Source: a virus. From it: DNA of 64,000 nucleotides. The number at the start of each line of letters is the position of its first letter. The stretch's first letter is position 1. The notes beneath the pieces are model-generated. The model was not told the origin of the DNA. It searched no databases and worked only from the letters and a program-made list of their open reading frames with translations. This document shows positions 1-64,000 of the stretch, in pieces. Location: positions 1-64,000 of IMG/VR virus record IMGVR_UViG_3300032289_001838; one strand, given 5' to 3'. The position numbers were made by a program, and so were the translations under genes.

Positions 1-2290
1 GTACCACTACTACCGCTTGTACCACTACTACCGCTTGTACCACTACTACCGCTTGTACCACTTGTGCCACTGCTTCCGCTTGTGCCACTACTACCATTAG
101 ATCCGCTTAAACCGCTACTACCACTGCTTCCGATTGTGCCACTACTACCATTAGATCCGCTTAAACCGCTACTACCACTGCTTCCGCTTGTGCCACTACT
201 ACCACTTGTGCCGCTACTACCATTTATACCTGAAGATCCGCTGCTTCCGTTGATTCCACTTGTGCCACTATTTCCACTTGTACCACTACTTCCACTTGTA
301 CCACTACTTCCGCTTGTACCACTGCTACCATTTGTACCACTGCTACCATTTGTACCGCTACTTCCGTTCGTACCACTGCTACCGTTGGTACCGCTTAAAC
401 CACTACTACCACTTGATCCAGAAGATCCGCTACTTCCTCTTGTACCGCTACTACCACTGGTGCCTAAAGATCCACTGGTCCCACTTGATCCGGTTAGTCC
501 ACTGATACCGGATGAACCAATTCCGCTTGTGCCACTACTACCGCCTGTTCCACTGGAACCATTGGATCCACTTAATCCACTGCTACCATGTGAACTACTT
601 GTTCCTGATGTTGTAGTCGTTCCACTTGTACCACTACTACCGCTACTTCCACTACTTCCACTTGTACCGCTACTTCCACTACTACCACTTGTGCCGCTAC
701 TACCACTTGTGCCGCTACTACCACTTGTGCCGCTACTACCATTGGATCCGCTTAATCCGCTGCTACCGCTACTTCCACTTGTACCACTACTTCCACTGAT
801 ACCGCTACTTCCACTGCTACCGCTACTTCCACTACTACCACTACTACCGCTACTTCCACTGCTACCGCTACTACCGCTTGTACCGATACTTCCATTGGTT
901 CCACTTAAACCGCTGCTACTGCTACTTCCACTTGTACCACTACTTCCACTTGTACCGCTACTTCCACTTGTACCACTACTACCATTGGATCCGCTTAATC
1001 CGCTGCTACCGCTACTTCCACTTGTACCACTACTACCATTGGATCCGCTTAATCCGCTGCTACCGCTACTTCCACTTGTACCGCTACTACCATTGGATCC
1101 GCTTAATCCGCTGCTACCGCTACTTCCACTTGTGCCGCTACTTCCACTTGTGCCGCTACTTCCGCTACTTCCGCTACTTCCGCTACTTCCGCTAGATCCG
1201 CTAGATCCGCTAGATCCGCTAGATCCGCTACTGCCGATACTACCGCTTGTACCACTACTTCCGCTAGATCCGCTGCTACCGCTACTTCCACTTGTGCCGC
1301 TACTTCCGCTACTTCCGCTAGATCCGCTAATTCCGCTACTGCCGATACCACCGCTTGTACCACTACTTCCACTTGTGCCGCTACTTCCGCTACTTCCGCT
1401 ACTTCCGCTACTTCCGCTACTTCCGCTACTTCCGCTAGATCCGCTGCTACCGCTACTTCCACTTGTGCCGCTACTTCCGCTACTTCCGCTAGATCCGCTA
1501 ATTCCGCTACTGCCGATACTACCGCTTGTACCACTACTTCCACTTGTACCGCTTGTACCACTACTTCCGCTAGATCCGCTAATTCCGCTACTTCCACTTG
1601 TGCCGCTACTTCCGCTACTTCCGCTACTTCCGCTACTTCCGCTACTTCCGCTACTTCCGCTACTGCCGATACTACCGCTTGTACCACTACTTCCGCTAGA
1701 TCCGCTAATTCCGCTACTGCCGATACTACCGCTTGTACCACTACTTCCGCTAGATCCGCTAATTCCGCTACTGCCGATACTACCGCTTGTACCACTACTT
1801 CCGCTAGATCCGCTACTGCCGATACTACCGCTTGTACCACTACTTCCACTTGTACCACTACTTCCACTTGTACCGCTACTACTGGCTATACCGCTGCTTC
1901 CAGATGAACCACTGGATCCACTTGATCCACTTGTACCGCTGCTACCATTGGTACCACTACTACCGTTAGTACCGCTAGAGCCGGCTGATCCACTGCTTCC
2001 ACTACTTCCACTACTACCACTTGATCCACTGCTTCCACTACTACCACTTGATTCACTAGATCCGCTTGTTCCAGTTGATCCATTTGTTCCAGCTGATCCA
2101 CTGCTACCGCTTGTACCGCCTCTTCCAGAACTTCCTCTTGTTCCTGTACTTCCGGACGTTCCAGATGATCCACTGGTACCACTACTACCACTTGATTCGC
2201 TAATTCCACTTGTTCCACTTGTACCACTACTACCGTTTGTACCACTTGTACCATATGTACCACTTACGCCGGATGTACCAATTTGACCAC
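1..2290 (-). repeat. Tandem Gly-X-Y-encoding repeat array
   Basis: The DNA under the collagen-like domain is a long degenerate tandem array of 9-base units, read on the minus strand as GGTAGTAGT, GGTACAAGC and GGAAGTAGC variants. Some higher-order blocks recur nearly exactly, for example around 1000-1110 and 1660-1800. All units are multiples of 9 bases, so unequal recombination would change fibre length without breaking the frame. The array also creates long spurious frames on both strands. Confidence 0.9.
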
Positions 2291-2804
2291 TTGATCCGCT
2301 TGAACCGGAAAATCCAGATGTACCAGATGAGCCAGCTGAACCAGATGTACCTGAAGTTCCATCGGATCCTGAGATTCCACTGGTACCATTTTGTCCGTTT
2401 GTTCCACTTTGACTTGGAGCGGGAGATGATCCAACTACGATTGCGTAACCACATTGGGGATTGCTAAACGTTAGTATACATGTATTGTTATTAACCAACT
2501 CTATATTTTCAGGTATAATCTGATTAAAATCATCATCGTATGCTTGTACTACGACTACGGCTGAGTCTAAATTATGATTAAAGGTCCAAACAGATGTAGG
2601 ATTATCACACGGAAATGCTTTATATACGCCAGATGAAGTACCTGAAGATTTACAAGATATCTCTAATTGAAGTGCCTCGATTATTTTAAGAAATGGCTTT
2701 AAACTGGCATCTTGTATACCAGATCTAGCTTTTTTATAATCCTTAATTGCGTTGGTTAACAAACACGCACTTGGTGGACATATATTATGATTACAACTCG
2801 ACAT
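1..2804 (-). CDS. Collagen-like fibre protein, partial (C-terminus outside window)
   Basis: An open frame starts at the ATG at 2804 and runs off the left edge, so at least 934 residues are present. Residues 1 to about 134 form a globular head that includes SVWTFNHNLDSAVVVVQAYD, a beta-sandwich segment of the kind found in phage fibre and appendage proteins. After this, Gly occurs at every third position for about 800 residues (GTSGSS, GSSGTS), with X and Y almost always Ser, Thr, Asn or Ala and essentially no proline. This predicts a collagen-type triple helix forming a long thin fibre. It lies directly downstream of neck genes 13-14-15, so it is probably a virion appendage such as a whisker or side fibre. 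The Ser/Thr density makes it a plausible target of the O-glycosyltransferases at 32-39 kb; this is inference. The adsorption target is unknown. Confidence 0.85.
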   Translation of the reverse strand, partial: MSSCNHNICPPSACLLTNAIKDYKKARSGIQDASLKPFLKIIEALQLEISCKSSGTSSGVYKAFPCDNPTSVWTFNHNLDSAVVVVQAYDDDFNQIIPENIELVNNNTCILTFSNPQCGYAIVVGSSPAPSQSGTNGQNGTSGISGSDGTSGTSGSAGSSGTSGFSGSSGSSGQIGTSGVSGTYGTSGTNGSSGTSGTSGISESSGSSGTSGSSGTSGSTGTRGSSGRGGTSGSSGSAGTNGSTGTSGSSESSGSSGSSGSSGSSGSSGSSGSAGSSGTNGSSGTNGSSGTSGSSGSSGSSGSSGIASSSGTSGSSGTSGSSGTSGSIGSSGSSGSSGTSGSIGSSGISGSSGSSGTSGSIGSSGISGSSGSSGTSGSIGSSGSSGSSGSSGSSGSSGSSGTSGSSGISGSSGSSGTSGTSGSSGTSGSIGSSGISGSSGSSGSSGTSGSSGSSGSSGSSGSSGSSGSSGSSGSSGTSGSSGTSGGIGSSGISGSSGSSGSSGTSGSSGSSGSSGSSGTSGSIGSSGSSGSSGSSGSSGSSGSSGSSGSSGTSGSSGTSGSSGSSGLSGSNGSSGTSGSSGSSGLSGSNGSSGTSGSSGSSGLSGSNGSSGTSGSSGTSGSSGTSGSSSSSGLSGTNGSIGTSGSSGSSGSSGSSGSSGSSGSSGSSGISGSSGTSGSSGSSGLSGSNGSSGTSGSSGTSGSSGTSGSSGSSGTSGSSGSSGSSGTSGTTTTSGTSSSHGSSGLSGSNGSSGTGGSSGTSGIGSSGISGLTGSSGTSGSLGTSGSSGTRGSSGSSGSSGSSGLSGTNGSSGTNGSSGTNGSSGTNGSSGTSGSSGTSGSSGTSGNSGTSGINGSSGSSGINGSSGTSGSSGTSGSSGSSGLSGSNGSSGTIGSSGSSGLSGSNGSSGTSGSSGTSGTSGSSGTSGSSGTSGSSG

Positions 2805-2808
2805 TTGT

Positions 2809-2816
2809 TATAAATA
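2809..2816 (-). promoter_or_regulatory. TATTTATA element 4 nt before the fibre gene
   Basis: TATTTATA reads on the coding strand and ends four bases before the ATG at 2804. It is one of a set with the same spacing and is proposed to be the -10 element of a late promoter giving a leaderless message. Confidence 0.45.
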
Positions 2817-2868
2817 TAAGAGAATTACTGTTTAAAAAAACATTATATTTTATATATATCAATAACGA

Positions 2869-4272
2869 TTATGGATTAAATAGTGATATTGGAATTCTTC
2901 TCCATTGACCCGTGCTATAAATATAAAAATAACTACCATCATAACTCATCCATCCATCTTCTCCATAATCATTTGATTGATATGGCACTTGATGATAGAA
3001 TTTATCAGGAAATCTTTGAAATATTCTAAAAGCGGTATTTATAGGTCTTTTATTAGCTGTAGTATATATAGGATTGCCATTGCAATCATATCCGCTTATA
3101 TATGTTTGACTACTATAGTCATAATCAAATGTTGATATTTCTCTTTTTAACCACCCAGCGGGATATTGATATACGTAGATATATTTACTATCATAAGCTA
3201 ACCAACCATTTTCTCCATAATCAGTAATAGATTTTGGAGCCGGATGAAACATAGATTTAATAACATTTCCAGTTGGTATTTTATTATAACCGTCGAGATT
3301 TGTTACCGTATTTGGTTTTAATTCCATTGTTCCCTGACCAGTTACATCAACGTAGTCAGATGGTTTATCTTTAAGATTACTATTATCTTGATTTTGGACG
3401 GATTGTATGTTATGAGTAATAGATGCCATTTCAGAAGCACTCGCTACTGCATTTTCTTGCGTTACTATTTTTCTAACTGTAAACAATTTCTGAGTAGTAT
3501 TTTTGATACCATCCATGCTTGTGCTATAATTTTCATTGAGTAGATAAGCATTAACATTTAAATCAAATGTAGTTTTAACGTTACGATCTTCTCCTTCATT
3601 TACTTCTTGTTCGACGCTATAGCTATCAATTCTAGCTCTAAACTTAAATCTTTCACGATCTCCCCAATAATCTTTAACCGCGTAATTAATTTGTTCAATT
3701 AATTTATTGTTTTGATCCACATAATCAGTCCAAATAATACATTCGTATGTTACAACAACGTGAGTTGGCAAACTTACACTGAATATTTGTTTAGTTGGTT
3801 TGCTAGGAAATGATCCTTTATTTAACAAATCGAATCTATCGTATTTATTCTTTTGAGAATAATTCATGATAGTTTCATAGTTTAAATAACGATTGAATGT
3901 CATTAAATCCTTATTATTCTCCACACTTTTTCTACGAATCATAAAAGCTGGCAACAATATTTTTCCTTGATTATCTCTGATATGACCGTACTTTTTGACA
4001 GCAAACCATCTTTCTGGACTTCCATAAATAATAGGCACTTTAACAACTTCGCCATTATCGGATACTTGTAACTTTAATTGATCGGATAAAGTTGACATGA
4101 TAGCTGTATCAACGTCCAATAAAGTGATAGTTACATTTTTTTCTTTATCTGTATCACGGCGAACAGCATTAGCTCTATTATAATACTTTTTGACATCCGA
4201 TTGATTTGCATTTTTCTCAATTGGATTTGGAGCTTGGTTTGGATTTGCTATATTATTTGGTCCCCATGCCAT
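2869..4272 (-). CDS. gp15-like tail terminator / sheath-stabiliser protein with C-terminal WxY modules
   Basis: The first 300 residues fit the T4 gp15 layout: VPIIYGSPERWFAVKK, then a segment with VVVTYECIIWTDYVDQNNK and IEQINYAVKDYWG. In T4, gp15 caps the tail tube and sheath and joins tail to head. This copy has 467 residues against 272 in T4. The extra C-terminus carries two copies of a module with core YGENGWLAYDSKYIYVYQ (about residues 348-378 and 434-465), each ending in a Trp-Arg/Lys pair. The same module is in the protein at 54927-56819. It follows gp13-like and gp14-like genes with 3-base gaps, the T4 neck order. The gp15 assignment rests on layout and motif memory, not an alignment. 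Confidence 0.65.
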   Translation of the reverse strand: MAWGPNNIANPNQAPNPIEKNANQSDVKKYYNRANAVRRDTDKEKNVTITLLDVDTAIMSTLSDQLKLQVSDNGEVVKVPIIYGSPERWFAVKKYGHIRDNQGKILLPAFMIRRKSVENNKDLMTFNRYLNYETIMNYSQKNKYDRFDLLNKGSFPSKPTKQIFSVSLPTHVVVTYECIIWTDYVDQNNKLIEQINYAVKDYWGDRERFKFRARIDSYSVEQEVNEGEDRNVKTTFDLNVNAYLLNENYSTSMDGIKNTTQKLFTVRKIVTQENAVASASEMASITHNIQSVQNQDNSNLKDKPSDYVDVTGQGTMELKPNTVTNLDGYNKIPTGNVIKSMFHPAPKSITDYGENGWLAYDSKYIYVYQYPAGWLKREISTFDYDYSSQTYISGYDCNGNPIYTTANKRPINTAFRIFQRFPDKFYHQVPYQSNDYGEDGWMSYDGSYFYIYSTGQWRRIPISLFNP

Positions 4273-4275
4273 AAA

Positions 4276-4848
4276 TTATGTTTGTCTTTCTACCAGATTT
4301 AGTTTACTTAGTCTTGTATAGTGAGTATTAACAATTAAACTCCAAGACTTATCAGGATGACCGCCTAAAAATTGTTCTTGTACAACATTATCGATTTCAT
4401 AATAACGTTCATTATAAAGTACCAAATCTCCAATTTCTGGAAAAAAGTTCGTAATAATACAGTCACGTTCTCTGAATCTATAAACAATGTCTTGTTTTCT
4501 ATCCGGACCATATCCTTGTGACCCATCTGCGGATATATCTTCACGTTGAATCAAAGCGGACATATTAATGCCTGGATAAAATATTTTGCCTTTTTCACTA
4601 CTACTTTCTCCGTAGATATTAACCACAGTTTCATAAGTAGCAATTTTGAATAACTGCACGACGTTTTCAATGATATCTCCAACCAATTCAGCGTTAACAG
4701 ATCCCAATAAATTTATATCTCTTGGAGAAAAATATCTACCAGGAGAATAGTTGTTGTTATATATACCAACGTCCTTTCTTCCATTTGTCCAATACTGAGG
4801 AAAAGATGGGTTTTGTTTTGGATATTGTGGTGTGGTTGGGGCTGCCAT
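4276..4848 (-). CDS. gp14-like neck protein
   Basis: This 190-residue protein lies between gp13-like and gp15-like genes with 3-base gaps on both sides. The segment CIITNFFPEIGDLVLYNERY, followed by EIDNVV, resembles neck protein gp14 of marine T4-like phages, where a similar stretch describes the joint between portal and tail. T4 gp14 has 256 residues, so this is a compact form. In T4, gp13 and gp14 complete the filled head and make the collar to which the tail docks. The N-terminus is rich in Pro and Gln and is probably flexible. Assignment relies on gene order plus partial motif resemblance. Confidence 0.6.
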   Translation of the reverse strand: MAAPTTPQYPKQNPSFPQYWTNGRKDVGIYNNNYSPGRYFSPRDINLLGSVNAELVGDIIENVVQLFKIATYETVVNIYGESSSEKGKIFYPGINMSALIQREDISADGSQGYGPDRKQDIVYRFRERDCIITNFFPEIGDLVLYNERYYEIDNVVQEQFLGGHPDKSWSLIVNTHYTRLSKLNLVERQT

Positions 4849-4851
4849 AAA

Positions 4852-6075
4852 TTATCCAATATAAATATGCAAAGGTACGCGAGATAACATTTTTTGCATC
4901 TCGTCGCTTTCCTTACCTTTATTTTCCAATTGATTTACACGTAACGTCTTCTCCAACATATCTCTTAATTTTTCAAGCAGTGTATCCTTTTCTTCTTTAG
5001 CTTCGGCACGTAATTCCGCACCATCAAGAGTTACTTCTCCGCCAGGTATTGGTACGGTAGTATATTTTTGAAGAATACGACCCAAAGTTTCTTTACATAA
5101 CGCTAGAAAATACTTTTTAATCCATTGTTTACCCGGTTGATTTATTTTGCAATATGTACAATATTCATATGGTACATCACTTGGATCGCTTATATATTGA
5201 TAACGAGAACCACTGAAGAAATTTGTAATATCACGTTCACTTTCAACGATATAGTCGATATAAAGTTTAAAAGTATCGGTTGGAATAGGAAATATTCTCA
5301 ACTTATTATTGCCAAGAATTTCAAAACTATAGCTACTCTTACGAACCATGTCGTTAAATTCAATAGCTTGTACACGTTCCAAATCTTCGAATATAGGAGT
5401 CATCAAGAACTGAGTTGCTGGACTATATGCACTAAATCCCATTTCACTCAATACGTTACTGTAACTCATACCTGTCATACTAAATGGGTCATAAATACGA
5501 GCGATTGCTGGAGGACGTTGATGGAAAACTCTTTTAACTTCAATACGAGAACCTGTTAAATGTTCGATATCTTTTCCAATCAAAATATTCAAATCGTAAA
5601 CTTGATTTGTGTGAGCTGGATTTGCGCTGCCTGTTATACTAATATAGTTTCTTTTTACTTCATATTCACCACCTACAAGAGCTTCTGCTCCATATTGTTT
5701 ACTTAATTGTACAACAAATGGTAATCCGGTACTCTTCATACCTAAACCGGTTAAATTATCATATTTTGATTGTGGTAAACCCTGTAAAGAAACAAGATTG
5801 TTTACAATGTTAAATTCGTTGATTACGCGATTATATTCAAGAACGGATTCTTCAAAACAGGCGTAGAAATTAACATCGATCATTTCAATGTCGATGATAG
5901 GATATCCTAGACGTTTTGCAGCCCACATCGCGCTGCTACTACAATCATTTTCAAATGTGGTTTCTCCGCCACTACACGTTTCGTCCAGATAATAACCAAA
6001 TGGTACACTTCCAGTGGTAACACTGCTACCACTTCCAGGCCATCTTACCCGATCAGCATCTAAATTAGCACTCAT
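4852..6075 (-). CDS. gp13-like neck / head-completion protein
   Basis: The segment SSAMWAAKRLGYPIIDIEM followed by YACFEESVLEYNRVINEFN matches the N-terminal region of T4-type neck protein gp13, which binds the portal after packaging. A charged helix rich in Glu and Lys (about residues 350-395) closes the protein. It has 407 residues against 309 in T4. It is the first gene of the 13-14-15 block and begins with ATG four bases after a TATTTATA element, so the three neck genes probably start a transcript here. No catalytic motifs are present, and the role is structural. Confidence 0.65.
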   Translation of the reverse strand: MSANLDADRVRWPGSGSSVTTGSVPFGYYLDETCSGGETTFENDCSSSAMWAAKRLGYPIIDIEMIDVNFYACFEESVLEYNRVINEFNIVNNLVSLQGLPQSKYDNLTGLGMKSTGLPFVVQLSKQYGAEALVGGEYEVKRNYISITGSANPAHTNQVYDLNILIGKDIEHLTGSRIEVKRVFHQRPPAIARIYDPFSMTGMSYSNVLSEMGFSAYSPATQFLMTPIFEDLERVQAIEFNDMVRKSSYSFEILGNNKLRIFPIPTDTFKLYIDYIVESERDITNFFSGSRYQYISDPSDVPYEYCTYCKINQPGKQWIKKYFLALCKETLGRILQKYTTVPIPGGEVTLDGAELRAEAKEEKDTLLEKLRDMLEKTLRVNQLENKGKESDEMQKMLSRVPLHIYIG

Positions 6076-6079
6076 TAAT

Positions 6080-6087
6080 TATAAATA
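6080..6087 (-). promoter_or_regulatory. TATTTATA element 4 nt before the neck operon
   Basis: TATTTATA reads on the coding strand and ends four bases before the gp13-like start at 6075. The spacing is the same as at 2809, 7365, 16239 and 26628. Proposed late promoter. Confidence 0.45.
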
Positions 6088-6114
6088 TCTCAAACGTGAG
6101 ATAATACAACTAAA

Positions 6115-7266
6115 TTAGTGGATTAATAACCAAGTACCTACTACATCCGCTCTGTTTGCGCTTTCGTCACCATCGCCTGGTTTAACTATAACATTCCACT
6201 TTGGTTCTTTTCCAGCTGGAATTACTTTCATTTCGTCATAGGTAATGATACTATCTTTTGGAACTCCATATTTTGCGGATAATTTATCTTTCAATGTATC
6301 TATAGCCTCAGGAGATTTAAATTGAATTTTACCGTCCTGATCTTTTATTAGTTTACCCTTTGCATCTTTCAAAATCAAATCGGTAAACATTGGCTTTGGA
6401 ACTACAGTAGAATGTTTAGTGCTCTTTGGTTGGATTTGTTTTTCTTGGTCCGGAGTAGCACCCATACTAAAATTCATCTTGAAATTATTAGGTTTGTTTC
6501 CAGTTGCTACGCCTGCCATTTTTGTATACGCATAAAAATCAACTTGAGGAAACTTTCTAGCAACACTATAAGCTAAATCAACATAATCCGGACTGAAAAA
6601 ATCACCTGCATCATGCCATCTAACAACTACTTTAGCTCCTTTTTTAGCAAACTTATCCACTTCGGTTTGTATTTCAGATTCTAACTTTGCTTTAAATCCC
6701 TGTGGATCGTTCAACAAAAAGTTTAACACTTTGGTTTGTGACATCGAACTTGCTTTCCATTGCACATACCCACCTTTTTTAGCATAACAATATACTTTAC
6801 AAGCACCTGCTCCGGGACACGTATCCACTACAATAAAATCACCGGTTTTTTCATTTACAGCCAATCCTTTTAATGCTGGTAAACCTATATTATAATATTG
6901 TGCAGTTTCCCCACCGCTGTGTGTAATCTTTTCGTTTTGTTTTAATAACTTTGTAGGGCGAGTAATAATTGCTGCTTTTAATTTATCAAGATCAAACTTA
7001 CGGTCGTTTTCGTCTTTAATCTCAATATTACCTCTGTGTACATAAGGCATTGTATACTTATCTAATTTTGTCTTTTTGCCGTCAGCTGTTTTTGCAAGAT
7101 AAGCTTGCATTTCATCTGGACTCATTGTACGAGTCATGGCGCCCAACATATCAGCTTCGTCTAAACCAGAAGAATTGACAAATTGATCTAGGGTCATTAT
7201 ACTATCGGATGGCAATCCCATCCCCTCGTACATTTTAACTTCTGTTAATAAATCGATAAATTTCAT
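6115..7266 (-). CDS. GP88-family protein with capsid-targeting-like N-terminus
   Basis: This 383-residue protein has a Cys cluster CPGAGACKVYCYAKKGG at about residue 150, then RWHDAGDFFSPDYVDLAYS at about 215 and FYAYTKM. These match my memory of the 'gene product 88' family of phage proteins, whose biochemical function I cannot name. The CX5CX3C spacing suggests a bound metal or iron-sulfur cluster, but it is not the standard radical-SAM CX3CX2C. The N-terminus MKFIDLLTEV fits the pattern M-x-x-x-x-L-L-x-E shared with other head-region proteins here, so it may be packaged in the capsid and clipped after Glu. It lies between the neck genes and the divergent plus-strand island. Confidence 0.6.
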   Translation of the reverse strand: MKFIDLLTEVKMYEGMGLPSDSIMTLDQFVNSSGLDEADMLGAMTRTMSPDEMQAYLAKTADGKKTKLDKYTMPYVHRGNIEIKDENDRKFDLDKLKAAIITRPTKLLKQNEKITHSGGETAQYYNIGLPALKGLAVNEKTGDFIVVDTCPGAGACKVYCYAKKGGYVQWKASSMSQTKVLNFLLNDPQGFKAKLESEIQTEVDKFAKKGAKVVVRWHDAGDFFSPDYVDLAYSVARKFPQVDFYAYTKMAGVATGNKPNNFKMNFSMGATPDQEKQIQPKSTKHSTVVPKPMFTDLILKDAKGKLIKDQDGKIQFKSPEAIDTLKDKLSAKYGVPKDSIITYDEMKVIPAGKEPKWNVIVKPGDGDESANRADVVGTWLLIH

Positions 7267-7364
7267 ATGTGTTTTGTTATTCTTACTTTTAAATTATCCG
7301 TGCCTTTTATTACACGATAATATGTTTCTTTAGGTATAAATATTGATTTTATTATAAAATGTAA

Positions 7365-7372
7365 TATTTATA
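7365..7372 (+). promoter_or_regulatory. TATTTATA element 4 nt before the lipoprotein gene
   Basis: TATTTATA on the plus strand ends four bases before the ATG at 7377, matching the spacing seen on minus-strand genes. The element therefore follows gene direction and is not a strand-composition effect. Proposed late promoter for the plus-strand island. Confidence 0.45.
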
Positions 7373-7376
7373 TTAT

Positions 7377-8342
7377 ATGAACTACAAAAATCAACTTTTT
7401 TATTCCATCGTAATATTAATACTAACCGGTTGTATTTCCTCCGAAGTTAAATCCGCAAAACAAGTTACAGTGGCACAAGATGCGGTTGCTAAACAAGAAG
7501 CCAAATTAGACGATACAATGGTTGAATTGGAAAAAATAGAAAAAGGCAAACGAGTGCAAACATCGTCTTTATCTATAGGTATTCAACACTCTTTGAGTCA
7601 AGTAACAAATGCACCGGTACAAGTTGATACTGCTAAATCATTAAATGAACGTGTCATTTCTATAGTGGGTTCTCCGCATATAGATGAAATCAAACGTATC
7701 AAAGCTACCGTTGATTTATTGAATAGTCAAGTTGCTGAAGAAAGAAAGAAAGGCGATCAGTTGTTATCACAACGTGATGAAATTATAAATAAATTGCAAA
7801 AAGAAAAGTCTGCTTTAAAAGAAAGGTATGATGATGAACTCTGGCAAATGACCGATAAAGCAAAAGAAATTGCAAAAGAAGCAGATCAAAGCAAAGCTAC
7901 TCTTGATGCTATGAGTGGTATGTTTGGTCTTAACGCTGTATTTTGGGGATTAAAGAAGTTCTTTATTAGTGCAATGACCGCAATTATTATATTTGTTGTT
8001 GTATTCGTTTTGTTAAGAATATTGGCAAGTGTACATCCAGCAGCGGGTGCAGCATTTAGTATATTCAATATGATTGGTTCTGGATTATTAAGTTTGGTTA
8101 AAGCATTAACACCAAAAGCATTTGAATTGGCTAATTTTACTTCAAAAGACAAAGTTGATGAATTCAAGTCTCCACTTGTTAAAATAGTTGATGTAATTCA
8201 AGAACTAAAAGAAAAACAAAAAGAATCCCCAGACAAAATATATCCATTGAATGATGTATTGAAAAGATTTGATAAAGAAATGGATAGTTCTGAAAAAGAA
8301 TTGATTGATGATATTTTAAAAGAACAAAAATGGATTAAATAA
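7377..8342 (+). CDS. Envelope lipoprotein with coiled coil and membrane helices
   Basis: The N-terminus is a short lipoprotein signal: a hydrophobic stretch, then the lipobox LTGC with Cys at residue 19. Residues about 25-65 and 95-170 are charged and heptad-like (coiled coil). A strong membrane helix follows at about 195-217 (IIIFVVVFVLLRIL), with a second hydrophobic stretch at about 222-242 and a charged 80-residue tail. A lipid anchor plus a distal membrane helix resembles single-protein spanins, which bridge outer and inner membranes, but 321 residues is much longer than the classical example. It is the first gene of a same-strand group with an MscS-like protein and a cyclase, suggesting an envelope sensor or anchor. 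No family was recognised. Confidence 0.6.
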   Translation: MNYKNQLFYSIVILILTGCISSEVKSAKQVTVAQDAVAKQEAKLDDTMVELEKIEKGKRVQTSSLSIGIQHSLSQVTNAPVQVDTAKSLNERVISIVGSPHIDEIKRIKATVDLLNSQVAEERKKGDQLLSQRDEIINKLQKEKSALKERYDDELWQMTDKAKEIAKEADQSKATLDAMSGMFGLNAVFWGLKKFFISAMTAIIIFVVVFVLLRILASVHPAAGAAFSIFNMIGSGLLSLVKALTPKAFELANFTSKDKVDEFKSPLVKIVDVIQELKEKQKESPDKIYPLNDVLKRFDKEMDSSEKELIDDILKEQKWIK

Positions 8343-8417
8343 ATTAATATTAATATTTATTATATAATTGTTTTAGATTGTTAACTAGTGTTATGTGTTA
8401 ATAAACTAAATACGATT

Positions 8418-8795
8418 ATGGATACAAATACAGCACACGTAATATCTCAACAGGTACTAGAATCAACCGCACAAGATATGACAGGCAAATATGTCTGGAT
8501 GTTTGTAGCGGGGTTAGTAATTTTGATATTTAAATCAAGCATTGAAAAGTTAGCATCAGCGCTTTTCATGTTTATCGGAAGTGATTATAAAGAAGATGAC
8601 GTTGTATACATCGATGGTAAACCCGGCAGAATTGTACGCGTGGGTTTAACTAAAACAGTTTTTTTCATATATGATATAGTAGACGGTAAAGTTGCAGGTG
8701 GTAGTAAATTAGTTATTCAAAATGAAAGATTAGCAAGTCTAAATATAGAGAAACCTCTGCCCCAATTAGATTTGTCTCGTTTCAAAAAAGACTAA
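8418..8795 (+). CDS. Mini MscS-like membrane protein (one helix plus beta domain)
   Basis: This 125-residue protein (start ATG 8418; an in-frame GTG at 8388 would add 10 residues) has one hydrophobic helix (YVWMFVAGLVILIF), then an amphipathic segment. Next comes EDDVVYIDGKPGRIVRVGL and, after a short loop, VIQNERLASL. This pattern corresponds to the pore-proximal helix and beta domain of small mechanosensitive channels (MscS), including the Gly-x-x-Gly turn and the Ile-x-Asn strand. Full MscS has three helices and a larger C-terminal domain, so this is a stripped version that may form an oligomer or modify a host channel. It has no cyclic-nucleotide-binding domain, although the next gene is a cyclase. 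It ends 15 bases before that gene. Confidence 0.6.
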   Translation: MDTNTAHVISQQVLESTAQDMTGKYVWMFVAGLVILIFKSSIEKLASALFMFIGSDYKEDDVVYIDGKPGRIVRVGLTKTVFFIYDIVDGKVAGGSKLVIQNERLASLNIEKPLPQLDLSRFKKD

Positions 8796-8810
8796 TATAC
8801 TAATTAAACC

Positions 8811-10589
8811 ATGGCTATTAACATTTTTACCCACATTAGAAGAGGTCTATACGATAACGTCTGCAACTGTATAGAAAAAGAAAAAGTAGATGTCAATCAA
8901 AGAGATGATGACACTGGCAATCCACCGCTGGTTGTTGCAGTAGAAGAAAATCAAATAGAAATAGTCAGATTACTATTAAATCACGGCGCAGATCCTAATT
9001 GCAAAGATTGGACCAGTAAAAATACCGCATTGGATGTAGCTGAACAAAAAGGTTTCAAACCTATTGCAGAAATATTACAACAACGAGGAGCAAAATATAG
9101 CAGTGGTAGTAGTTTCCATTTGGCTGCAAAAAATGGCGATATCGTTTCTATCGAAGAAATGTTAAACAAAGGTTGTGATATCAATGAAGTTGACGCTGGT
9201 AAAGGTTGGACTGCACTACATTATGCTGTAAATTATGGACAAAAACACTTGGTTGAATATCTGATTATAAGAGGCGCTGATGTTAACAAGAAAGATTTCT
9301 TGGGTAAAAACAATCCTATTGACGTATTATCCAATACCAATAGAGGTGATGTTGTTAAATTGTTGAATAAATACGGTGCTAAATCCGCAGGTGGTACTAG
9401 TATTCATTTCTGTGCGGAAACTGGTGATTTTGAAGGTGTACAATCATTTTTTGATAAAGATGGTAAAGTCAATGGTAGAGACGAAAAGAACGGATGGATG
9501 CCACTACATTACGCCGTTAACGCTAACGATGTTGATATGGTAGAATTTTTGGTACATTTAGGTGCGAATGTTAACGGTGCGGATTTTAAAGGTGAAATTG
9601 CTTCATTAGATTTGGCATTTAAGACGGGTAATGTAGAAATGCAAACATATCTACAATCCAAAGGCGCTTTAAGAAAGAAAAAACACGATATTGGTAGTGG
9701 TGGTGGAAAAGATGTAAACATATACATCACAGATGAAGTTAAAAAGCAAATTGCATTGTTTGTTGAAAAACGCAATCGTGAAGAAGCTGCAATAAAGAAA
9801 CACGAAGAAGAACAAGCAGCAAAAGAACCAAAAAAGAAAGATGTACCAGCAAAGAAAATTAACTGGAAAGATTTCTTGAAACTTAAAGATATTCCAGTGG
9901 TAGAAAAGAAAGAAGAAAAGAAAGTAGAAGTTGTTAAACCTGTCAAACAAGTTGCCAAGAAAGTTGAACAAGTTGATGTAGAAGTCAAATCTGGTAGATT
10001 ACAATTAGACATAGAACAAGAAGGTTACATATTCTTTATGGACATTGTTGCTTATAGCAAGAAAACAACAGATGAACAAAAGAAGGCTTGTAAAGATTTG
10101 GGTACATTGGTTAAGTCTACAATGCAATACAAAACTGCTAATGCTCTTGAAAAGTTAATTATATTACCTACTGGCGACGGTATGGTATTGGGATTCTTTA
10201 CTTATTTAGAAGATGCAATGAATTGTGCTATTGCTATAGCTAAGGCAGTAAAGGATAGACCAGATTTACAAATGAGAATGGGTGTACATTGTGGAACTGT
10301 AATACCAATGGAAGATATTAACGGCAATCTCAATATCAGTGGCGACGGTATCAATTATGCTCAAAGAGTAATGGATGCAGGTGAAACTAATCATTTGTTG
10401 GTTAGTTCAGCCGTAATGTTAAAATATGATAGACCACCATATGTATTAGTGAATGATTTAGGCGATGTGGTTGTAAAACACGGTGTAGTGATGCACTTGT
10501 ATAGTTTACACAGTAGTGACTTTGGCAACAAAGCATTTCCATCAAGCAGAGTAAAAAAAGCAGAACCAACAACAAATAAACCAGTATGA
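8811..10589 (+). CDS. Ankyrin-repeat class III nucleotidyl cyclase
   Basis: Residues about 1-285 are ankyrin repeats, with motifs such as TALHYAVNYGQKHLVEYL and RGADVN, and a variant TSIHFCAETGD. Residues about 290-400 are a Lys/Glu-rich linker. Residues about 404-570 form a class III adenylate/guanylate cyclase domain: the metal-binding Asp residues are in FFMDIVAYS and PTGDGMVLGF, and the Asn and Arg needed for catalysis are in GDGINYAQRVM. All expected catalytic positions appear intact, so the protein probably makes cAMP or cGMP in the cytoplasm, with the ankyrin part binding a protein partner or sensor. Which nucleotide is made cannot be read with confidence. It follows the MscS-like gene by 15 bases and overlaps the next gene by 4. 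I know of no such domain pair in T4-like phages. Confidence 0.85.
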   Translation: MAINIFTHIRRGLYDNVCNCIEKEKVDVNQRDDDTGNPPLVVAVEENQIEIVRLLLNHGADPNCKDWTSKNTALDVAEQKGFKPIAEILQQRGAKYSSGSSFHLAAKNGDIVSIEEMLNKGCDINEVDAGKGWTALHYAVNYGQKHLVEYLIIRGADVNKKDFLGKNNPIDVLSNTNRGDVVKLLNKYGAKSAGGTSIHFCAETGDFEGVQSFFDKDGKVNGRDEKNGWMPLHYAVNANDVDMVEFLVHLGANVNGADFKGEIASLDLAFKTGNVEMQTYLQSKGALRKKKHDIGSGGGKDVNIYITDEVKKQIALFVEKRNREEAAIKKHEEEQAAKEPKKKDVPAKKINWKDFLKLKDIPVVEKKEEKKVEVVKPVKQVAKKVEQVDVEVKSGRLQLDIEQEGYIFFMDIVAYSKKTTDEQKKACKDLGTLVKSTMQYKTANALEKLIILPTGDGMVLGFFTYLEDAMNCAIAIAKAVKDRPDLQMRMGVHCGTVIPMEDINGNLNISGDGINYAQRVMDAGETNHLLVSSAVMLKYDRPPYVLVNDLGDVVVKHGVVMHLYSLHSSDFGNKAFPSSRVKKAEPTTNKPV

Positions 10590-10798
10590 GAGTAATGCCT
10601 TTGGTAAGACAATATCATCCAAGTATTGTTAACACAGATTTGGATGTATATAAGATAAAAGATAGAGTAATGGCTGCGCCTATAAATAATCATCCAGATC
10701 CATATCAGATAATTGATAGACTTGGTATAAATCAAATTAACCCTACTAAGATAAAAACAGTGGTTTATAATTCCAAGGGTCTTTTTTACATAATATAA
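10586..10798 (+). CDS. Small protein translationally coupled to the cyclase
   Basis: A 70-residue frame starts at an ATG overlapping the cyclase stop codon by four bases, the usual sign of coupled translation. It contains two similar short segments, IKDRVMAAPINNHPDPYQII and then DRLGINQINPTKIK, and has no signal peptide, membrane helix or known motif. It may be a small regulator or partner of the cyclase; no function is assigned. Confidence 0.5.
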   Translation: MRVMPLVRQYHPSIVNTDLDVYKIKDRVMAAPINNHPDPYQIIDRLGINQINPTKIKTVVYNSKGLFYII

Positions 10799-10801
10799 AT
10801 C

Positions 10802-10829
10802 TTGACAGGTAGAGTTATATTGTTATAAT
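10802..10829 (+). promoter_or_regulatory. Consensus sigma-70 promoter for the Mom-like gene
   Basis: TTGACA at 10802-10807 and TATAAT at 10824-10829 are perfect consensus hexamers separated by 16 bases. The expected start point, about seven bases after the -10, falls on the A of the ATG at 10836, so the message should be leaderless. This is the only full host-type consensus promoter I noticed in the window. It suggests early expression of the gene by unmodified host polymerase. Confidence 0.75.
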
Positions 10830-10835
10830 GAAATA

Positions 10836-11609
10836 ATGTCGGAGTATTTTGACCCTACATTAATTTACCTCAAAAGTATCAATAAGAATGTTGCAAAAAC
10901 TCTTATTGAAAAGAACCATTATACACACAAGTGGTCTCTTTGTACTGTAGCTTATGGAGTATACTATAAAGAATATGTAGAGAGCACATTCTTTGGTGGT
11001 TTTAACGAACGATTAATAGGTGTATTAGTATATGGAAACGCCGTGGGTAGAAATGCAAGTACCAGCATATCTCCACTACTTACTAATGATAATGTGTTGG
11101 AATTAACAAGATTGTGGATAGCAGATGGATATGGTAAGAATATAGAAAGTTATTGTATAGCTGAAAGTTTTAGATTATTAAATACTGAATATCCCCACAT
11201 CAAATGTATTCTTAGTTATGCGGACAGTGAAGCTGGACACGCTGGAACAATATATCAAGCAACTGGCTTTCTATATCAAGGAGATAACTATGTAGATATC
11301 GCTATAATGCCTAACTATAGTGTTAGTTTAATTGGTCCGAATCAATATGAGTGGATACATAGCAGAAGTGTATATTCAAGATGGAAAACACACAGCGTAG
11401 ATAAACTAAAAGAACGTATTGGTAGAACGTTTTGGCGCAAACGTGAAAGCGGTAAACATCGTTACGTCAAGTTTATAAGCAACAAGATTGAAAATAAGAA
11501 ACTGGTTAAATCTCTTAAACATAAAGTTCTACCTTACCCCAAAGATACTTCGTTCAAAGAAGAAGTGCAAGAAATAGTTGTAGATTCTACCAACCAATTT
11601 TTTGAATAA
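10836..11609 (+). CDS. Mom-like GNAT-fold DNA modification protein
   Basis: This 257-residue protein has the landmarks of the Mom family: NHYTHKWSLCTVAYGVYY near residue 25, RLIGVLVYGNAVGR, then VLELTRLWIADGYGKN and ILSYADSEAGHAGTIYQATG near residue 126. In phage Mu, Mom converts adenine in DNA to N6-carbamoylmethyladenine, which blocks host restriction enzymes. A similar anti-restriction role is likely here. The gene has its own consensus host promoter and a strong terminator just after its stop. It is therefore a separate early unit, not part of the cyclase operon. Other GNAT-like phage proteins share some motifs, so the exact chemistry is uncertain. Confidence 0.65.
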   Translation: MSEYFDPTLIYLKSINKNVAKTLIEKNHYTHKWSLCTVAYGVYYKEYVESTFFGGFNERLIGVLVYGNAVGRNASTSISPLLTNDNVLELTRLWIADGYGKNIESYCIAESFRLLNTEYPHIKCILSYADSEAGHAGTIYQATGFLYQGDNYVDIAIMPNYSVSLIGPNQYEWIHSRSVYSRWKTHSVDKLKERIGRTFWRKRESGKHRYVKFISNKIENKKLVKSLKHKVLPYPKDTSFKEEVQEIVVDSTNQFFE

Positions 11610-11616
11610 TGCAAGA

Positions 11617-11644
11617 AAAAACCCCAACTTTCGTTGGGGTTTTT
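11617..11644. terminator. Bidirectional intrinsic terminator between convergent genes
   Basis: A 12-base-pair perfect stem (AAAAACCCCAAC / GTTGGGGTTTTT) with a TTTC loop lies between the plus-strand Mom-like stop (11609) and the minus-strand capsid stop (11669). The A-run and T-run let it act on both strands. Confidence 0.85.
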
Positions 11645-11668
11645 GAGTTATTTTATTTCTACTAAGTA

Positions 11669-13486
11669 TTATACGGTATCGAGATCGCCGATAATAACTT
11701 TTCCATAGAATTCGGGGCGCACTACCTTCTTAGCGTAGCGGGTCATTACACCTCTACGTGGAGTGAAGTTCACTGGATCATAGACCAATGGAGTTTGGAT
11801 TAGTGGGATATATGGAGCATATACAGCACCGGTTTCTAGGAAGTTGTTTCCACGGAAACCAACCAATACTACGTTATCGGTCATATATGGGTTCTTGTAA
11901 ACTTGGAAGCGAGAAGCAAAGCTACCAACGCGGCTTACGCCCATTGCGAACTTAGCTTGATCACCATCAGTGTTTACTACATATCCTGGAATTGATTCTA
12001 GGATAGTTGCAACGTCTGGACTTACGACCAAGAAGTTTGCACCACCACGTAGGGTCAATTTTTGGATTGTGTTAGATACCTTTTGGATCTTGTTTCCAAG
12101 AGTTTGGAACCAAGTGCTCTTTACGTAAGCAGTACGGTTTGGTGAAGCGTTTGCATTACGTGTGAAGATTGCTTCACCAGTAGTTGCGCTCAATCCCTTG
12201 CTGAATTCAACACCGATTTGGGCGGACCAAGCTTCGGTAGTTACGCCTTGAACGGATTCGTTCAACATGTCTAGGATTTCAAGATCGATTTCCATAGATA
12301 CATATTCACTCAATAGAGCAGTCAATTCTGCTTCTGCGTCGATAGAGTGATATGCGTTCAAGTCTTGAGCCAATTCTGGGGTCCAGACTGCTTTCAACTT
12401 ACGGGTCTTAGCAACGATTGGTTCGCTGTTTAGTACCAAGTTTACTTCTGGGATACTGATATCAGTATCGATGCTTTGGGTAGCAACGTTACCAGCTTGA
12501 CCGGAACCTTCACCTGGAGTCTTACCAGCTTCGAAGTCACCACGTAGGTTGTCAGTAGGTTGTAGGCTATAGATCAATTTAGCAGTAGCTGCAAATCCTG
12601 AGTTAGAAGCAGATACGACGTAGATTGATTGATAGAATGGATCACCCAAACTACCAGTGTTAATTGCTTTGCTATAAGTATTCAATACCAAACCATTAGA
12701 AGCAAGAGCTGTTGGTGTTGCACTTCCTTGGATCAAGTTGAATGAACGTACTGCGTTCAAGTCAGCATTGTATACATATCCGTTTGCGGCAATACCAGAG
12801 GTATTGTCGTCGTGGTTCAAAATAACTTTGAACAACTTCTTAGCAGCTACAGATGCGCTCAATTCAGCAGCAAATTGAACGTCGTTCCATGATGCTGTTT
12901 GAATTGTGTTACCGATTGAGGTTGCACCTGCTGTCTTTGTCAAAGTAATAGCAGAGCTACTTACTGGACGAATTGAATAAGCAAAAGCACCTTGACCGTA
13001 TAGACCACGTACTGCGTCATCGGTAGAACCCAACTTCTTACCTGTACCACCGAACAAGCTGTCGTTCAATTGCTTACCTGCACGGGTAGTCTTGGAACTA
13101 CCATTGTTCAAGTTACGCAAATCTTGGTTTGGAGCGGTTGTACCATACTTGAAGTCTAGATAGAAGATTAGACCCGATGGTAGGTTCATTGGTTGAACGC
13201 TTACGAATTCCTTCGCAGCGATTTCAGCGAACACACGGCGAACCAATGGAAGAGCTACGCCAGCCCATTGTTCAGAACTGGTAGAAGTACCAGTTGTGGT
13301 TGCTTCGTCAAGCAATTGTTTTGCTTGGTTTTCCAATAGGATTGACATGTGTGCCTTTTCGACACCAGCGCAGCCTTCTAGAAGGCCTGTTTTTTCCCAT
13401 TTGGATTGTAGTCCACGTGTTTCTGCCATCAATTTGGCCTGTGGATTCATATTGTTTGTCAATAGACTCTTTACGTCCATACTCAT
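11669..13486 (-). CDS. Major capsid protein (gp23-like)
   Basis: This 605-residue protein has the N-terminal layout of gp23: a propeptide, then ALPLVRRVFAEIAAKEFVSV and QPMNLPSGLIFYLDFKYG, typical of T4-type capsid proteins. A likely processing site is LLDE-ATTTG after residue 61, close to the T4 gp23 cleavage after residue 65. The protein forms the hexamers of the head shell. Its ends, for example the DPVNFTPRRGVMTRYAKKVV region near the C-terminus, also fit the family. It is longer than T4 gp23 (521 residues), probably through an inserted domain around residues 150-320. It is the last gene of the head block before the bidirectional terminator. Its codons are more GC-rich than neighbouring genes, as expected for very high expression. 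Confidence 0.9.
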   Translation of the reverse strand: MSMDVKSLLTNNMNPQAKLMAETRGLQSKWEKTGLLEGCAGVEKAHMSILLENQAKQLLDEATTTGTSTSSEQWAGVALPLVRRVFAEIAAKEFVSVQPMNLPSGLIFYLDFKYGTTAPNQDLRNLNNGSSKTTRAGKQLNDSLFGGTGKKLGSTDDAVRGLYGQGAFAYSIRPVSSSAITLTKTAGATSIGNTIQTASWNDVQFAAELSASVAAKKLFKVILNHDDNTSGIAANGYVYNADLNAVRSFNLIQGSATPTALASNGLVLNTYSKAINTGSLGDPFYQSIYVVSASNSGFAATAKLIYSLQPTDNLRGDFEAGKTPGEGSGQAGNVATQSIDTDISIPEVNLVLNSEPIVAKTRKLKAVWTPELAQDLNAYHSIDAEAELTALLSEYVSMEIDLEILDMLNESVQGVTTEAWSAQIGVEFSKGLSATTGEAIFTRNANASPNRTAYVKSTWFQTLGNKIQKVSNTIQKLTLRGGANFLVVSPDVATILESIPGYVVNTDGDQAKFAMGVSRVGSFASRFQVYKNPYMTDNVVLVGFRGNNFLETGAVYAPYIPLIQTPLVYDPVNFTPRRGVMTRYAKKVVRPEFYGKVIIGDLDTV

Positions 13487-13540
13487 ATATTTGTTTCTTT
13501 CTTTATTAATTACTGTTAGGTTTTTACTCGCAAACTAATT

Positions 13541-14593
13541 TTACTTCTTGATTCCTGCGAGTTTTTGGAATCTTGAAGTCATCACATCAGCTTGAGGTTC
13601 TACAATGGTAGAGTCAGGCTTTGTTGATGATACTGGTTTGCTTGCCAAACCTTCGGTGATAGTTTGAGCAGTTGTATTTGTCTTTTTCTTGACAACTGAT
13701 GCACCGGAATTAATTGATTCGGCTAAAACTGTATATGCCAACTTGACTTCACGAATATTCTTGGTCAAGTCGAAAGTGTTGATGATCTTAAGTTTTTGAT
13801 CTTCGGTCAAGCTCTTACCCTTGAACAACTTGTTGGTATAAAGCAACTTAGCATTCAATAGGTTGGTTTCTGCTAGAACACCCTTCATGAACTTTACAGT
13901 ACTTAGGGATTCAGCGAGTTGTTTCTTTAGAGCTTCGTTTTCTTCGTTGATAGCAACTAAAGCTTCTGCCATTTCGTCAGCAGTAACTCCGTCTTCTTCA
14001 CCTTCAGCTACTGGAGAAGGAACTTGTCCTACTACTGGAGCTGGAGCTGGAACTTGTGTTGGATCAGCGGGAGCTGGAGCAGCAACTGGAGCTGTTGGAG
14101 CAGCAGCTTCTTCTTCTTCTAGTTCTGCTAGAAGTTCGTCCAAACTAACTTCGTCCATATCACCTGATTCTGGTGCTTCTTCAGCAGCGCCTTCTGCGGA
14201 TACTTCACTTTCCAATTCAGCTAGAATTTCGTCTAGTTCTTGGCTTGTTACTTCAGCGCCTTCTTCTACTGCGGTTTCTTCTTCAAGAGTTACATCAAAT
14301 TCTTGCTTTCCAGCAGGAGTTGTACTTTTGTTTGCAGATGTAGATGGTTTTACAGGATGTTGTTTAGAAGCAATATTGCTATCGTCTTTACCGATGTTTG
14401 AAGATGCAAGCTTTTCATCAATCTTGCCTTCTTCTTCAGTGGCTTCTTCAGCCATTTCTTCCTTGAGTTTGTCTGCGAACATTTCTTTCATGCTAGCAGC
14501 AAAGTTTTCTTCAAGGAAAGTTTTTGCATTTGCCAAAGCTGTTTCACGTACAGCCTTTGCGTCTGCAATGCTTTCTTTTAATAGATCGCTCAT
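13541..14593 (-). CDS. Prohead scaffold core protein (gp22-like)
   Basis: This 350-residue protein is very acidic and rich in Ala and Glu, with a long central Pro/Ala/Glu tract (about residues 100-200) and a conserved helical C-terminal part including NLLNAKLLYTNKLFKGKSLT, a signature of gp22-like scaffold proteins. The scaffold forms the inner core of the prohead and is destroyed by the gp21 protease; candidate sites of the form L-x-x-E include LLKE near the N-terminus. It lies directly upstream of the capsid gene, as in T4, and begins with a good Shine-Dalgarno match (AGAAAGG) in its leader. Assembly role in the cytoplasm; not expected to remain intact in virions. Confidence 0.8.
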   Translation of the reverse strand: MSDLLKESIADAKAVRETALANAKTFLEENFAASMKEMFADKLKEEMAEEATEEEGKIDEKLASSNIGKDDSNIASKQHPVKPSTSANKSTTPAGKQEFDVTLEEETAVEEGAEVTSQELDEILAELESEVSAEGAAEEAPESGDMDEVSLDELLAELEEEEAAAPTAPVAAPAPADPTQVPAPAPVVGQVPSPVAEGEEDGVTADEMAEALVAINEENEALKKQLAESLSTVKFMKGVLAETNLLNAKLLYTNKLFKGKSLTEDQKLKIINTFDLTKNIREVKLAYTVLAESINSGASVVKKKTNTTAQTITEGLASKPVSSTKPDSTIVEPQADVMTSRFQKLAGIKK

Positions 14594-14734
14594 AATTATA
14601 TTTTGCCTTTCTTATTGTTATTTGTTGGTGAAGCTATTGAAGAACTCCAAAGAAGATAAATTGATATGACATCAAAGAATGATGTATTTGAATAATAAAT
14701 ATAATATAAAATGGAAATAAATAAAAATATTTTA

Positions 14735-14742
14735 TATTTATT
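14735..14742 (+). promoter_or_regulatory. TATTTATT element 5 nt before a plus-strand gene
   Basis: TATTTATT, one base different from the common octamer, ends five bases before the ATG at 14748. Proposed late promoter of the small plus-strand island inside the head cluster. Confidence 0.3.
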
Positions 14743-14747
14743 GATAT

Positions 14748-15341
14748 ATGCCTGCAAAAAGTGAAAAACAAGCAAGACTTTTTAGACTAGTAAGAGCTCT
14801 ACAAAAAGGTAGAGTTAAACAAAAAGAAGTTTCCCCACAAGTTCGTAAAATGGCACGTACTATTAAACCAAGTAGTATAAAGCATTTTACTAAAGTGAAA
14901 GAAATTATTCAAAGACTAAAAGAAAGTGAATATAGCTTGAGTAAAATTAAAAAAGTTAGTGGTATAAGTTTTAAAAAGCATTTGTCTAAACAAGTTGGAG
15001 TACCATTTGATTTGAAAGAATTGCAAGTATTTCAAACCAAAGAAAATGGATTCAGCGGATTTGGAAAAACAAAATTTAAAGAAAATAAAAGTACCAATGA
15101 AATTTCTACTGAAATCAATAGTAACGGTACCAATAAAAAATATGTTTTTAAAAAGTTGGTAGACAACGAAGATAAACAACATAAATACGCTTGTATTATT
15201 CAACGAACATTTCCAGATAAACCAGACAAAGAAATATTAGATCTACTAAGTAACAGTTTTGACAATGAAAATCTTGCAGAAAAAACTAAAACACTAGCCG
15301 ATTTTATCGACAGAATTAATACAACATTAGGATCAATGTAA
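14748..15341 (+). CDS. DUF3008-like small basic protein
   Basis: The N-terminus MPAKSEKQARLFRLVRALQK, followed by a helix and a MARTIKPSSIKHFTKVK segment, resembles the DUF3008 type of small phage proteins (MPAKSxxQ start, then a short helical pair). The rest of the 197 residues is Lys-rich and alpha-helical, with no catalytic motif visible. It is on the plus strand between minus-strand scaffold and prohead genes, with another small gene four bases downstream. A nucleic-acid-binding or head-associated role would fit the charge but is not shown. Confidence 0.5.
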   Translation: MPAKSEKQARLFRLVRALQKGRVKQKEVSPQVRKMARTIKPSSIKHFTKVKEIIQRLKESEYSLSKIKKVSGISFKKHLSKQVGVPFDLKELQVFQTKENGFSGFGKTKFKENKSTNEISTEINSNGTNKKYVFKKLVDNEDKQHKYACIIQRTFPDKPDKEILDLLSNSFDNENLAEKTKTLADFIDRINTTLGSM

Positions 15342-15345
15342 TATT

Positions 15346-15813
15346 ATGCCATATAATTTCAATCCAAATTTTAACAGACACATAAATCAACCCAAGGATA
15401 ATTACAAAAATATCAAAAGAAAGGGTGATGAGAATCCATATTCTAACCCAGACGTTCGTGCGATGAATAATAATTATAACAACCACAAAAGTCCAAAGTT
15501 GATTAATTTTTTAAACAACGATAACTTTGAGGAAGATATTAAAATATATAAGTTGGAAGATTTGGATCATCCAAATGGATGGAACTTTTCAGAGTTGGAT
15601 ATGTTAGGCGAAATGAATTTCAGAATCGATGATGACTATAAAATGTTTTCTGAAATTGAAATTCCAGCTTTACAATTGGAAAATGAAAAAGTAAAAGCCT
15701 TCGTCTATAAAACTGACGAAGGATATGTTTTGGAAACTAATAGAAGATACGTATTTGAAACGTTCAATAAAATGTTAGAATATATCGATTCTATTCCAAT
15801 GAATCGATACTAA
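15346..15813 (+). CDS. Hypothetical protein of the plus-strand head island
   Basis: This 155-residue frame begins four bases after the DUF3008-like gene, so the two are probably one operon. The N-terminal 50 residues are Asn- and Lys-rich and probably disordered. The C-terminal part (about residues 55-150) looks like a small alpha/beta domain with VYKTDEGYVLETNRRYVFET. No family was recognised. It ends one base before the convergent gene at 15815, leaving no room for a terminator between the two stop codons. Confidence 0.5.
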   Translation: MPYNFNPNFNRHINQPKDNYKNIKRKGDENPYSNPDVRAMNNNYNNHKSPKLINFLNNDNFEEDIKIYKLEDLDHPNGWNFSELDMLGEMNFRIDDDYKMFSEIEIPALQLENEKVKAFVYKTDEGYVLETNRRYVFETFNKMLEYIDSIPMNRY

Positions 15814-15814
15814 C

Positions 15815-16234
15815 TTAACTTTGTTGATTTTGTGTTTGATAAGATTGTGGAGCTTCATTGATTGGATCCGCAATTTCAAAATATCTTTCTAAACGACGAC
15901 CAACTTCTTCATACAACATTTCAAGTTGTTTTTCAATAGCTTTCATCTTTTGAGCTTCTTCATACATCTTTGCGGCATCACGTTTGATTTCTTTCATGTC
16001 ACGCTCTACCATTTTAGCTTCCATCCAATCTCCACATTCTTTCAAAGCATATCTTTCGGCTAAATTGACAGCTTCCATTATTTTTTGTGCGGTTTCATAT
16101 ACACTGTCTGTTTTCAAACCCTTACGATATTCGTTGTATGATTTGATCGTTTCAACCATATTCTTCTTCTCATAAACGGTAAGAGGAGTATATGCGTGTT
16201 CAGTAGAATTTTCTAGTAAATGTTTTAATTTCAT
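15815..16234 (-). CDS. Helical head-associated protein with capsid-targeting-like N-terminus
   Basis: This 139-residue protein begins MKLKHLLENS, a variant of the M-x-x-x-x-L-L-x-E leader on other head-region proteins. The remainder is almost entirely charged alpha helix (ERDMKEIKRDAAKMYEEAQK), probably a coiled coil. It lies between the prohead protease and the scaffold gene. In T4 this region encodes small core proteins (gp67, gp68), so an internal prohead-core role is a reasonable guess. A TATTTATA element ends four bases before its ATG, immediately after the protease stop codon. Confidence 0.5.
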   Translation of the reverse strand: MKLKHLLENSTEHAYTPLTVYEKKNMVETIKSYNEYRKGLKTDSVYETAQKIMEAVNLAERYALKECGDWMEAKMVERDMKEIKRDAAKMYEEAQKMKAIEKQLEMLYEEVGRRLERYFEIADPINEAPQSYQTQNQQS

Positions 16235-16238
16235 ACTT

Positions 16239-16246
16239 TATAAATA
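16239..16246 (-). promoter_or_regulatory. TATTTATA element 4 nt before the helical core protein
   Basis: On the coding strand TATTTATA directly follows the protease stop codon and ends four bases before the ATG at 16234. It fills the whole gap between two same-strand genes. Proposed late promoter. Confidence 0.45.
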
Positions 16247-16852
16247 TTATAGTTCTGATAGAATGTTGTGGATAATTCTTTCAACATTACTATATGGGTT
16301 AATAATTGTTTTATGTTGTTCAACACTTTCATTAATCTTTCCTTGTGGATACATAAAAGCTCCTTGAGTACTTGGATTGCTTACAAAGTCAAATGCAATT
16401 AAATCAAAATCATCTTGAACAACGTCTGCACCTTCTCTCATATCTTTCTTAACACTGCCTAATCCACGACTACTGATACCCAAAAGAATTCCAGATTGTA
16501 ATAAATCTCTTAAAATATTACCACTTGGAGTGGGTAAAATTTCTACTGTTCCGACTAGATCTTTACCATCCCAACCCATATCTGTGATGTTGTGACTAAC
16601 ATTCTTTAAGTTAACAACGGATGATTCTGGATGATCTAATTCTCCCATTGCACGACGTTGTTTTACAAAGTTTTGCATGTACTTTTCAGCTTCTCTTTTT
16701 AGTACATCTACTGGATATACACGGCCGTTTTGATTTTTTGCATCAGCACGTTGTAATACTCCACTAACGAGTAGTTTTCCGTCCTTAAGTGACTCATTTA
16801 AAGCGGACTTTTTAAACTCAAATGGCATTACATCGATTAATACTTGTTTCAT
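16247..16852 (-). CDS. Prohead maturation protease (gp21-like)
   Basis: The protein contains RAMGELDHPESSVVNLKNVS and LQSGILLGISSRGLGSVKKD, which carry the His and Ser regions of the T4 prohead protease family (S77). The start is placed at the ATG at 16852 (MKQVLIDVMPFEF), one base after the upstream stop; an earlier in-frame codon would overlap that gene. It cleaves scaffold, capsid propeptides and internal proteins after Glu in L/I-x-x-E type sites, then is lost from the head. Its own C-terminus ends HNILSEL, itself a fair match to a cleavage site, consistent with self-processing. Length is 201 residues against 212 in T4. Confidence 0.8.
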   Translation of the reverse strand: MKQVLIDVMPFEFKKSALNESLKDGKLLVSGVLQRADAKNQNGRVYPVDVLKREAEKYMQNFVKQRRAMGELDHPESSVVNLKNVSHNITDMGWDGKDLVGTVEILPTPSGNILRDLLQSGILLGISSRGLGSVKKDMREGADVVQDDFDLIAFDFVSNPSTQGAFMYPQGKINESVEQHKTIINPYSNVERIIHNILSEL

Positions 16853-16853
16853 G

Positions 16854-17840
16854 TTATTGTTTTGGTTGTGTAGAAGGTTGTTGTACGGTACCAGTTTCTG
16901 GTTGAGTAGGAGATTGATCCTCCTCATCAGATGTAATAGTATTTGTTGGAGTAGCCGATTGTTGAGGTTCTACCAATGCTTTTGATTTAGCTACTTGATA
17001 TTTATCCTTTGGCTTCAAATTATCAGCGTTTCCTAGAACTTTAATTTTAAATCCTGGTTTAATAAAGAATTTAGCAACTTTCTGTTTATTTTCTTCACGG
17101 CCTATAATTATAATTACATATCTATCGTAATAATAATCTATAGCTACTCCAGTAACATTAATTGTGTAATCAGCTTCAGGTTGTTTGTATCCTTTACTAG
17201 CTCTTACAACAATCTTTTTACCTAAAATTTTGTCTTGAATAGTTTTTTGTAAATTATTCTTTAACACTTCGGTACTATTCTTTAACTTTGTATCAAATGA
17301 TGTAAAATCAGGTAATACATCGTAACTTTTAATATCAACTGTTGGATCAACTTTTACGTTTTGTTTAGGCGGTTGTTGAGATGGATTTGTCGCTGGAACA
17401 GGTTGTTGAACTTGTTGGCCTTCTTGTTCATATTTCAAACCATTAAATCCTTCGGTAAATGGTAAACTACCTTGTTTATACCCAACCAAATTTGGATCCA
17501 TATCTGGATCGTTATGTTGAACCAATCCGTGTTCATCTGTATAAGTATCTACTGGTTCTATATTAAAAGCAGGAGTTGCATATGCAGGTTGACTATACAT
17601 CTGATTTTCTAATTTATAACCAGGACTTCTTTTTACTGGTTTAGCTAATTTATAACCAACTTGTGTATAAGTATCTGGTCTTGCGCCTTTTCTAGAAAAA
17701 GCAAATGGAGTTCTCGCTGCGTCTCCTCCAACAGCGACCGGTCCAGATGCAACTGCGCCAGTACCAGTGGTACTAGCTTCGTTTTTAGCTCTTAATTTGC
17801 TTAAGAGTTTCTTAATCTTGAGTTTTAAGTGTGGCTTCAT
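16854..17840 (-). CDS. Hypothetical prohead-region protein with disordered flanks
   Basis: This 328-residue protein sits where T4 carries its small core genes, between portal and protease. The N-terminal 150 residues are Pro/Gln/Gly-rich, with EASTTGTGAVASGPVAVGGD near residue 21. A folded part at about 170-280 includes VAIDYYYDRYVIIIIGREEN, and the tail is again Pro/Thr/Gln-rich. The start overlaps the upstream gene by 29 bases and the stop is one base from the protease start, so the three genes are tightly coupled. A role in head assembly is likely from context; no catalytic motif was seen. Confidence 0.5.
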   Translation of the reverse strand: MKPHLKLKIKKLLSKLRAKNEASTTGTGAVASGPVAVGGDAARTPFAFSRKGARPDTYTQVGYKLAKPVKRSPGYKLENQMYSQPAYATPAFNIEPVDTYTDEHGLVQHNDPDMDPNLVGYKQGSLPFTEGFNGLKYEQEGQQVQQPVPATNPSQQPPKQNVKVDPTVDIKSYDVLPDFTSFDTKLKNSTEVLKNNLQKTIQDKILGKKIVVRASKGYKQPEADYTINVTGVAIDYYYDRYVIIIIGREENKQKVAKFFIKPGFKIKVLGNADNLKPKDKYQVAKSKALVEPQQSATPTNTITSDEEDQSPTQPETGTVQQPSTQPKQ

Positions 17841-18696
17841 TCTTTAACTTGTCGATTTCTTCAACTAATTCATAAGCGTTTAACAATGAAGTTAATTGAT
17901 TTTCTTTTACTACACCTACAACATTTTTATTAGAAAATTGATTAACTACTTCGGTTATCTTAATTTTTACTATATCAGAATTAATTGTTTGAAGATTTTC
18001 TTTTAGAATGAGACTTACTCTTTTATACTCTTCGTTGACAAATTTAGTAAATTTGTTTGAATTACTAATATTTGTAATGTATTCTTTAAGTAGTTTCTTT
18101 TGTGCTGGTAACAAATTACTATACTTAGTATTGAAATTTTCGATCAAGAATTTATAGGCTAATAATCTTACTTCTGCACTTTGACTTTCATAAACATCCA
18201 AACTTTCTTCTCCACTCTTCTTTTCTTTAATTAGATTTTCAACAACGTATTCTCTAGATTCTAATAATTCTTCAACATCAAATTTGACTTCTTGTTCAGC
18301 TTGGTTTTCAAATAATTTATATACCGAAGCGTATAATTTATAATTTGGAATTTTGTTCTTTAAAAATTCATCAATATTATATTTCTCTTTTATCTCTTTA
18401 ATAATATTATACTTTTGTTTATTCAATTCACGTTCGTCCAGTTTTGATCGTGTCTGCAGTACTACGTTCAAAATACGGTCGGCAGAATTTGCATCTTTAC
18501 TGGATTGTTGAAGTATGAAATTATATAATTGTGCTTCTTTACCAAGTTCTTTACTTTCGTGGAAGTATTTAAACATTAAATTTTTAGTAAACGATTCATC
18601 TCTACCCGCCAAAATATCCGCAGTTATTTGGCGAGTAAGAAGCTCAAACAATATTCCAGCATTCTTGAATTTTGAATGTTTTGCTTTCTTGTGCAT
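17812..18696 (-). CDS. Conserved T4-like head-region structural protein
   Basis: The N-terminus contains SKFKNAGILFELLTRQITAD, a segment I recall from proteins near the portal gene in marine T4-like phages. There it is conserved but has no assigned function. The 294 residues are nearly all helix, rich in Lys, Glu, Leu and Asn. The gene lies 52 bases after the portal gene and overlaps the next by 29 bases. A TATTTATA stands 12 bases before the ATG, further than at other genes. Probably a virion or prohead-core protein; the exact role is unknown. Confidence 0.55.
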   Translation of the reverse strand: MHKKAKHSKFKNAGILFELLTRQITADILAGRDESFTKNLMFKYFHESKELGKEAQLYNFILQQSSKDANSADRILNVVLQTRSKLDERELNKQKYNIIKEIKEKYNIDEFLKNKIPNYKLYASVYKLFENQAEQEVKFDVEELLESREYVVENLIKEKKSGEESLDVYESQSAEVRLLAYKFLIENFNTKYSNLLPAQKKLLKEYITNISNSNKFTKFVNEEYKRVSLILKENLQTINSDIVKIKITEVVNQFSNKNVVGVVKENQLTSLLNAYELVEEIDKLKNEATLKTQD

Positions 18697-18748
18697 ATTA
18701 TTATTATTTATAAATATAGATCAACTATGTAAATATATAGGAATTGTG

Positions 18749-20647
18749 TTATTCTTTTATATTTATTTCGTCCATATAAGATTTTTCATCACCTTCTCTC
18801 AAAATTTTCTTTTCATCTTCAACTGTATTTAACATATCACTTAAACCTCTAAGTGATTCCAATGATAGAGGAGATTTGTTTTTGTATTTATGTGTTACGG
18901 ATAAATCGGACGTTCTATTATTTTCTAAGCCGCCTAGTGGGTCTTCTCCGAATGGATATTTACCAGCATCCTTTCTTCCGGTTTGATCTCTTTCTGCTAA
19001 TTTTGCTGGCGGTTCACTGGGTTTGCTTTCTTTATCAGTTGGCTTGTTCTCACCGGGTGATTTTTCAGTTGGTGACGATGTATCAGCTGCTTCTGTGTCA
19101 GCTGATCCATCTTCTGGTACTGATCCAGTGTCTCCTTCACCTTTGTCTTTAGATTGTAAGAATTTAATTGCTGGATCGTTACCTTCTTCTTCAATCTGTT
19201 TAAATCTATATGTGCCTTTAGCATCGTCAACTAATTGCTTTTGCAAATCAATCATATCTTGGTCACTTAAACCAAAGACATTTTCATAAATCCATTTTTT
19301 ACTGAAGAATTTATTTTCTTGCATGTCTTTGGAGACTTCAACTTTACTCTTCCAAACATCAATCTTTTCTTTTTCAAAGATAGTAGATGGATTTGTCAAT
19401 TCTAGTGTAAAGTCTACCAATGATTCATCACGATATCCTTGAGAATATAAGTGAATAACCGCAATCTTATTCAATTCACTAACAATAATTCTTTGAATAC
19501 GTTGAATTGTACGTGCAAAACGAATATCTTCTGCTGCCAATGTAGCTTTACCACTTAAACTTTCGTCGTAACCTAAGAATGCTTTTGGAATCTTGAGTGC
19601 TGCCATCATCTTATTACGAAGATATTCAATGTCGTCTGTGCCTGTCCATTCAAGACCTGGCAAATTATCAATACTAGTACCGCTGTCACTGCCACGAACT
19701 GGCAAGAAAAAGTCCTCTACCATGTTTTGTAGATTAAAACGTAAGTTATAATCGCCGGTTTGTTGATCCAAATATGGAGTCTTTTTCATTTGGTTCATTA
19801 TTCGTTCCATATGATTGTCAACTTCATTTGGAGGAATATTACCGATATCAACTTTGAAAATACGTTTTTCGGGAGCACGCATGATACGATGAATTAACAT
19901 TGCGTCTTCCATCAAACTCAATTGTTTCCAAACACGACGAGCGCCTTCCAACATACTCTTACCATATGGTAAAAAGTTACTGTCACTCAACAATCTAAAA
20001 TGTGCAATTTGGTAGTTTTCTAAGTCTTCAAGTTTGTTTCCATAGGGAAGATTAACTTGGAATTTAACGAAATTTTTATTGGTCAAATGTGCATTTTCTA
20101 CACGGGTTACATAATATGTACTCAAAGGTTCAACCAAATACACACCATACTCAGGACTAATATGTAAACGAAGATAAAAATCTCCATATTTAACCATGCA
20201 GCGAGTCCAACTCCAAAGATTGAATTCAATATTTAGAATATCATAGAATAGGTTATGAAGAATATTCTTGATTTCATCATTAGTAGACTTAATCTGCAAA
20301 ATATCACCCATTTCATTTCGTGTTGTACATTCATCTGCATAAATGTCTAATGCAGATGCAAGAATTGGATCCATATCCATTGTATCATAATCACGAAATA
20401 GTTCTACACGACTACTTTGATATGATAGATTGAAATCTCTTGTATATTGATTGTATGAAGTTGTACGTAATCTATTAAAACGATCTCTTAAACTATTACG
20501 ATCTGTAGCGTATTGAATCTCGTCGGTATCTACAACTTTTAGTTTCTTACCGCCAATATTACGAACAATTACATCATTTGAAAACAAACGTTTCAAACGT
20601 GCAAATAATGAACGGTTTCTTAATTCCTGAAATGATTGATCTGACAT
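18749..20647 (-). CDS. Portal vertex protein (gp20-like)
   Basis: This 632-residue protein contains the portal signature region YDTMDMDPILASALDIYADE, then EFNLWSWTRCMVKYGDFYLR and AALKIPKAFLGYDESLSG. This is the pattern of T4-type gp20, the 12-subunit ring through which DNA enters and leaves the head and on which the prohead starts. T4 gp20 has 524 residues; the extra length is a Pro/Glu/Ser/Asp-rich low-complexity tail at about residues 505-580 and a short charged end. It lies 23 bases after the terminase C-terminal gene, so terminase and portal are probably transcribed together. Confidence 0.9.
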   Translation of the reverse strand: MSDQSFQELRNRSLFARLKRLFSNDVIVRNIGGKKLKVVDTDEIQYATDRNSLRDRFNRLRTTSYNQYTRDFNLSYQSSRVELFRDYDTMDMDPILASALDIYADECTTRNEMGDILQIKSTNDEIKNILHNLFYDILNIEFNLWSWTRCMVKYGDFYLRLHISPEYGVYLVEPLSTYYVTRVENAHLTNKNFVKFQVNLPYGNKLEDLENYQIAHFRLLSDSNFLPYGKSMLEGARRVWKQLSLMEDAMLIHRIMRAPEKRIFKVDIGNIPPNEVDNHMERIMNQMKKTPYLDQQTGDYNLRFNLQNMVEDFFLPVRGSDSGTSIDNLPGLEWTGTDDIEYLRNKMMAALKIPKAFLGYDESLSGKATLAAEDIRFARTIQRIQRIIVSELNKIAVIHLYSQGYRDESLVDFTLELTNPSTIFEKEKIDVWKSKVEVSKDMQENKFFSKKWIYENVFGLSDQDMIDLQKQLVDDAKGTYRFKQIEEEGNDPAIKFLQSKDKGEGDTGSVPEDGSADTEAADTSSPTEKSPGENKPTDKESKPSEPPAKLAERDQTGRKDAGKYPFGEDPLGGLENNRTSDLSVTHKYKNKSPLSLESLRGLSDMLNTVEDEKKILREGDEKSYMDEINIKE

Positions 20648-20670
20648 ATATTATTTTAATATATAAGTAT

Positions 20671-21864
20671 TTACAACAACCAAGTTAAACTTTCTTTTTT
20701 ATCGTTTACCGTAAAATCCATCGTCTTGTGATGGTCAGCAACACGACTCACATCCTTTTGAACGGTAACAGGACTTGTTACTTTAGATATTTTAGAAATC
20801 ATTGCTTTGTTATAAGCTATTTGATCATTTCTAAGTCTCAATGCGGTTTCACGAACCCACAAACCAATACCCATAGACATTACCAAGTCATCGTTATAAC
20901 CTCTCATCGCTTCTGCTTTAGGTCCGTTCCATATAAATACATTTAATTCCTCAAACAATCTTTTAGACTTCATAATCACTTGTTTTTGTCTAAAAAATAA
21001 CTCTAAATTACTTACTATTAACGGTCTATTTTTACTGGTTGTAGTAAATCCAGCTACTAATTTTTTATCTTGTGTATTTAACTTATTACTATACGACTTC
21101 TCCACATCTACAATGGTAAGATCTGTTGCACTATAAAATGTATTTTGATAATCTCTATCTATTATCTGTTGAAGTGTTCCCCAACCTACGTTATTATTTT
21201 CTACAACCAATAAAGCATTGTTATATTCGGTTGCAACAGTCACCAATAAATTACCATAATCTTTGGTTGTTAGTTGACCTCTATATTCAGCAACTTGTTC
21301 CATCGTCTCAATATCGATAACATGAAATGCACTAAAATCTCCACCATCTCCTCTTGCACAGTCTGCTGTTAATAGATAATTTTTACTATAATTAGGATAA
21401 TCCCATATCCATAAATCTTGATTATTACCACGCTTTTCTACGGGATCTTTTATATAGGTCTGTTTATAAAACTCAAGAACATCTACACTCACAACTTGAT
21501 TACCTGATGTACTAAAATCACAATTATGTGAAACAATTCCGTCTACATTAAAAACATTACCGCCGGAGACGTTTACTATATCATATAAATCAATGGGATT
21601 TTCGAATTTTTCTATCGTTATGACAACTACATCTACACCATTTGCTCCCGATATTTTTGATCCGATTTTGATATCGTGAGATCGCAGTACTGAATTTTTA
21701 TATATAAAAGGATGATTGTCCGAACATTTTATTATTTTGCCATTACTCAATAATATTTTATAGTAACAATCCTTTTTTATTTTTCTGATTCCAAAAAAAT
21801 CTTGGTAACCTGTTGGAGTCAAAATTTGAAACTTAGTATTTAGTTTAACATTTGAATCGATCAT
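20671..21864 (-). CDS. Large terminase C-terminal half (nuclease) preceded by split intein C-fragment
   Basis: Residues 1-114 are the C-terminal part of an intein: CSDNHPF (block B-like, His), LYDIVNVSGGNVFNVDGIV and a final Ser-His-Asn, followed by Cys as the +1 residue. Residues 115-397 are the terminase nuclease: LLTADCARGDGGDFSAFHVI, VVENNNVGWGTLQQI and GYNDDLVMSMGIG carry the expected acidic metal ligands. Protein splicing with the product of 22635-23468 should join ...AQECD to CDFSTSG..., restoring a normal packaging motor of about 529 residues. The long C-fragment and the sequence NTKFQILTPTGYQDFFGI resemble the atypically split AceL-TerL intein. The start overlaps the endonuclease stop by four bases. 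Confidence 0.9.
   Translation of the reverse strand: MIDSNVKLNTKFQILTPTGYQDFFGIRKIKKDCYYKILLSNGKIIKCSDNHPFIYKNSVLRSHDIKIGSKISGANGVDVVVITIEKFENPIDLYDIVNVSGGNVFNVDGIVSHNCDFSTSGNQVVSVDVLEFYKQTYIKDPVEKRGNNQDLWIWDYPNYSKNYLLTADCARGDGGDFSAFHVIDIETMEQVAEYRGQLTTKDYGNLLVTVATEYNNALLVVENNNVGWGTLQQIIDRDYQNTFYSATDLTIVDVEKSYSNKLNTQDKKLVAGFTTTSKNRPLIVSNLELFFRQKQVIMKSKRLFEELNVFIWNGPKAEAMRGYNDDLVMSMGIGLWVRETALRLRNDQIAYNKAMISKISKVTSPVTVQKDVSRVADHHKTMDFTVNDKKESLTWLL
21523..21864 (-). other. Split intein C-fragment (IntC, 114 residues)
   Basis: The segment runs from the ATG at 21864 to the terminal Asn codon at 21523-21525. The Cys codon at 21520-21522 is the first C-extein residue. His-Asn at the end and His in CSDNHP are the catalytic positions of block G and block B. 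At 114 residues it is the long partner, opposite to the usual split-intein arrangement. Confidence 0.9.
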
Positions 21865-22613
21865 ATGTCTATTGTAAATAGTTTACACCCTAACAAATTT
21901 TTAATTTCAGTTTCTCTTTGGAAATCTCTTTGTTTCAATTTACCATTTTTATAGTGTCGTTTTTCGTATATTTCTAACACAACATTATTTTTCTCATCAT
22001 ATGCATCTAGAAAATAACCAAGTTCTTTAAGAAAAACTTCGCCACCATTTTCAGCGTGTCTAAATGTATATCCGTGTGTATTACCAAATTCCTCAATTAG
22101 TTGTATTGATTTTTTGTTATAACGAGGTATAATTTGACCTTTTATTTCCGATAAATACTTTAATGTGGATACTCTCATTTTTTGTTTTGTTTCTGGAGTA
22201 TGTAGTTTACCAATTTGAGTTTTATGATATTCCGGACATCTACGACAATATTTTGTCCATGTTATTTTTTTCCCACATTGACATTTTAATTTTGTCAAAT
22301 CATAATTATGTTCAACAATAAAACGAATCCGATAAGAAAAATTATACCGTCCCTTGTAACTTTGTTGTTGTTTAAATGCATTTTCTAGAATACTCGTATG
22401 AAAAAGAATTGATTTATATAGTTTTGGGTTTTGTTTTATCAGAGTTCTATTCTTAGCACGACCAAATAAAAATTTATAATAATTTTCATTTAACAATTCG
22501 GATTTGGTTTCTTCACGTGAATATAAATCAGTTTCACAACTTAATTGTTTCTTGATTTTATCCCAACCGACCGTTACATAATTTTTAGGTACACACATAT
22601 GGGTTGCAATCAC
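21861..22613 (-). CDS. Vsr-like homing endonuclease inside the split terminase
   Basis: This frame (GTG at 22613, or ATG at 22598) lies between the two terminase halves. It starts 21 bases after the first and overlaps the second by four bases. A four-Cys zinc cluster (KCQCGKK and CRRCPEYH) lies mid-protein at about residues 120-145. The C-terminal part has EVFLKELGYFLDAYDEKNNV, then VLEIYEKRHY and RDFQRETEIKNLLGC. That is the pattern of Vsr/PD-(D/E)XK-like endonucleases of the EDxHD type described as partners of fractured genes. It most likely cuts intein-free terminase genes of related phages and so spreads the insertion. It is not needed for splicing itself. Confidence 0.75.
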   Translation of the reverse strand: MIATHMCVPKNYVTVGWDKIKKQLSCETDLYSREETKSELLNENYYKFLFGRAKNRTLIKQNPKLYKSILFHTSILENAFKQQQSYKGRYNFSYRIRFIVEHNYDLTKLKCQCGKKITWTKYCRRCPEYHKTQIGKLHTPETKQKMRVSTLKYLSEIKGQIIPRYNKKSIQLIEEFGNTHGYTFRHAENGGEVFLKELGYFLDAYDEKNNVVLEIYEKRHYKNGKLKQRDFQRETEIKNLLGCKLFTIDI

Positions 22614-22634
22614 ATTCTTGTATAATACATATGA

Positions 22635-23468
22635 TTACAATTCTCCGGAATACAATTTTTCTAAAGAAATGTCAAATTCTTTTCCTGATGTTTTATCTCT
22701 GACTCTAATCGTAGACTCTCCCCATAGACAATCACATTCTTGGGCTGCGCCTTTTACACCAGATAATTCTGTTTGTTTATCTCTCCAAGCTTGATCTCTT
22801 TCTGGATGCAGATGCCATGGTAACCTTATAGTTTTAAAATTGTTCTTACCTTCTTCAGCTTCTACCCACGTTTTATGGAAGAAATTGCCAACGCCATTTG
22901 GAGTACTTAATATAATAGCTCTACCACCAGTGGACAATGTATATTGAGCAGACAGCCAAATTTCTTCAATGCCATCGATAAACGCAGCTTCGTCAATGAT
23001 TAGTAATGATAGTGCGGAAGAACGACCAGCTGTACCAGCAGAAGAGACTGCTTTGATTTGAGAACCATTCTTTAAACGCAATGATAATCTATTATCTTCT
23101 ACGCATGGTACTTTTAACCAAGATGGCAAGTTATCATTAGCAAATCTAACTTTGGTAACGATTTCTTTTGCGGTTTCTTGTGTAATACTAATACAAAGAA
23201 TGTTCTTGTCGTTGTGGAATGTCATTAACCACAAACTATAAGCCGCAGTAAGAGTACTAATACCCATCTGACGACTTTTGAGAACAACGTTTAACTGATT
23301 ATCAACAAAGTCTTGTAAAGCGTCTTCTTGGAATGGATATAGTTCAAATCCAACAGTACCACGTATAGGATGTTGAATTTTGACATACTTCTTCATGAAG
23401 TATATAGGATCCTCAATACACTTCTTATACTCTTGTTTTATTATTTCTCTTAGATTTGGCTGACTCAT
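22635..23468 (-). CDS. Large terminase N-terminal half (ATPase) with split intein N-fragment
   Basis: Residues 1-246 are the ATPase domain of a gp17-type terminase: VVLKSRQMGIST (Walker A), LLIIDEAAFIDG (Walker B), STPNG (motif C-like), ending KGAAQECD. The remaining 31 residues, starting CLWGESTIRV and including DISLEKLY, are an intein N-fragment with the catalytic first Cys. The stop codon then truncates the gene before the nuclease domain. Alone it could hydrolyse ATP but not cut DNA; after trans-splicing with the 20671-21864 product it makes the complete motor that pumps DNA through the portal. It overlaps the upstream Zn-protein gene by 44 bases. Confidence 0.92.
   Translation of the reverse strand: MSQPNLREIIKQEYKKCIEDPIYFMKKYVKIQHPIRGTVGFELYPFQEDALQDFVDNQLNVVLKSRQMGISTLTAAYSLWLMTFHNDKNILCISITQETAKEIVTKVRFANDNLPSWLKVPCVEDNRLSLRLKNGSQIKAVSSAGTAGRSSALSLLIIDEAAFIDGIEEIWLSAQYTLSTGGRAIILSTPNGVGNFFHKTWVEAEEGKNNFKTIRLPWHLHPERDQAWRDKQTELSGVKGAAQECDCLWGESTIRVRDKTSGKEFDISLEKLYSGEL
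22638..22730 (-). other. Split intein N-fragment (IntN, 31 residues)
   Basis: The segment runs from the Cys codon at 22728-22730 to the last codon before the stop. The start CLWGESTIRV with a charged turn and ISLEKLY is block A of an intein. At 31 residues it is far shorter than classical N-fragments (about 100) and close to the 25-residue AceL-TerL type. Confidence 0.9.
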
Positions 23469-24072
23469 ACTTTTCTTCGTACTCTTTTATTTTAAGATTC
23501 AATTCTTCCAATCGAACGTCAATCACACCTATATCCTTTGTCAAATCTTCAAATATTTTATTGTAATCTATATTACCATCCCACTTTTCAAACGATCCAT
23601 CTTCCTCAAGAAATGTAACATCTTTATCTTTATTTTCTTCACAGAACTTTTTGCTTTCTTCAAACTTCTTCTTATAGTCCTCTAAAATACTACGTTCATT
23701 TTTCAAATCTTGAAGTTCATTATACACTTCAAACATTCCGATCAATTTAAGATTTGTTTGGAAATCAATAAAACAGTCATAACAATATCCCGTCTTTGGC
23801 CAAACTCTATCATCTAAATAATTACCCCATCGAACATCCATATTACAACATTTACAACGTTGTTCGTTGATAATGGTAGCACGTTTTGAAACTCTACGTT
23901 TACTTCCATTTTTCCAAACCCATTTTCTACCTTGACTGTCCTCCCATTCGTCACCTTCTTTGCGTTTATTGTTTTCCAAACTGGCATCATAGCCAACTTG
24001 TACGAATGGACGTTCGCCCGATAAGTAATCTTTTACAATTGATAAATTGCTTTTACCTGATGCTTTCTTCAT
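23425..24072 (-). CDS. Zinc-binding protein overlapping terminase; small terminase candidate
   Basis: This 215-residue protein starts KKASGKSNLSIVKDYLSGE, has a four-Cys metal site (CKCCNMDVRWGN and CYDCF, about residues 71-101) and ends in a long charged coiled coil (about 115-215). It overlaps the terminase start by 44 bases and is the immediate upstream gene, the position of the small terminase subunit (gp16) in T4. Small subunits are helical, oligomeric and recognise DNA, which fits the coiled coil, but the zinc site is not typical of T4 gp16. I call it a candidate only. Confidence 0.45.
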   Translation of the reverse strand: MKKASGKSNLSIVKDYLSGERPFVQVGYDASLENNKRKEGDEWEDSQGRKWVWKNGSKRRVSKRATIINEQRCKCCNMDVRWGNYLDDRVWPKTGYCYDCFIDFQTNLKLIGMFEVYNELQDLKNERSILEDYKKKFEESKKFCEENKDKDVTFLEEDGSFEKWDGNIDYNKIFEDLTKDIGVIDVRLEELNLKIKEYEEKYESAKSKRNNKTRV

Positions 24073-24090
24073 AACAAATACGTATTTAAT

Positions 24091-25125
24091 TTATTTCTTA
24101 AACTTACTTCCAAGACCTTTTATAATAAAACTTCCTGTAATTTTAAATGGATTACTATAAATACTTGAGTCTCTTACAACTATACCTTCGTGTTTTTCCA
24201 AGTCTCCAATTTCACTGGTAGCATTTTTTAATATTTCATCTCCCAATTTAATTGTGGTTAAATAAACAATGGTATCATTAACTATTTTATTTACATCTTG
24301 ACCGGCGAAATCTTGACTGATATTCTTACTATCAACCGCTTTTAAAAATTGTTCACGGGTAATAAGAGGAGTTTTAAACTTTAATCCTTTTAACCAATCT
24401 TTCAAAGACTTGGTTACAGCTTCACCCATAGGATACAATGTAACTTGTTGCGTCAAAACACTAGCTAGTTTTGGTTCTGATTTGAAAGTAGTGTCAATGC
24501 TACCCAACACCTTAAAACCACTCTTCATAGCAACCTTATTTAATTTGTTTATATAAGACTGCATTGCGGTTTTATCATATGGTATTTCAACAGCTTCTCT
24601 TGATTTAACACTTCCATCTTTACCAAATGTTTTTGGTTTAATTTCTTTTAATCCGTGGATAGCTAAAAAGTTTCCAATTTCACCATATCCCAACACATTT
24701 GTTTGTCCCTCTACATATTCAATGTTGAATAGTATATTAGGATTATCTAGTAACCCAAGCGTTTTCAATTCGGATCTTGTAGATGGAATTGCAGCATCAA
24801 AAATATTGATAACTTTAGTACCTATATTAACAAATCCGTGACCAGCTCCAAATCTTGTCTCCAAATCTTCAGGTCTCATTCCTTTGATATCCAATGGCTT
24901 TGCTGATCCACGATCCATCACAAATTGGCCGTTTATCATACGGATACTTGCATTAACACCGTCAATCTTTACACTACCAGCGCCTTGCTTCAAAGACTTT
25001 ACTGCTTTTGCAAATACGTCAACTAATTTAGCTCCTGTATCTACAAAATCAAATGGATGTGCCATATGTCCACCTGCACCACCTTCTTGTATTACTTCAC
25101 TTAAAATGTTATTTAGTCTTATCAT
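24091..25125 (-). CDS. Ligase-like nucleotidyltransferase-fold protein with capsid-targeting-like N-terminus
   Basis: The sequence has SVKIDGVNASIRM, a K-x-D-G motif like motif I of ATP-dependent ligases, then NIEYVEGQTNVL and near the C-terminus EGIVVRD, like motif IV. The stretch GGAGGHMAHPFDF before it is shared, from memory, with a conserved family in marine T4-like phages. The 344-residue protein could be an RNA or DNA ligase, or a derived enzyme without ligase activity. It begins MIRLNNILSEV, fitting the leader pattern of predicted capsid cargo, so it may be injected with the DNA. It overlaps the previous gene by 17 bases. Confidence 0.55.
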   Translation of the reverse strand: MIRLNNILSEVIQEGGAGGHMAHPFDFVDTGAKLVDVFAKAVKSLKQGAGSVKIDGVNASIRMINGQFVMDRGSAKPLDIKGMRPEDLETRFGAGHGFVNIGTKVINIFDAAIPSTRSELKTLGLLDNPNILFNIEYVEGQTNVLGYGEIGNFLAIHGLKEIKPKTFGKDGSVKSREAVEIPYDKTAMQSYINKLNKVAMKSGFKVLGSIDTTFKSEPKLASVLTQQVTLYPMGEAVTKSLKDWLKGLKFKTPLITREQFLKAVDSKNISQDFAGQDVNKIVNDTIVYLTTIKLGDEILKNATSEIGDLEKHEGIVVRDSSIYSNPFKITGSFIIKGLGSKFKK

Positions 25126-25882
25126 ATGGTTTTAAAAATGTTTTATCGAATACAGGAATTGCTTTTTTGTAAGAACTCTTTGTTTCATCAAGAGCATTAT
25201 CTGTAAATTGCCAATTCCAAAATAATTCATTTGGCGTTTTGAATCCAAAAAATTGTAATACTTCTTTTTGTGTTTGAGTAACATCTTTTCCATTCCAATT
25301 TTGACCAGTAGCAATAAATCCTGAATCTATATCTTTTACTATATTGCTTTCACCCAAAGTAGAATGTCGGTTCTCAATCCAAGTCAATCTTTCGATCAAT
25401 TTTTGATAAAAACCATTGGCTTGACCCCATCTTACACTAGCAAAAAATAAAACGACATCACTTTCAAATAACTCTTTACTTATTTTCCACAATTCATCAT
25501 TTTTGTTATTAATACTAGCCCAACAACGAAGATCGCCTGTAGGATTTTTGTCTTTATCTTTTAATGAAGCATCTTTTGTTCCACAATGATTTCCCCATTT
25601 AGATGATACGTTACCCTCACACGGAAATATGTTTAACTTGGTTGTATCAATTAAAGATACTTTTTCTTTGCCTAATAATTCTTGTATTTTAATTGCTAAT
25701 TGTGTGCTTTTAGCGATATCATCTTTGTGACCACTCCATCTATTACTGGTTGTAAGCAATAGTACTTTGTTCTTGGTACGTAAATATTCTATTGTCTTTT
25801 TGTATTTACGAGCATAAAGATCCATATCTTGCTCGCTTTGAGGAAGTTTGGCTTCTAATAATAAATCGTTTAAACTGATCAT
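25109..25882 (-). CDS. Flavodoxin-fold NAD(P)H:FMN reductase-like protein
   Basis: The start is set at ATG 25882 because the product then begins MISLNDLLLEAK, matching the leaders of neighbours; the earlier in-frame codon would overlap the upstream gene. After this, KVLLLTTSNRWSGHK (beta strand and phosphate-binding loop), VVLFFASVRWGQANGFYQKL and GFIATGQNWNG give the order expected of NAD(P)H-dependent FMN reductases, which fold like flavodoxin. The extra segment with CEGNVSSKWGNHCG and LRCWAS carries three Cys. A redox enzyme delivered with the genome could act on host thiols or quinones; that is inference. The 257-residue protein is in the cargo-like block. Confidence 0.6.
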   Translation of the reverse strand: MISLNDLLLEAKLPQSEQDMDLYARKYKKTIEYLRTKNKVLLLTTSNRWSGHKDDIAKSTQLAIKIQELLGKEKVSLIDTTKLNIFPCEGNVSSKWGNHCGTKDASLKDKDKNPTGDLRCWASINNKNDELWKISKELFESDVVLFFASVRWGQANGFYQKLIERLTWIENRHSTLGESNIVKDIDSGFIATGQNWNGKDVTQTQKEVLQFFGFKTPNELFWNWQFTDNALDETKSSYKKAIPVFDKTFLKPYDKTK

Positions 25883-25901
25883 TTTGATAATTGGTATAAA
25901 A

Positions 25902-26336
25902 TTATTTGTTTGTTTTTTTAACCACCCCATATCCAGAACCATATGGAGATGATTTACCAGATTCTGGATTTGATGTTTCTTTATTTAATTTTATTGTTTT
26001 TGCTTTTGATGCCTCTTTACGTTGTATAGCATAGTCTAAAGCACTTTTCAACCTGCTTTTAACATTTGGATCTTTAGCATTTTGATAAGCTGCTCTAACT
26101 CTCTGATGTATAAGATTTATAATTTGAGATTGTCTTTTGTGACTTTTTGATTTAAAACTACTACTAGCTAGTGTATCTTTAATGTCTTGTGATGTTCTAA
26201 ATTTTACTCTAACCGTATCTTTCGGATTTTCATCTGTATACAATCTTCTACCAGATCCTTTTGGTTTTTTACCAGTTCCAACCTTTGGATCAGACTCAGA
26301 TAAAACTTCATTTAAAATGTCTGTTAAACTAATCAT
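25902..26336 (-). CDS. Small basic cargo-like protein
   Basis: This 144-residue, Lys/Arg/Ser-rich protein begins MISLTDILNEVLSES, with the same leader pattern as neighbours. It then has a basic helical region (RQSQIINLIHQRVRAAYQNA) and a Ser/Gly-rich tail. Its charge suits DNA binding inside the head. It overlaps the upstream gene by four bases (ATGA). No family was recognised. Confidence 0.5.
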   Translation of the reverse strand: MISLTDILNEVLSESDPKVGTGKKPKGSGRRLYTDENPKDTVRVKFRTSQDIKDTLASSSFKSKSHKRQSQIINLIHQRVRAAYQNAKDPNVKSRLKSALDYAIQRKEASKAKTIKLNKETSNPESGKSSPYGSGYGVVKKTNK

Positions 26337-26623
26337 TTGGTCAAATCTTCCAATTTACTTTGCATTGTCATACCACGAATCACTTCAGGTGTGCCGCCGT
26401 TGTCTCTATTAAAATAACGTTTATAATTGCTTAGTGCAACGTCTAATCTAGCTTTATCAATTGGTTCTTTTGAAAGAATATCTTTAACCATCTTTAAATT
26501 GTTGACAACTAAAACATTTGTATCGTTAATAACTTCGTCGATTAATTTTAAAAGAGATGGATCTACTGCTTCTTTAACTTGTGGGTTAGTTAAATCCTCA
26601 ACGATTCGTGTTAATAGTATCAT
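26333..26623 (-). CDS. Small helical cargo-like protein
   Basis: This 96-residue protein begins MILLTRIVEDLTN, a loose match to the shared leader, and is otherwise helical with no recognised motif. It is the first gene of the cargo-like run and has a TATTTATA element four bases before its ATG. Its stop overlaps the next start by four bases. A head-internal role is inferred from context only. Confidence 0.5.
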   Translation of the reverse strand: MILLTRIVEDLTNPQVKEAVDPSLLKLIDEVINDTNVLVVNNLKMVKDILSKEPIDKARLDVALSNYKRYFNRDNGGTPEVIRGMTMQSKLEDLTK

Positions 26624-26627
26624 AATA

Positions 26628-26635
26628 TATAAATA
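26628..26635 (-). promoter_or_regulatory. TATTTATA element 4 nt before the cargo-like operon
   Basis: TATTTATA on the coding strand lies between the endonuclease stop (26640) and the ATG at 26623, with four bases of spacing. Proposed late promoter for the run down to the terminase and portal. Confidence 0.45.
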
Positions 26636-26639
26636 GTAA

Positions 26640-28145
26640 CTATTTTCGATTCCAGATAAATTTCATATGTCCACAATCCCAAATTCTATCATATCCATTA
26701 ATCTGCATATTTTGCCATTCACTCAAATTAATATCAAATTTTTCAAGTTTTTCTTTTAATTTATGTTTTTGAAAATGATTTCTTTCAATTGGTACACCTT
26801 TGTTTTTGTGAAAATAATGATAACCAGGTAAAGTGTCATCTACAAATGACATACCAATTTGTTTATATAAATTACCTGTAAATAATCTTTTATCACTATA
26901 TGTTACAATAGAATTTACATCATAATTTTTTATAAAATGATTGAATAATTTAGAAGCACCTCCTATTACATTTGTATTTAATATATTACAATACCTAGAT
27001 AACTCATATTGATATTTTTTGTCATATCTAGATTTAACAAAAGTCATTAGTGACACCAAAACATTATTATGATATAATCCTAATCTTATAGATGATGTAT
27101 CATTTCCCTGTATATGATTATCAGTCAAAAATGCAGATTTTTCATCATTAATCACTGGTTTTATTTCACATTTGCGTGCAAATATTCTTTTGGACTTACC
27201 AATTTTACTTAATAAAATGCTTTTTATTATATCTTGTTTACATCTCCATTCCCAATCCCATATATGCATCAATTGAATATTTTTATCAAGTGACAACTTA
27301 GTTTTATGTAAATGATAATTTTTATCTTTACCACCAGCAAGTTCACTGTGCCAATATATACCATCACATTCTATGCCTAAATTCAAATGTGATACTAAAA
27401 TATCAATTTCATCCCCGTCTAATATATTTCTATCGTGTTGTTTAGTCACAACTCCGTATGAATGTAAAAAATTTAATATTTCAGACTCAATGGTAGATTT
27501 AAACCTATTATGTGGATTACAGATTAAACATCTGGGTATATTACCAGAATATAAATTATCTTTAAATTCATTGTTACACACACAACATTTAAATTTGTAT
27601 AAATTATTATATTCTGTGCCTATATATTCATCTTTATCAAATAGTGGAACAACCACACCTTTTAATCTGTTTCCTTCAAAAATATTATTTAAAGATTCTT
27701 GAATTTTTTGAAGTCGTCTGTTTTCTTTGATATATGATAATTGAGATACATTATCAATATTATTATTTTCTAAATATTGTTTATACTTTTCAGATTTAAA
27801 TCCAATTTCTCCAGCATTAGCTCTTTCTTTTGTTTTTTTAAGCGTATTTGGAGATACATTCATACCATATTTTTCATTGTTGGTTTGAATCATTTTTTCT
27901 CTGTTGTTAAAATTTTCATATCCGTATTTTTTTAATTTAGTTTTTTTTCCTTTCTCTAAATTATTATAGTTTTCATTGCCATATCTTTCTTTTAAAGTTT
28001 CTTTCATTTTGGAAATCATATTATCATATGCACCATTTTCTCTTTTTTGTTTTATTTTTTCTTTAACACTAGGCAATTGTGATGGATGATAAACACCATA
28101 TTTTTTAAAAAATGATTCTCTAATTTTTTTACCTCGTTCAGTCAT
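26640..28145 (-). CDS. Free-standing homing endonuclease (NUMOD-like repeats, Vsr-like nuclease, GNAT-like tail)
   Basis: The 501-residue product is read from ATG 28145, eight bases after a perfect AAGGAG ribosome site. Residues about 15-125 hold repeats built on KYG..N and KKYGxxN, a DNA-binding pattern of homing endonucleases. A four-Cys zinc site (CCVC, CLIC) follows, then a Vsr-like nuclease with SEILNFLHSYG and GIECDGIYWHSELAGG. Residues about 330-460 (DNHIQGND, LVSLMTF, GGASKLFNHFI) resemble the GNAT-like region also seen in Mom proteins. The gene sits between the sheath terminator and the cargo-like operon with its own signals, the mark of a mobile insertion. Confidence 0.75.
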   Translation of the reverse strand: MTERGKKIRESFFKKYGVYHPSQLPSVKEKIKQKRENGAYDNMISKMKETLKERYGNENYNNLEKGKKTKLKKYGYENFNNREKMIQTNNEKYGMNVSPNTLKKTKERANAGEIGFKSEKYKQYLENNNIDNVSQLSYIKENRRLQKIQESLNNIFEGNRLKGVVVPLFDKDEYIGTEYNNLYKFKCCVCNNEFKDNLYSGNIPRCLICNPHNRFKSTIESEILNFLHSYGVVTKQHDRNILDGDEIDILVSHLNLGIECDGIYWHSELAGGKDKNYHLHKTKLSLDKNIQLMHIWDWEWRCKQDIIKSILLSKIGKSKRIFARKCEIKPVINDEKSAFLTDNHIQGNDTSSIRLGLYHNNVLVSLMTFVKSRYDKKYQYELSRYCNILNTNVIGGASKLFNHFIKNYDVNSIVTYSDKRLFTGNLYKQIGMSFVDDTLPGYHYFHKNKGVPIERNHFQKHKLKEKLEKFDINLSEWQNMQINGYDRIWDCGHMKFIWNRK

Positions 28146-28153
28146 AAACAATA

Positions 28154-28175
28154 CTCCTTATCTAATAGATAAATA
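28154..28175 (-). promoter_or_regulatory. RBS and TATTTATC element for the homing endonuclease
   Basis: AAGGAG at 28154-28159 fixes the ATG at 28145 over an upstream TTG. TATTTATC at 28168-28175, one base off the phage octamer, lies further upstream and would leave a leader of about 20 bases, unlike the leaderless genes. Confidence 0.5.
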
Positions 28176-28205
28176 TTACACTAAACGTCAAAAAGTCAAA
28201 AAAAG

Positions 28206-28235
28206 AAAACCTCACTTAGAAATAAGTGAGGTTTT
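28206..28235 (-). terminator. Intrinsic terminator after the tail sheath gene
   Basis: A 13-base-pair perfect stem (AAAACCTCACTTA / TAAGTGAGGTTTT) with a four-base loop follows the sheath stop by 16 bases. On the minus strand it is followed by a T-rich tract. Confidence 0.9.
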
Positions 28236-28251
28236 GTGAATTATCTAATTA

Positions 28252-31200
28252 TTAGACTCCCCCAGGGAAAACTGCTCCTGTAGGCAAGATGTTGAAGTCA
28301 AGTATTATGAATTCAGCAGTACGGGTTGGTTGGATATAGATTTGACCATATAGAATATTTCTATCAATTAGGTCAGGAGTATTGTTTTCAGCATCCATCT
28401 TGACTTGGAATGCGTAGATACCGTTACGTTGTTGTACTGATTCCAAGTATGGAGTTACAATACTCAAGAAACGATTTCTTGTAGAAGCGACGTTTTGTTC
28501 GAATACCAAGTAGTTGCTCGAACTTGCGATAAACTTCTTCAAGTTGATCAACAAACGACGAACATTGATACGATCCAAAGCACTTGGAGCAATTTGTAGA
28601 GTCTTTTGACCCCATACACAAATACCTTGGCCTGGGAATGCTGCAATTGGATTTACACGACCTTCATATAGTGTATCACGTTCAGCATGGGTTACACGAT
28701 CAAGTACTTGTACTGCGGTTGGAATACCACCACGGTTTAAACCGGCTGGTGCGTACCATTCAGCAGCAGAATTATCGTTAGCAGCGTAAACTGCTGGCAA
28801 TACTACTGAAGGAGGGACACTAATAATCTTGTTGGTATTAGTATCTAGGATTTTAACCCAAGGATAATAAGTACCTACATAGTTACTGTCGATATCAGCG
28901 ACACTGTTGATAGCAGCATCGATCAATCCTACAGTTTGATTACTTGCTGGGAATACTACGTTATCCATGATGTAGAAACAATCTTGACGAGTACCACACA
29001 TATCAATTACCAATTCGGTAACATAACTGTGTAGAGAACGGAAGATACCAGGCAACACGATCAAGTTGATATCAAATTCATCGGCGTTACTTAATGCTCC
29101 GATACATTGCTTGTAAGCAATACTACCTGGACTATTAATATTTGTACAATCTAGACCTTGAGTGTTGCCTGGAGTAATGTTACTACCAACGTTGATTGGA
29201 ATTGCTGGCCATTGACCTTCAAATCCACCTTGAAAGCCTAGAACGAACTTACGTAGTTTTACATATGTAGATTCATTTACAGCGTCGTAAACACTTGGAA
29301 TACTACCACTCAAGCTTGGGTTTAGTAGTGAACCAGTACTTGCTGATGTACCTTGAGCATAATATTTAGCGGTAGATGTACCGTAAACTTTATCTTCAAG
29401 ATCGAAGTCGATATTCAAACCATTACTATCGGTGCTACCATAGTATGGCAATGGATTGAAATATTGTTTAGTGTTGTTATCTACACCAACTCCAAAAGAA
29501 GAAGTTGGATATAGAGATTGAATTTCGGAATCAGTTCCTGGAACTGCACCGAACACAGTACCAGATGGATACTTACCAGGAGCTAGACCATAAATACTTG
29601 CTTTACTATATTGTACGTATGGTACATAGATGTTTGCGGTACTATTGATTGGAGTACTATAAGATTCGAATCCATATGGTATACATGTAACAGGATATGC
29701 TACATCTGACATTTCAATTCTAATATATCTACTCAAGTTGGCATAGGTGCCATATTGAATGATCTTACCAGCATAAGTAATATAAGCATATCTATCACCA
29801 ATTCTACGTGCAATGAAATTTGCACTGTCTGGATCTAGATTCAAGTTTTGGAAGATTTCCAAATACTTTGGCTTCTTATCAGTATCACTATAAGCACGAA
29901 CTCCTAGAGTGAATGAACCCCAATCGCTTCCTGGAACTGTGCCAGCCAACTTAACGTTGCTGATTTCAATCTTGTATTTTCTGTTACTCAAAGTACCATC
30001 ACTCAACGTGTGTGCTTTGAACAATTGGAACTTGGTTGGTACTGCAGCTTCATTTGCACTGCCTCTGAATGGAGCAATCTTTTGGGAATAGATCCAAGGA
30101 GTAGTTGCATTTGTAATACCAAATTGACTGTCTCCAGCATTTAAATTAGTACTATATTGATCAACGAACTTTAGAGGTTCGCCTACGATTGTACTTCCAG
30201 ATAGACTATTAGTACCAACTTGCAATCTCCATCCGAGTGTACTGGTCTTTTCAGATACGAACTTCTTAATACTATCTTCGAATAAAACATAGTTGTAAGC
30301 AGCTTCTACTTTTTGACCAGCAATTTGTTTGTTTGGATTTCCAACTGTTGGATCGATTCCGAATACATCTTTAATATAGTTATTATCATTTTCATTCAAA
30401 CTGAAATCATAATATCCATATGTGCCTGAACTTGTACTACCATTTGTATTTGAAAAGCTGTATCTTAATGCCAAATTATAAACGTTTTCATTTGGATTAA
30501 TTAGACTCTTGTATGGGAATGTGCTACTTGTTAATTGTGATAGTGTAGTGTTATTGAATCCATATACTTCATAATCATTGCTGAATTGTGTAGAAGCATT
30601 TTGGGTATTTGCTAATACTGCCAATATCATATTTTGACGACCCGATGTATTTGGATTACATTGATCTCCGCTATTTGTTCCATTTGGACTGAATGTTCCG
30701 GAGTATTTTCCAAATGCGCCACTAATTACACCTTTAAGTTCTAATCCGGCGACACATGTTCCTTCTCCACGAATAGAAGCGATACTTCCACTAATTAGTA
30801 CTGGATTACCCGATGATACATTAAATACATCTGTATTTTGATTTATAGTTGCATTCTTTATGTAAGAAGATGACAAGAATGCAACTGTAGTAGTACTTTC
30901 AGCAAAAGCTGTTGAAATTGCTGTTTCAGCTGAAACGTTTTGTCCTTGTACACTTGAAGTTAAATAATAATAACCACGATTTGCATTTGTAGATAGTGTA
31001 TAACCAACGCCTTTTCTTACAAGTGTAATTAAACTATTAGCTCCACCAAGTCCACCAATTGCAATCGTTTGACCAGCATATAAAATACTACCGCTTAATG
31101 TTCCAGTTCCATCAGTACTGTTTGCGTTTACCACACTAGTAGCCGCTTCAGATCCAAATGTTACATTAATAGATCCACTCAATTGAATTGTAGAAACGTC

Positions 31201-32226
31201 ATAACGAGATTCATATTGAGCTGAAGCAGATAAGAAACTTGCGGTTGTAAATGTTCTTGCTTGATTTGAAATAAATTTAGCAAAAACAAATCCATATACG
31301 TTATTTGAGAACGAAGATGTTAAATAAGCGTATGGTTTATCTGTTGGATATGTAGGAGCATTATTACCACTACCACTCGTAGAAGTAAATACGGCACTAT
31401 CAAACAACAATTTATGTTTATTAGCCCCACCCGTACCACCTGTTACAGTGACACTTCCACTGATACGTGATTTTTCAAAGTCAAATCCAGCTAACACATA
31501 TCCGGCGCCTGCATTAGCCAATCCACCGTATACGTATCCTTTAGCTAAAACTGCGTTTTTGAATTGCGTACCCAAATAGCTTGGAGTAACTTTAAACAAT
31601 TTTCCTAAACTAGCTGAATCTTGTAATGATTGAGATAGACTGGTTATACCAGATAATCCAGACAAACTTGACAAAAATATATTTAGTTCTGAGTAAGTTG
31701 CTTGTGTAAATGTAGATCCTGATAAAAATTTAGTGGATCCGATATTACCTATTACAGCTGATGAACCTGTGATATTAAGTGGCAAACTTAGTTGAGTGTA
31801 GTTAATATTGGACGTATAATTAGTATCATCCAAATACATAAATGAATCGTTTGTAATAGCACCAGCATCAGCGTTACGGTTCCATACGCCTGGTTGAGCA
31901 TAAACGATCAATGGGCTCTTTTGCCAGTAACCAGTAAGACCACCTACACGAACAACGGTAACAATACCTTGTTGTTGTAGATATTCTTTTGCGGTATATG
32001 GTCCGTAATATACTCCGTCAGCAACACCAAACGTACTTTCTAGAGTAGTTACGTCTGAAATGGTTGCTGGGAAGAATGCTGGACCGTCAGCAAATGGAGC
32101 TACTATAGCTCCACCTATATTTGCGACACCTTGTGCGAGTGCCGAAAGATCGTTTTCACGGGTAAAAACCCCTGGACTTACTATATTTTGTGTTGGTGCG
32201 AATGTTCCACCTTCTTGTATTGGCAT
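28252..32226 (-). CDS. Tail sheath protein (gp18-like), extra long
   Basis: The N-terminus has VSPGVFTRENDLS and APFADGPAFFPATISDVTTL, ending with FGVADGVYYGPYTAKEYLQQ. The C-terminal region has GLNRGGIPTAVQVLDRVTHA, INVRRLLINLKKFIASSSN and LYGQIYIQPTRTAEFIILDF. Both ends match T4-type contractile sheath proteins, whose termini form the handshake that links subunits. The middle (about residues 130-850) is Ser/Thr/Gly/Asn-rich beta structure and makes the protein 1,324 residues, twice T4 gp18 (659), probably adding outward-facing domains. The leader has a good ribosome site (GAAAGGA) and a TATTTATA further upstream. A strong terminator follows. Sheath contraction drives the tube through the cell envelope. 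Confidence 0.9.
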   Translation of the reverse strand: MPIQEGGTFAPTQNIVSPGVFTRENDLSALAQGVANIGGAIVAPFADGPAFFPATISDVTTLESTFGVADGVYYGPYTAKEYLQQQGIVTVVRVGGLTGYWQKSPLIVYAQPGVWNRNADAGAITNDSFMYLDDTNYTSNINYTQLSLPLNITGSSAVIGNIGSTKFLSGSTFTQATYSELNIFLSSLSGLSGITSLSQSLQDSASLGKLFKVTPSYLGTQFKNAVLAKGYVYGGLANAGAGYVLAGFDFEKSRISGSVTVTGGTGGANKHKLLFDSAVFTSTSGSGNNAPTYPTDKPYAYLTSSFSNNVYGFVFAKFISNQARTFTTASFLSASAQYESRYDVSTIQLSGSINVTFGSEAATSVVNANSTDGTGTLSGSILYAGQTIAIGGLGGANSLITLVRKGVGYTLSTNANRGYYYLTSSVQGQNVSAETAISTAFAESTTTVAFLSSSYIKNATINQNTDVFNVSSGNPVLISGSIASIRGEGTCVAGLELKGVISGAFGKYSGTFSPNGTNSGDQCNPNTSGRQNMILAVLANTQNASTQFSNDYEVYGFNNTTLSQLTSSTFPYKSLINPNENVYNLALRYSFSNTNGSTSSGTYGYYDFSLNENDNNYIKDVFGIDPTVGNPNKQIAGQKVEAAYNYVLFEDSIKKFVSEKTSTLGWRLQVGTNSLSGSTIVGEPLKFVDQYSTNLNAGDSQFGITNATTPWIYSQKIAPFRGSANEAAVPTKFQLFKAHTLSDGTLSNRKYKIEISNVKLAGTVPGSDWGSFTLGVRAYSDTDKKPKYLEIFQNLNLDPDSANFIARRIGDRYAYITYAGKIIQYGTYANLSRYIRIEMSDVAYPVTCIPYGFESYSTPINSTANIYVPYVQYSKASIYGLAPGKYPSGTVFGAVPGTDSEIQSLYPTSSFGVGVDNNTKQYFNPLPYYGSTDSNGLNIDFDLEDKVYGTSTAKYYAQGTSASTGSLLNPSLSGSIPSVYDAVNESTYVKLRKFVLGFQGGFEGQWPAIPINVGSNITPGNTQGLDCTNINSPGSIAYKQCIGALSNADEFDINLIVLPGIFRSLHSYVTELVIDMCGTRQDCFYIMDNVVFPASNQTVGLIDAAINSVADIDSNYVGTYYPWVKILDTNTNKIISVPPSVVLPAVYAANDNSAAEWYAPAGLNRGGIPTAVQVLDRVTHAERDTLYEGRVNPIAAFPGQGICVWGQKTLQIAPSALDRINVRRLLINLKKFIASSSNYLVFEQNVASTRNRFLSIVTPYLESVQQRNGIYAFQVKMDAENNTPDLIDRNILYGQIYIQPTRTAEFIILDFNILPTGAVFPGGV

Positions 32227-32236
32227 AATATTAATA

Positions 32237-32267
32237 TCCTTTCAAAGTTATATTTAATGTATAAATA
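32237..32267 (-). promoter_or_regulatory. TATTTATA element and ribosome site for the sheath gene
   Basis: TATTTATA (32260-32267) lies about 33 bases before the ATG, with GAAAGGA (32237-32243) in between at a 10-base spacing. This is a normal leader with a ribosome site, in contrast to the short-spaced genes. Confidence 0.5.
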
Positions 32268-32318
32268 TAAACAAAAAATTCGAAGATGAAACTATTTATT
32301 ATATCTTTTATGATTTTA

Positions 32319-33164
32319 TTATAATTCTCTTATAACTTTATCAATTTGTTCTTTTACCATGTCAAATGATATCTTTTTGCTACATTCGAAGTCTTTTTGT
32401 CTCGGACAATACATCCATCCACTTAATATACCATCTTTATTATTTATGGACGGATCGTTTAAGCACCCATGACAAACATTTTTATTGATGACCCTATAAC
32501 AATTTGAATTGAATTCGTTGTACGTATCTGTGCAACCTGAAATTAACACTACTTTTTTATTCAATGCCCACGCCATCCAACTGAGACCACTACTTAAACC
32601 AATAAAAAATGAACAGTTTTTAATTTGATCTATTCTATATTCGATTGGATAATTTCCCGTCTCATTAAATGCTTTTTTGGGAACACTATTCCATTTTTCA
32701 TTGGTACCAAATACTTCATCTTTATCAATAACATATACATCGTATCCCAATGATTTTATGTATTTTACGACAGAATCCCAGCCTGCTGAATTATTCCAGT
32801 ATTTAAGTTGTGCAGTTGAATGAATACTTATACAAACATATTTTTTCTTTTTGTTGAATTTATGTTTAGTGGATTCTTTGATATTTGGTATAATTTCTTT
32901 ATATTCGATTCCTAACTGATCACATGCTAATTTTTGCATGGGTATGTTTGTAAAATGAAAATGAATTTCAAAATACTTATCATACTTTATCTCCACATTT
33001 GAATCTACGAAATATACATTTGAGTTATTTGATTTTAAAATATTATACCATTTTGTTTTTACATATACACTTCCGCCGTGTATTCGTTGATATTCATCTG
33101 CATACGGAGAAAATGCAATACTATCTCCTAATGCTTGAGTACAAAAATTAATTACTGTGGTCAT
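32319..33164 (-). CDS. Autotransporter-heptosyltransferase-like glycosyltransferase (second copy)
   Basis: The start is taken at ATG 33164 (MTTVINFCTQALGDSIAFSP), reducing overlap with the upstream gene; an earlier in-frame ATG is at 33191. It contains SAGWDSVVKYIKSLGYDVYV, FIGLSSGLSWMAWALNKKVV and LISGCTDTYNEF, followed by a Cys-rich end NVCHGCLND and YCPRQKDFECSKKI. This is the pattern of O-heptosyltransferases that modify Ser in autotransporter repeats (TibC/AAH type, GT9-like), including the metal-binding Cys set. It is a clear paralogue of the C-terminal half of the preceding gene. It probably adds sugar to Ser/Thr on a phage structural protein, or to host surface material. Confidence 0.7.
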   Translation of the reverse strand: MTTVINFCTQALGDSIAFSPYADEYQRIHGGSVYVKTKWYNILKSNNSNVYFVDSNVEIKYDKYFEIHFHFTNIPMQKLACDQLGIEYKEIIPNIKESTKHKFNKKKKYVCISIHSTAQLKYWNNSAGWDSVVKYIKSLGYDVYVIDKDEVFGTNEKWNSVPKKAFNETGNYPIEYRIDQIKNCSFFIGLSSGLSWMAWALNKKVVLISGCTDTYNEFNSNCYRVINKNVCHGCLNDPSINNKDGILSGWMYCPRQKDFECSKKISFDMVKEQIDKVIREL

Positions 33165-35280
33165 TTTTAAGATCTGATATGCATTTATCAATTTTTTCTT
33201 TAATCATTTCAAATGTTATCATTGATGTACATTCAAAATCTTTATTTCTTGGACACCAATCCCATTTTTTAGCATCAAATTTAAAATTAATATCATTCCA
33301 GCAACTATTACACACGGATTTATTGTGTACTCTATAAGGTGTGTAAAATTCAGACTTTGGATCTGAAAATCCAGAAATTAAAACTACTGGTTTCTCAACC
33401 ATCCAGGCTAACCAAGATAAGCCAGACCCTAATCCAATAAAGAAATCGCAAAAATATAAATCATTTATTCGTTCAGATAGAGGAAAATCTCCAGTTTTAT
33501 TTATACTACCAACAGGTATTTCGTTATGATAACCATTGTTTCCTATATTACTAATTTTATCAATTGATACAACGTCGTATCCAATTGATTGTAGATATGT
33601 CACCACTTTATTCCACCCATCTGGATTGTTCCAAAATTTAGCTTGAGCAGTTGACAGAGATCCAATGCAAACGTATTTTTTATTAAAATTGTTTTTTAAC
33701 TGTGTTGGTTTTAAATATTTGGGTTTTGTTTCGATATAATCAATGCCTAATATTTCTGCGGACATTTGTTGTAAACTTTGAGTTCGCCAATCTGTTGGGG
33801 CCGAAGATCTGTCATCTACGTCGAAACATCCAATTCTATAAGAAGCAAAGTATTCATCATTTGAAATATGATTGTAATTAAAAAAGTTTATATTTGGATA
33901 TTCTGTACAAAACAATTCTTTTAATGGTGAGTAGAAGTCTACGATACATTTATGTTTCTTCTGAAATAGATCAACATATGGAAGCCAAGCGATGCAATCG
34001 CCTAAAGCGCCTGACTCATTTACAATTTTTACTCTTTTTCCTGTTAGATTAAAATTATAAATTGTATAACTATTGGTTTCTAAATCTTCCACTTCAATTC
34101 TCCAATTAATAAAATATTTAATACTTGGCTTAGCCCACATACCACTTGAAAGTGTTGTTTCATAAATCAACGTATTGTTTTTATTATTAATAAACTTTAC
34201 TTTATATTTTTTTGAATCGGATCCAAAAATCTCAACTTTACATCCATCTTTATAATCTATAATTACGTTATTCGTAATTTCTCTGGGAGATATGTGTTTA
34301 ATAGGAGTTTCGTTATAAATTTTTAAAAGTTGATCTTTCATAGTCATTTGAACATTATACGAAGGTAATAAATTTTTTTCAACAATTTTATTCCAATCTT
34401 TTTCATGTGCAGTTTTCAATGCGTTATTTTTAAATTCAATATAATTATCAATTACGTGGTTAATTCCTTCAACTATAACATTCGCATCACGTGTTATTCT
34501 GTATAATCCGTTTAATTGATTATTATCTTCAAATGTGCCTACGATTGGTAATCCACATGACAATGATTCTAATAAAGTTAAATTTGGATGTCCCGCCTCG
34601 GAAATTGAGGGATGAAGAAAAATCGTATGGTTTTTATAAACATCAACCAATTCTGATTCTGTTAGATTATACAATATTGTCAATTTATCATAATCCACAT
34701 GGTATGTTTCAAAAAAGTGTTTATTATTAAATGGACCAGCAATGGTAATAGGTAAATTGAGTTTTTTTGCTGCTTCTATAGCATAAGAAAATCCTTTTCT
34801 ATCTTCAGCTTGATTATGAATAAATCCATTGTTAGCTACACAGAGAAGTCGATGTTGTAAAATTTCATTATTAGATGGAGTAAACATTTGAGTATTAACT
34901 CCATGACTTAGATATTCTACGTTAGGCAAGTCAAAATATTCTACCAAATATTTAGCGGGGACAAATGTTTTTATAGAATGTTGTGCGGCGAATCTGTTAT
35001 TTTTATATACCTGAGACTCTTTTCCGTATATGTAGGCATGATGATCGTGAAAAGAAAAGTAATACGGGATTTTTTTATTATACAACTCTAGTGCTAAATT
35101 AGCTAAATGAACATGTACAATGTCATATTTTTTGGGATCAATATCATTTAGAAATAAAACATCACATTCGTGTCCCAGTTTTTCTGAAGAACATTTATAT
35201 TCCCATATTATTTTCTCAACAGCTCCCCATCCATTTGGTGGAATTGGATGTATACCTGTGTGTACCTGTACGATTTTCAT
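33148..35280 (-). CDS. Bifunctional glycosyltransferase (GT4-like plus heptosyltransferase-like)
   Basis: Residues 1 to about 330 form a GT-B, GT4-like glycosyltransferase (HPSISEAGHPNLTLLESLSC is the nucleotide-sugar-binding region). A beta-rich linker at about 335-430 includes DGCKVEIFGSDSKKYKVKFI. Residues about 430-710 (ESGALGDCIAWLPYVDLF, IGLGSGLSWLAWMVEKPVVL, SVCNSCWND, CPRNKDFECTSMIT) match the autotransporter O-heptosyltransferase type with its Cys cluster. One chain could therefore start and extend an O-linked glycan. It is the third gene of a four-gene glycosylation cluster between the MR fusion and the sheath gene, and it overlaps its paralogue downstream. Confidence 0.75.
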   Translation of the reverse strand: MKIVQVHTGIHPIPPNGWGAVEKIIWEYKCSSEKLGHECDVLFLNDIDPKKYDIVHVHLANLALELYNKKIPYYFSFHDHHAYIYGKESQVYKNNRFAAQHSIKTFVPAKYLVEYFDLPNVEYLSHGVNTQMFTPSNNEILQHRLLCVANNGFIHNQAEDRKGFSYAIEAAKKLNLPITIAGPFNNKHFFETYHVDYDKLTILYNLTESELVDVYKNHTIFLHPSISEAGHPNLTLLESLSCGLPIVGTFEDNNQLNGLYRITRDANVIVEGINHVIDNYIEFKNNALKTAHEKDWNKIVEKNLLPSYNVQMTMKDQLLKIYNETPIKHISPREITNNVIIDYKDGCKVEIFGSDSKKYKVKFINNKNNTLIYETTLSSGMWAKPSIKYFINWRIEVEDLETNSYTIYNFNLTGKRVKIVNESGALGDCIAWLPYVDLFQKKHKCIVDFYSPLKELFCTEYPNINFFNYNHISNDEYFASYRIGCFDVDDRSSAPTDWRTQSLQQMSAEILGIDYIETKPKYLKPTQLKNNFNKKYVCIGSLSTAQAKFWNNPDGWNKVVTYLQSIGYDVVSIDKISNIGNNGYHNEIPVGSINKTGDFPLSERINDLYFCDFFIGLGSGLSWLAWMVEKPVVLISGFSDPKSEFYTPYRVHNKSVCNSCWNDINFKFDAKKWDWCPRNKDFECTSMITFEMIKEKIDKCISDLKNDHSN

Positions 35281-35281
35281 A

Positions 35282-37087
35282 TTAATTGAGTTCTATTTTT
35301 GATAACGACTGTTCTCCAGTAGATTCGTCTAAAATTAAAAATGTGTTAGTATGTTCTGATGATACCACATTATATTTTTTATGGAAGTTTTTTTCTCCAT
35401 GTTTTATGGAAATATGACTAATTGTATTTGCGTTATCTAAGTAGTGAGTATTAAATGTGTTCATTCCCCCTGAATCCATATAAAGTGTATATGTTCCGCC
35501 ATTAGTATACACTATGAAAAATTGTACATTTATATTTTTTTCATTTGAAAAATTTCTACACATCAATGAAATTTTGTTTTGCATTATGCCATTTTTAAAA
35601 ATATATCCAACATCACTCAGTAATCCGTCGATTAAACTAAAACAATTTTGATGTACATTAAATTGTGTATCTGAGTATAATAACGAAATGTCAGATGTAT
35701 TATGATAATTTATATTTAACATATTCTCATTTTTATAATATTCAACCATTAAATATATAAACGTTTCTAACATCGTACTTTTATTGCATATACCTAAATT
35801 GCATAATTCTGTTTTAAAATCCGATTCGTTTTTTATTTGACCAAAAACATTTAAAAATTTATTGCAGTCATAAAACATTAAATGTACAGAAATATCCGTA
35901 TAATATGAATATATGTTTCTAATCAAATCAAAATCATAGTTATATTTTTTGATATCTGATATTACGTTTTTTACATTCTCAATAGATTTTTCTCCAAATA
36001 AATCATCAAATTCTATTCGCATTATATATTTGAAATTGTTCAAAGCAGCAACTTCGGCGCCTTTTATCATTGAACGTAATACTGCTAAACCATGTTTTTG
36101 AACTTCTTTAACACCAAGATACAATGCAAAATCGGTTAGTTTAGTGTGATGATACATTACTTCTATATCTGTGTATTTCTGAGTTAACAGTTGATTTTCT
36201 TTATCATGATAAAATATATCGATTATATCATAGAACCGTTCAGGAAGAACCTTGGGTGAAGTAATTAAAATTTTAAATCCTTTTTGTTTTAAAAATTTAA
36301 TATTGTTATATGCGATATCTTCCAAATTTAATTTGGTAAGAAATAAATGTATATGAATTATAACGTTATCCGTATCATGTGTGTTTTTAACGATCAACTC
36401 ACTTGTTTTTACGTTTTTGTCAAAAACTTGTTGACTAGTTAAAGATGTGATCCTACCAACGTTAGTTATTCTATACACGCCGGCACATTTGTCACGTTCA
36501 CACTTACTTTTTCCATATTTCAGTATTTCTGAGTTTAACGCCCAATCTTCGTGGATAGAATCATTCATCCAATCACGTATAAGATTTTTGTAATTTTTAA
36601 ATACACGACCGAACGTTATATAATTAACTTGACATAAATCTTCACGTGTAACGTCGTCTTTTAAACCACATAAAAATATAGATTCCTCTTCGGGTGTTAA
36701 TTTGCCATCGGACTGCAAGTACTTATATCCTGAACAATACATTACATATTCTTTATTTAAATCCAAGAAATTGACAGCTCGTTGTAAATAACTATCATCT
36801 GTTAAATAATCATCCCCATCCAAACTAAAAATGTATTCTCCATTAGCTTTATCAAACAAAGACTTTAAATTTTTAGTTATACCACAATTAACATTCGATT
36901 GTGTTATTTTTATGCCTGATATATTTGAATAAAGTTCTTTTATTATCTCATAGGTTTTATCAGTAGATTGATCGTCATGAATTAATACTTCAAAATCAAA
37001 ATTAAGTTTTTGATTTAAAATAGAATCTACACACGTTTTAACGTATTTTTCAAAATTATAACATGGAATAATAATACTTAATTTCAT
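35282..37087 (-). CDS. GT2 family glycosyltransferase with unknown C-terminal domain
   Basis: Residues 1 to about 220 are a GT2 (GT-A) glycosyltransferase: MKLSIIIPCYNFEKYVKTCV, HDDQSTDKTYEII and the DxD-type metal site SLDGDDYL, with EDWAL in the acceptor region. The remaining 380 residues start with a segment like VIIHIHLFLTKLNLEDIAYN and contain MIKGAEVAALNNFKYIMRIE then FDDLFG. These look like a second GT-like domain, but no family was recognised. It is the second gene of the glycosylation cluster, separated by one base from the next gene. The donor sugar cannot be told from sequence. Confidence 0.75.
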   Translation of the reverse strand: MKLSIIIPCYNFEKYVKTCVDSILNQKLNFDFEVLIHDDQSTDKTYEIIKELYSNISGIKITQSNVNCGITKNLKSLFDKANGEYIFSLDGDDYLTDDSYLQRAVNFLDLNKEYVMYCSGYKYLQSDGKLTPEEESIFLCGLKDDVTREDLCQVNYITFGRVFKNYKNLIRDWMNDSIHEDWALNSEILKYGKSKCERDKCAGVYRITNVGRITSLTSQQVFDKNVKTSELIVKNTHDTDNVIIHIHLFLTKLNLEDIAYNNIKFLKQKGFKILITSPKVLPERFYDIIDIFYHDKENQLLTQKYTDIEVMYHHTKLTDFALYLGVKEVQKHGLAVLRSMIKGAEVAALNNFKYIMRIEFDDLFGEKSIENVKNVISDIKKYNYDFDLIRNIYSYYTDISVHLMFYDCNKFLNVFGQIKNESDFKTELCNLGICNKSTMLETFIYLMVEYYKNENMLNINYHNTSDISLLYSDTQFNVHQNCFSLIDGLLSDVGYIFKNGIMQNKISLMCRNFSNEKNINVQFFIVYTNGGTYTLYMDSGGMNTFNTHYLDNANTISHISIKHGEKNFHKKYNVVSSEHTNTFLILDESTGEQSLSKIELN

Positions 37088-37093
37088 AAAATT

Positions 37094-39556
37094 CTACTTG
37101 TTTTCGTATACAAACAAAACGTCGTCGTATCTGTTTTTAATATGTCTTAAATCGATAAATTTAGAATTTGGAATTTTTTGTGAGAGATTAAAAAAATAAT
37201 CATAAGCCTCCGGTGCAATATCTTCAATGACCAAAATTCCTCCTGGATTGAGCCTATCTTTAAATAACTCCCATGATTTTATTTGATGTTCTAATGTATG
37301 ACTCGCGTCATCGAGAACGACATCAAACATTATTGGTTTTAATATAGATTTGTCACAATTGCTTATATCTTTACATATTAACGTAACATTATTATCTCTA
37401 ACAAGATCGTACCGTAACTCTTGAAGTGTAATATCTATGCCATAGATACTTGATTTATTTCCAAAATATTCTTTCCAAAGCTTTATACTTCCACCATGAC
37501 AAAAGCCAATTTCCAATAGATTGATGTCTTTGTTTCTGAATTTAGAAAATAAATCTTCATATGTGTCTAGATATGAATGCAGCCAAAGTTTGTCTGTATG
37601 AAAGTTGTTTATATTTTGAATTTCGGTTAGTGTAAGTGGATTTAGTTTAACATCTTTACACGCATAAAGAAAACTGCAATTTTTGAAAAGATTATCGCCG
37701 AATTTAACAGAGTATCCTTTTTCTTTTAATTTTTCGGATAATGTCTTTACTCCTATAGATTTGTCCATGGATTCCACATCATGATATTCAATTATAAAAC
37801 TATTTACTTTATCAAAGACATCATCTTCCATATGTCCAATAAGTTCATATTCCATGCCTTCGATGTCAATTTTTATTAAATCTACTTTTTCAAGATTATG
37901 TTGCGTTAAAATTTGTTTTAATGTAATAGAATCAACGTCATAAAAATCAGATGTATTTCTCTTTGCAGAACTGACCAATGTATTATTAACGTCTAAATAT
38001 AATCTCAGTTTATCGTTATTTGTTGATACCGCTAAATTATTTAAAAATACGGAACTATTGTTTTGGTAATTTTTAGATAAACAATCAAATGCCGATTTGT
38101 TTGGTTCATAACAAAAAACTTTTTTTGCATTTTTACACAACATGTACTTAGCAAATAAACCCACATTAGCACCTATATCAATAACAACGTTTAAGTTGTC
38201 AATATTTAGACTGTTATAGATTCCCTCTACGAAGAATTCTTTATAATTCATATAAATTGGTTCTTCATTTGTAAAATCTACAATTGGTTTATTAATCGCT
38301 ATATCTCTGTACTTTATGGTTTGTTCAAATATAATATAACCATTTGAAAAAATTTGAATTAAATATCCGCCAAATGTAGGATCACTTGCGAAATGAGTAA
38401 TGTTTAATGGTAAAGGCATCATCCAAAAACTGGTATTTGGATGTGCTTTTTGGAATTTTGACGAGAAGATACAAGCTTTAGAGTCAATATCCTTAATGGA
38501 TATTAATACATTTTCTAAAATTTTGTCGCCATCGTAACTGATTGTTAATTTATTTTCTTCATCGGTTGTAATAATTTTAAATAAAGAAGAAGAAGATGAT
38601 GTAGATGGTAAAAACGATTTAATTATTTGTAAATTGTCTTCTTCGGATTGTTTTAACCAAGTTATATTCTTATATTTATCATACATACCACAATACACAG
38701 GTAGATTGTATAATACTAGAGGTAAATTCCATCCAATAGCTTCTCTAATTACCAATGGACTTGTTTCTTTATCATTAGCGGTTCCTCTAGATGTAAATAA
38801 GAAAACGTCCATTGCATTATAAAACGTATCTACGTCTTTGCGTTCTCCCCACCATTTACAATTGATGGGGAAATCCTTCATTAGTGGTTCCCAATATGAT
38901 TTAAAATTGTCAGCTTGATTTCCAATAAAATGAAATTGTACAGGATGATTTAATAGCTGTTTAGCATAACGAATTATTTCTGCTTGATTTTTTCTAGAAG
39001 TAAACAGTCCAACATTTAGAAAATGTATTTTATTGGGATCTAAATTTAGATTTTCAAGTGCGGATTTTCTATTTCCCTTCTGTTTATACTCTATAGGATA
39101 TTCTACCATCTCCATGGGTATACCAAGACTCTCAAATAACCTTTCTTGGTACTTGCTTATAATAAGCAATTTATCAGGAAAAAACATTTTTTGAGAAACG
39201 TCAAAACTACTATCATGTGATGTCTCAAATATTTTATATTTTCGATCTGACACATAAATCTGCTTAGCCACTTTTTTATCACAAAAGTATTCGGGTAATT
39301 CCTCAAAATGAATAACGTCAGGATTTATATTTTTTATATGTTCAACTAAAGTACTTTTATCTTCATATAAAGTAATTAATCTTGATCCAAGTATTTCTTT
39401 GATTTGACTACGTTGTACAACTAATACTCCTCCAGTTACATCGGTGTATTCTACGCAATAAACCTCGTTTGAATCATTAAGTTCAACTATTTTTTTAAGA
39501 AGATACTGTGGACATCCGCCTGTAGATAAATGTGGAGCTATAAATAATATTCTCAT
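37094..39556 (-). CDS. Three-domain enzyme: GT4-like glycosyltransferase, FkbM methyltransferase, second methyltransferase
   Basis: Residues 1 to about 310 are GT4-like (GLFTSRKNQAEIIRYAKQLL; DVFLFTSRGTANDKETSPLV). A beta linker (about 320-430) is followed by an FkbM-type methyltransferase (VVIDIGANVGLFAKYML; VDLIKIDIEGMEYELIG) at about 440-615. A second SAM methyltransferase spans about 665-815 (LLEIGFCHGGSIKLWKEYFG; VLDDASHTLEHQIKSWELF). Each SAM-binding glycine loop is intact. Together they would transfer a sugar and O-methylate it, as in decorated bacterial glycans. It is the first gene of the cluster and starts after the MR fusion stop with a TATAAATA nine bases before the ATG. The unusual fusion has 820 residues. 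Confidence 0.75.
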   Translation of the reverse strand: MRILFIAPHLSTGGCPQYLLKKIVELNDSNEVYCVEYTDVTGGVLVVQRSQIKEILGSRLITLYEDKSTLVEHIKNINPDVIHFEELPEYFCDKKVAKQIYVSDRKYKIFETSHDSSFDVSQKMFFPDKLLIISKYQERLFESLGIPMEMVEYPIEYKQKGNRKSALENLNLDPNKIHFLNVGLFTSRKNQAEIIRYAKQLLNHPVQFHFIGNQADNFKSYWEPLMKDFPINCKWWGERKDVDTFYNAMDVFLFTSRGTANDKETSPLVIREAIGWNLPLVLYNLPVYCGMYDKYKNITWLKQSEEDNLQIIKSFLPSTSSSSSLFKIITTDEENKLTISYDGDKILENVLISIKDIDSKACIFSSKFQKAHPNTSFWMMPLPLNITHFASDPTFGGYLIQIFSNGYIIFEQTIKYRDIAINKPIVDFTNEEPIYMNYKEFFVEGIYNSLNIDNLNVVIDIGANVGLFAKYMLCKNAKKVFCYEPNKSAFDCLSKNYQNNSSVFLNNLAVSTNNDKLRLYLDVNNTLVSSAKRNTSDFYDVDSITLKQILTQHNLEKVDLIKIDIEGMEYELIGHMEDDVFDKVNSFIIEYHDVESMDKSIGVKTLSEKLKEKGYSVKFGDNLFKNCSFLYACKDVKLNPLTLTEIQNINNFHTDKLWLHSYLDTYEDLFSKFRNKDINLLEIGFCHGGSIKLWKEYFGNKSSIYGIDITLQELRYDLVRDNNVTLICKDISNCDKSILKPIMFDVVLDDASHTLEHQIKSWELFKDRLNPGGILVIEDIAPEAYDYFFNLSQKIPNSKFIDLRHIKNRYDDVLFVYENK

Positions 39557-39564
39557 ATATTCTA

Positions 39565-42500
39565 TTATTTATATACTACTTTACTAAACCCATTATCTTT
39601 TTTTATTTCGATTTGTTCGTCTACCATGTCTCGCATTTGATCTAAATGACTAATTACCCAAATAAAATCAAATTGATGTTTTAAATAACTAAATAAAGCT
39701 CCCATTTGTCCCAAATGATCACTATCTGCACAACCAAATCCTTCATCAATACAGATAATATTTGGTCTTGGCAGATTGCTAATATTGATTAATGCTACTC
39801 TAATAGCCAATCCACTAACAAATTTCTCCATACCACTAGCCATTTCTAGTGGCCAGCGTTTATCATCGTAAACTATATTAGTCATAATATTCTTACCATC
39901 TGTCTGTAGAGTGATGGTAAATTCAACAAGTTGTTGTAAAATGTTATTAACTTCTTTTTCAATTTCAGGCAATGTTTTGGTGATGATTTCATATGGAATG
40001 CCGTCTCGACTAATAATATTAGTATACAACTTATAAGCCTCGTATGAAGCTTCAAGTTCTTTAACTTTATTTAGTTGATCCGTAGTATTTTTATATTGCA
40101 ATTCCAACTTACCCTTTTCAGTGGAAGAGTTAAACAATTTATTATTGACTAATTTAATTTCCGATTCGATATTTTTAACAATAGTTTTCACTTCATTAAC
40201 ACTAACGAGTAATTTAGAATTGTTTTCAATAATATCCTTGTTCTTATAAAAAGTTTCAATGTTTTGAATTACCCCATTCAAATCATTTTGCAATCGGATC
40301 TTGAAGTTTTCATCACGTAATATTGCCGTAGACAAAACTTCCTTGATCTTTTCTAATTTAACTTTTTCGGCATCTACACGTTGACATTCTTTATAACGAG
40401 ATTCAATATCTCCAAATGAATCCAACTTAGATTTGATAACATTAAATTCTTCTACTAAGATTTTGCCCTTGTTTTTATCAAGTTCAAGTTCTTCCTTAGT
40501 TTTAATAGCATCTTTTACGAATACATTGTTTACACAATACGTACAATTAGGATCATACTTGTGTTCCTCTAACTTTTTTAACTTATCAATTTTGTTCTTA
40601 ACTACAACTTTTAACTTTTCTATTTCAGAAGACTTTTTAGCTTCATCTTCCTTACAGCTTTTATACTGATCATAATCACTTTCTATATTTTCACAACTCT
40701 TCAAAGAAGAAGATAAATCTGAAAGTTGAGTTTCAATTGATGAAAACTTAGTTTTTTTCTGGTTTATATCAGTTTCAAATGTATTGATCTTAGATTCCAA
40801 CTGTGTCTTTTCAGATTCTAATTTGGTGATATCAAAATCAAAATTAGTAGTTTTAATGATATTATTAGACAACTCCAGAAGTTTATTATTTTGATCTTCT
40901 TTCTTGACCTCTAGATCTTTTATATCACAATTATACTGTGATATATTTTTATTATTTAGATCAATGCTACCAGAAACATTTTGTAAATCTTCAATTAAAC
41001 TATCTTTGCTGATGTTCTTAAGTAGTGTATTGGTTTCCTTAAACTTATCATTTGCAATAGTGTATAACTGATCAAACACGGTTAGACCCATAAATTGACA
41101 CAATAAGTCTTTACGTTCAGTCTGACCCAAATCAATAAATGATCCAGTTTTACTATTTTGAATACTTAATACTGTAAGAATAAAATCTTCATATGTACCA
41201 ACGTAGTCGCGAATAATATCATTCGTGCTTCTACGAGCTTCTCCGTTCAATGGAACTTCTTTGTCATTTTCTTTTTTGTAGAATTTGACTTCAACTTTGA
41301 CATTTCCTTTCTTGTCTGCTTTACCTTCACGCTCAATAAAATAATCAACTCCATTTACCTCAAAATTAAACTTACAACGAAAGCTCATTTTTTGAGTATT
41401 AAGCACGTGTGATGCTTTGTAACCCTTACTGAACTTATCAAAAACACAAAATGCAAGCGCATCCATAATACTAGACTTACCACTGGCATTAGGTGCAAAT
41501 AGTCCAATTGTACCTTTCAATTTGGTAAAGTCAATTAAGTTTCCTTCACCATAACTAAACATATTATCAAATTCAAAAATCTTTGGCTTCCAACGAATAT
41601 TCTTTGGAGCTTTATCTTTTGGTATTTCCAAATTAATATTTTTATTCAACTCTTTAACTTTATAAATCAGATCAGCTGAAACACTCTTTGATAAAAGATT
41701 TTCTTCAATTAGTTTATTTTGATAGTCCACATCAAAGATATTATGGATATCAAATATTTGACCAGATTTTAAAGTCAAATCTGTTGTGGGTTCATCAATT
41801 CGATTAAATGTGGTCTCAATAATATCACACTTATTCTTAACTTCATTGATAATTTCTTTTACCTGAGATGGAATAGATTCACAACAAAGTGTACGAATGC
41901 GAACTTTCTTTGGGATGTCACTGATATCAGTTACCAACTTACCTTTATTGATTTCAATTGTATAAAAGCCATAATCATTCTTTAGTTCATAGTGTTTATA
42001 AACTTTTCTTTTTAAATCCCACATCAAAAACCCATGACCTTTAAGGTCTTCGCCATGATTCTGTTGGATCATAGATCCAGCGTATACAATTATCGGCTTA
42101 CTTTCGTTTTCATCATATTCTTGTAGGATTTGATGTTTATGAATATCACCTAACATTGCAATGTGATGTCCATCAAATAGTTCATTTGTAATAGCACGAT
42201 TACTTACAGTGTATCCAACATCAGTAACAGCGTGGTTTACTGGACCGTGGAATAACGCAATGTGATGATCGGTTTCTACACGATGTTTAGATGGAATATC
42301 CTTATATCGAATATACTTATCGGAATCATCAAATACACTGAAATTATTAAACAAGATGTTTTGATAACGATATACTTCGGTATCTTTTAGATAATAAAGA
42401 TTTGGGTGATTTAATGCCTGTACAATTGGAGTTAAACAATCTAATCTTGACTTGTTTGCTAACGTAGCATCGTGATTACCAGCTGTTAAAATTAACGGCA

Positions 42501-42750
42501 CACGATCCGCGCAACTTTTTAGAAAGTCGCTTCCAATTTTAACGCATTCAGGACTTAAATCTGATTTATTATGAAAAACATCGCCAGCAATAACTAAGAT
42601 TGCATTTAAAGTCTTAGCTTTGTCTAATGCATTATAAAATCTTTCAAATACAGATGTATACTCATCGTGTCGTTTTGTCAAACGAATATGAATATCCGCA
42701 ACATGCATCACACAATTTATTTTATCGTCGGTATTTTTTAATACGATCAT
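39565..42750 (-). CDS. Fused Mre11-Rad50 (gp47-gp46) recombination nuclease
   Basis: Residues 1 to about 375 are a metallophosphoesterase nuclease of the Mre11/SbcD/gp47 type: VADIHIRL, VIAGDVFHN, TAGNHD, LFHGPVNH and GDIHKH are the metal motifs in order. Residues about 385-1061 are a Rad50/SbcC/gp46 ATPase: Walker A APNASGKSS near 420, long coiled coils broken by a zinc hook CTYC near 737, an altered signature SGMEKFVSG and Walker B IICIDEGFG. In T4 these are two subunits (339 and 560 residues) that resect DNA ends for recombination-dependent replication; here they are one chain. It overlaps the primase stop by four bases. Confidence 0.92.
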   Translation of the reverse strand: MIVLKNTDDKINCVMHVADIHIRLTKRHDEYTSVFERFYNALDKAKTLNAILVIAGDVFHNKSDLSPECVKIGSDFLKSCADRVPLILTAGNHDATLANKSRLDCLTPIVQALNHPNLYYLKDTEVYRYQNILFNNFSVFDDSDKYIRYKDIPSKHRVETDHHIALFHGPVNHAVTDVGYTVSNRAITNELFDGHHIAMLGDIHKHQILQEYDENESKPIIVYAGSMIQQNHGEDLKGHGFLMWDLKRKVYKHYELKNDYGFYTIEINKGKLVTDISDIPKKVRIRTLCCESIPSQVKEIINEVKNKCDIIETTFNRIDEPTTDLTLKSGQIFDIHNIFDVDYQNKLIEENLLSKSVSADLIYKVKELNKNINLEIPKDKAPKNIRWKPKIFEFDNMFSYGEGNLIDFTKLKGTIGLFAPNASGKSSIMDALAFCVFDKFSKGYKASHVLNTQKMSFRCKFNFEVNGVDYFIEREGKADKKGNVKVEVKFYKKENDKEVPLNGEARRSTNDIIRDYVGTYEDFILTVLSIQNSKTGSFIDLGQTERKDLLCQFMGLTVFDQLYTIANDKFKETNTLLKNISKDSLIEDLQNVSGSIDLNNKNISQYNCDIKDLEVKKEDQNNKLLELSNNIIKTTNFDFDITKLESEKTQLESKINTFETDINQKKTKFSSIETQLSDLSSSLKSCENIESDYDQYKSCKEDEAKKSSEIEKLKVVVKNKIDKLKKLEEHKYDPNCTYCVNNVFVKDAIKTKEELELDKNKGKILVEEFNVIKSKLDSFGDIESRYKECQRVDAEKVKLEKIKEVLSTAILRDENFKIRLQNDLNGVIQNIETFYKNKDIIENNSKLLVSVNEVKTIVKNIESEIKLVNNKLFNSSTEKGKLELQYKNTTDQLNKVKELEASYEAYKLYTNIISRDGIPYEIITKTLPEIEKEVNNILQQLVEFTITLQTDGKNIMTNIVYDDKRWPLEMASGMEKFVSGLAIRVALINISNLPRPNIICIDEGFGCADSDHLGQMGALFSYLKHQFDFIWVISHLDQMRDMVDEQIEIKKDNGFSKVVYK

Positions 42751-43661
42751 AGTTTATTTGTTAATTTATATCTGTATAGTAGACTCTCATCCATTATAAC
42801 ACTGCTGCTGATGGTTTGCCAAGTTTTTATATGTCCTATTTCATTTGGATCTTTTCCGTCTAGCAAAATTAGACGAGCCTCAATATCATTAGAAATTAAA
42901 AAGTCGCAGATTTTCAAACTAGATCCCAAAGCATCATTATCCAACAAAACATTTACATATGGCGGTCTATATTCCATTAGTTTCATTTTTAACTTCCGAG
43001 ACATGGTTTTACCAAATAAAGGCACAACATTATACTTTACAGAAAGAGCATCAAATGGACCCTCAACGATAGTGATTGGTTTGGTAAAATCTGTAAACAA
43101 TTCAAATCCTATAATATCTTTACTACCATCACATAGTCTATATTTGAGTTTACTGTTATAAAAGTCTCTACCACAATAAAAATTTAAATTTCCATCTTTA
43201 TCATATGATGGCACTATTACTCTATTAGCAAATTGACCGGATGTACAATATCCGATATTGTACCGTACAATTTCATGTATACTTAAATTTCTTTTAAAAC
43301 AATAATTAAGTGCATGTTTGTATATTACATCGCCACTTGATTTACATAACGGTTTGAATTCATCTGGCAAAATGAGTGTTTTTTTCTCTTCAGAAACATA
43401 ACTCACTCTTGTCTTATTTTTACATAAAATCTGATAGTATTCGGATGAAGCTTTTAGTTTCTTAAGAAGAGATGTAAAACTCTTACCACTAAACCCACAT
43501 ACCCAGCACTGATAATATCCAGTTGTAGTATTAATGTTCAGTTTACGTTTGTGATGATTGCAGTTTGTGCAAAACACAAGTATTTCAGCGCCACCTTTTT
43601 GTACGTGTGGTTTTTGCTTAAACAACTTTGAAAGTGTTTCTATAACCGAACTATTAATCAT
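42747..43661 (-). CDS. DNA primase (gp61-like, zinc finger plus Toprim)
   Basis: The 304-residue protein has an N-terminal zinc finger (CTNCNHHKRKLNINTTTGYY, then QCWVC) typical of DnaG-type primases, which recognises the priming site. A Toprim domain follows with VEGPFDALSV near residue 198 and LLDNDALGSS, holding the catalytic Glu and Asp residues. T4 gp61 has 342 residues. It makes the short RNA primers for lagging-strand synthesis, normally with helicase gp41, which is not in this window. It is followed directly by the MR fusion with a four-base overlap. Confidence 0.85.
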   Translation of the reverse strand: MINSSVIETLSKLFKQKPHVQKGGAEILVFCTNCNHHKRKLNINTTTGYYQCWVCGFSGKSFTSLLKKLKASSEYYQILCKNKTRVSYVSEEKKTLILPDEFKPLCKSSGDVIYKHALNYCFKRNLSIHEIVRYNIGYCTSGQFANRVIVPSYDKDGNLNFYCGRDFYNSKLKYRLCDGSKDIIGFELFTDFTKPITIVEGPFDALSVKYNVVPLFGKTMSRKLKMKLMEYRPPYVNVLLDNDALGSSLKICDFLISNDIEARLILLDGKDPNEIGHIKTWQTISSSVIMDESLLYRYKLTNKL

Positions 43662-43703
43662 TTCATCTCAGAATAACAGATGATTTAAATAAAATCAAGT
43701 CTT

Positions 43704-44213
43704 TTAATTTTTATATAAACTAGCTACCACAGCATCATACATGTCACCGTTACGTTCGTCCCAATTACCCTTTTTGTTAAGAACAGTAAATTTAATTACG
43801 TCTGGACAAAGTGATTCTAGTTCTGATTTTACAAATTGTTTTGATTTAACGCCTTTAATTCTACATTTACCAAATAACTGTTTACGCATGGTATTAACAG
43901 ATAACAGATTTACCTTGACTTTAAAGTGTTCTTCAATAATATATGAAAAGACGGCATTATGTCTAGCTAGAGTAATAATCACCTGCTGTGACGTAAAACC
44001 ACCAGCAAAACTACTTAGAGCGGCTTCTAAATTAATGACGGTAATATCTTTAATTAACGGATTCTTTTCTAATTCAGATATAACAAAATAAGTTTTTTCT
44101 TTTGTTGTTTCAAACTTTTTGGTATCAATATAACCAGCATCTAAGACTTTTCCGTCTTTACTAAATGCCCAGCCTGTTACTGATGTTGATGAATCCAATC
44201 CTAATATAACCAT
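43704..44213 (-). CDS. RuvC-like Holliday junction resolvase
   Basis: MVILGLDSSTSVTGWAFSKD is the first strand and Asp of a RuvC/RNase H fold. NLEAALSSF supplies the second acidic residue and GDMYDAVVASLYK the C-terminal Asp pair. With 169 residues it has the size of bacterial RuvC (about 173). It would cut branched DNA during recombination or before packaging, the task of the unrelated T4 gp49. Gene order (RuvC, primase, MR fusion) makes a recombination/replication block inside the tail genes. It follows the gene at 44226 by 12 bases. Confidence 0.8.
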   Translation of the reverse strand: MVILGLDSSTSVTGWAFSKDGKVLDAGYIDTKKFETTKEKTYFVISELEKNPLIKDITVINLEAALSSFAGGFTSQQVIITLARHNAVFSYIIEEHFKVKVNLLSVNTMRKQLFGKCRIKGVKSKQFVKSELESLCPDVIKFTVLNKKGNWDERNGDMYDAVVASLYKN

Positions 44214-44225
44214 TTAGAATATATA

Positions 44226-44720
44226 TTAACGGACAAATGAACCGTTAGTATATTTGTTACTATTAAAACCTTTGACGTATCTAGATAATTCTAAACTTCT
44301 TTGACCTGCTACATCTTTGAATTGACTTGCACCTAATGGGGTTTTTAATCTAAAACCAGGATCTTTAGTATATAAAGCGTCTTGAAGTGATGCTTGACCG
44401 TTCCAGTTTGTAGAAATTTTATTTACTCCGGAAGTTAATACAGGTCCGTTGCTTGTTTTATCGCTATAATTCAAAGCTTTGCTATTAAAGTTTTCTGTAC
44501 CTGTATTAGCTCCAACTTTAAATCCAGGATTAACGGTATAATCTACTGACTTCTGAGTAAATCCATATGGAGCACTAACACCCTTGATCATAGTGTTAGA
44601 TCCAGCATCATATGCTGAAAATGCTCCTCCTGCTGGAGATTTAGAAAGATAAAGATCTCCTAATCCTTTAGCTAATGATGTACGATTAATTTTTGAAGTA
44701 TCTGAAGCGATTGTTGCCAT
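44226..44720 (-). CDS. Hypothetical structural-type protein
   Basis: This 164-residue protein is rich in Gly, Ser, Asn, Thr and Lys, with no membrane helix, signal peptide or catalytic motif; its start is MATIASDTSKINRTSLAKGL. The composition is like phage tail components, and it follows the FG-GAP gene. A TATTTATT stands about 16 bases before the ATG, so it may begin the transcript for RuvC and primase. No family was recognised. Confidence 0.5.
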   Translation of the reverse strand: MATIASDTSKINRTSLAKGLGDLYLSKSPAGGAFSAYDAGSNTMIKGVSAPYGFTQKSVDYTVNPGFKVGANTGTENFNSKALNYSDKTSNGPVLTSGVNKISTNWNGQASLQDALYTKDPGFRLKTPLGASQFKDVAGQRSLELSRYVKGFNSNKYTNGSFVR

Positions 44721-44746
44721 AAATGTCTATTTTATAATAAATATAA

Positions 44747-47407
44747 TTAAGTGTCCCATTTAACCACAATATTAATAGGAATCTCGCCAGTATTTTTGAT
44801 TGGTTGAGCTAATTTAGCTATAGCGACCAATTCCGCACCACTATATAATCCAACTGATGTTATATATGGAGCCAAATAAGATCCAGTTGGATCCAACGAA
44901 CTACTATAGTTATATCCAAAAAATTCTTGTTTTACAAATTTTTTGATCAACTTCCCTGTTTTCTGGTCCAAGAAAGAAACCATGTCATTGTAATTATTAC
45001 GTCTGCAACGCGGATTCAAATAATTCTGATAATTATTTATCGTAAAATCCTGAATAAAATACTTCCAAATAATTGTTCCGTCTTGATAGTTAGCCGTGCC
45101 ATCGCCATTGACATCAAAGTTCAACGTACTACATTTAGATTTTAATTCGTTTGTTAATCTATTTGCTTGATAATTTGTATAAGACGAAGAGTAAAAGTTG
45201 AAAATCGACTCGTCGATATCACCGGACACAAAATTATCCCACCATTTTTCTGAGTTATTAACCGTAATTCTGGTATTAATGTATCTTAGAATTATATCCA
45301 AGTTATCAAAATTAAATGTCTCAGTATTAATAACTCCGTAATCAAATGCGGATGATGTGATAGCAGTTGGATTTGTTGAAACATTGAATTCGCCTGGCTC
45401 TACGCTACAGATATATTGCTTTTCATGCAATGTTATCTGACTGTTATATTTCATATACAAATAGGTATTATTTGTATCGGTTGGATCAAGTGTTAAGTTG
45501 TTTAATATGCTTCCTGTATTATTTATTATCAACTTATTATTGTTATAAAATACATTTCCAACATTAAAATTTGTTTGTAAGTCAGACATGTCATAAATGT
45601 ATGATTTACCGAATATTTTACTAGCTGCATATGAGTATTCTCCTTGTTCGTCAACAAATACTATCAGATTATCACATGCACCTGAAAATGCACCTGAAAT
45701 AGGCACCGATCCATCACAACTCAGACAGTCTTCCATCTGTAAATAAACAAAACTAGAAGTGATATAACAATCGTCACTTTGATATGATGATGTACGGAGA
45801 TACGTTAAATCAGATTTACTGCCTGATTCAGTTATCAACGGAGCGGATAAATAGAAATCGTCGTTCAACGGAATTGGCGATCCAACTACTAAATTTGTAT
45901 CTGAGACTGATACTGAATAACCATAAGCTGTAAATGGTTTTCCTATTTCTTTTCGTTTCGATATAGGATCAGTTGTCATTTGATTAATCAAAGAAGAACC
46001 GAATATTTTTCCGTTTACAATCGACTCTGTTACTTTATAAAGTAACGTTTGTCCACAATATGTTGATTCTCCAAAGTCATATTGATTGAACGTTTTATCA
46101 TAATAATTTATAGAATTAGAAATGAATAACGAACTAAATGGAAAATACGGTTTTGGAGATCCAATCAATATTTTTTTATTATAAACAGAAACAGAATATC
46201 CAAACAAATTATCTTTAAATGTTACGTCGTCTCCATATAATTTATTCAATAATTGAAATCCACTGTTAACGTCATCTGGACACTGTTGGTTGTTATACAC
46301 ATAAACAGAACCACGTTGTCTCAAAACATTTGATCCTGAGTACTCCCAATAAACCAAATCATTTGGAGCGCCTACGGCTAAAATCGTATCGTATAATGAA
46401 ACGGAATATCCATATCTACTATTAACTTGACTTCCACTTGGAATTAATTCAAAATTCGTATTTTGTATAGTACAATACTGTGAACTTGTGTTCTGAGATA
46501 ATACTTGACTTAATTTCCAATTATTTAAAGATCCTGAATTAAAAAATAAATAGACATTAGATTGAGATAGTTGATTGCTTCCAACTACTAATGTATTTTC
46601 ATTTTTTTTGTCTAAACAAATTGAATATCCAAATCCATATTGATGTGGATAATTAACGACACTACAACTTAATATTTTTTGAAGAGAATATGTACAATCA
46701 GCGTCTGTATATTTATATATGTAAACTGCTCCACGACCGTTATTATAATAAGGAGATCCAACGGCTAAATAATTATTGGTGATAGATACTGATCCTCCGA
46801 ATTTATCTTTAATTGATCCTGTGATAGTACAAATCGGCACATCACTTATGTGATATTGATCAACGGGTACTGAATTCTCCGGCGAATCGGCAATAATTCC
46901 TTTAGTATTATCAAATGTGTAATTAGGATTGATTTTAAATATGTCTACACATGCAAAATTATTTGAATTGCCCAAGTAATAACTAGATGACACTCCTGTA
47001 TCCCCGACTGCTAAAAAGTATGTAGATAAATCAATAGCAGATCCATAATTAGATTGATTTACTTTTAAGTTAGCTGTTTCTACAACTATAAAATTACAAT
47101 TGGATAGAGTGGCATTTTTAGATCCGCTTTCAATTATAAAAGACGCGGTTAATGCTGCACTAGAACTTTGTTCCGTGTAATATGGAACTAATGCTCCATT
47201 TTCTGGAAAAATTGTTTTCTTTAATATTCCGGCTATAGAATAGTTTGTTTTAAAATTATCTTTTTTAATCAAAAAAACTTGTCCTATTTTACTAAAACCT
47301 TCACATGCAGTATATGTGTCCGATGGAGGATTGCCTACCGCAATAAGATCTCCATTGGTAGTTACTACACTGCCGTAATTTTGGTTATATATATTTTCCA
47401 AATTCAT
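44747..47407 (-). CDS. FG-GAP propeller tail protein with dockerin-like motif
   Basis: The 886-residue protein holds at least five repeats of the FG-GAP type found in beta-propellers, such as FGGSVSITNNYLAVGSPYY, RYGYSVSLYDTILAVGAP and LFGYSVSVYNKKILIGSP. Near residue 775 a calcium-loop motif DVNGDGTANYQDGTIIWKYF resembles a dockerin half. The C-terminus PYITSVGLYSGAELVAIAKL is shared with the 48198-49307 protein and probably attaches both to the same baseplate site. FG-GAP propellers commonly bind ligands, so a receptor-binding or exposed appendage role is likely. There is no secretion signal, as expected for a virion part. Confidence 0.65.
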   Translation of the reverse strand: MNLENIYNQNYGSVVTTNGDLIAVGNPPSDTYTACEGFSKIGQVFLIKKDNFKTNYSIAGILKKTIFPENGALVPYYTEQSSSAALTASFIIESGSKNATLSNCNFIVVETANLKVNQSNYGSAIDLSTYFLAVGDTGVSSSYYLGNSNNFACVDIFKINPNYTFDNTKGIIADSPENSVPVDQYHISDVPICTITGSIKDKFGGSVSITNNYLAVGSPYYNNGRGAVYIYKYTDADCTYSLQKILSCSVVNYPHQYGFGYSICLDKKNENTLVVGSNQLSQSNVYLFFNSGSLNNWKLSQVLSQNTSSQYCTIQNTNFELIPSGSQVNSRYGYSVSLYDTILAVGAPNDLVYWEYSGSNVLRQRGSVYVYNNQQCPDDVNSGFQLLNKLYGDDVTFKDNLFGYSVSVYNKKILIGSPKPYFPFSSLFISNSINYYDKTFNQYDFGESTYCGQTLLYKVTESIVNGKIFGSSLINQMTTDPISKRKEIGKPFTAYGYSVSVSDTNLVVGSPIPLNDDFYLSAPLITESGSKSDLTYLRTSSYQSDDCYITSSFVYLQMEDCLSCDGSVPISGAFSGACDNLIVFVDEQGEYSYAASKIFGKSYIYDMSDLQTNFNVGNVFYNNNKLIINNTGSILNNLTLDPTDTNNTYLYMKYNSQITLHEKQYICSVEPGEFNVSTNPTAITSSAFDYGVINTETFNFDNLDIILRYINTRITVNNSEKWWDNFVSGDIDESIFNFYSSSYTNYQANRLTNELKSKCSTLNFDVNGDGTANYQDGTIIWKYFIQDFTINNYQNYLNPRCRRNNYNDMVSFLDQKTGKLIKKFVKQEFFGYNYSSSLDPTGSYLAPYITSVGLYSGAELVAIAKLAQPIKNTGEIPINIVVKWDT

Positions 47408-47418
47408 ACTTTATATAC

Positions 47419-48162
47419 TTATGTGGATATTGATCCATAATACAAATATTGTCCTAAACCTGTTATGCCATAATTAACTACACTTTGCGTATTAGTTGAA
47501 TAAATTTCAAAATCACTGATAAAATATGATCCGGACAAATATAAATTATTATTACCATCGTCTAAAATATCAGCGACTATATCGCCGGTCTGATTGGTAA
47601 TTAACACACTTAATGGTCTAATTCTATCTCCACTCTGAGTAACATTTAATGTATAACTTATAAACTTATCATCCAAATTCAATTTGGCGTTAGACGTATC
47701 ATAACTATCGAATCCAAAAATATTATAAGAATTGTTGTAATTATTATAATACATTTTTTTAATAGTATTATAAACTTGACCCTGATATGTTCCGTCTAAA
47801 TTGGTTGGATTTGTCTGGGTATTATAGTAAATGCTATCTACTGGATAAAATACGGATCCAGTTGGCAATTTTAAGCCAAGTTGGAATTGTGGATTGTTTT
47901 CGTTATTTATTGGTGAACATGCTAAAAATCCATCATCATTTTCTATTGAGTCATCGCAAGATCCATCATTAACTGTTGCAAATGAACCAGTAGATAAAGA
48001 ATTAAAATTATAATCACATTCCGATATAGGAATAATCAATGGAAAATTATAAGTTTCATCACTTGCCAATATCAAGTCAGAGAAAATATTATTAGCAATC
48101 TTCTCTTTTGCTACTGAAAATGTAGTGATTTGTATGTCTTGATTTTTAAGAAATTTAATCAT
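47419..48162 (-). CDS. Hypothetical tail-block protein
   Basis: This 247-residue protein begins MIKFLKNQDIQITTFSVAKE, then is rich in Asp, Asn, Ser and Tyr with predicted beta structure (TLNVTQSGDRIRPLSVLI), ending with a short Tyr/Gly tail. It lies between two baseplate-type proteins in a run of genes with short gaps. A TATTTATA element ends five bases before its ATG. Probably a structural connector; no family was recognised. Confidence 0.5.
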   Translation of the reverse strand: MIKFLKNQDIQITTFSVAKEKIANNIFSDLILASDETYNFPLIIPISECDYNFNSLSTGSFATVNDGSCDDSIENDDGFLACSPINNENNPQFQLGLKLPTGSVFYPVDSIYYNTQTNPTNLDGTYQGQVYNTIKKMYYNNYNNSYNIFGFDSYDTSNAKLNLDDKFISYTLNVTQSGDRIRPLSVLITNQTGDIVADILDDGNNNLYLSGSYFISDFEIYSTNTQSVVNYGITGLGQYLYYGSIST

Positions 48163-48167
48163 CCCAA

Positions 48168-48175
48168 TATAAATA
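48168..48175 (-). promoter_or_regulatory. TATTTATA element 5 nt before 48162 gene
   Basis: TATTTATA on the coding strand ends five bases before the ATG at 48162. One of the short-spaced set; proposed late promoter. Confidence 0.4.
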
Positions 48176-48197
48176 GGAAGATTTAAACATATTTAGA

Positions 48198-49307
48198 TTA
48201 AAAATCAATACGACACTTAATTAGCAATTCATTATCAAATGATTTTTGCGTTGGTCTACTTAATTTACCCACGGCTAATAATTCGTTATTAGAATCATAT
48301 AACCCAATTGTAGTAATATAAGTACGTGGATTGCTAATCAGTTCTGGATATATAATAGTACCTTTTGTTTGTCCATCAGTACCATCCGAAACAAACGTTG
48401 GGTTATTACTATAATTAAATTCTTTGTTTTTAACTCTTACAAAGTAATTCGTAGATGGAACAAATTCCGATTTGCGAACTGCCATATTTTTATTTGATCT
48501 TCTGAGACTTAAATAGAATTTACGCAACCAATCTCTCCAATAACTTTTCCAGTTAACTGAGTATTGATTAGTTGTTCTGGAATTGGTAATTTCTGGTGGA
48601 TTTCCAGTAATACCAACTTTTGCGTCCAACTTTAGTGCATTCAATATAACAACACCATTTGTTGGATAGAATAATCCGATACCTTCATAAACAGCGGATA
48701 CAGTTCCTCCTTTAGTAAATGGCGTTGGTACGCCATTGATAATGGATCCTGAAATCAAATTATATACATTTTGTTGTGTATTTACAACTTGGGAATCGTC
48801 GATATATGAGAATTGACCTAAAGCGCCAGTAAAATTTAATTGAATTTGGCCTGGATCAATTTGATCTTGGAATTTATCAGCTACATAATTTAGTACGAAG
48901 ATTGCGGAACTATCGGTTGGAGAATCCACACTACCTGAGGCAAAACTAAAGAATGTATCTCCTGGTTGCAGAAGTGTATTTTTGTACTGAGAGTAAATAA
49001 CTTTAGTTTCATTTGTATATACTTTTGCTACTGATTGTCCTGTCCAATCAAAATAACTACTACCCGAATTATAATAATCTCCATAAGCAATGGCAAAATA
49101 TTGATCTCCGCCGCTATAAATGTCAATATAATACTGAGCATTTCTTACGTCGAATGGGCCGGATCCAGTCATGACGTTTGCTTGAGCGGATGATGATACG
49201 AAAGATGATTGAGCTACTGTTAAACTACCAGTACCAAACATACCCGATGACACTTGGTTAATTCTTCCTGATACTATATCGTCTGGAGTAAATGGTGTGA
49301 ATATCAT
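48198..49307 (-). CDS. Baseplate/tail protein with shared C-terminal attachment domain
   Basis: The 369-residue protein begins MIFTPFTPDDIVSGRINQVS and continues with a beta-rich segment (YYIDIYSGGDQYFAIAYGDY). Its C-terminal region includes FNYSNNPTFVSDGTDGQ, then PRTYITTIGLYDSNNELLAV and GKLSRP. The end is also found in the FG-GAP protein. The Ser/Gly/Tyr-rich composition is that of phage tail proteins. It sits between a small conserved protein and the 47419 gene. Wedge or fibre-attachment protein is the likely role; no T4 counterpart is assigned. Confidence 0.55.
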   Translation of the reverse strand: MIFTPFTPDDIVSGRINQVSSGMFGTGSLTVAQSSFVSSSAQANVMTGSGPFDVRNAQYYIDIYSGGDQYFAIAYGDYYNSGSSYFDWTGQSVAKVYTNETKVIYSQYKNTLLQPGDTFFSFASGSVDSPTDSSAIFVLNYVADKFQDQIDPGQIQLNFTGALGQFSYIDDSQVVNTQQNVYNLISGSIINGVPTPFTKGGTVSAVYEGIGLFYPTNGVVILNALKLDAKVGITGNPPEITNSRTTNQYSVNWKSYWRDWLRKFYLSLRRSNKNMAVRKSEFVPSTNYFVRVKNKEFNYSNNPTFVSDGTDGQTKGTIIYPELISNPRTYITTIGLYDSNNELLAVGKLSRPTQKSFDNELLIKCRIDF

Positions 49308-49313
49308 ATATTA

Positions 49314-49955
49314 TTAAGTTGTGGTAGGAACACTGACAGTTACATTGATTGAAGAATTTCCTCCGCTTTCATTTCCAATAATGGTAATGTTAGTTGTGGT
49401 TGTCTTAGACAAAGAACTATTTGGAATAAATCTAAACTTATTACCTATAACAACCTGTGAAGCTTGTGACGCTAAATCTCCGGTAAATGTTGGAATAGTT
49501 GCTGAGGTAGAGTTTAAACTATTTGTTTCAGTGACTACTAAAGTACCTACGTTTTTATTGGATAGAATTGCTGTATAACCAAGTGTTACGTTATAAACTG
49601 GAGTTGTACTTGGAATAATATCAATTGCGGCTGAATAAGTACGTGGTACAGAAATTAATGGAGGAGCAATGTTGATGGTTGGCACAGATGTTACTCCATC
49701 ATTCAATGTAACCAATTTATACTTCATGATTTGAGATTCATCTGTGATTGGTTCCATTACGGGAGTATTGCGAATAGCTATATCGTAATATGCACTGCCC
49801 ATTGGATGATTTGGGTTAAACTGTGTATAGTCGATTTCGTCGTCAGCTAAAGCGAATGCTGTAATGTTCAATCCACCTGTTTTTGCCAATACTTCACGAC
49901 CTTTTTTCGTCAATATCGCGTTAACAGTGAGAACGTTGTTATTAAGATATGCCAT
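49314..49955 (-). CDS. Conserved tail-associated protein (KKGRExLA type)
   Basis: The N-terminus TVNAILTKKGREVLAKTGGL, followed by ITAFALADDEIDYTQFNP, is a pattern I recall as conserved in baseplate-cluster proteins of large marine phages. The remaining 100 residues of the 213 are Thr/Ser/Val-rich, beta-type. No catalytic residues are seen. A TATAAATA on the opposite strand, TATTTATA on its own, ends one base before the ATG, an odd spacing against the other genes. It is six bases from the next gene, suggesting co-translation. Role unknown, presumably structural. Confidence 0.55.
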   Translation of the reverse strand: MAYLNNNVLTVNAILTKKGREVLAKTGGLNITAFALADDEIDYTQFNPNHPMGSAYYDIAIRNTPVMEPITDESQIMKYKLVTLNDGVTSVPTINIAPPLISVPRTYSAAIDIIPSTTPVYNVTLGYTAILSNKNVGTLVVTETNSLNSTSATIPTFTGDLASQASQVVIGNKFRFIPNSSLSKTTTTNITIIGNESGGNSSINVTVSVPTTT

Positions 49956-50001
49956 ATATAAATAATTATCAAGTGTTTTCGGTTTTTAATCAAAAATTAT
50001 A

Positions 50002-53000
50002 TTATAAATTCATAATATACATATTCATACTAGCACTGGTACATGTAGAACATGTTAGTGGTTGTTGTATAAACAAGCTATTTGGAGATCCAATTGATCC
50101 GGTTAAAATACCATACTTAGGGAAATTATCACTTTCAATATCAACTGCCAAATATCCTGGTATTGATATAATAGGAGATGATCCATTTGGTAAACCTTTT
50201 CGATTTACGGTTGTGGTATAGTCATTTTGACCTTTTGTATAAGTGTAGTATGATAATTTGCCACTAGATAATGTTTTTATCCCATTGCTTATAGTATAAT
50301 ATGATCCGGAAACCGCTTGTCTTTTTAATCTACTTCCAATACGTACAAATTTACTCAAGTGTCGTTGAGAATATCCACTATTCATTTCTCCGTAATAGAT
50401 GTCCTTCAGAGAATTGCTACCCGTAATTTGATTATTTAAATCTCCTGAGCCAGAGCCAATAATCTGTACAGATTTATAACTTGATGTAAATGTTACAACA
50501 GATCCCGTATTATTGTGAGATTGATAATAATCATTCTCAGAATAATTTATTGTATTTCGTACATTATATCCATTTGTATTTACAAATATATATTTTCCAT
50601 ATTTAGCAAATATAAAATCTCTATCATCCACTTTATCTTTGATCTCAAATCTCGAAAAGTTATATGTATCACGATCTGTTTGAATTCCGTTAACAGAAGA
50701 AATGTTTATTACTGTGTTGCTTGATGAGTTAACCGTATCTATTAATGAACATGAAAAGAATGGTTTAATTAAATAAGTCATCAAACTGGATGTACTATTT
50801 GGATTTAATGCAGTGAAGTCTGCATCTTTATAATTGAATTTAACACGTTCAAGTATAGAAGGTTCCAATAAAAGTCCAGTTTTTAAAGTACTGCGAGAAG
50901 GTGTTAAATTTTTAACAAAATCAAATATTGAAAAATCAATATAAAACTTATAAGTACTATAATATTCTTGAGGATATATATACTTTTTATTTGCAGCAGC
51001 AAATTCAGCTTGTCTCAATTTCAACTCAGGATAGTTTCTTGAAGTAAGATATTTAGGATCTCCTATAATATCAGATATACCTTCTTTTCCTAAAAAGTCT
51101 TCGATATTTTCATTTAAATATCGATATGGCGAAATATAATATCCTACTAAATTAGAATCACTTCCAATTATGTCTTTTGTATATGTAGAGTATTCATATG
51201 GTACCAAATTAGAACTTACATCTTGAGTGATTTTATTAATATTAGCATTATCTTTATAATTTGGCCCAAATCTGTTTGAATTTATAGCTTGTTTGATGTT
51301 AAATTTCTCAAATTGATATGGGAAAATATCGGCTGATATTGAATCGCAATATGGCGATCCTCGTTGTACGGTATTTTGATTAAAATTATAAGCGTAAAAT
51401 TTACTATTATATCTATTATTTTGATTTAATATAACCGATGGAAATCCCCACAAGTTTACAGGAGTATCAAAACTCCATAGATAATACATGTTTTCATAAA
51501 CCAAAGATTTTTCTGGTATAGAAATCGAATTTAAGTTATAAGAATGTTCTTGAAAATCAGAATCACTTAATGCATATTTCTGGACTTTTATTTTATCGAT
51601 ATTTCCATAAAATTGAATTGAAGATGAAAAGTTTCCTACATAATAACTTCCAGATGAAAAATATTGAGTTTGATCGTACAATATCGTCTTATCTTTTCTA
51701 TCCGTGAAGTTAAGTTGACTTCCGTAATATTGATTGACAGTCAATGTGTATGTGTGTGGAACATACTTTTCGGCCGCCGATGAACTTAATGATTGAGTTT
51801 GATTATATGTTTGAGAAACAATAGGCAATGCATCAAAAATAATATTATCATTTGGTTGCTTTCTCAACATAAACGTATAGAAATCTCCATTAAAATAAGG
51901 CATTTCTATGCTTTCAATACTAGACGTAATTTGTGTGGAACCAATAGGACAAAGTTCAAAAATTAATTTTGCAGATTCTTTTTGTTTGGTCTTGTACAAA
52001 TAAATTTGCCAATCTAAGTTTTTGTTTCTTGTCTTCTTTATTAATGGAATTTTATCTTTGTAATTGTATTTATCCCATTCATTAGATCTGAATGACATTT
52101 CTACAGTTGATACTCCGGTAAATCTTTCTACTACAGATCTTGTCAACTGCGTTGGTGGATATGTACTTCCACTTGTATATTGTTGTCCCACAAAATACTT
52201 ATATTCACTACTTGTAAAATTAAAATTTATATATTGATTGTTGCTATACTTGGTAGCGTAAATTATATCATCAAAGTCATAATAAACATTTTTGTTTATC
52301 AATATGTTTGGACTACTATATTCCACGACGTTAATCAAATCCGAAGATACACCGAAAATTGATCGAATCAAATTAAATGAGGTAGATGTGCCTTTAGTTT
52401 TATATATGTAACTTAAATTATTAGTTATTCGGTTAAATATAGATTTAGCATAATCAAAATATGAGGAAGATAAACTTCCAGACATCTGTGTATTATTAAA
52501 CAATAATTGATTTACATCACTCCTGTTAAACTTAAAATTAGTAACATCCCAGTTGAAATTGTTTAATAATTCTTCTATATAATTTTTTGGATAACTATTG
52601 TTATCATTCCAATTAATTGGATAAGCTTTCGGAAACTTCTTAACAAAAACTAAAATGTTATCAAAGAAATGACCAACCATTGCTGTAAACTTTATATAAT
52701 CAGCATTAGCTTCTTCTGTTTTAATATAATCCGGCAATTGATAGAATAAAGAATTGTAATTACTTTTATCGAAGCTTATACCATCTTCTATTTTCTGATC
52801 TATACTAGATGGAGAATAAAACAGATAAGATTCATATTCATCTAAACTATCTAATAAAGAAATTTGTTCGTTTGTTATTCTGTTAAAGTCATTGGAATAT
52901 GACGCTGATATCGAAGTATTAGACGTTGTAGATGCTTGATTCTTAATTTGACTCTTTGAAGTTTCATAGGAATCATATTTAGAGATTTTGCTTTTAGCTA

Positions 53001-54450
53001 TCTTAGTTCTTAATTCAGCAGAAGAAAAATTAATAAAATTACTAAAATCATTATAATCGATCAATAAATCATTTATTTTTTGTTGAGTTCTAGCTTTAGC
53101 GGCGAATAATGTATTGTTATCCGTTGCATTAAACTTGTCGTTCGTTGGATTAACAGATGGTACGGCTACTGTAAAATTGACACTGTTTAAATAAACCTTA
53201 CGTGAAACTGGTGCGGTATATAAATTAACTTTAAAATACAACGGCGCCAATGAAATGTTGGAGATCCAACAGGTATCTCTTATAGAATACTCAGATGGAA
53301 GTGGACTATCCAACTTAATCTGAACATTTATACGATTGTCTACTACATTTAAATAACTTGTGTGAGTTAATATTTTTACTAAATTCCCATTATCAAAATT
53401 TAATGCGTTCTTATAAAATGCATAAAACTTCAGACTATAATCATTTAATAATTCTGTAATTTTTGGTTGTAACCAATATCTATATGCAATTTCGACAAAT
53501 ACATTTATTGTTTCAGCAAGATCTACATCAGTCAAAGTTGTTCTTTGTAATATTGCGTCTTGACTTACTTTTGCCGTGATCAATGAAATAGCTGTCAAGA
53601 TTTCATCTTCGGAAAATTCAGTTTCGTTGTAAGTGTAAACAAAGTTTTTTATTTGTTCTGCAATTCCTGCAAATTTTATATTTTCACTGATTACCGTATT
53701 GGGATCATTAGATAAATTAACAACTTTATTGTATCCAACATAGACAGAGTTAATAAATTCTTGCAACTGAGCCGAAGACTTAAATCCGAGAAGTTGTGCG
53801 TATTTCAAATAATTGAAATTAGAAAAATTGGCATTAAAAGATTCATCTATAGGATTTCTATCTACGATGGGAATAATATCATCGATTACTTGTAAAAAAA
53901 CAAATTTTTTATCCGCAAATGCTGAGATTTTTACTGAATCTATTCTGTTAGCTTCACTGATATTTGGATCAAATGCATAAGATAATCTTAACTCAGTTCG
54001 ACTAGGAGAGATTTCTTTTATGAATAATCTATTAGACGTATTACCAGCAATATTTCTAATTGGGTTATATAGAACATAATACAAACCGGGACTCAATTCG
54101 TCGAACTTAAGATCGAATTGACTGTGTAATAACAATTCATTGCCATATAAAGCATAATTTGTAAATGGATTGGCAACTCTATATGTTCGTGGTACATCAT
54201 TTACATCTTTATATGATGATTGTACAATACTGTATGTTGTTTTTGGTATTACTCTGTTAAAAAGAATTGGTTCTTGATTACTATTATAAACACTTAATTC
54301 TAATATATCATCATTTGTATCTCCGAAAAAGTTTTCAGAGTTTAAAACTTGTTGTTCGTATAAAGATTGTAAATCTTGTTGAAAATACGAAGCACTTGCT
54401 ATACCATTAGCAAGATCAAGTTCATTAATTGTTAAATAATCGTAAGGCAT
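50002..54450 (-). CDS. Very large baseplate-type structural protein
   Basis: This 1,482-residue protein begins MPYDYLTINELDLANGIASA. Its first 150 residues look like a compact beta domain, followed by long helical and mixed parts. Near residues 790-1000 there is a lectin/LamG-like beta region (VSTVEMSFRSNEWDKYNYKD; SGSYYVGNFSSSIQFYGNID). It lies downstream of the gp25 and gp6 wedge genes, where T4 has gp7 (1,032 residues) and gp8; it could correspond to gp7 but no clear match was seen. It is probably a major wedge protein contacting fibres. The Ser/Asn/Tyr richness suggests exposure on the particle. It shares a 1-base gap with the 54452 gene. Confidence 0.6.
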   Translation of the reverse strand: MPYDYLTINELDLANGIASASYFQQDLQSLYEQQVLNSENFFGDTNDDILELSVYNSNQEPILFNRVIPKTTYSIVQSSYKDVNDVPRTYRVANPFTNYALYGNELLLHSQFDLKFDELSPGLYYVLYNPIRNIAGNTSNRLFIKEISPSRTELRLSYAFDPNISEANRIDSVKISAFADKKFVFLQVIDDIIPIVDRNPIDESFNANFSNFNYLKYAQLLGFKSSAQLQEFINSVYVGYNKVVNLSNDPNTVISENIKFAGIAEQIKNFVYTYNETEFSEDEILTAISLITAKVSQDAILQRTTLTDVDLAETINVFVEIAYRYWLQPKITELLNDYSLKFYAFYKNALNFDNGNLVKILTHTSYLNVVDNRINVQIKLDSPLPSEYSIRDTCWISNISLAPLYFKVNLYTAPVSRKVYLNSVNFTVAVPSVNPTNDKFNATDNNTLFAAKARTQQKINDLLIDYNDFSNFINFSSAELRTKIAKSKISKYDSYETSKSQIKNQASTTSNTSISASYSNDFNRITNEQISLLDSLDEYESYLFYSPSSIDQKIEDGISFDKSNYNSLFYQLPDYIKTEEANADYIKFTAMVGHFFDNILVFVKKFPKAYPINWNDNNSYPKNYIEELLNNFNWDVTNFKFNRSDVNQLLFNNTQMSGSLSSSYFDYAKSIFNRITNNLSYIYKTKGTSTSFNLIRSIFGVSSDLINVVEYSSPNILINKNVYYDFDDIIYATKYSNNQYINFNFTSSEYKYFVGQQYTSGSTYPPTQLTRSVVERFTGVSTVEMSFRSNEWDKYNYKDKIPLIKKTRNKNLDWQIYLYKTKQKESAKLIFELCPIGSTQITSSIESIEMPYFNGDFYTFMLRKQPNDNIIFDALPIVSQTYNQTQSLSSSAAEKYVPHTYTLTVNQYYGSQLNFTDRKDKTILYDQTQYFSSGSYYVGNFSSSIQFYGNIDKIKVQKYALSDSDFQEHSYNLNSISIPEKSLVYENMYYLWSFDTPVNLWGFPSVILNQNNRYNSKFYAYNFNQNTVQRGSPYCDSISADIFPYQFEKFNIKQAINSNRFGPNYKDNANINKITQDVSSNLVPYEYSTYTKDIIGSDSNLVGYYISPYRYLNENIEDFLGKEGISDIIGDPKYLTSRNYPELKLRQAEFAAANKKYIYPQEYYSTYKFYIDFSIFDFVKNLTPSRSTLKTGLLLEPSILERVKFNYKDADFTALNPNSTSSLMTYLIKPFFSCSLIDTVNSSSNTVINISSVNGIQTDRDTYNFSRFEIKDKVDDRDFIFAKYGKYIFVNTNGYNVRNTINYSENDYYQSHNNTGSVVTFTSSYKSVQIIGSGSGDLNNQITGSNSLKDIYYGEMNSGYSQRHLSKFVRIGSRLKRQAVSGSYYTISNGIKTLSSGKLSYYTYTKGQNDYTTTVNRKGLPNGSSPIISIPGYLAVDIESDNFPKYGILTGSIGSPNSLFIQQPLTCSTCTSASMNMYIMNL

Positions 54451-54451
54451 A

Positions 54452-54925
54452 TTATACTAGTGGTAAAAACGGAAAATCATCAGCAAAGTCTGAAGGAACA
54501 TTTCCTTGACCCAATTGAATTCGAAGATTTATTATTGTTTTCTTTTGTTCTGCGATCACTTGTTTATCATCATTGTTCTCATACTTTTCAACCAGTTCAT
54601 TAACCGTCTGATTAAGAATTCTATTTTCCTCAAGTAGAGTGTTATATTGATCCAAAACTTCAGCGACATTACGTTTCTCTTCTTGTTGAACAGTTTGAAG
54701 TTCGGTAAAGTCAACTGTATTCGCATCAATGATTTTATTCTCGTTGTACACAAATGTTTTCAATGGAACTTTAACATAATTAACGTTTCCATTGACGGAC
54801 TGAGCTACAGAAAATACCAATTGGAAATTTCCAAAAGAATCTAAATTATTTACGAAGTCTCCAAAATTTTTAAAGTTAGAAACTTCATCTGTAGCCACAT
54901 CATAGTTTAATTGTATATCCGCCAT
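54452..54925 (-). CDS. Small coiled-coil baseplate-cluster protein
   Basis: This 157-residue protein has a beta N-terminal part (NFQLVFSVAQSVNGNVNYVK) and a coiled coil at about residues 75-135 (EEKRNVAEVLDQYNTLLEEN, then RILNQTVNELVEKY). It is flanked by one-base gaps on both sides, so it is made with the fibre-like and large wedge-type proteins. It is likely a trimeric or dimeric connector between them. No known family was recognised. Confidence 0.5.
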   Translation of the reverse strand: MADIQLNYDVATDEVSNFKNFGDFVNNLDSFGNFQLVFSVAQSVNGNVNYVKVPLKTFVYNENKIIDANTVDFTELQTVQQEEKRNVAEVLDQYNTLLEENRILNQTVNELVEKYENNDDKQVIAEQKKTIINLRIQLGQGNVPSDFADDFPFLPLV

Positions 54926-54926
54926 A

Positions 54927-56819
54927 TTATCTTGTTATCTTAAATATTTTTTGAGTGTCTGTAATATCTACAGTACCGTCTTGATATTCCGATTTTATAA
55001 ATATTTTCAAATATCTTTCTTGTGGCAATCCGGTTGTTTGTAATTTAAAATAATTACCTTGATTTGGATCACAACTTAACTTTGTATATTGATCAAATCC
55101 AACTAAAACTTCTTCTGATTCAGCATCTTTAATCATATAATAAGAGCTAGTAGGAAGATACTTCGGAGTAACCATGGATGGCTGTTGATAAGCTTTTTGG
55201 AAGTTTTTCAACGGATATCTATCTCTAGCGAATACAAATATTTTTGGTAAACTTCCGGCTTTATAAGCTTCTTTTAAGTAATTCAATGTAATTAAATTTT
55301 GAATTGATCCTGAAACAGGTTTCAAACTTCCGGTACTAAATACACTGTCATCCCAAGCTACATCAATATATGGACTATAAATAGTATTTGTTTCTTTACT
55401 AAAAAACTGTAGTAGTCCATTTGTTGGTTGTAATGGAGGAGTCGAAATTTCCAAAGAACTTAATAACATAAGTCCCTGATTCGGAACACAACCACATAAC
55501 CATCCTCTAACGATTTTGGTTATATCCATAGTAACGTCACTTTGTTGTCCGTAACTAAATGACTGACTACAAATTAAACTTGCATTTACCAAAGATGGAT
55601 ACTTCGATGAATTGCAAATCCATTTTGGCTTATTTGTGTAAGAAGCTGGTACTTTATAATACCAAGTACCCCCTTGATTTTGAAAACTAGCACTTGAATA
55701 CGAAGATGATAATAGATAATTTACTTGTTGATAAGTATTAGATATAGAATTTCCATACCATAACCCACTTCCATCATAGTTTCTATATAACCAACTACAC
55801 CCTAGTTGTGATCCATTATCCGCGTATCTACCATTACCATTTTCCCAACTTTGACTTATAGGATAAGCATATATACTATAATTTAATGGAAGATTTCTGG
55901 ACCCACAAGCTTTTAAATTTAAAGTGAATTTTATATTAGATCCACTAATATTATTGTTTGAGATAGATTTACTCAATTCATTTATATCAAACTTAACAAG
56001 CGTTCTAGAAAACTCAGGATAGTTCAAATATGTTGCTGTAGACGGACGAGTAAAAGATCCACTATATTTACCTTTGAAATAACCAGCAAAATTTGTGACA
56101 TCTGTGTAATACAATTTACTGGAAGTTAAAGTTTCTATATATAACTTAGAATTTGAACCACTAAAACTTCCTGTAAACGATCCTGAATTAAAAGCTCTTA
56201 CTGGAGAATAAAAACTGGAGTTACACGGTATGCCTGTATTTGATTTGCCTAATAGTTTCCCTCTTAAATTTTTAAAGCTGCCTGTACCTGTCAAAGATGA
56301 CGTTAACGGACTTGTTGTATATGTCCGTTTGTTTACTTTTAATTTTGTAAAAAAGCTACCAACTCTTACAGATCCAGAAAAACTACCTGTACTCCAACTA
56401 CCTGTAAAGAACGAATAACTTGTTATATTCATACTACCTGTAAATGATCCGGATGCGTAATTAGCTGATCCAGAAATATAAAGTGGTCGTTTTGGGTTAG
56501 TAGTTATATTGGACAATCTACCTGTAAAATTAGCAATAAATGATGTATTCGGTATTACAGAAGATGTAAGATTGAAAGCATACCACTTACTTCCAGAGTA
56601 AATAAATAAAGAAGAGGTGGTATAAGCTAACCAACCTTCGTTACCATAAGATGACGCAGTAATCGGAGCTGCGTGCCAGTTCGGATCTGTGTATACAGTC
56701 GTCGTGCCTTTATTAGAGGCATAAATTTCTAATATTTCATCAATACCAAAATTTTTATTGACAAAATTAGGAGAATTGTTTATGTAGGTATCTTGAGATG
56801 GATAAATAAATGTGTGCAT
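54927..56819 (-). CDS. Fibre/decoration protein with DNRLRE-like domains and a WxY module
   Basis: This 630-residue protein begins MHTFIYPSQDTYINNSPNFV, resembling DNRLRE-type beta domains of secreted and phage fibre proteins (long beta strands, PSQDTYI..N). At about residues 55-85 it carries YGNEGWLAYTTSSLFIYSGS, then KWY, the same module found twice in the gp15-like protein. Many GSFSGS-type Ser/Thr-rich stretches occur at about residues 95-240. Residues about 280-480 show the second DNRLRE-like half, with WENGNGRYADNGSQLG and MDITKIVRGWL. It lies next to gp6, so it is probably attached to the baseplate as a short fibre or binding protein. Confidence 0.55.
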   Translation of the reverse strand: MHTFIYPSQDTYINNSPNFVNKNFGIDEILEIYASNKGTTTVYTDPNWHAAPITASSYGNEGWLAYTTSSLFIYSGSKWYAFNLTSSVIPNTSFIANFTGRLSNITTNPKRPLYISGSANYASGSFTGSMNITSYSFFTGSWSTGSFSGSVRVGSFFTKLKVNKRTYTTSPLTSSLTGTGSFKNLRGKLLGKSNTGIPCNSSFYSPVRAFNSGSFTGSFSGSNSKLYIETLTSSKLYYTDVTNFAGYFKGKYSGSFTRPSTATYLNYPEFSRTLVKFDINELSKSISNNNISGSNIKFTLNLKACGSRNLPLNYSIYAYPISQSWENGNGRYADNGSQLGCSWLYRNYDGSGLWYGNSISNTYQQVNYLLSSSYSSASFQNQGGTWYYKVPASYTNKPKWICNSSKYPSLVNASLICSQSFSYGQQSDVTMDITKIVRGWLCGCVPNQGLMLLSSLEISTPPLQPTNGLLQFFSKETNTIYSPYIDVAWDDSVFSTGSLKPVSGSIQNLITLNYLKEAYKAGSLPKIFVFARDRYPLKNFQKAYQQPSMVTPKYLPTSSYYMIKDAESEEVLVGFDQYTKLSCDPNQGNYFKLQTTGLPQERYLKIFIKSEYQDGTVDITDTQKIFKITR

Positions 56820-56820
56820 A

Positions 56821-58800
56821 TTATACTACAAGTCCTTTTATGTCAGAGTCTGGAAACTTAACTTCAAATACAGCAGGATCCTTTGGAGGATACACTATAT
56901 TATTTTGTGTTGCTATACTAATATTGTATGCAACGGAAGAATAATTACCATCATCAATAGTTAAGTTTTTTATAAGAATGTCGCTCACGGATTGAACGCC
57001 TTCATTTTGCATTATCTCGAAATTTATTTGACTTAAATTTATCGGTTGATTAAAACTCCATTTATCTATATCGAAAAATGATTTTACAGATTGTATACAA
57101 TTATTTAATACTTCGGATTTATTAAACCCTTTAAATACAGTTATTTTAAATTCAACTCCAATGTTTATTATATAACCATCGATAATATTAATCTTATCTG
57201 TCAGAATCTTATAATTCTGAATATATGTGGTTAAATTTTGAAGAGTTGCTGGGTTTACTTGTGTTAGATTTTTATTTACATCATATCCAAGTAAATACAA
57301 ATTATTGGTAAATGGACTATTTGATTGTAAAAATTTCTTTCTATCAAGAGGATTTAATGGAGATAAATTTACAGTCGAATTATTTTCTGTATTTAAAACG
57401 CCATTAATCAATCCAGTGTATTGAACTTCTCTAGTCAAATTACTTTGTACAAACGCTTTAGATATATTGCCTAATTGTGGTGGTAATGCATAAACTCTCA
57501 ACAAGAAATCGTCTTCTGTAACCATACGATTTTGTGTGGAAAAATTCAACATTGCATTTTGTCTAATTTCTTCGTCGGATTCAGCATCATCGCCGCCTGT
57601 AGCAGCCTCTATATTGTTTACTCTTAAAGAATTTTTTATAGTATTCAATAATATAACTTCACTGTCAGTTAATGATGTAGTATCATTTAAATAAGAAATT
57701 CCTAAAATCTTGTTAATTTCCCCAGAGTTTACGTTTGAATTTAAACCTCCGCCTATAACATACGTTATAGTCAATGTCGTATTAGATGGAGACATACCAT
57801 ACGACTTTTCTTTTAACACATTGGTATTATCCAATGAGATATTTAAATTTTTTAAATTAGATAATGCTGCCCCAACATTAGTTGGATTTGGTATAACAAT
57901 AGTATTTTCAAAATTCTCAGTATTTGCGCCGAATTGTAAAGTAGTCTGATTATTCTCATTAACAACCGTAACATATCTTTTCTCCGTTCTTAAATACTTT
58001 AGAATTTTTGGAGTTTCACTTCTATATGGAGATAAAGTTTGATTGTTTAGTGGCACGTTATCCACTTCAATTGGAATTGTGTCTTGAGCCAAATAATCTA
58101 CTTCGTAGTAATTATTATTATTACTATCAACGACACTTATGATTTTAAGAACATTCGTTTCATCTAATGTTATACTATAAAAAGGCACTTGATCTGTTAC
58201 ACTAACTTGTTTAGTAATTACCGTTCCAGAATAAGCTTTAGCTGCTTTCTTGATTAGATAAAATTGAGGAGCACCTGTATTATCGCGACTATACACAGAT
58301 ATTTCTCTAGGCGAAAATTTAGTATCTTGACTGAAGTCTATACTTTCTTCTATTACGAAATTAACTCCTGGCGTACTAGATAGTTGTGAAAATGGTTGTA
58401 ATATCAAACAATAACGTTCATCCGGAAGATATTCATTATCTCTGGTACGAATAGATGGTAATAATTGGAATACGTCAACATCGGATGAAGATGCTGACGA
58501 AACTTTTGGTTTGTAACCCAAATACTTAGCAGAATTTATAATATTTCTGCGATCTTGGGCAAATTGAATATAACTTTCGAAGAATTGCTGATCTGTATAG
58601 TAAGATAATACATCTCCAACATAAGCCGCTTGGTCTATAAAAATTTGACCTGGAGAACTTTCACTAAAATCTTTATAACTTTGTGGATAGTATTGTTTTG
58701 TGAAATCAATTAGTTGTTGACGTAAAGACGTAAAATCTCTATTAAGATAATTTACATCTTTTGTATTCGCGTCAAATGTTTTGTTAATTAGCGTTGACAT
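56821..58800 (-). CDS. Baseplate wedge protein gp6-like
   Basis: The 659-residue protein contains NYLNRDFTSLRQQLIDFTKQ, YPQSYKDFSESSPGQIFIDQ and AYVGDVLSYYTDQQFFES, the classical N-terminal signature of T4-type gp6. T4 gp6 also has 660 residues. Gp6 dimers form the inner baseplate ring and hold the wedges around the hub; the ring widens when the tail contracts. The start shares one base with the gp25-like stop, as expected for gp25-gp6 pairs in T4-like phages. C-terminal regions (GGDDAESDEEIRQNAMLNFS) also fit the family. Confidence 0.9.
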   Translation of the reverse strand: MSTLINKTFDANTKDVNYLNRDFTSLRQQLIDFTKQYYPQSYKDFSESSPGQIFIDQAAYVGDVLSYYTDQQFFESYIQFAQDRRNIINSAKYLGYKPKVSSASSSDVDVFQLLPSIRTRDNEYLPDERYCLILQPFSQLSSTPGVNFVIEESIDFSQDTKFSPREISVYSRDNTGAPQFYLIKKAAKAYSGTVITKQVSVTDQVPFYSITLDETNVLKIISVVDSNNNNYYEVDYLAQDTIPIEVDNVPLNNQTLSPYRSETPKILKYLRTEKRYVTVVNENNQTTLQFGANTENFENTIVIPNPTNVGAALSNLKNLNISLDNTNVLKEKSYGMSPSNTTLTITYVIGGGLNSNVNSGEINKILGISYLNDTTSLTDSEVILLNTIKNSLRVNNIEAATGGDDAESDEEIRQNAMLNFSTQNRMVTEDDFLLRVYALPPQLGNISKAFVQSNLTREVQYTGLINGVLNTENNSTVNLSPLNPLDRKKFLQSNSPFTNNLYLLGYDVNKNLTQVNPATLQNLTTYIQNYKILTDKINIIDGYIINIGVEFKITVFKGFNKSEVLNNCIQSVKSFFDIDKWSFNQPINLSQINFEIMQNEGVQSVSDILIKNLTIDDGNYSSVAYNISIATQNNIVYPPKDPAVFEVKFPDSDIKGLVV

Positions 58801-59201
58801 TAGATTTTATTAGTTTCCAAGTTAAACTCGGTTTCACCCACAGTATTGTTATATCTAAAGGTAATACTTATAAATATCGAATTTTTACTATTATTATCTG
58901 GTTGAATTGGAGATAGTTCCACTTTCAATATTGTTGTGCCAGGCATAAATTTGTCAACGTCACGTTGAATTACATCAATAATGATATCATTTGATATATC
59001 ATCTCCTATATTATTAAATAATAAATTGTATAATCCAGATCCAAATGTATTATTAAATCTTCTTTCTCCAGGAATAGTTAACAATAAATTTTGAATATTT
59101 GTACCAATCTGTGAGATAGTATCTTTATTTGTACTAAAATAACCCTGATCACCAAGTTGTATTGGTAATGATAAACCTATAGATTTGGTTGGAGTAGCCA
59201 T
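58800..59201 (-). CDS. Baseplate wedge protein gp25-like
   Basis: A 133-residue protein, nearly the length of T4 gp25 (132). It contains NIQNLLLTIPGERRFNNTFG, then SGLYNLLFNN, the typical lysozyme-unrelated wedge signature shared with phage Mu gp46 and type VI secretion TssE. Gp25 joins gp6 and the sheath initiator ring and transmits the contraction signal. The adjacent gp6-like gene begins at its last base. The short N-terminal segment KSIGLSLPIQLGDQGYFST is also typical. Confidence 0.88.
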   Translation of the reverse strand: MATPTKSIGLSLPIQLGDQGYFSTNKDTISQIGTNIQNLLLTIPGERRFNNTFGSGLYNLLFNNIGDDISNDIIIDVIQRDVDKFMPGTTILKVELSPIQPDNNSKNSIFISITFRYNNTVGETEFNLETNKI

Positions 59202-59206
59202 TTATT

Positions 59207-59677
59207 TTACTTTTCACCACGTTTTTTATTCACAGCTTTCATTAGTGATCTATAATCTCTGTTCATAGCACTATAAACACTCTTTACTGGTTCGGGAGCA
59301 TTTTCTGGAGCTTTTGTTTCAGTAATTACTTGAGATTTACCTACATCAAGACCACCCATCATACTTACTAGTCCGCCTTCTTGTGGTATTCCACCTGTAG
59401 TTTGATTCAAAATATCATTCAACATTGGATTGTTTGTATACTTTACAAACTTTTTAGCCGGTTTGACTTCTTCTTCAATAACAGATGATTCTTCCATAGT
59501 TTCCAACTCTTTGAGAATTTGTTGTTCCAAGTCAGAATCAGCTGATTTTTTCTTGGTCTGAACAGCTTCTTTGGAGAATATTTCAGCCAATTGAAGTTTA
59601 ATTTCAGATTGTATTACATTGCGTACTTCTTGTTGTACCGTTTTCTTGATGAATTCTTTTAATACTTCTATTTTCAT
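59207..59677 (-). CDS. Conserved baseplate-cluster protein
   Basis: A 156-residue protein: residues 1-75 are charged helix (IKKTVQQEVRNVIQSEIKLQ). Then YTNNPMLNDILNQTTGGIPQ and a C-terminal MNRDYRSLMKAVNKKRGEK follow. The NPMLNDILNQT-GGIP stretch seems shared by several marine T4-like phages in my memory, always near the baseplate genes. It sits between gp25-like and glycine-zipper genes. Probably a small structural or chaperone protein; function unassigned. Confidence 0.5.
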   Translation of the reverse strand: MKIEVLKEFIKKTVQQEVRNVIQSEIKLQLAEIFSKEAVQTKKKSADSDLEQQILKELETMEESSVIEEEVKPAKKFVKYTNNPMLNDILNQTTGGIPQEGGLVSMMGGLDVGKSQVITETKAPENAPEPVKSVYSAMNRDYRSLMKAVNKKRGEK

Positions 59678-59694
59678 ACTATTATATATAATTA

Positions 59695-61368
59695 TTAACC
59701 CAACGGAGATTTAGGTAAATTTAATAAATCTGTTGATCCTTTTGTGTTAGATGGTCTTGGTATTTTAACCGTTTTGATACGTGGAGTACTAGGCGGTTTT
59801 GGTATATTTGGCTTAGGCATCCCTTTTTGGACACTAGCTAATTTAGCTGCCGAAGCTCCAACGGCTCCTCCAGTAACAGCCCCAATTGCAGCACCTTTTC
59901 CTCCCCCAACTATTCCTCCTATTCCAGCTCCTAACCCACCACCGGCTAAAACTCCTCCCGTTACACCACCAACAGATAATCCAGCTCCAAGTGCGGTACC
60001 ACTTAATCCGCCTATTAATGCTCCTTTACCACCGCCAGCTAATGATCCCACACCGGCTCCAATAGCACCACCTAATATTCCGCCTTTTAATCCTTTAACT
60101 AAATTAGATGTGGATTCAACCATACCTGTTTTAGCATTTACAAATTTATCATTTCCAGCTATAGATTCGGGACTAAACTTATCTGGAGACCAATCTTTAC
60201 CCAGTCCATCTGGTTTGATTCCTTTTGGATTTAGTTTATCAACAACACTACCAGCTATTCCACCCGTTACCAATCCAGCACCGGCTCCTATTAATGCTCC
60301 TTTACCACCACCGGCTAATGCTCCAATACCAGCTCCTAAAGCTCCTCCTCCAATTGCACCTTTAACTCCAGATGATAAATTACTAAGTACGCCTCCTGCG
60401 GATTCTTGAGCACCACCAATTGCACCTTGTGCTTGACCAGCAGCTCCCTCCAATCCACCTTGAGCTTGACCAGCTGCGCCTTGTACTTGACTAGTCAATT
60501 CACCGGCCGCACTTTGTACTTGAGACGCAGCATTACTTGCTGCGTCTTGCGCTTGTGATGCTGCTTGTTGTGCTGCATTTGCGTCTAACCCCTTTACTTC
60601 TTGGGACGGTAGTTTTAAATTAGGATTATCTACTACAGGAGCTTTATTTGCTACACCATTAATTGTTTGTGTAGGAGGTCCTGGTAATGCTGGATCAGGA
60701 TCAGGTAAAAAGCAATCTGGTACTAGTTTCTTATCAAGTTGACCCGAAGAAACTTTATTTTTAATTTCTTCAGATGCACGTCTTACTGTTCCCTTGATAC
60801 TATCAATTTCATTATTATAAAATAACTCAAACGTATATGTATCTTTAACCCATTCCCGATTAAATGCTTGAATATTAAAATATTGCCTAAACCAGAGTTG
60901 TAAATTTGATAGGATTTTATTATTGATAACATCGTATTGTGCTAAACATGGAAGTTTATCTCCAACATATTCTTTAAATGCAGGATATTTTTCCAAATCG
61001 ACGAATACATTTGTTTTAGGAGTTCCTCCTGATTTCGGCGTATATGTTTCTGTAAAATAATTTTGAAAAAATTGAAAAGTTCTATCGTATTTTTTATAAA
61101 TTTTAATATACTTATTATCTCCAATTTGTGCATATCCATTATTCAATAATTCAGTGGGACTATAAAATTCATATAACGATTGATAGGACTCCGGCTTTAT
61201 TTTATTATCATCACTAACAGATGTGCCCTGTGGATTTATTTTAAATACTGCCCCCACACCCGTTTTGTATTTGTTAAAATATGGAATTATTTCCAAAGAG
61301 TTTTTTGGAAAAGTTCTTCCAGTTGCTGGTTGTAAATTGCCAAATATGTCTACTACTTGTAATGCCAT
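59695..61368 (-). CDS. Glycine-zipper baseplate-cluster protein
   Basis: Residues 1-210 form a folded N-terminal domain (KNSLEIIPYFNKYKTGVGAV; LQLWFRQYFNIQAF). Residues about 255-320 are Ala/Gln/Ser-rich repeats (QAASQAQDAASNAASQVQSA). Residues about 330-520 are two glycine-zipper blocks (GALGAGIGALAGGGKGALIG and similar) of the kind found in pore-forming and membrane-inserting proteins, and the end is Pro/Lys-rich. It lies between the spike-type and gp25-like genes, so it is likely in the tail hub region. A role in penetrating the inner membrane is plausible but only inferred. Not a tape measure by length or helical pattern. Confidence 0.6.
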   Translation of the reverse strand: MALQVVDIFGNLQPATGRTFPKNSLEIIPYFNKYKTGVGAVFKINPQGTSVSDDNKIKPESYQSLYEFYSPTELLNNGYAQIGDNKYIKIYKKYDRTFQFFQNYFTETYTPKSGGTPKTNVFVDLEKYPAFKEYVGDKLPCLAQYDVINNKILSNLQLWFRQYFNIQAFNREWVKDTYTFELFYNNEIDSIKGTVRRASEEIKNKVSSGQLDKKLVPDCFLPDPDPALPGPPTQTINGVANKAPVVDNPNLKLPSQEVKGLDANAAQQAASQAQDAASNAASQVQSAAGELTSQVQGAAGQAQGGLEGAAGQAQGAIGGAQESAGGVLSNLSSGVKGAIGGGALGAGIGALAGGGKGALIGAGAGLVTGGIAGSVVDKLNPKGIKPDGLGKDWSPDKFSPESIAGNDKFVNAKTGMVESTSNLVKGLKGGILGGAIGAGVGSLAGGGKGALIGGLSGTALGAGLSVGGVTGGVLAGGGLGAGIGGIVGGGKGAAIGAVTGGAVGASAAKLASVQKGMPKPNIPKPPSTPRIKTVKIPRPSNTKGSTDLLNLPKSPLG

Positions 61369-61371
61369 ATA

Positions 61372-63078
61372 TTAATCCTCAAATTCAAATTCAACTTGTA
61401 CTGGACCTTCACGACGATTTCTACCTTTGAAATCACCCACAACTCCAGCTCCTGTAACAGTATTAATCTCTACTGGGTCTTTACATTCACCACCACTACC
61501 AGGTGGTTTGACTCCATTGCTACCAGGAGCATATCCACCTCCAGTAACAAATACTCGTCTACTTAACGTTTTATGCAAATTATCTCTTAGTAATTTAAGC
61601 TTAATTTGTTGTACTGGTATTTGTGTTTGATCTGGATTTGCATCATTCGTATTTTCCGCATCAATTTTACCAGCATCTACGTGACCGTGTGGATGTGGAT
61701 GAACGTGATGATACCAGTGTACGTGATCCAACAACCAATTGCAAAGATCATACATCCAATCTACAGTTGTTTGACCCAACAAAGCAGGTTCATTAGTTTC
61801 ACCGTATTGACCCAAAAATATTTGCGGAGCATTTATAGTAGCAGTATTATTTGTAGTGATAACAACCTGATCATTAGCATCAACGGTATATTCACTATCG
61901 GTAGTTACAGCATATCGTTTTTTACTAAAGTGTAGGGTCTCTGCAAATCTACTACTTAATATTAATCTATCAGAATTTATTACAATTTGATCACGATCTA
62001 AAGTGGGAAACTTAAAAGATGTTGATCCTTTAGGATTAAATCGTGGTTGTTCTTCTGTAGGCTTATTTTCACTATTAACCCCAAATATACTTTTGTATAC
62101 TGTTGTTTGCCAAGTACTTAAAGTATTTCCACTGGTAAACTGAATAGTACCACCATCATTATTAATATCTTCATCAATCTGACCTCCGTAGTTTTTTTCT
62201 TTTTCAGTTATAGCAGGTATAGGAGGTAATTTAGGATGTAACTGTTGTGCGGTTTTTTGAGCAATATTACGTTGTCTATTACGTATAGTTAGTTTAGGAT
62301 TTCCATATCCACCATCAACTGAATCTTTAAATAGATTTCCGTTTAAAGCATAAGATGGATAAGCACCTTTATCGTTTGAACGATTATCATCATACGCACT
62401 AAATCTTATAGATTGTCCGAATCTACTTTCTAGTATAGTGTCTCCTTCAAACTGACGAATACTACGTATGAATGGATTACATATAAAATAGTTGCCAAAA
62501 TACCCCGTTTGATTTTGATTAATAAATGCTGGATGACTTACATAACTTTTGCGGCTCTTGGGTTGTAAGTATGCAATTGCACTTTTACCATCGTCACTAC
62601 TAGATTTTTCAGTTATAAATTCTCCATTCGTTCCCAAAAAGTTTAAACGATTAAATGGCTTTGTATAATAATAGTTGTCTCCTATTTTTATGACTAAAAC
62701 GGTTTCGTTTAACAGTGGAAACTGAGTAATAGTGTTGTCTAAAGGAATAGCCCATGGTAGCTTATCATAAGCAGTTTGTTTTTCCTCACTTAAAACACGA
62801 ATTTTAGCTCTTCCAATATAACTAAAGTCAGTATCTGTTGCTACCGGTATTTTGTTATCATAATTCACTGGTATCTGTTGATATCTTACGGTTGGAGGAG
62901 GCTGTGAATTTTTATCCGTTGAAGTTTTTCCAAAAAACGGATGCTTATCATCTAAAATAATATCAACCACAACCGCCAATTTCAAAAAATTAGCATCTAC
63001 ATTACTAATAGATGTATTCATAACAGTTGAAGTGGAAGGATTTAATGACCTAACTATACTTGATACGTTCGTACTCAT
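61372..63078 (-). CDS. Central spike / OB-fold baseplate protein with His-rich motif
   Basis: The 568-residue protein has an OB-fold-like N-terminal segment (YIGRAKIRVLSEEKQTAYDK, then LPWAIPLDNTITQFPLLNET and GDNYYYTKPFNRLN), as in gp5/gpV spikes, and later beta-helix-like strands (EYTVDANDQVVITTNNTATI). A metal-site motif HWYHHVHPHPHGHVDAG follows at about residues 450-466. Spike tips of contractile phages bind iron through His-x-His, so this may be the point that pierces the membrane, although the motif is not at the very end. The C-terminus is acidic (VEFEFED). It shares a base with the previous gene and has no lysozyme domain, unlike T4 gp5. Confidence 0.6.
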   Translation of the reverse strand: MSTNVSSIVRSLNPSTSTVMNTSISNVDANFLKLAVVVDIILDDKHPFFGKTSTDKNSQPPPTVRYQQIPVNYDNKIPVATDTDFSYIGRAKIRVLSEEKQTAYDKLPWAIPLDNTITQFPLLNETVLVIKIGDNYYYTKPFNRLNFLGTNGEFITEKSSSDDGKSAIAYLQPKSRKSYVSHPAFINQNQTGYFGNYFICNPFIRSIRQFEGDTILESRFGQSIRFSAYDDNRSNDKGAYPSYALNGNLFKDSVDGGYGNPKLTIRNRQRNIAQKTAQQLHPKLPPIPAITEKEKNYGGQIDEDINNDGGTIQFTSGNTLSTWQTTVYKSIFGVNSENKPTEEQPRFNPKGSTSFKFPTLDRDQIVINSDRLILSSRFAETLHFSKKRYAVTTDSEYTVDANDQVVITTNNTATINAPQIFLGQYGETNEPALLGQTTVDWMYDLCNWLLDHVHWYHHVHPHPHGHVDAGKIDAENTNDANPDQTQIPVQQIKLKLLRDNLHKTLSRRVFVTGGGYAPGSNGVKPPGSGGECKDPVEINTVTGAGVVGDFKGRNRREGPVQVEFEFED

Positions 63079-63419
63079 TATGCTCCTTTGCTGATGGTAA
63101 TAACCTCATCCATTAATTGTTTTCTTTCATCTTCACTTAAAATCATAGCTGGTCCTTCTCCAGTAGCTTCACCTTTAGCAACCAATCGTTGTACCACGGC
63201 TGCTAATTTAACTAACTGTTCGTCGTTTTTAATTCCTACATCATAGTAATCTTTGATAAGAGGCACTATGATTACAGCGTCATTTACAGTTTTAATTAAA
63301 GTTCGTAACTCCGAGATCAAAATATCAATTTGATCTTTCTTATTCTCTGAATTTTTCACTATATCTTTACAAAGACCAGAAAAATTCTTTCCTTTGTAAA
63401 TTTCAAAATTTAAGTCCAT
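63078..63419 (-). CDS. Hypothetical protein, first gene of the baseplate transcript
   Basis: This 113-residue helical protein begins MDLNFEIYKGKNFSGLCKDI and has a central segment LISELRTLIKTVNDAVIIVP. No motif was recognised. It is the first gene after the sigma-factor terminator and follows a TATTTATA element by five bases, which makes it the likely start of the long baseplate transcript. Its stop overlaps the next start by one base. Probably structural or an assembly factor. Confidence 0.5.
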   Translation of the reverse strand: MDLNFEIYKGKNFSGLCKDIVKNSENKKDQIDILISELRTLIKTVNDAVIIVPLIKDYYDVGIKNDEQLVKLAAVVQRLVAKGEATGEGPAMILSEDERKQLMDEVITISKGA

Positions 63420-63424
63420 ATACC

Positions 63425-63432
63425 TATAAATA
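63425..63432 (-). promoter_or_regulatory. TATTTATA element between sigma terminator and baseplate genes
   Basis: Just after the terminator hairpin, TATTTATA on the coding strand ends five bases before the ATG at 63419. Position after a terminator is strong context for a new promoter; probably late. Confidence 0.5.
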
Positions 63433-63434
63433 GA

Positions 63435-63460
63435 AAAACCACTCCGATTGGAGTGGTTTT
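63435..63460 (-). terminator. Intrinsic terminator after the late sigma factor gene
   Basis: An 11-base-pair stem (AAAACCACTCC / GGAGTGGTTTT) with a four-base loop follows the sigma factor stop by 16 bases. The minus-strand transcript ends in a T-run. Confidence 0.85.
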
Positions 63461-63476
63461 ATTGATAATTTAGATA

Positions 63477-64000
63477 TTATAATGTTCCTCTATTACTATA
63501 ATTTCTCATTACAAGATTTTGATAACTTTTCATCTTGTTGATAACTTTGGTTATTTGTTGGGTTTTACAATTACTCAATTCTCTAATATACAAATATAAA
63601 GTTTTTTTGTTGAAGTTTTCTATTCTTTCACAGTTTCTAAATAGTTCAATTACAGCATAAGCGATATTTAGGTCTTTTTGTTTATTAAAAATCTTAGTTA
63701 TATTTGATTCCCAGTAATTTACAATCAACTTCATGAATTCTTGAGTCTGAATATCTTTATGATGTGCGTCTTCTGTTTGTAAACAAACTGATGATTCGCT
63801 TGGCGTTTCACTAATATCTACGTGTTGATTAAATCTTTTATAATTGTTATTGTTGTGAAATATTAAATAGTTTTTAGCTACGATACTAAAATAACTGAAT
63901 GCTTTTCCTTTTCCAGCTTGAAATTTATGAATATTCGTTACTAAATGTGAAACAGTTTCTTTTTGAATCTCCAATGGACTATTATCAAAATAAGTGAATT
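63477..64000 (-). CDS. Late transcription sigma factor (gp55-like), 5' partial
   Basis: The frame enters from the right edge, as codons before the TTG at 63974 stay open to base 64000 and read FTYFDNSPLEIQ. About 174 residues are visible. The segment HKFQAGKGKAFSYFSIVAKN, then YLIFHNNNNY, is the characteristic core of T4-type late sigma factors and is followed by a charged helical region with RELSNCKTQQITKVIN. In T4, gp55 replaces host sigma and, with the sliding clamp and gp33, starts transcription at TATAAATA late promoters. It is the first visible gene of the leftward run and is closed by a terminator, so it is a separate unit. Probable reader of the TATTTATA elements here. Confidence 0.75.
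   Translation of the reverse strand, partial: FTYFDNSPLEIQKETVSHLVTNIHKFQAGKGKAFSYFSIVAKNYLIFHNNNNYKRFNQHVDISETPSESSVCLQTEDAHHKDIQTQEFMKLIVNYWESNITKIFNKQKDLNIAYAVIELFRNCERIENFNKKTLYLYIRELSNCKTQQITKVINKMKSYQNLVMRNYSNRGTL

Follow-up and report, generated by a model that had tools for sequence, protein, structure and literature searches.

A conserved pairing of an MscS-domain protein with an ankyrin-class III cyclase in uncultured phages suggests a membrane-linked second-messenger switch

The T4-like phage fragment IMGVR_UViG_3300032289_001838, of which we analyzed positions 1 to 64,000 (the window), carries a run of plus-strand genes opposite in orientation to the virion genes, which raises the question of whether the proteins of this run work together and, if so, to what end. 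A preliminary description had proposed a tightly ordered four-gene signaling unit, and all four reading frames are present on the plus strand: a predicted lipoprotein gene (LIPO, 7377 to 8342), a gene for an MscS-like protein (MSCS, 8418 to 8795), an ankyrin-class III cyclase gene (CYC, 8811 to 10589), and a small gene (SMALL, 10586 to 10798). The gaps are 75 nucleotides (nt) between LIPO and MSCS and 15 nt between MSCS and CYC. The run continues beyond SMALL into a Mom-family DNA modification gene (10836 to 11609), which carries a perfect sigma-70-like promoter of its own and is followed by a terminator-like stem-loop (11617 to 11644). A late-type promoter candidate, TATTTATA (7365 to 7372, plus strand), lies 12 nt 5' of the LIPO start codon and is common to many virion genes of the record. 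This element occurs within 30 nt of 14 of the 76 gene starts, compared with 0.37 expected from genome-wide rather than intergenic density; the reverse complement, with a count of 4, is the better control. 

MSCS is a protein of 125 amino acids (aa), most likely starting at ATG 8418 because homologues align from there, although a GTG at 8388 upstream is possible. It was described as a one-helix MscS-like protein, and two lines of evidence bear out the predicted beta domain. MSCS of the window scores below the Pfam cutoff for PF00924 (E = 0.013, 16 versus 20.2 bits), but its divergent homologue L209 passes (29.3 bits, E = 9.5e-7). In addition, a Foldseek search with a low-confidence structural model (mean pLDDT, 65) returned E. 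coli MscS, AtMSL10, and H. pylori MscS, with MscS as the best PDB match (E = 4.3e-3, probability 1.00). MSCS resembles MscS superfamily channels such as E. coli MscS and AtMSL10 in having a membrane helix before the beta-domain fold, which forms rings in known MscS channels. Unlike those channels, however, it has a single hydrophobic helix, lacking two of the three in MscS, and stops shortly past the beta domain, with no C-terminal alpha/beta cage. Because the cage and these two helices are missing, neither channel activity nor tension sensing can be assumed.

CYC is composed of ankyrin repeats (8811 to 9686, about residues 1 to 292, delimited by Pfam ankyrin stretches), a charged linker, and a C-terminal class III nucleotidyl cyclase domain (9999 to 10535, about residues 397 to 575, delimited by a PF00211 match at 479 to 567 and by orthologue alignment). 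Family matches were strong for Ank_2 (3.6e-41) and just above the cutoff for PF00211 in the protein scan (22.4 versus 21.9 bits); PF00211 was also above the cutoff in a genome search. The claim that the catalytic residues are intact holds for the metal-binding aspartates Asp411 (FFMDIV, 10041 to 10043) and Asp456 (LPTGDG, 10176 to 10178), which are invariant, and for the transition-state residues Asn515 and Arg519 (GINYAQR, 10353 to 10367), which are invariant in phage relatives. It does not hold for the residues that specify substrate: the canonical adenylate cyclase pair of Lys and Asp or Thr is replaced by Leu452 and Asn508. The frame is intact in 54 of 55 complete IMG/VR copies, all 55 of which have the three catalytic motifs. 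MSCS and CYC are both under strong purifying selection, with dN/dS values of about 0.05 (0.052 for MSCS, 0.049 for the ankyrin part of CYC, and 0.048 for its catalytic part). As far as sequence can tell, then, the cyclase domain is not inactive, and CYC probably makes a cyclic nucleotide signal. Since the substrate-choosing residues are Leu and Asn, cAMP cannot be assumed, and the suggestion of cAMP or cGMP as the product does not follow from these residues.

The catalytic domain of CYC falls in a subfamily of cyclases with LPTGDGM and GINxAQRVMD motifs from Verrucomicrobia, Acidobacteria, and Thaumarchaeota, which share Leu and Asn at the substrate positions; the Leu count in part reflects the search pattern, itself containing Leu, while the Asn count is free of that effect. 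Thaumarchaeal members lack the transition-state Asn, unlike CYC. The members that we read have other architectures, two of them (L211 and L213) having C-terminal regions that are long and rich in repeats, and an ankyrin fusion was seen only in phages and in the orthologue L207.

Is the association of MSCS with CYC more than a chance neighborhood? It is: MSCS lies 5' of CYC in all 55 IMG/VR freshwater contigs with enough upstream sequence, usually at a spacing of 4 to 27 nt. Among 19 virus records, picked from earlier scans and not a random sample, none had a cyclase without MSCS. A neighborhood conserved in no related phage had been named as grounds for rejecting the unit, and this objection fails. 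A distant marine lineage of tailed phages with lambda-J-type tail tips carries both genes as well, and in one of its members (L501) they are directly adjacent in the same MSCS-CYC order as in freshwater loci. Some marine cyclase-bearing records, such as the 79-kb L496, have no MSCS, and a marine T4-like group has MSCS with no cyclase, so neither gene strictly requires the other. In the collection of cultured phages that we searched, neither LIPO nor MSCS nor the catalytic domain of CYC had a relative, in line with the remark that no such combination is known in phages; full-length CYC matched there by its ankyrin repeats only, mostly to Wolbachia phage WO. L206, although labeled Acinetobacter phage MD-2021a, has housekeeping genes on all sides and is probably bacterial, so we did not count it as phage evidence; the "Flavobacteriales" contig L209, by contrast, was shown to be phage.

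LIPO fits the lipoprotein with membrane helices that had been described, in that the lipobox Cys19 is invariant and hydropathy indicates a strong hydrophobic helix at residues 195 to 213 and a weaker one at 223 to 241. An AF2 model of low confidence is helical throughout, family scans gave no match above the cutoff, and a fold search gave nothing useful. LIPO is present in many phages without MSCS and CYC and is best listed as a loosely associated accessory gene. SMALL (70 aa, dN/dS 0.152) overlaps CYC by 4 nt (ATGA), consistent with the translational coupling proposed for it, and is missing from those cassettes where other genes come after CYC or MSCS. The tight unit is thus MSCS and CYC, with or without SMALL, rather than the four genes originally proposed.

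Exchange at the locus gives a further indication of function. In L187, genes for an outer-membrane-like protein, a membrane adenylate cyclase, and an HD-like hydrolase replace CYC and SMALL between MSCS and the Mom-family gene, and MSCS is kept. The incoming cyclase is canonical (PF00211, E = 6.6e-27), and it and the membrane cyclase of L119 have Lys and Thr at the substrate positions. This swap beside a retained MSCS argues for cyclic-nucleotide production as the conserved output of the cassette. Loci of relatives also gain envelope, holin-family, PAS, outer-membrane-like, and second-cyclase genes, an assortment that fits a membrane signaling unit, and empty sites without any cassette exist.

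The reading that we favor, at somewhat short of an even chance, is that MSCS and CYC form one late-expressed, membrane-coupled nucleotide-signaling module that phages carry as exchangeable cargo. Its direct support lies in the linkage and order of the two genes, purifying selection, the intact catalytic core, the cyclase swap beside MSCS, and the late-type element preceding the operon. MSCS would sit in the inner membrane and report membrane state to CYC late in infection, CYC would dock via its ankyrin repeats and dimerize via its class III domain, and the resulting cyclic mononucleotide would be read by a host receptor; none was found in the cassette or among 34 further proteins scanned. LIPO and SMALL, along with the holin-family, outer-membrane-like, PAS, and HD-like hydrolase genes of relatives, may be accessories for envelope placement or signal trimming. 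Membrane insertion, contact between MSCS and CYC, catalytic activity, signaling from MSCS to CYC, and a use in lysis timing or host tuning are steps that we infer.

Among the closest known arrangements is that of the pelagiphage HTVC008M and of Melnitz, in which a class III cyclase lies next to curli (T8SS) genes (PMC9599517, PMC9004378). As in the island, a phage class III cyclase sits in a cluster of envelope-protein genes opposite T4-like tail genes. However, that cyclase resembles the membrane cyclase of L119 rather than CYC, and its partners are curli proteins and FecR, with no annotated ankyrin or MscS-domain partner. Conversely, no csgF/csgG, curlin, or FecR gene adjoins the island or occurs in the cassettes of relatives.

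Alternatively, the signal could run in the opposite direction, with the CYC ankyrin repeats sensing a competing phage or host protein and the product opening MSCS as a membrane effector, so that superinfection is excluded or infection aborted, on the model of two-gene Pycsar or CBASS systems. Pycsar (PycC with PycTM or PycTIR) likewise pairs, in two genes, a cyclase of class III fold with a membrane protein (PMC11224242), cassette exchange at one site together with empty sites is typical of defense cargo, and the occurrence of MSCS alone means that it may act by itself. Nevertheless, Pfam scans at up to E = 1 found no cyclic-nucleotide-binding domain in MSCS, the other island proteins, or the cassette proteins scanned from relatives, and a late-type promoter element poorly fits exclusion early in infection. 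Membership in Pycsar itself was rejected, since PADLOC matched no Pycsar or other cyclase defense model, only ankyrin repeats, and the CYC residues at PycC specificity positions differ from those published (PMC11224242). We regard this reading as unlikely.

It is also conceivable, if quite improbable, that the genes make up a lysis device, in which MSCS either forms a small pore or regulates one, akin in use to holins, a cyclic nucleotide delays or triggers lysis, and LIPO is a spanin-like linker. L172 and L122 have a holin-family gene (phrog_2359, 1.4e-11) inserted between MSCS and CYC. The same TM206-holin pair follows LIPO in L169, L170, and L179, often with an XhlA-like protein nearby. A unimolecular spanin would have a lipobox, a periplasmic helix, and a membrane helix near the C terminus that ends in a short tail; LIPO has a lipobox, a long helix, and a membrane helix, with ~80 more residues after its two hydrophobic segments. 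Neither it nor MSCS matches a spanin or other lysis family. Moreover, most cassettes, including that of the window, have no adjoining holin-family gene, and searching the record with that holin family and scanning 34 of its proteins for families revealed none. A cyclase is not needed for lysis, and LIPO is found in other contexts.

Bacterial relatives bear on the origin of CYC. A full-length orthologue on a contig of a Verrucomicrobiales metagenome-assembled genome (MAG) is 69 to 70% identical over 588 to 591 aa and follows kdsB and ligA at 61% GC; no MSCS was found in that genome. As to the host, the cyclase orthologue is from Verrucomicrobiales, and the capsid protein of the record is nearest to those of Microcystis and Flavobacterium phages. 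A Bacteroidetes MAG contig (L208) has a cyclase end that is 96% identical, but we did not accept it as pointing to the host, as only its last 318 bases match the phage, probably a chimeric contig end. About as improbable as the lysis device is that CYC is a captured bacterial signaling enzyme, an auxiliary gene raising a cyclic nucleotide to reprogram the host, while MSCS is a separate membrane gene that happens to travel along. The Verrucomicrobiales orthologue without MSCS and the other class III cyclase beside curli genes in pelagiphages and Melnitz phages (PMC9599517) speak for this view. Against it, the orthologue occurs in only 1 of 320 genomes of the order, so that transfer may equally have run from phage to bacterium; in addition, two unrelated phage lineages have MSCS together with CYC, and MSCS is retained where another cyclase takes the place of CYC.

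Taken together, the pairing of MSCS with CYC in two unrelated groups of uncultured phages suggests a membrane-linked second-messenger switch. A broader proposal, which we hold to be possible though rather doubtful, is that these genes represent an undescribed class of phage signaling used by unrelated phages, in which an MscS-domain protein and an ankyrin-class III cyclase, possibly with a product other than cAMP, would read the envelope late in infection to set lysis or host physiology, the cyclase part being exchangeable. It is known that phages can degrade or sequester cyclic nucleotides and that pelagiphages carry adenylate cyclases. CYC makes the product of the widespread Leu/Asn subfamily of class III cyclases accessible to testing. 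If our reading is correct, a membrane protein-cyclase pair in two unrelated lineages, with a replaceable cyclase, would mean that phages build second-messenger circuits of their own.

The virus record containing the window is 81.6 kb long, encodes a major capsid protein of the T4 type (Gp23), and carries a run of plus-strand genes that interrupts the minus-strand virion genes of the window. The run opens with LIPO (7377-8342), a predicted lipoprotein, followed by MSCS (8418-8795), CYC (8811-10589), and the 70-aa SMALL (10586-10798), and ends with a Mom-family DNA modification gene (10836-11609). The element TATTTATA lies 12 nt upstream of the LIPO start codon and stands about 12 nt ahead of many start codons in the record (e.g., at 4860, 6080, 7365, 16239, 26628, and 63425); upstream of 76 gene starts it occurs 14 times, versus 0.37 expected and only 4 for its reverse complement. 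Because it is so near the start codons, transcripts from such sites may be almost leaderless. It is absent at that spacing before MSCS, CYC, and SMALL, which fits one operon with LIPO at its head. A second transcription start ahead of MSCS is possible, since TATTTAT, similar to TATTTATA, occurs in the LIPO-MSCS gap ~60 nt upstream of MSCS. The Mom-family gene need not belong to this unit, as a perfect extended sigma-70-like promoter (12/12) immediately precedes it (10802-10829) and a strong stem-loop resembling a terminator lies downstream (11617-11644). Another short plus-strand island, encoding proteins of 197 and 155 aa, lies amid virion genes at 14748-15813, with a TATTTAT element of the same kind 13 nt upstream of its start.

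LIPO combines a lipobox, whose cysteine is invariant, with an extended helical stretch and two hydrophobic helices, one strong and the other weak; it matched no known family in family scans or a fold search. MSCS pairs a single helix with a small MscS-type beta barrel. The Pfam MscS beta-domain model reaches only E=0.013 against it, and a divergent homologue passes the Pfam cut-off (E=9.5e-7). When a modest-confidence model of MSCS was compared with solved structures, the matches included E. coli MscS, AtMSL10, and H. pylori MscS; this fold match would be weak by itself, as ribosomal chains are also among the matches. CYC joins ankyrin repeats through a charged linker to a class III cyclase domain, in which the metal-binding aspartates D411 and D456 and the transition-state residues Asn515 and Arg519 are retained in all phage relatives examined. 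At the substrate positions, where Lys and Asp/Thr would be canonical, CYC has Leu452 and Asn508; the identical pair in bacterial and archaeal relatives, though its Leu was partly selected by the scan itself, argues from sequence for a stable subfamily rather than decay.

Our direct observations are genetic, covering linkage, order, swap, selection, and the catalytic core. MSCS lies upstream of CYC in all 55 IMG/VR contigs with enough upstream sequence, mostly 4 to 27 nt away, and LIPO was found in 47 of 49; many of these freshwater contigs are near-identical populations, and when they are grouped by exact shared stretches, about a dozen separate arrangements remain. The CYC frame is intact in 54/55 complete copies. 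MSCS and the ankyrin and catalytic parts of CYC each have a median dN/dS of 0.05, against 0.135 for the CYC linker, 0.09 to 0.12 for LIPO, and 0.15 for SMALL. In a set of 19 virus records, no cyclase occurred without MSCS, LIPO-bearing records lacking MSCS also lacked the cyclase, and two marine records held MSCS alone. MSCS-CYC-SMALL and a LIPO copy occupy different sites on one contig (L120/L178), and LIPO is followed directly by Mom, an empty site, in three close relatives (L132, L479, and L480).

The cassette also varies in content. In the relative L187, MSCS (97% identical, upstream gap nearly unchanged) lies between LIPO (66%) and Mom (95%), and three other genes stand in place of CYC-SMALL, encoding an outer-membrane-like protein of 215 aa, a class III membrane cyclase whose adenylate determinants are canonical, and an HD-like hydrolase; both cyclase kinds are present in L119 and L039. 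Of all the evidence, this swap, in which the cyclase changes while the membrane partner stays, argues most strongly that these cassettes would share cyclic-nucleotide production as their output. Elsewhere, MSCS and CYC are separated by genes for a second membrane protein and a holin-family protein (phrog_2359, E=1.4e-11) in L172 and L122, a PAS protein follows CYC (L177 and L394), or XhlA-like and outer-membrane-like proteins are added; the labels outer-membrane-like, XhlA-like, and HD-like are putative, drawn from sub-threshold matches or sequence pattern. A predicted secreted, outer-membrane-like protein at L413:17444-18154 (record 79443-80153, beyond the window) is 46% identical to one adjoining the cassette in more distant relatives.

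The pairing recurs in an unrelated marine lineage. L209, a marine contig filed under Flavobacteriales, is a phage by its genes: terminase (phrog_2, PF03237), lambda-J-type tail tip (phrog_31, E=1.9e-129), tape measure (PF10145), and PhoH. The catalytic part of its ankyrin cyclase is 45% identical to that of CYC, and a homologue of MSCS (33 to 36%) lies ~2 kb away on the opposite strand. Seventeen further marine virus loci carry this cyclase; MSCS is present in 9 of the 16 such records searched whole and in L493. In L501, MSCS directly precedes CYC on one strand (gap of 11 nt), and two divergent MSCS paralogues stand back to back at L495:5597-6410 and L497:4842-5656. The marine link is strong, but not absolute, as MSCS was not found in the 79-kb record L496. 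Lone MSCS homologues (66 to 69% identical; L338-L349) form a single opposite-strand gene in a marine T4-like group, adjoining a 95-aa membrane protein with no cyclase nearby.

In the mechanism that we favor, MSCS would be the membrane part of a module active late in infection, CYC would be docked on it, and a host receptor would read the signal. In Pycsar, the partner of the cyclase is a cyclic-nucleotide-binding effector (PMC11224242), whereas no cyclic-nucleotide-binding domain was found in the MSCS-CYC cassette; the reverse direction, in which the CYC signal opens MSCS, appears unlikely. Pelagiphages and Melnitz phages encode class III cyclases beside curli genes (PMC9599517). In Pelagibacter phage HTVC008M (L204) and Methylophilales phage Melnitz (L205), a cyclase different from CYC closes the curli cluster, opposite to the tail genes. 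The curli pore has been proposed to function in lysis (PMC9004378). That MSCS-CYC is a lysis device is a reading to which we give rather little credence.

A full-length CYC orthologue (69 to 70% identical, 61% GC) lies downstream of kdsB and ligA, as named from translations, at L207:6322-8106, on a GC-rich Verrucomicrobiales MAG contig. It is the sole one in 320 Verrucomicrobiales genomes, with no other full-length copy among 388 genomes sampled from its phylum, and in 396 genomes from the phylum of L209 the only match was that phage contig itself. Capture of CYC from a host, with MSCS as a passenger, is the explanation that we find least probable. The host hints conflict, the capsid protein being nearest to Microcystis and Flavobacterium phages and the cyclase having relatives in Verrucomicrobia. 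One Bacteroidetes MAG contig ends in 318 bases (L208:7143-7460) that share 95% identity with the phage cyclase gene; this contig end is probably chimeric.

For the late, host-read module, we infer the biochemical features, namely activity, product, contact, direction, and purpose. A literature search of partial coverage found no publication on the pairing of an MscS domain with an ankyrin cyclase; with class III cyclases already known from phages, we thus place MSCS-CYC among phage-borne cyclase cassettes, a known kind, a categorically new system being the upper reading.

What the first reader, a model, noticed from the sequence alone, without database searches (positions are those of the whole stretch)
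20671..23468. Large terminase encoded in two halves joined by an atypically split intein
The ATPase half ends with a 31-residue intein N-fragment (CLWGESTIRV...) and the nuclease half begins with a 114-residue C-fragment ending Ser-His-Asn before +1 Cys. Joined exteins read AQECD-CDFSTSG, a normal terminase sequence. The short-N/long-C split is rare; it resembles the AceL-TerL intein known from an Antarctic lake phage. The split falls between the ATPase and nuclease domains, so packaging depends on trans-splicing.
Basis: partly seen in the sequence, partly recalled or inferred. Interest (0 to 1): 0.9.

Follow-up and report, generated by a model that had tools for sequence, protein, structure and literature searches.

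The report
Split-intein terminase carrying a homing nuclease
A virus of bacteria makes its DNA-packaging motor in two pieces that should be stitched together by a split intein, and the gap between the pieces holds a selfish DNA-cutting gene whose leader contains a conserved copy of the site it presumably cuts, so the whole block looks like a jumping element that also controls itself.

Summary
On the minus strand an ATPase-half ORF ends in a 31-aa IntN, and a nuclease-half ORF begins with a 114-aa IntC ending SHN before Cys+1. The exteins join to 529 aa. The IntC matches the engineered consensus TerL split intein CatC (6DSL; E 3e-17), so this is an AceL/GOS/Cat-TerL-type split intein: a known kind, less rare than thought (231 IMG/VR stretches encode IntC relatives).

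A 245-aa endonuclease-like ORF (21861-22598) lies between the halves, making a 'fractured gene'. The whole block behaves as one mobile element. It is about 99% identical to L007's, whose exteins are 82-90%. L018, the closest relative by its flanks, has an empty site. Relatives form a series: contiguous intein, IntN-nuclease fusion, free nuclease, decaying nuclease, nuclease-less split.

The new point is in the leader before the nuclease. A 15-bp copy of the terL insertion site (CAAGAATGTGATTGT) is conserved across nucleases only ~55% identical, usually 11-12 bp after an AT-rich promoter-like box, and is mostly gone where the nuclease is gone. This matches the I-TevI design: a homing-site-like operator overlapping the nuclease's own promoter. 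Splicing, cleavage and repression are all untested.

The parts
22635..23468 (-). terL N-half ORF (277 aa): ATPase extein (246 aa) + IntN + stop
22638..22730 (-). Intein N fragment, 31 aa, Cys1
   Evidence: homologues
22728..22742 (-). Left half of the terL insertion (presumed homing) site, CAAGAATGTGAT/TGT, encoding QECD/C
22624..22632 (-). AT-rich promoter-like box ATATGTATT, two mismatches to the ATATTTATA box enriched before genes of this phage
22606..22620 (-). Copy of the insertion site (CAAGAATGTGATTGC) in the leader of the endonuclease gene; candidate operator
21861..22598 (-). Free-standing homing-endonuclease-like ORF, 245 aa, Cys4 zinc-finger-like motif + C-terminal alpha-beta-beta-beta-alpha-beta domain; stop overlaps the start of the C-half (ATGA)
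21523..21864 (-). Intein C fragment, 114 aa, SxNH block-B-like motif, terminal His-Asn
20671..21864 (-). terL C-half ORF (397 aa): IntC + nuclease extein (283 aa, Cys+1)

Best explanation
This is a mobile fractured-gene element in the terL gene of a T4-like phage. IntN and IntC associate in trans and splice the two halves into a normal 529-aa terminase (inferred from motifs and homology), so insertion at a conserved site in an essential gene is tolerated. The ORF between them is a homing endonuclease, probably of the PD-(D/E)XK/Vsr-like type, that cuts intein-less terL so that the whole block (IntN + endonuclease + IntC) is copied in (movement as a block shown by sequence; cutting inferred). 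The endonuclease gene has its own leader with a promoter-like box and a conserved 15-bp copy of the insertion site. Most likely the endonuclease binds that half-site without cutting it and represses its own promoter, as I-TevI does in T4 (conservation shown; binding and repression inferred, about 0.6 likely). When the endonuclease decays, the split intein stays behind.
For: Intein. Exact empty sites in close relatives: (63 of 80 and 72 of 80 best hits intact). Block mobility: window vs L007 dS 0.58/1.17 in exteins but 0.05, 0.01 and 0.00 in IntN, HEN and IntC; L015 likewise; extein and intein/HEN trees disagree. HEN: full-length relatives found lie between IntN and IntC of terL; DUF559/MTES_1575/PvuRts1I-like/NUMOD3 sub-threshold hits in some members; alpha-beta-beta-beta-alpha-beta C-terminal domain. 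Leader copy: 30 mismatches in total over 16 divergent loci, scrambled targets at best 61, mean 101; usually 11-12 bp after the box; closer to consensus than to the locus's own terL site in several loci; absent from clean HEN-less split loci L122, L261, L265, L267, L270, L309. I-TevI precedent: PMC2988022.
Against: No experiment. The HEN has no significant Pfam, PHROG or PDB match in the window copy, so its chemistry is inferred. In the window the box has two mismatches; only 15 of 26 leaders have it within one. Some HEN-bearing loci have no clear copy: L179, L258 and L268 (HEN directly after or fused to IntN) and the more distant L194, L198, L205, L280, L304. The record is a fragment.
Confidence: 0.85

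Rival explanations
1. The leader copy of the insertion site is only a fossil of how the endonuclease gene arrived, with no present function.
For: The copy is the left half of the insertion site, as expected if the HEN arrived with flanking target DNA.
Against: It is retained with 0-3 mismatches in most HEN-bearing loci with HENs only about 55% identical, in mostly non-coding spacer whose neighbours are unconserved (information 1.60 bits per base vs 0.53-0.58 in flanks), usually at a fixed distance from the box, and is mostly missing where the HEN is gone.
Confidence: 0.2
2. The leader element acts as RNA: a hairpin around the HEN start limits translation from read-through transcripts, and the copy is conserved for pairing.
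For: Hairpins with the copy in the loop or 3' arm in the window, L178 (z -4.6), L180 (-2.7), L203 (-2.4) and others; I-TevI also has such a hairpin (PMC2988022).
Against: Mean z over loci is only about -1.2 and structures differ; the invariant CAAGAA part is mostly in the loop, so pairing does not explain its identity to terL. May coexist with the operator.
Confidence: 0.2
3. The two terminase halves work as a non-covalent two-subunit enzyme and the intein pieces are inert.
For: Genes-in-pieces that work without joining are known for a phage ribonucleotide reductase (cited in PMC10448857).
Against: Splice-site residues and intein motifs are conserved across divergent homologues and under purifying selection; close homologues of this intein are reported to splice.
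Confidence: 0.04
4. The ORF between the halves is an unrelated cargo gene, not the homing endonuclease of this unit.
For: No significant family match in the window copy itself.
Against: Always at this place in full-length relatives, transfers with the intein at about 99.5% identity, degraded remnants in L004, L203, L263, L290; conserved D/E and His residues and a nuclease-like fold.
Confidence: 0.06

Closest known systems
AceL-TerL / GOS-TerL / Cat-TerL atypically split inteins
   Same: Hosted by TerL; short IntN and long IntC (25/104, 37/115 and 30/104 vs 31/114 here); Cys1/Cys+1 in AceL and Cat; IntC homologous to CatC (6DSL)
   Different: Different sequence; here the full locus is seen, with an endonuclease gene and its leader in the gap. 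Whether the AceL or GOS loci have one could not be checked (papers not held)
Fractured genes: split intein with a homing endonuclease between the halves (Dassa et al. 2009; AceL NrdHF, PMC7891396)
   Same: Same three-gene order and presumed mobility
   Different: Atypical split site near the intein N end; different host gene from NrdHF; site copy in the leader
Aeromonas phage PX29 genes 17A/17B and Vibrio phages K469, 1.244.A, VP-1, Va1
   Same: TerL intein split at the equivalent place with a nuclease in between
   Different: There the nuclease is fused to IntN or IntC and is GIY-YIG or, in Va1, another type; here it is free-standing with its own leader
I-TevI, I-TevII, I-TevIII of phage T4
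   Same: Homing-site-like sequence next to a promoter just upstream of the endonuclease gene
   Different: Group I intron elements with GIY-YIG or HNH nucleases; here an unrelated nuclease inside a split intein

Membership tests
AceL/GOS/Cat-TerL atypical split inteins | Homology of the intein to the family | tested here: met
   IntC vs CatC (6DSL) E 2.8e-17
AceL/GOS/Cat-TerL atypical split inteins | Short IntN / long IntC split | tested here: met
   31/114; 25/104, 37/115, 30/104 reported
AceL/GOS/Cat-TerL atypical split inteins | Class 1 catalytic residues: Cys1, block-B His, terminal His-Asn, Cys+1 | tested here: met
AceL/GOS/Cat-TerL atypical split inteins | Same insertion point in TerL as AceL | not tested
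   AceL extein sequence not held; host protein is the same
AceL/GOS/Cat-TerL atypical split inteins | Trans-splicing activity | not testable with these tools
   needs protein chemistry
Fractured gene with split intein | Free-standing endonuclease ORF between the two half-genes | tested here: met
Fractured gene with split intein | Endonuclease belongs to the Dassa 2009 HEN family | tested here: inconclusive
   Paper not held; weak PD-(D/E)XK-type hits only; Vsr (1vsr) among non-significant fold matches
Homing element | Moves as a block into exact empty sites | tested here: met
   dS contrast and empty sites
Homing element | Endonuclease cuts the empty site | not testable with these tools
   needs cleavage assay
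I-TevI-type autorepression (works like) | Homing-site-like sequence just upstream of the endonuclease gene | tested here: met
I-TevI-type autorepression (works like) | Overlap with a late promoter | tested here: inconclusive
   Box usually 11-12 bp upstream in the family, box enriched before this phage's genes; promoter activity unknown
I-TevI-type autorepression (works like) | Endonuclease binds but hardly cuts the leader site | not testable with these tools
   needs binding and cleavage assay

The most novel reading that the evidence does not exclude
The endonuclease of a split-intein element represses its own promoter through a built-in copy of half its homing site, an independent evolution of the I-TevI solution in an unrelated nuclease family. 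The atypical split of TerL inteins is then explained by endonuclease invasion of the loop after IntN, with nuclease-less split inteins as its relics.
Probability: 0.55. Interest if true: 0.65.

Novelty: new variant of a known kind. Interest (0 to 1): 0.58.

Why it matters
It shows the natural setting and life cycle of the AceL/Cat-type TerL split inteins, which are used for protein labelling: contiguous intein, nuclease invasion, split, nuclease decay, relic split. It supplies many new natural short-IntN split inteins. The conserved site copy in the nuclease leader makes a direct, cheap test of convergent autorepression of homing endonucleases possible.

Tried and rejected
Second intact terminase: none in this record or in 10 related records. 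Chromosomal relatives of the IntC: none confirmed in the genome-contig scan. PDB search with IntN alone: no hit, too short. AlphaFold of the contiguous intein of L295 from a single sequence: pLDDT 43, not used. HEN profile vs PDB sequences: only chance hits; PDB fold search: none significant. Copy read as an in-frame peptide: rejected, its frame relative to the HEN is not conserved. Primary papers on AceL, GOS, Cat and fractured genes are not held; reviews and later papers were used. A literature search for an operator in a split-intein nuclease found only the I-TevI-type reviews.

Full report
Observation. The two ORFs, the 31-aa IntN, the 114-aa IntC and the AQECD/CDFSTSG junction are present exactly as described. 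The N-half is a T4-type terminase ATPase (Terminase_6N 4e-13; phrog_5989 5.5e-42) and the C-half extein a terminase nuclease. The next gene downstream is a T4-like portal (PF07230, 2e-72). The IntC matches CatC, the engineered consensus of the AceL/GOS TerL inteins, at E 2.8e-17, and the gp41-1 inteins more weakly. Published fragments are 25/104 (AceL), 37/115 (GOS, Ser1) and 30/104 (Cat) (PMC11766414), so a 31/114 split belongs to that kind. Atypically split inteins exist in other hosts too (PolB16 OarG, 15/168, PMC10189870).

What was missed. Between the halves lies a complete ORF, 21861-22613 as called from GTG; the conserved start is the ATG at 22598. Its stop overlaps the start of the C-half (ATGA). 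Full-length relatives of this protein in IMG/VR, from 100% down to about 42% identity, lie in the same place between IntN and IntC of a terminase; more distant matches share only the C-terminal domain and lie elsewhere. It has a Cys4 zinc-finger-like motif and invariant D/E and His residues. Single members hit DUF559, MTES_1575, PvuRts1I-like_N and NUMOD3 below threshold. The model (pLDDT 88) has an alpha-beta-beta-beta-alpha-beta C-terminal domain, the PD-(D/E)XK core topology. PDB fold matches are not significant but include Vsr (1vsr) and AbaSI. I read it as a PD-(D/E)XK/Vsr-like homing endonuclease; the activity is inferred.

It moves as a block. Among the 80 best relatives of the C-half 63 are intact at this site; of the N-half, 72 of 80. 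L018 is 99.2/95.8% identical to the window in the exteins and 97.6% in the portal gene, but has no insertion. L007 and L008 have the element at 98.9-99.5% DNA identity with exteins at only 89.6 and 82.3%. Synonymous divergence from L007 is 0.58 and 1.17 in the exteins but 0.05, 0.01 and 0.00 in IntN, HEN and IntC. Trees of exteins place the window with L010 (0.96), those of intein and HEN with L004/L007. dN/dS of 0.10-0.13 against L010 for IntN, HEN and IntC shows that all three are maintained.

Life cycle. At the same terL site IMG/VR holds a contiguous intein without nuclease (L295), an IntN-HEN fusion (L268), the free-standing form (window and most), partial HENs (L203, L263, L290), a HEN deleted between TAAAAATT repeats (L004), and clean split inteins with gaps of 6-38 bp (L122, L261, L265, L270). 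Cultured phages have the same split place with GIY-YIG nucleases fused to IntN (K469, 1.244.A, VP-1) or IntC (PX29, annotated as such by its depositors) or another nuclease fused to IntC (Va1). The order of these states is my inference; L295 could also be a re-fusion.

The leader. Directly upstream of the HEN start the window has CAAGAATGTGATTGC (22606-22620), a copy of CAAGAATGTGAT/TGT at the terL insertion site. The copy is present with 0-3 mismatches in most loci that have a free HEN and a spacer, including HENs near 55% identity. Over 16 divergent loci the mismatch total is 30; 500 scrambled targets give a mean of 101 and a minimum of 61. Information per base is 1.60 in the copy vs 0.53-0.58 beside it; best-match selection in shuffled spacers gives at most 0.81. 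In several loci it is nearer to the consensus than to that locus's own terL codons, so it is not a fresh duplication. It is missing from the clean HEN-less loci and remains in L004 and L269, which still have leftover spacer. In most loci it starts 11-12 bp after the start of an ATATTTATA-like box. In L181, L184, L185 and L186 the box lies between a direct and an inverted, partly decayed copy. ATATTTATA-like boxes are enriched on the sense strand just before genes of this phage (TATTTATA: 13 of 68 genes vs 1 shuffled; 16 of 26 minus-strand copies fall in the 8% intergenic DNA), so the box is a promoter candidate.

Mechanism. In T4, I-TevI binds an operator upstream of its gene that matches its homing site at 15 of 20 positions, overlaps a late promoter and is cut about 100-fold less well; I-TevII and I-TevIII have similar candidate sites (PMC2988022). 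The anatomy here fits the same logic in an unrelated nuclease: the leader has only the left half of the empty site, so it could bind but should not be cut. Some leaders also fold into hairpins around the HEN start, as in T4, but the signal is modest. Shown: the copy, its conservation, spacing and dependence on the HEN. Inferred: promoter activity, binding, repression.

Verdict. Already known: TerL split inteins of this kind, fractured genes with a nuclease, and operator-controlled homing endonucleases in T4 introns. Apparently new: their combination, i.e. a free-standing nuclease of this family in a TerL split intein with a conserved site copy in its leader. Absence of a prior report is judged from open-access papers only.

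Noticed in passing
window + L310 (whole 81,589-bp record): ATATTTATA/CTATTTATA-like boxes lie, often 4-16 nt, before the start codon of about 20 of 68 predicted genes on the sense strand; promoter candidate that might give leaderless transcripts.
   Followed up: partly
window 26640-28151(-): A second homing endonuclease gene (phrog_3339, E 1.5e-107; weak MTES_1575) just downstream of the tail sheath gene 28252-32226.
   Followed up: no
L295, L198, L309: terL with two inteins: a second IntC-like segment near N-extein residue 163 (DEC/...HN/CAF region), in L295 in a separate ORF.
   Followed up: no
L153 (Vibrio phage VP-1) 1831-4047; L155 (Desulfovibrio phage 7757) 3221-5353: Other intein sites in terL: a contiguous mini-intein in the Walker A motif (SGK/C...HN/TT) in VP-1, and a contiguous mini-intein at DEC/...HN/CAF in phage 7757, whose record has no annotation.
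   Followed up: no
L181, L184, L185, L186 leaders: The QECD-like site copy is read in frame as the last residues of IntN, followed by the box and an inverted copy; why this arrangement differs from the main group is unexplained.
   Followed up: partly
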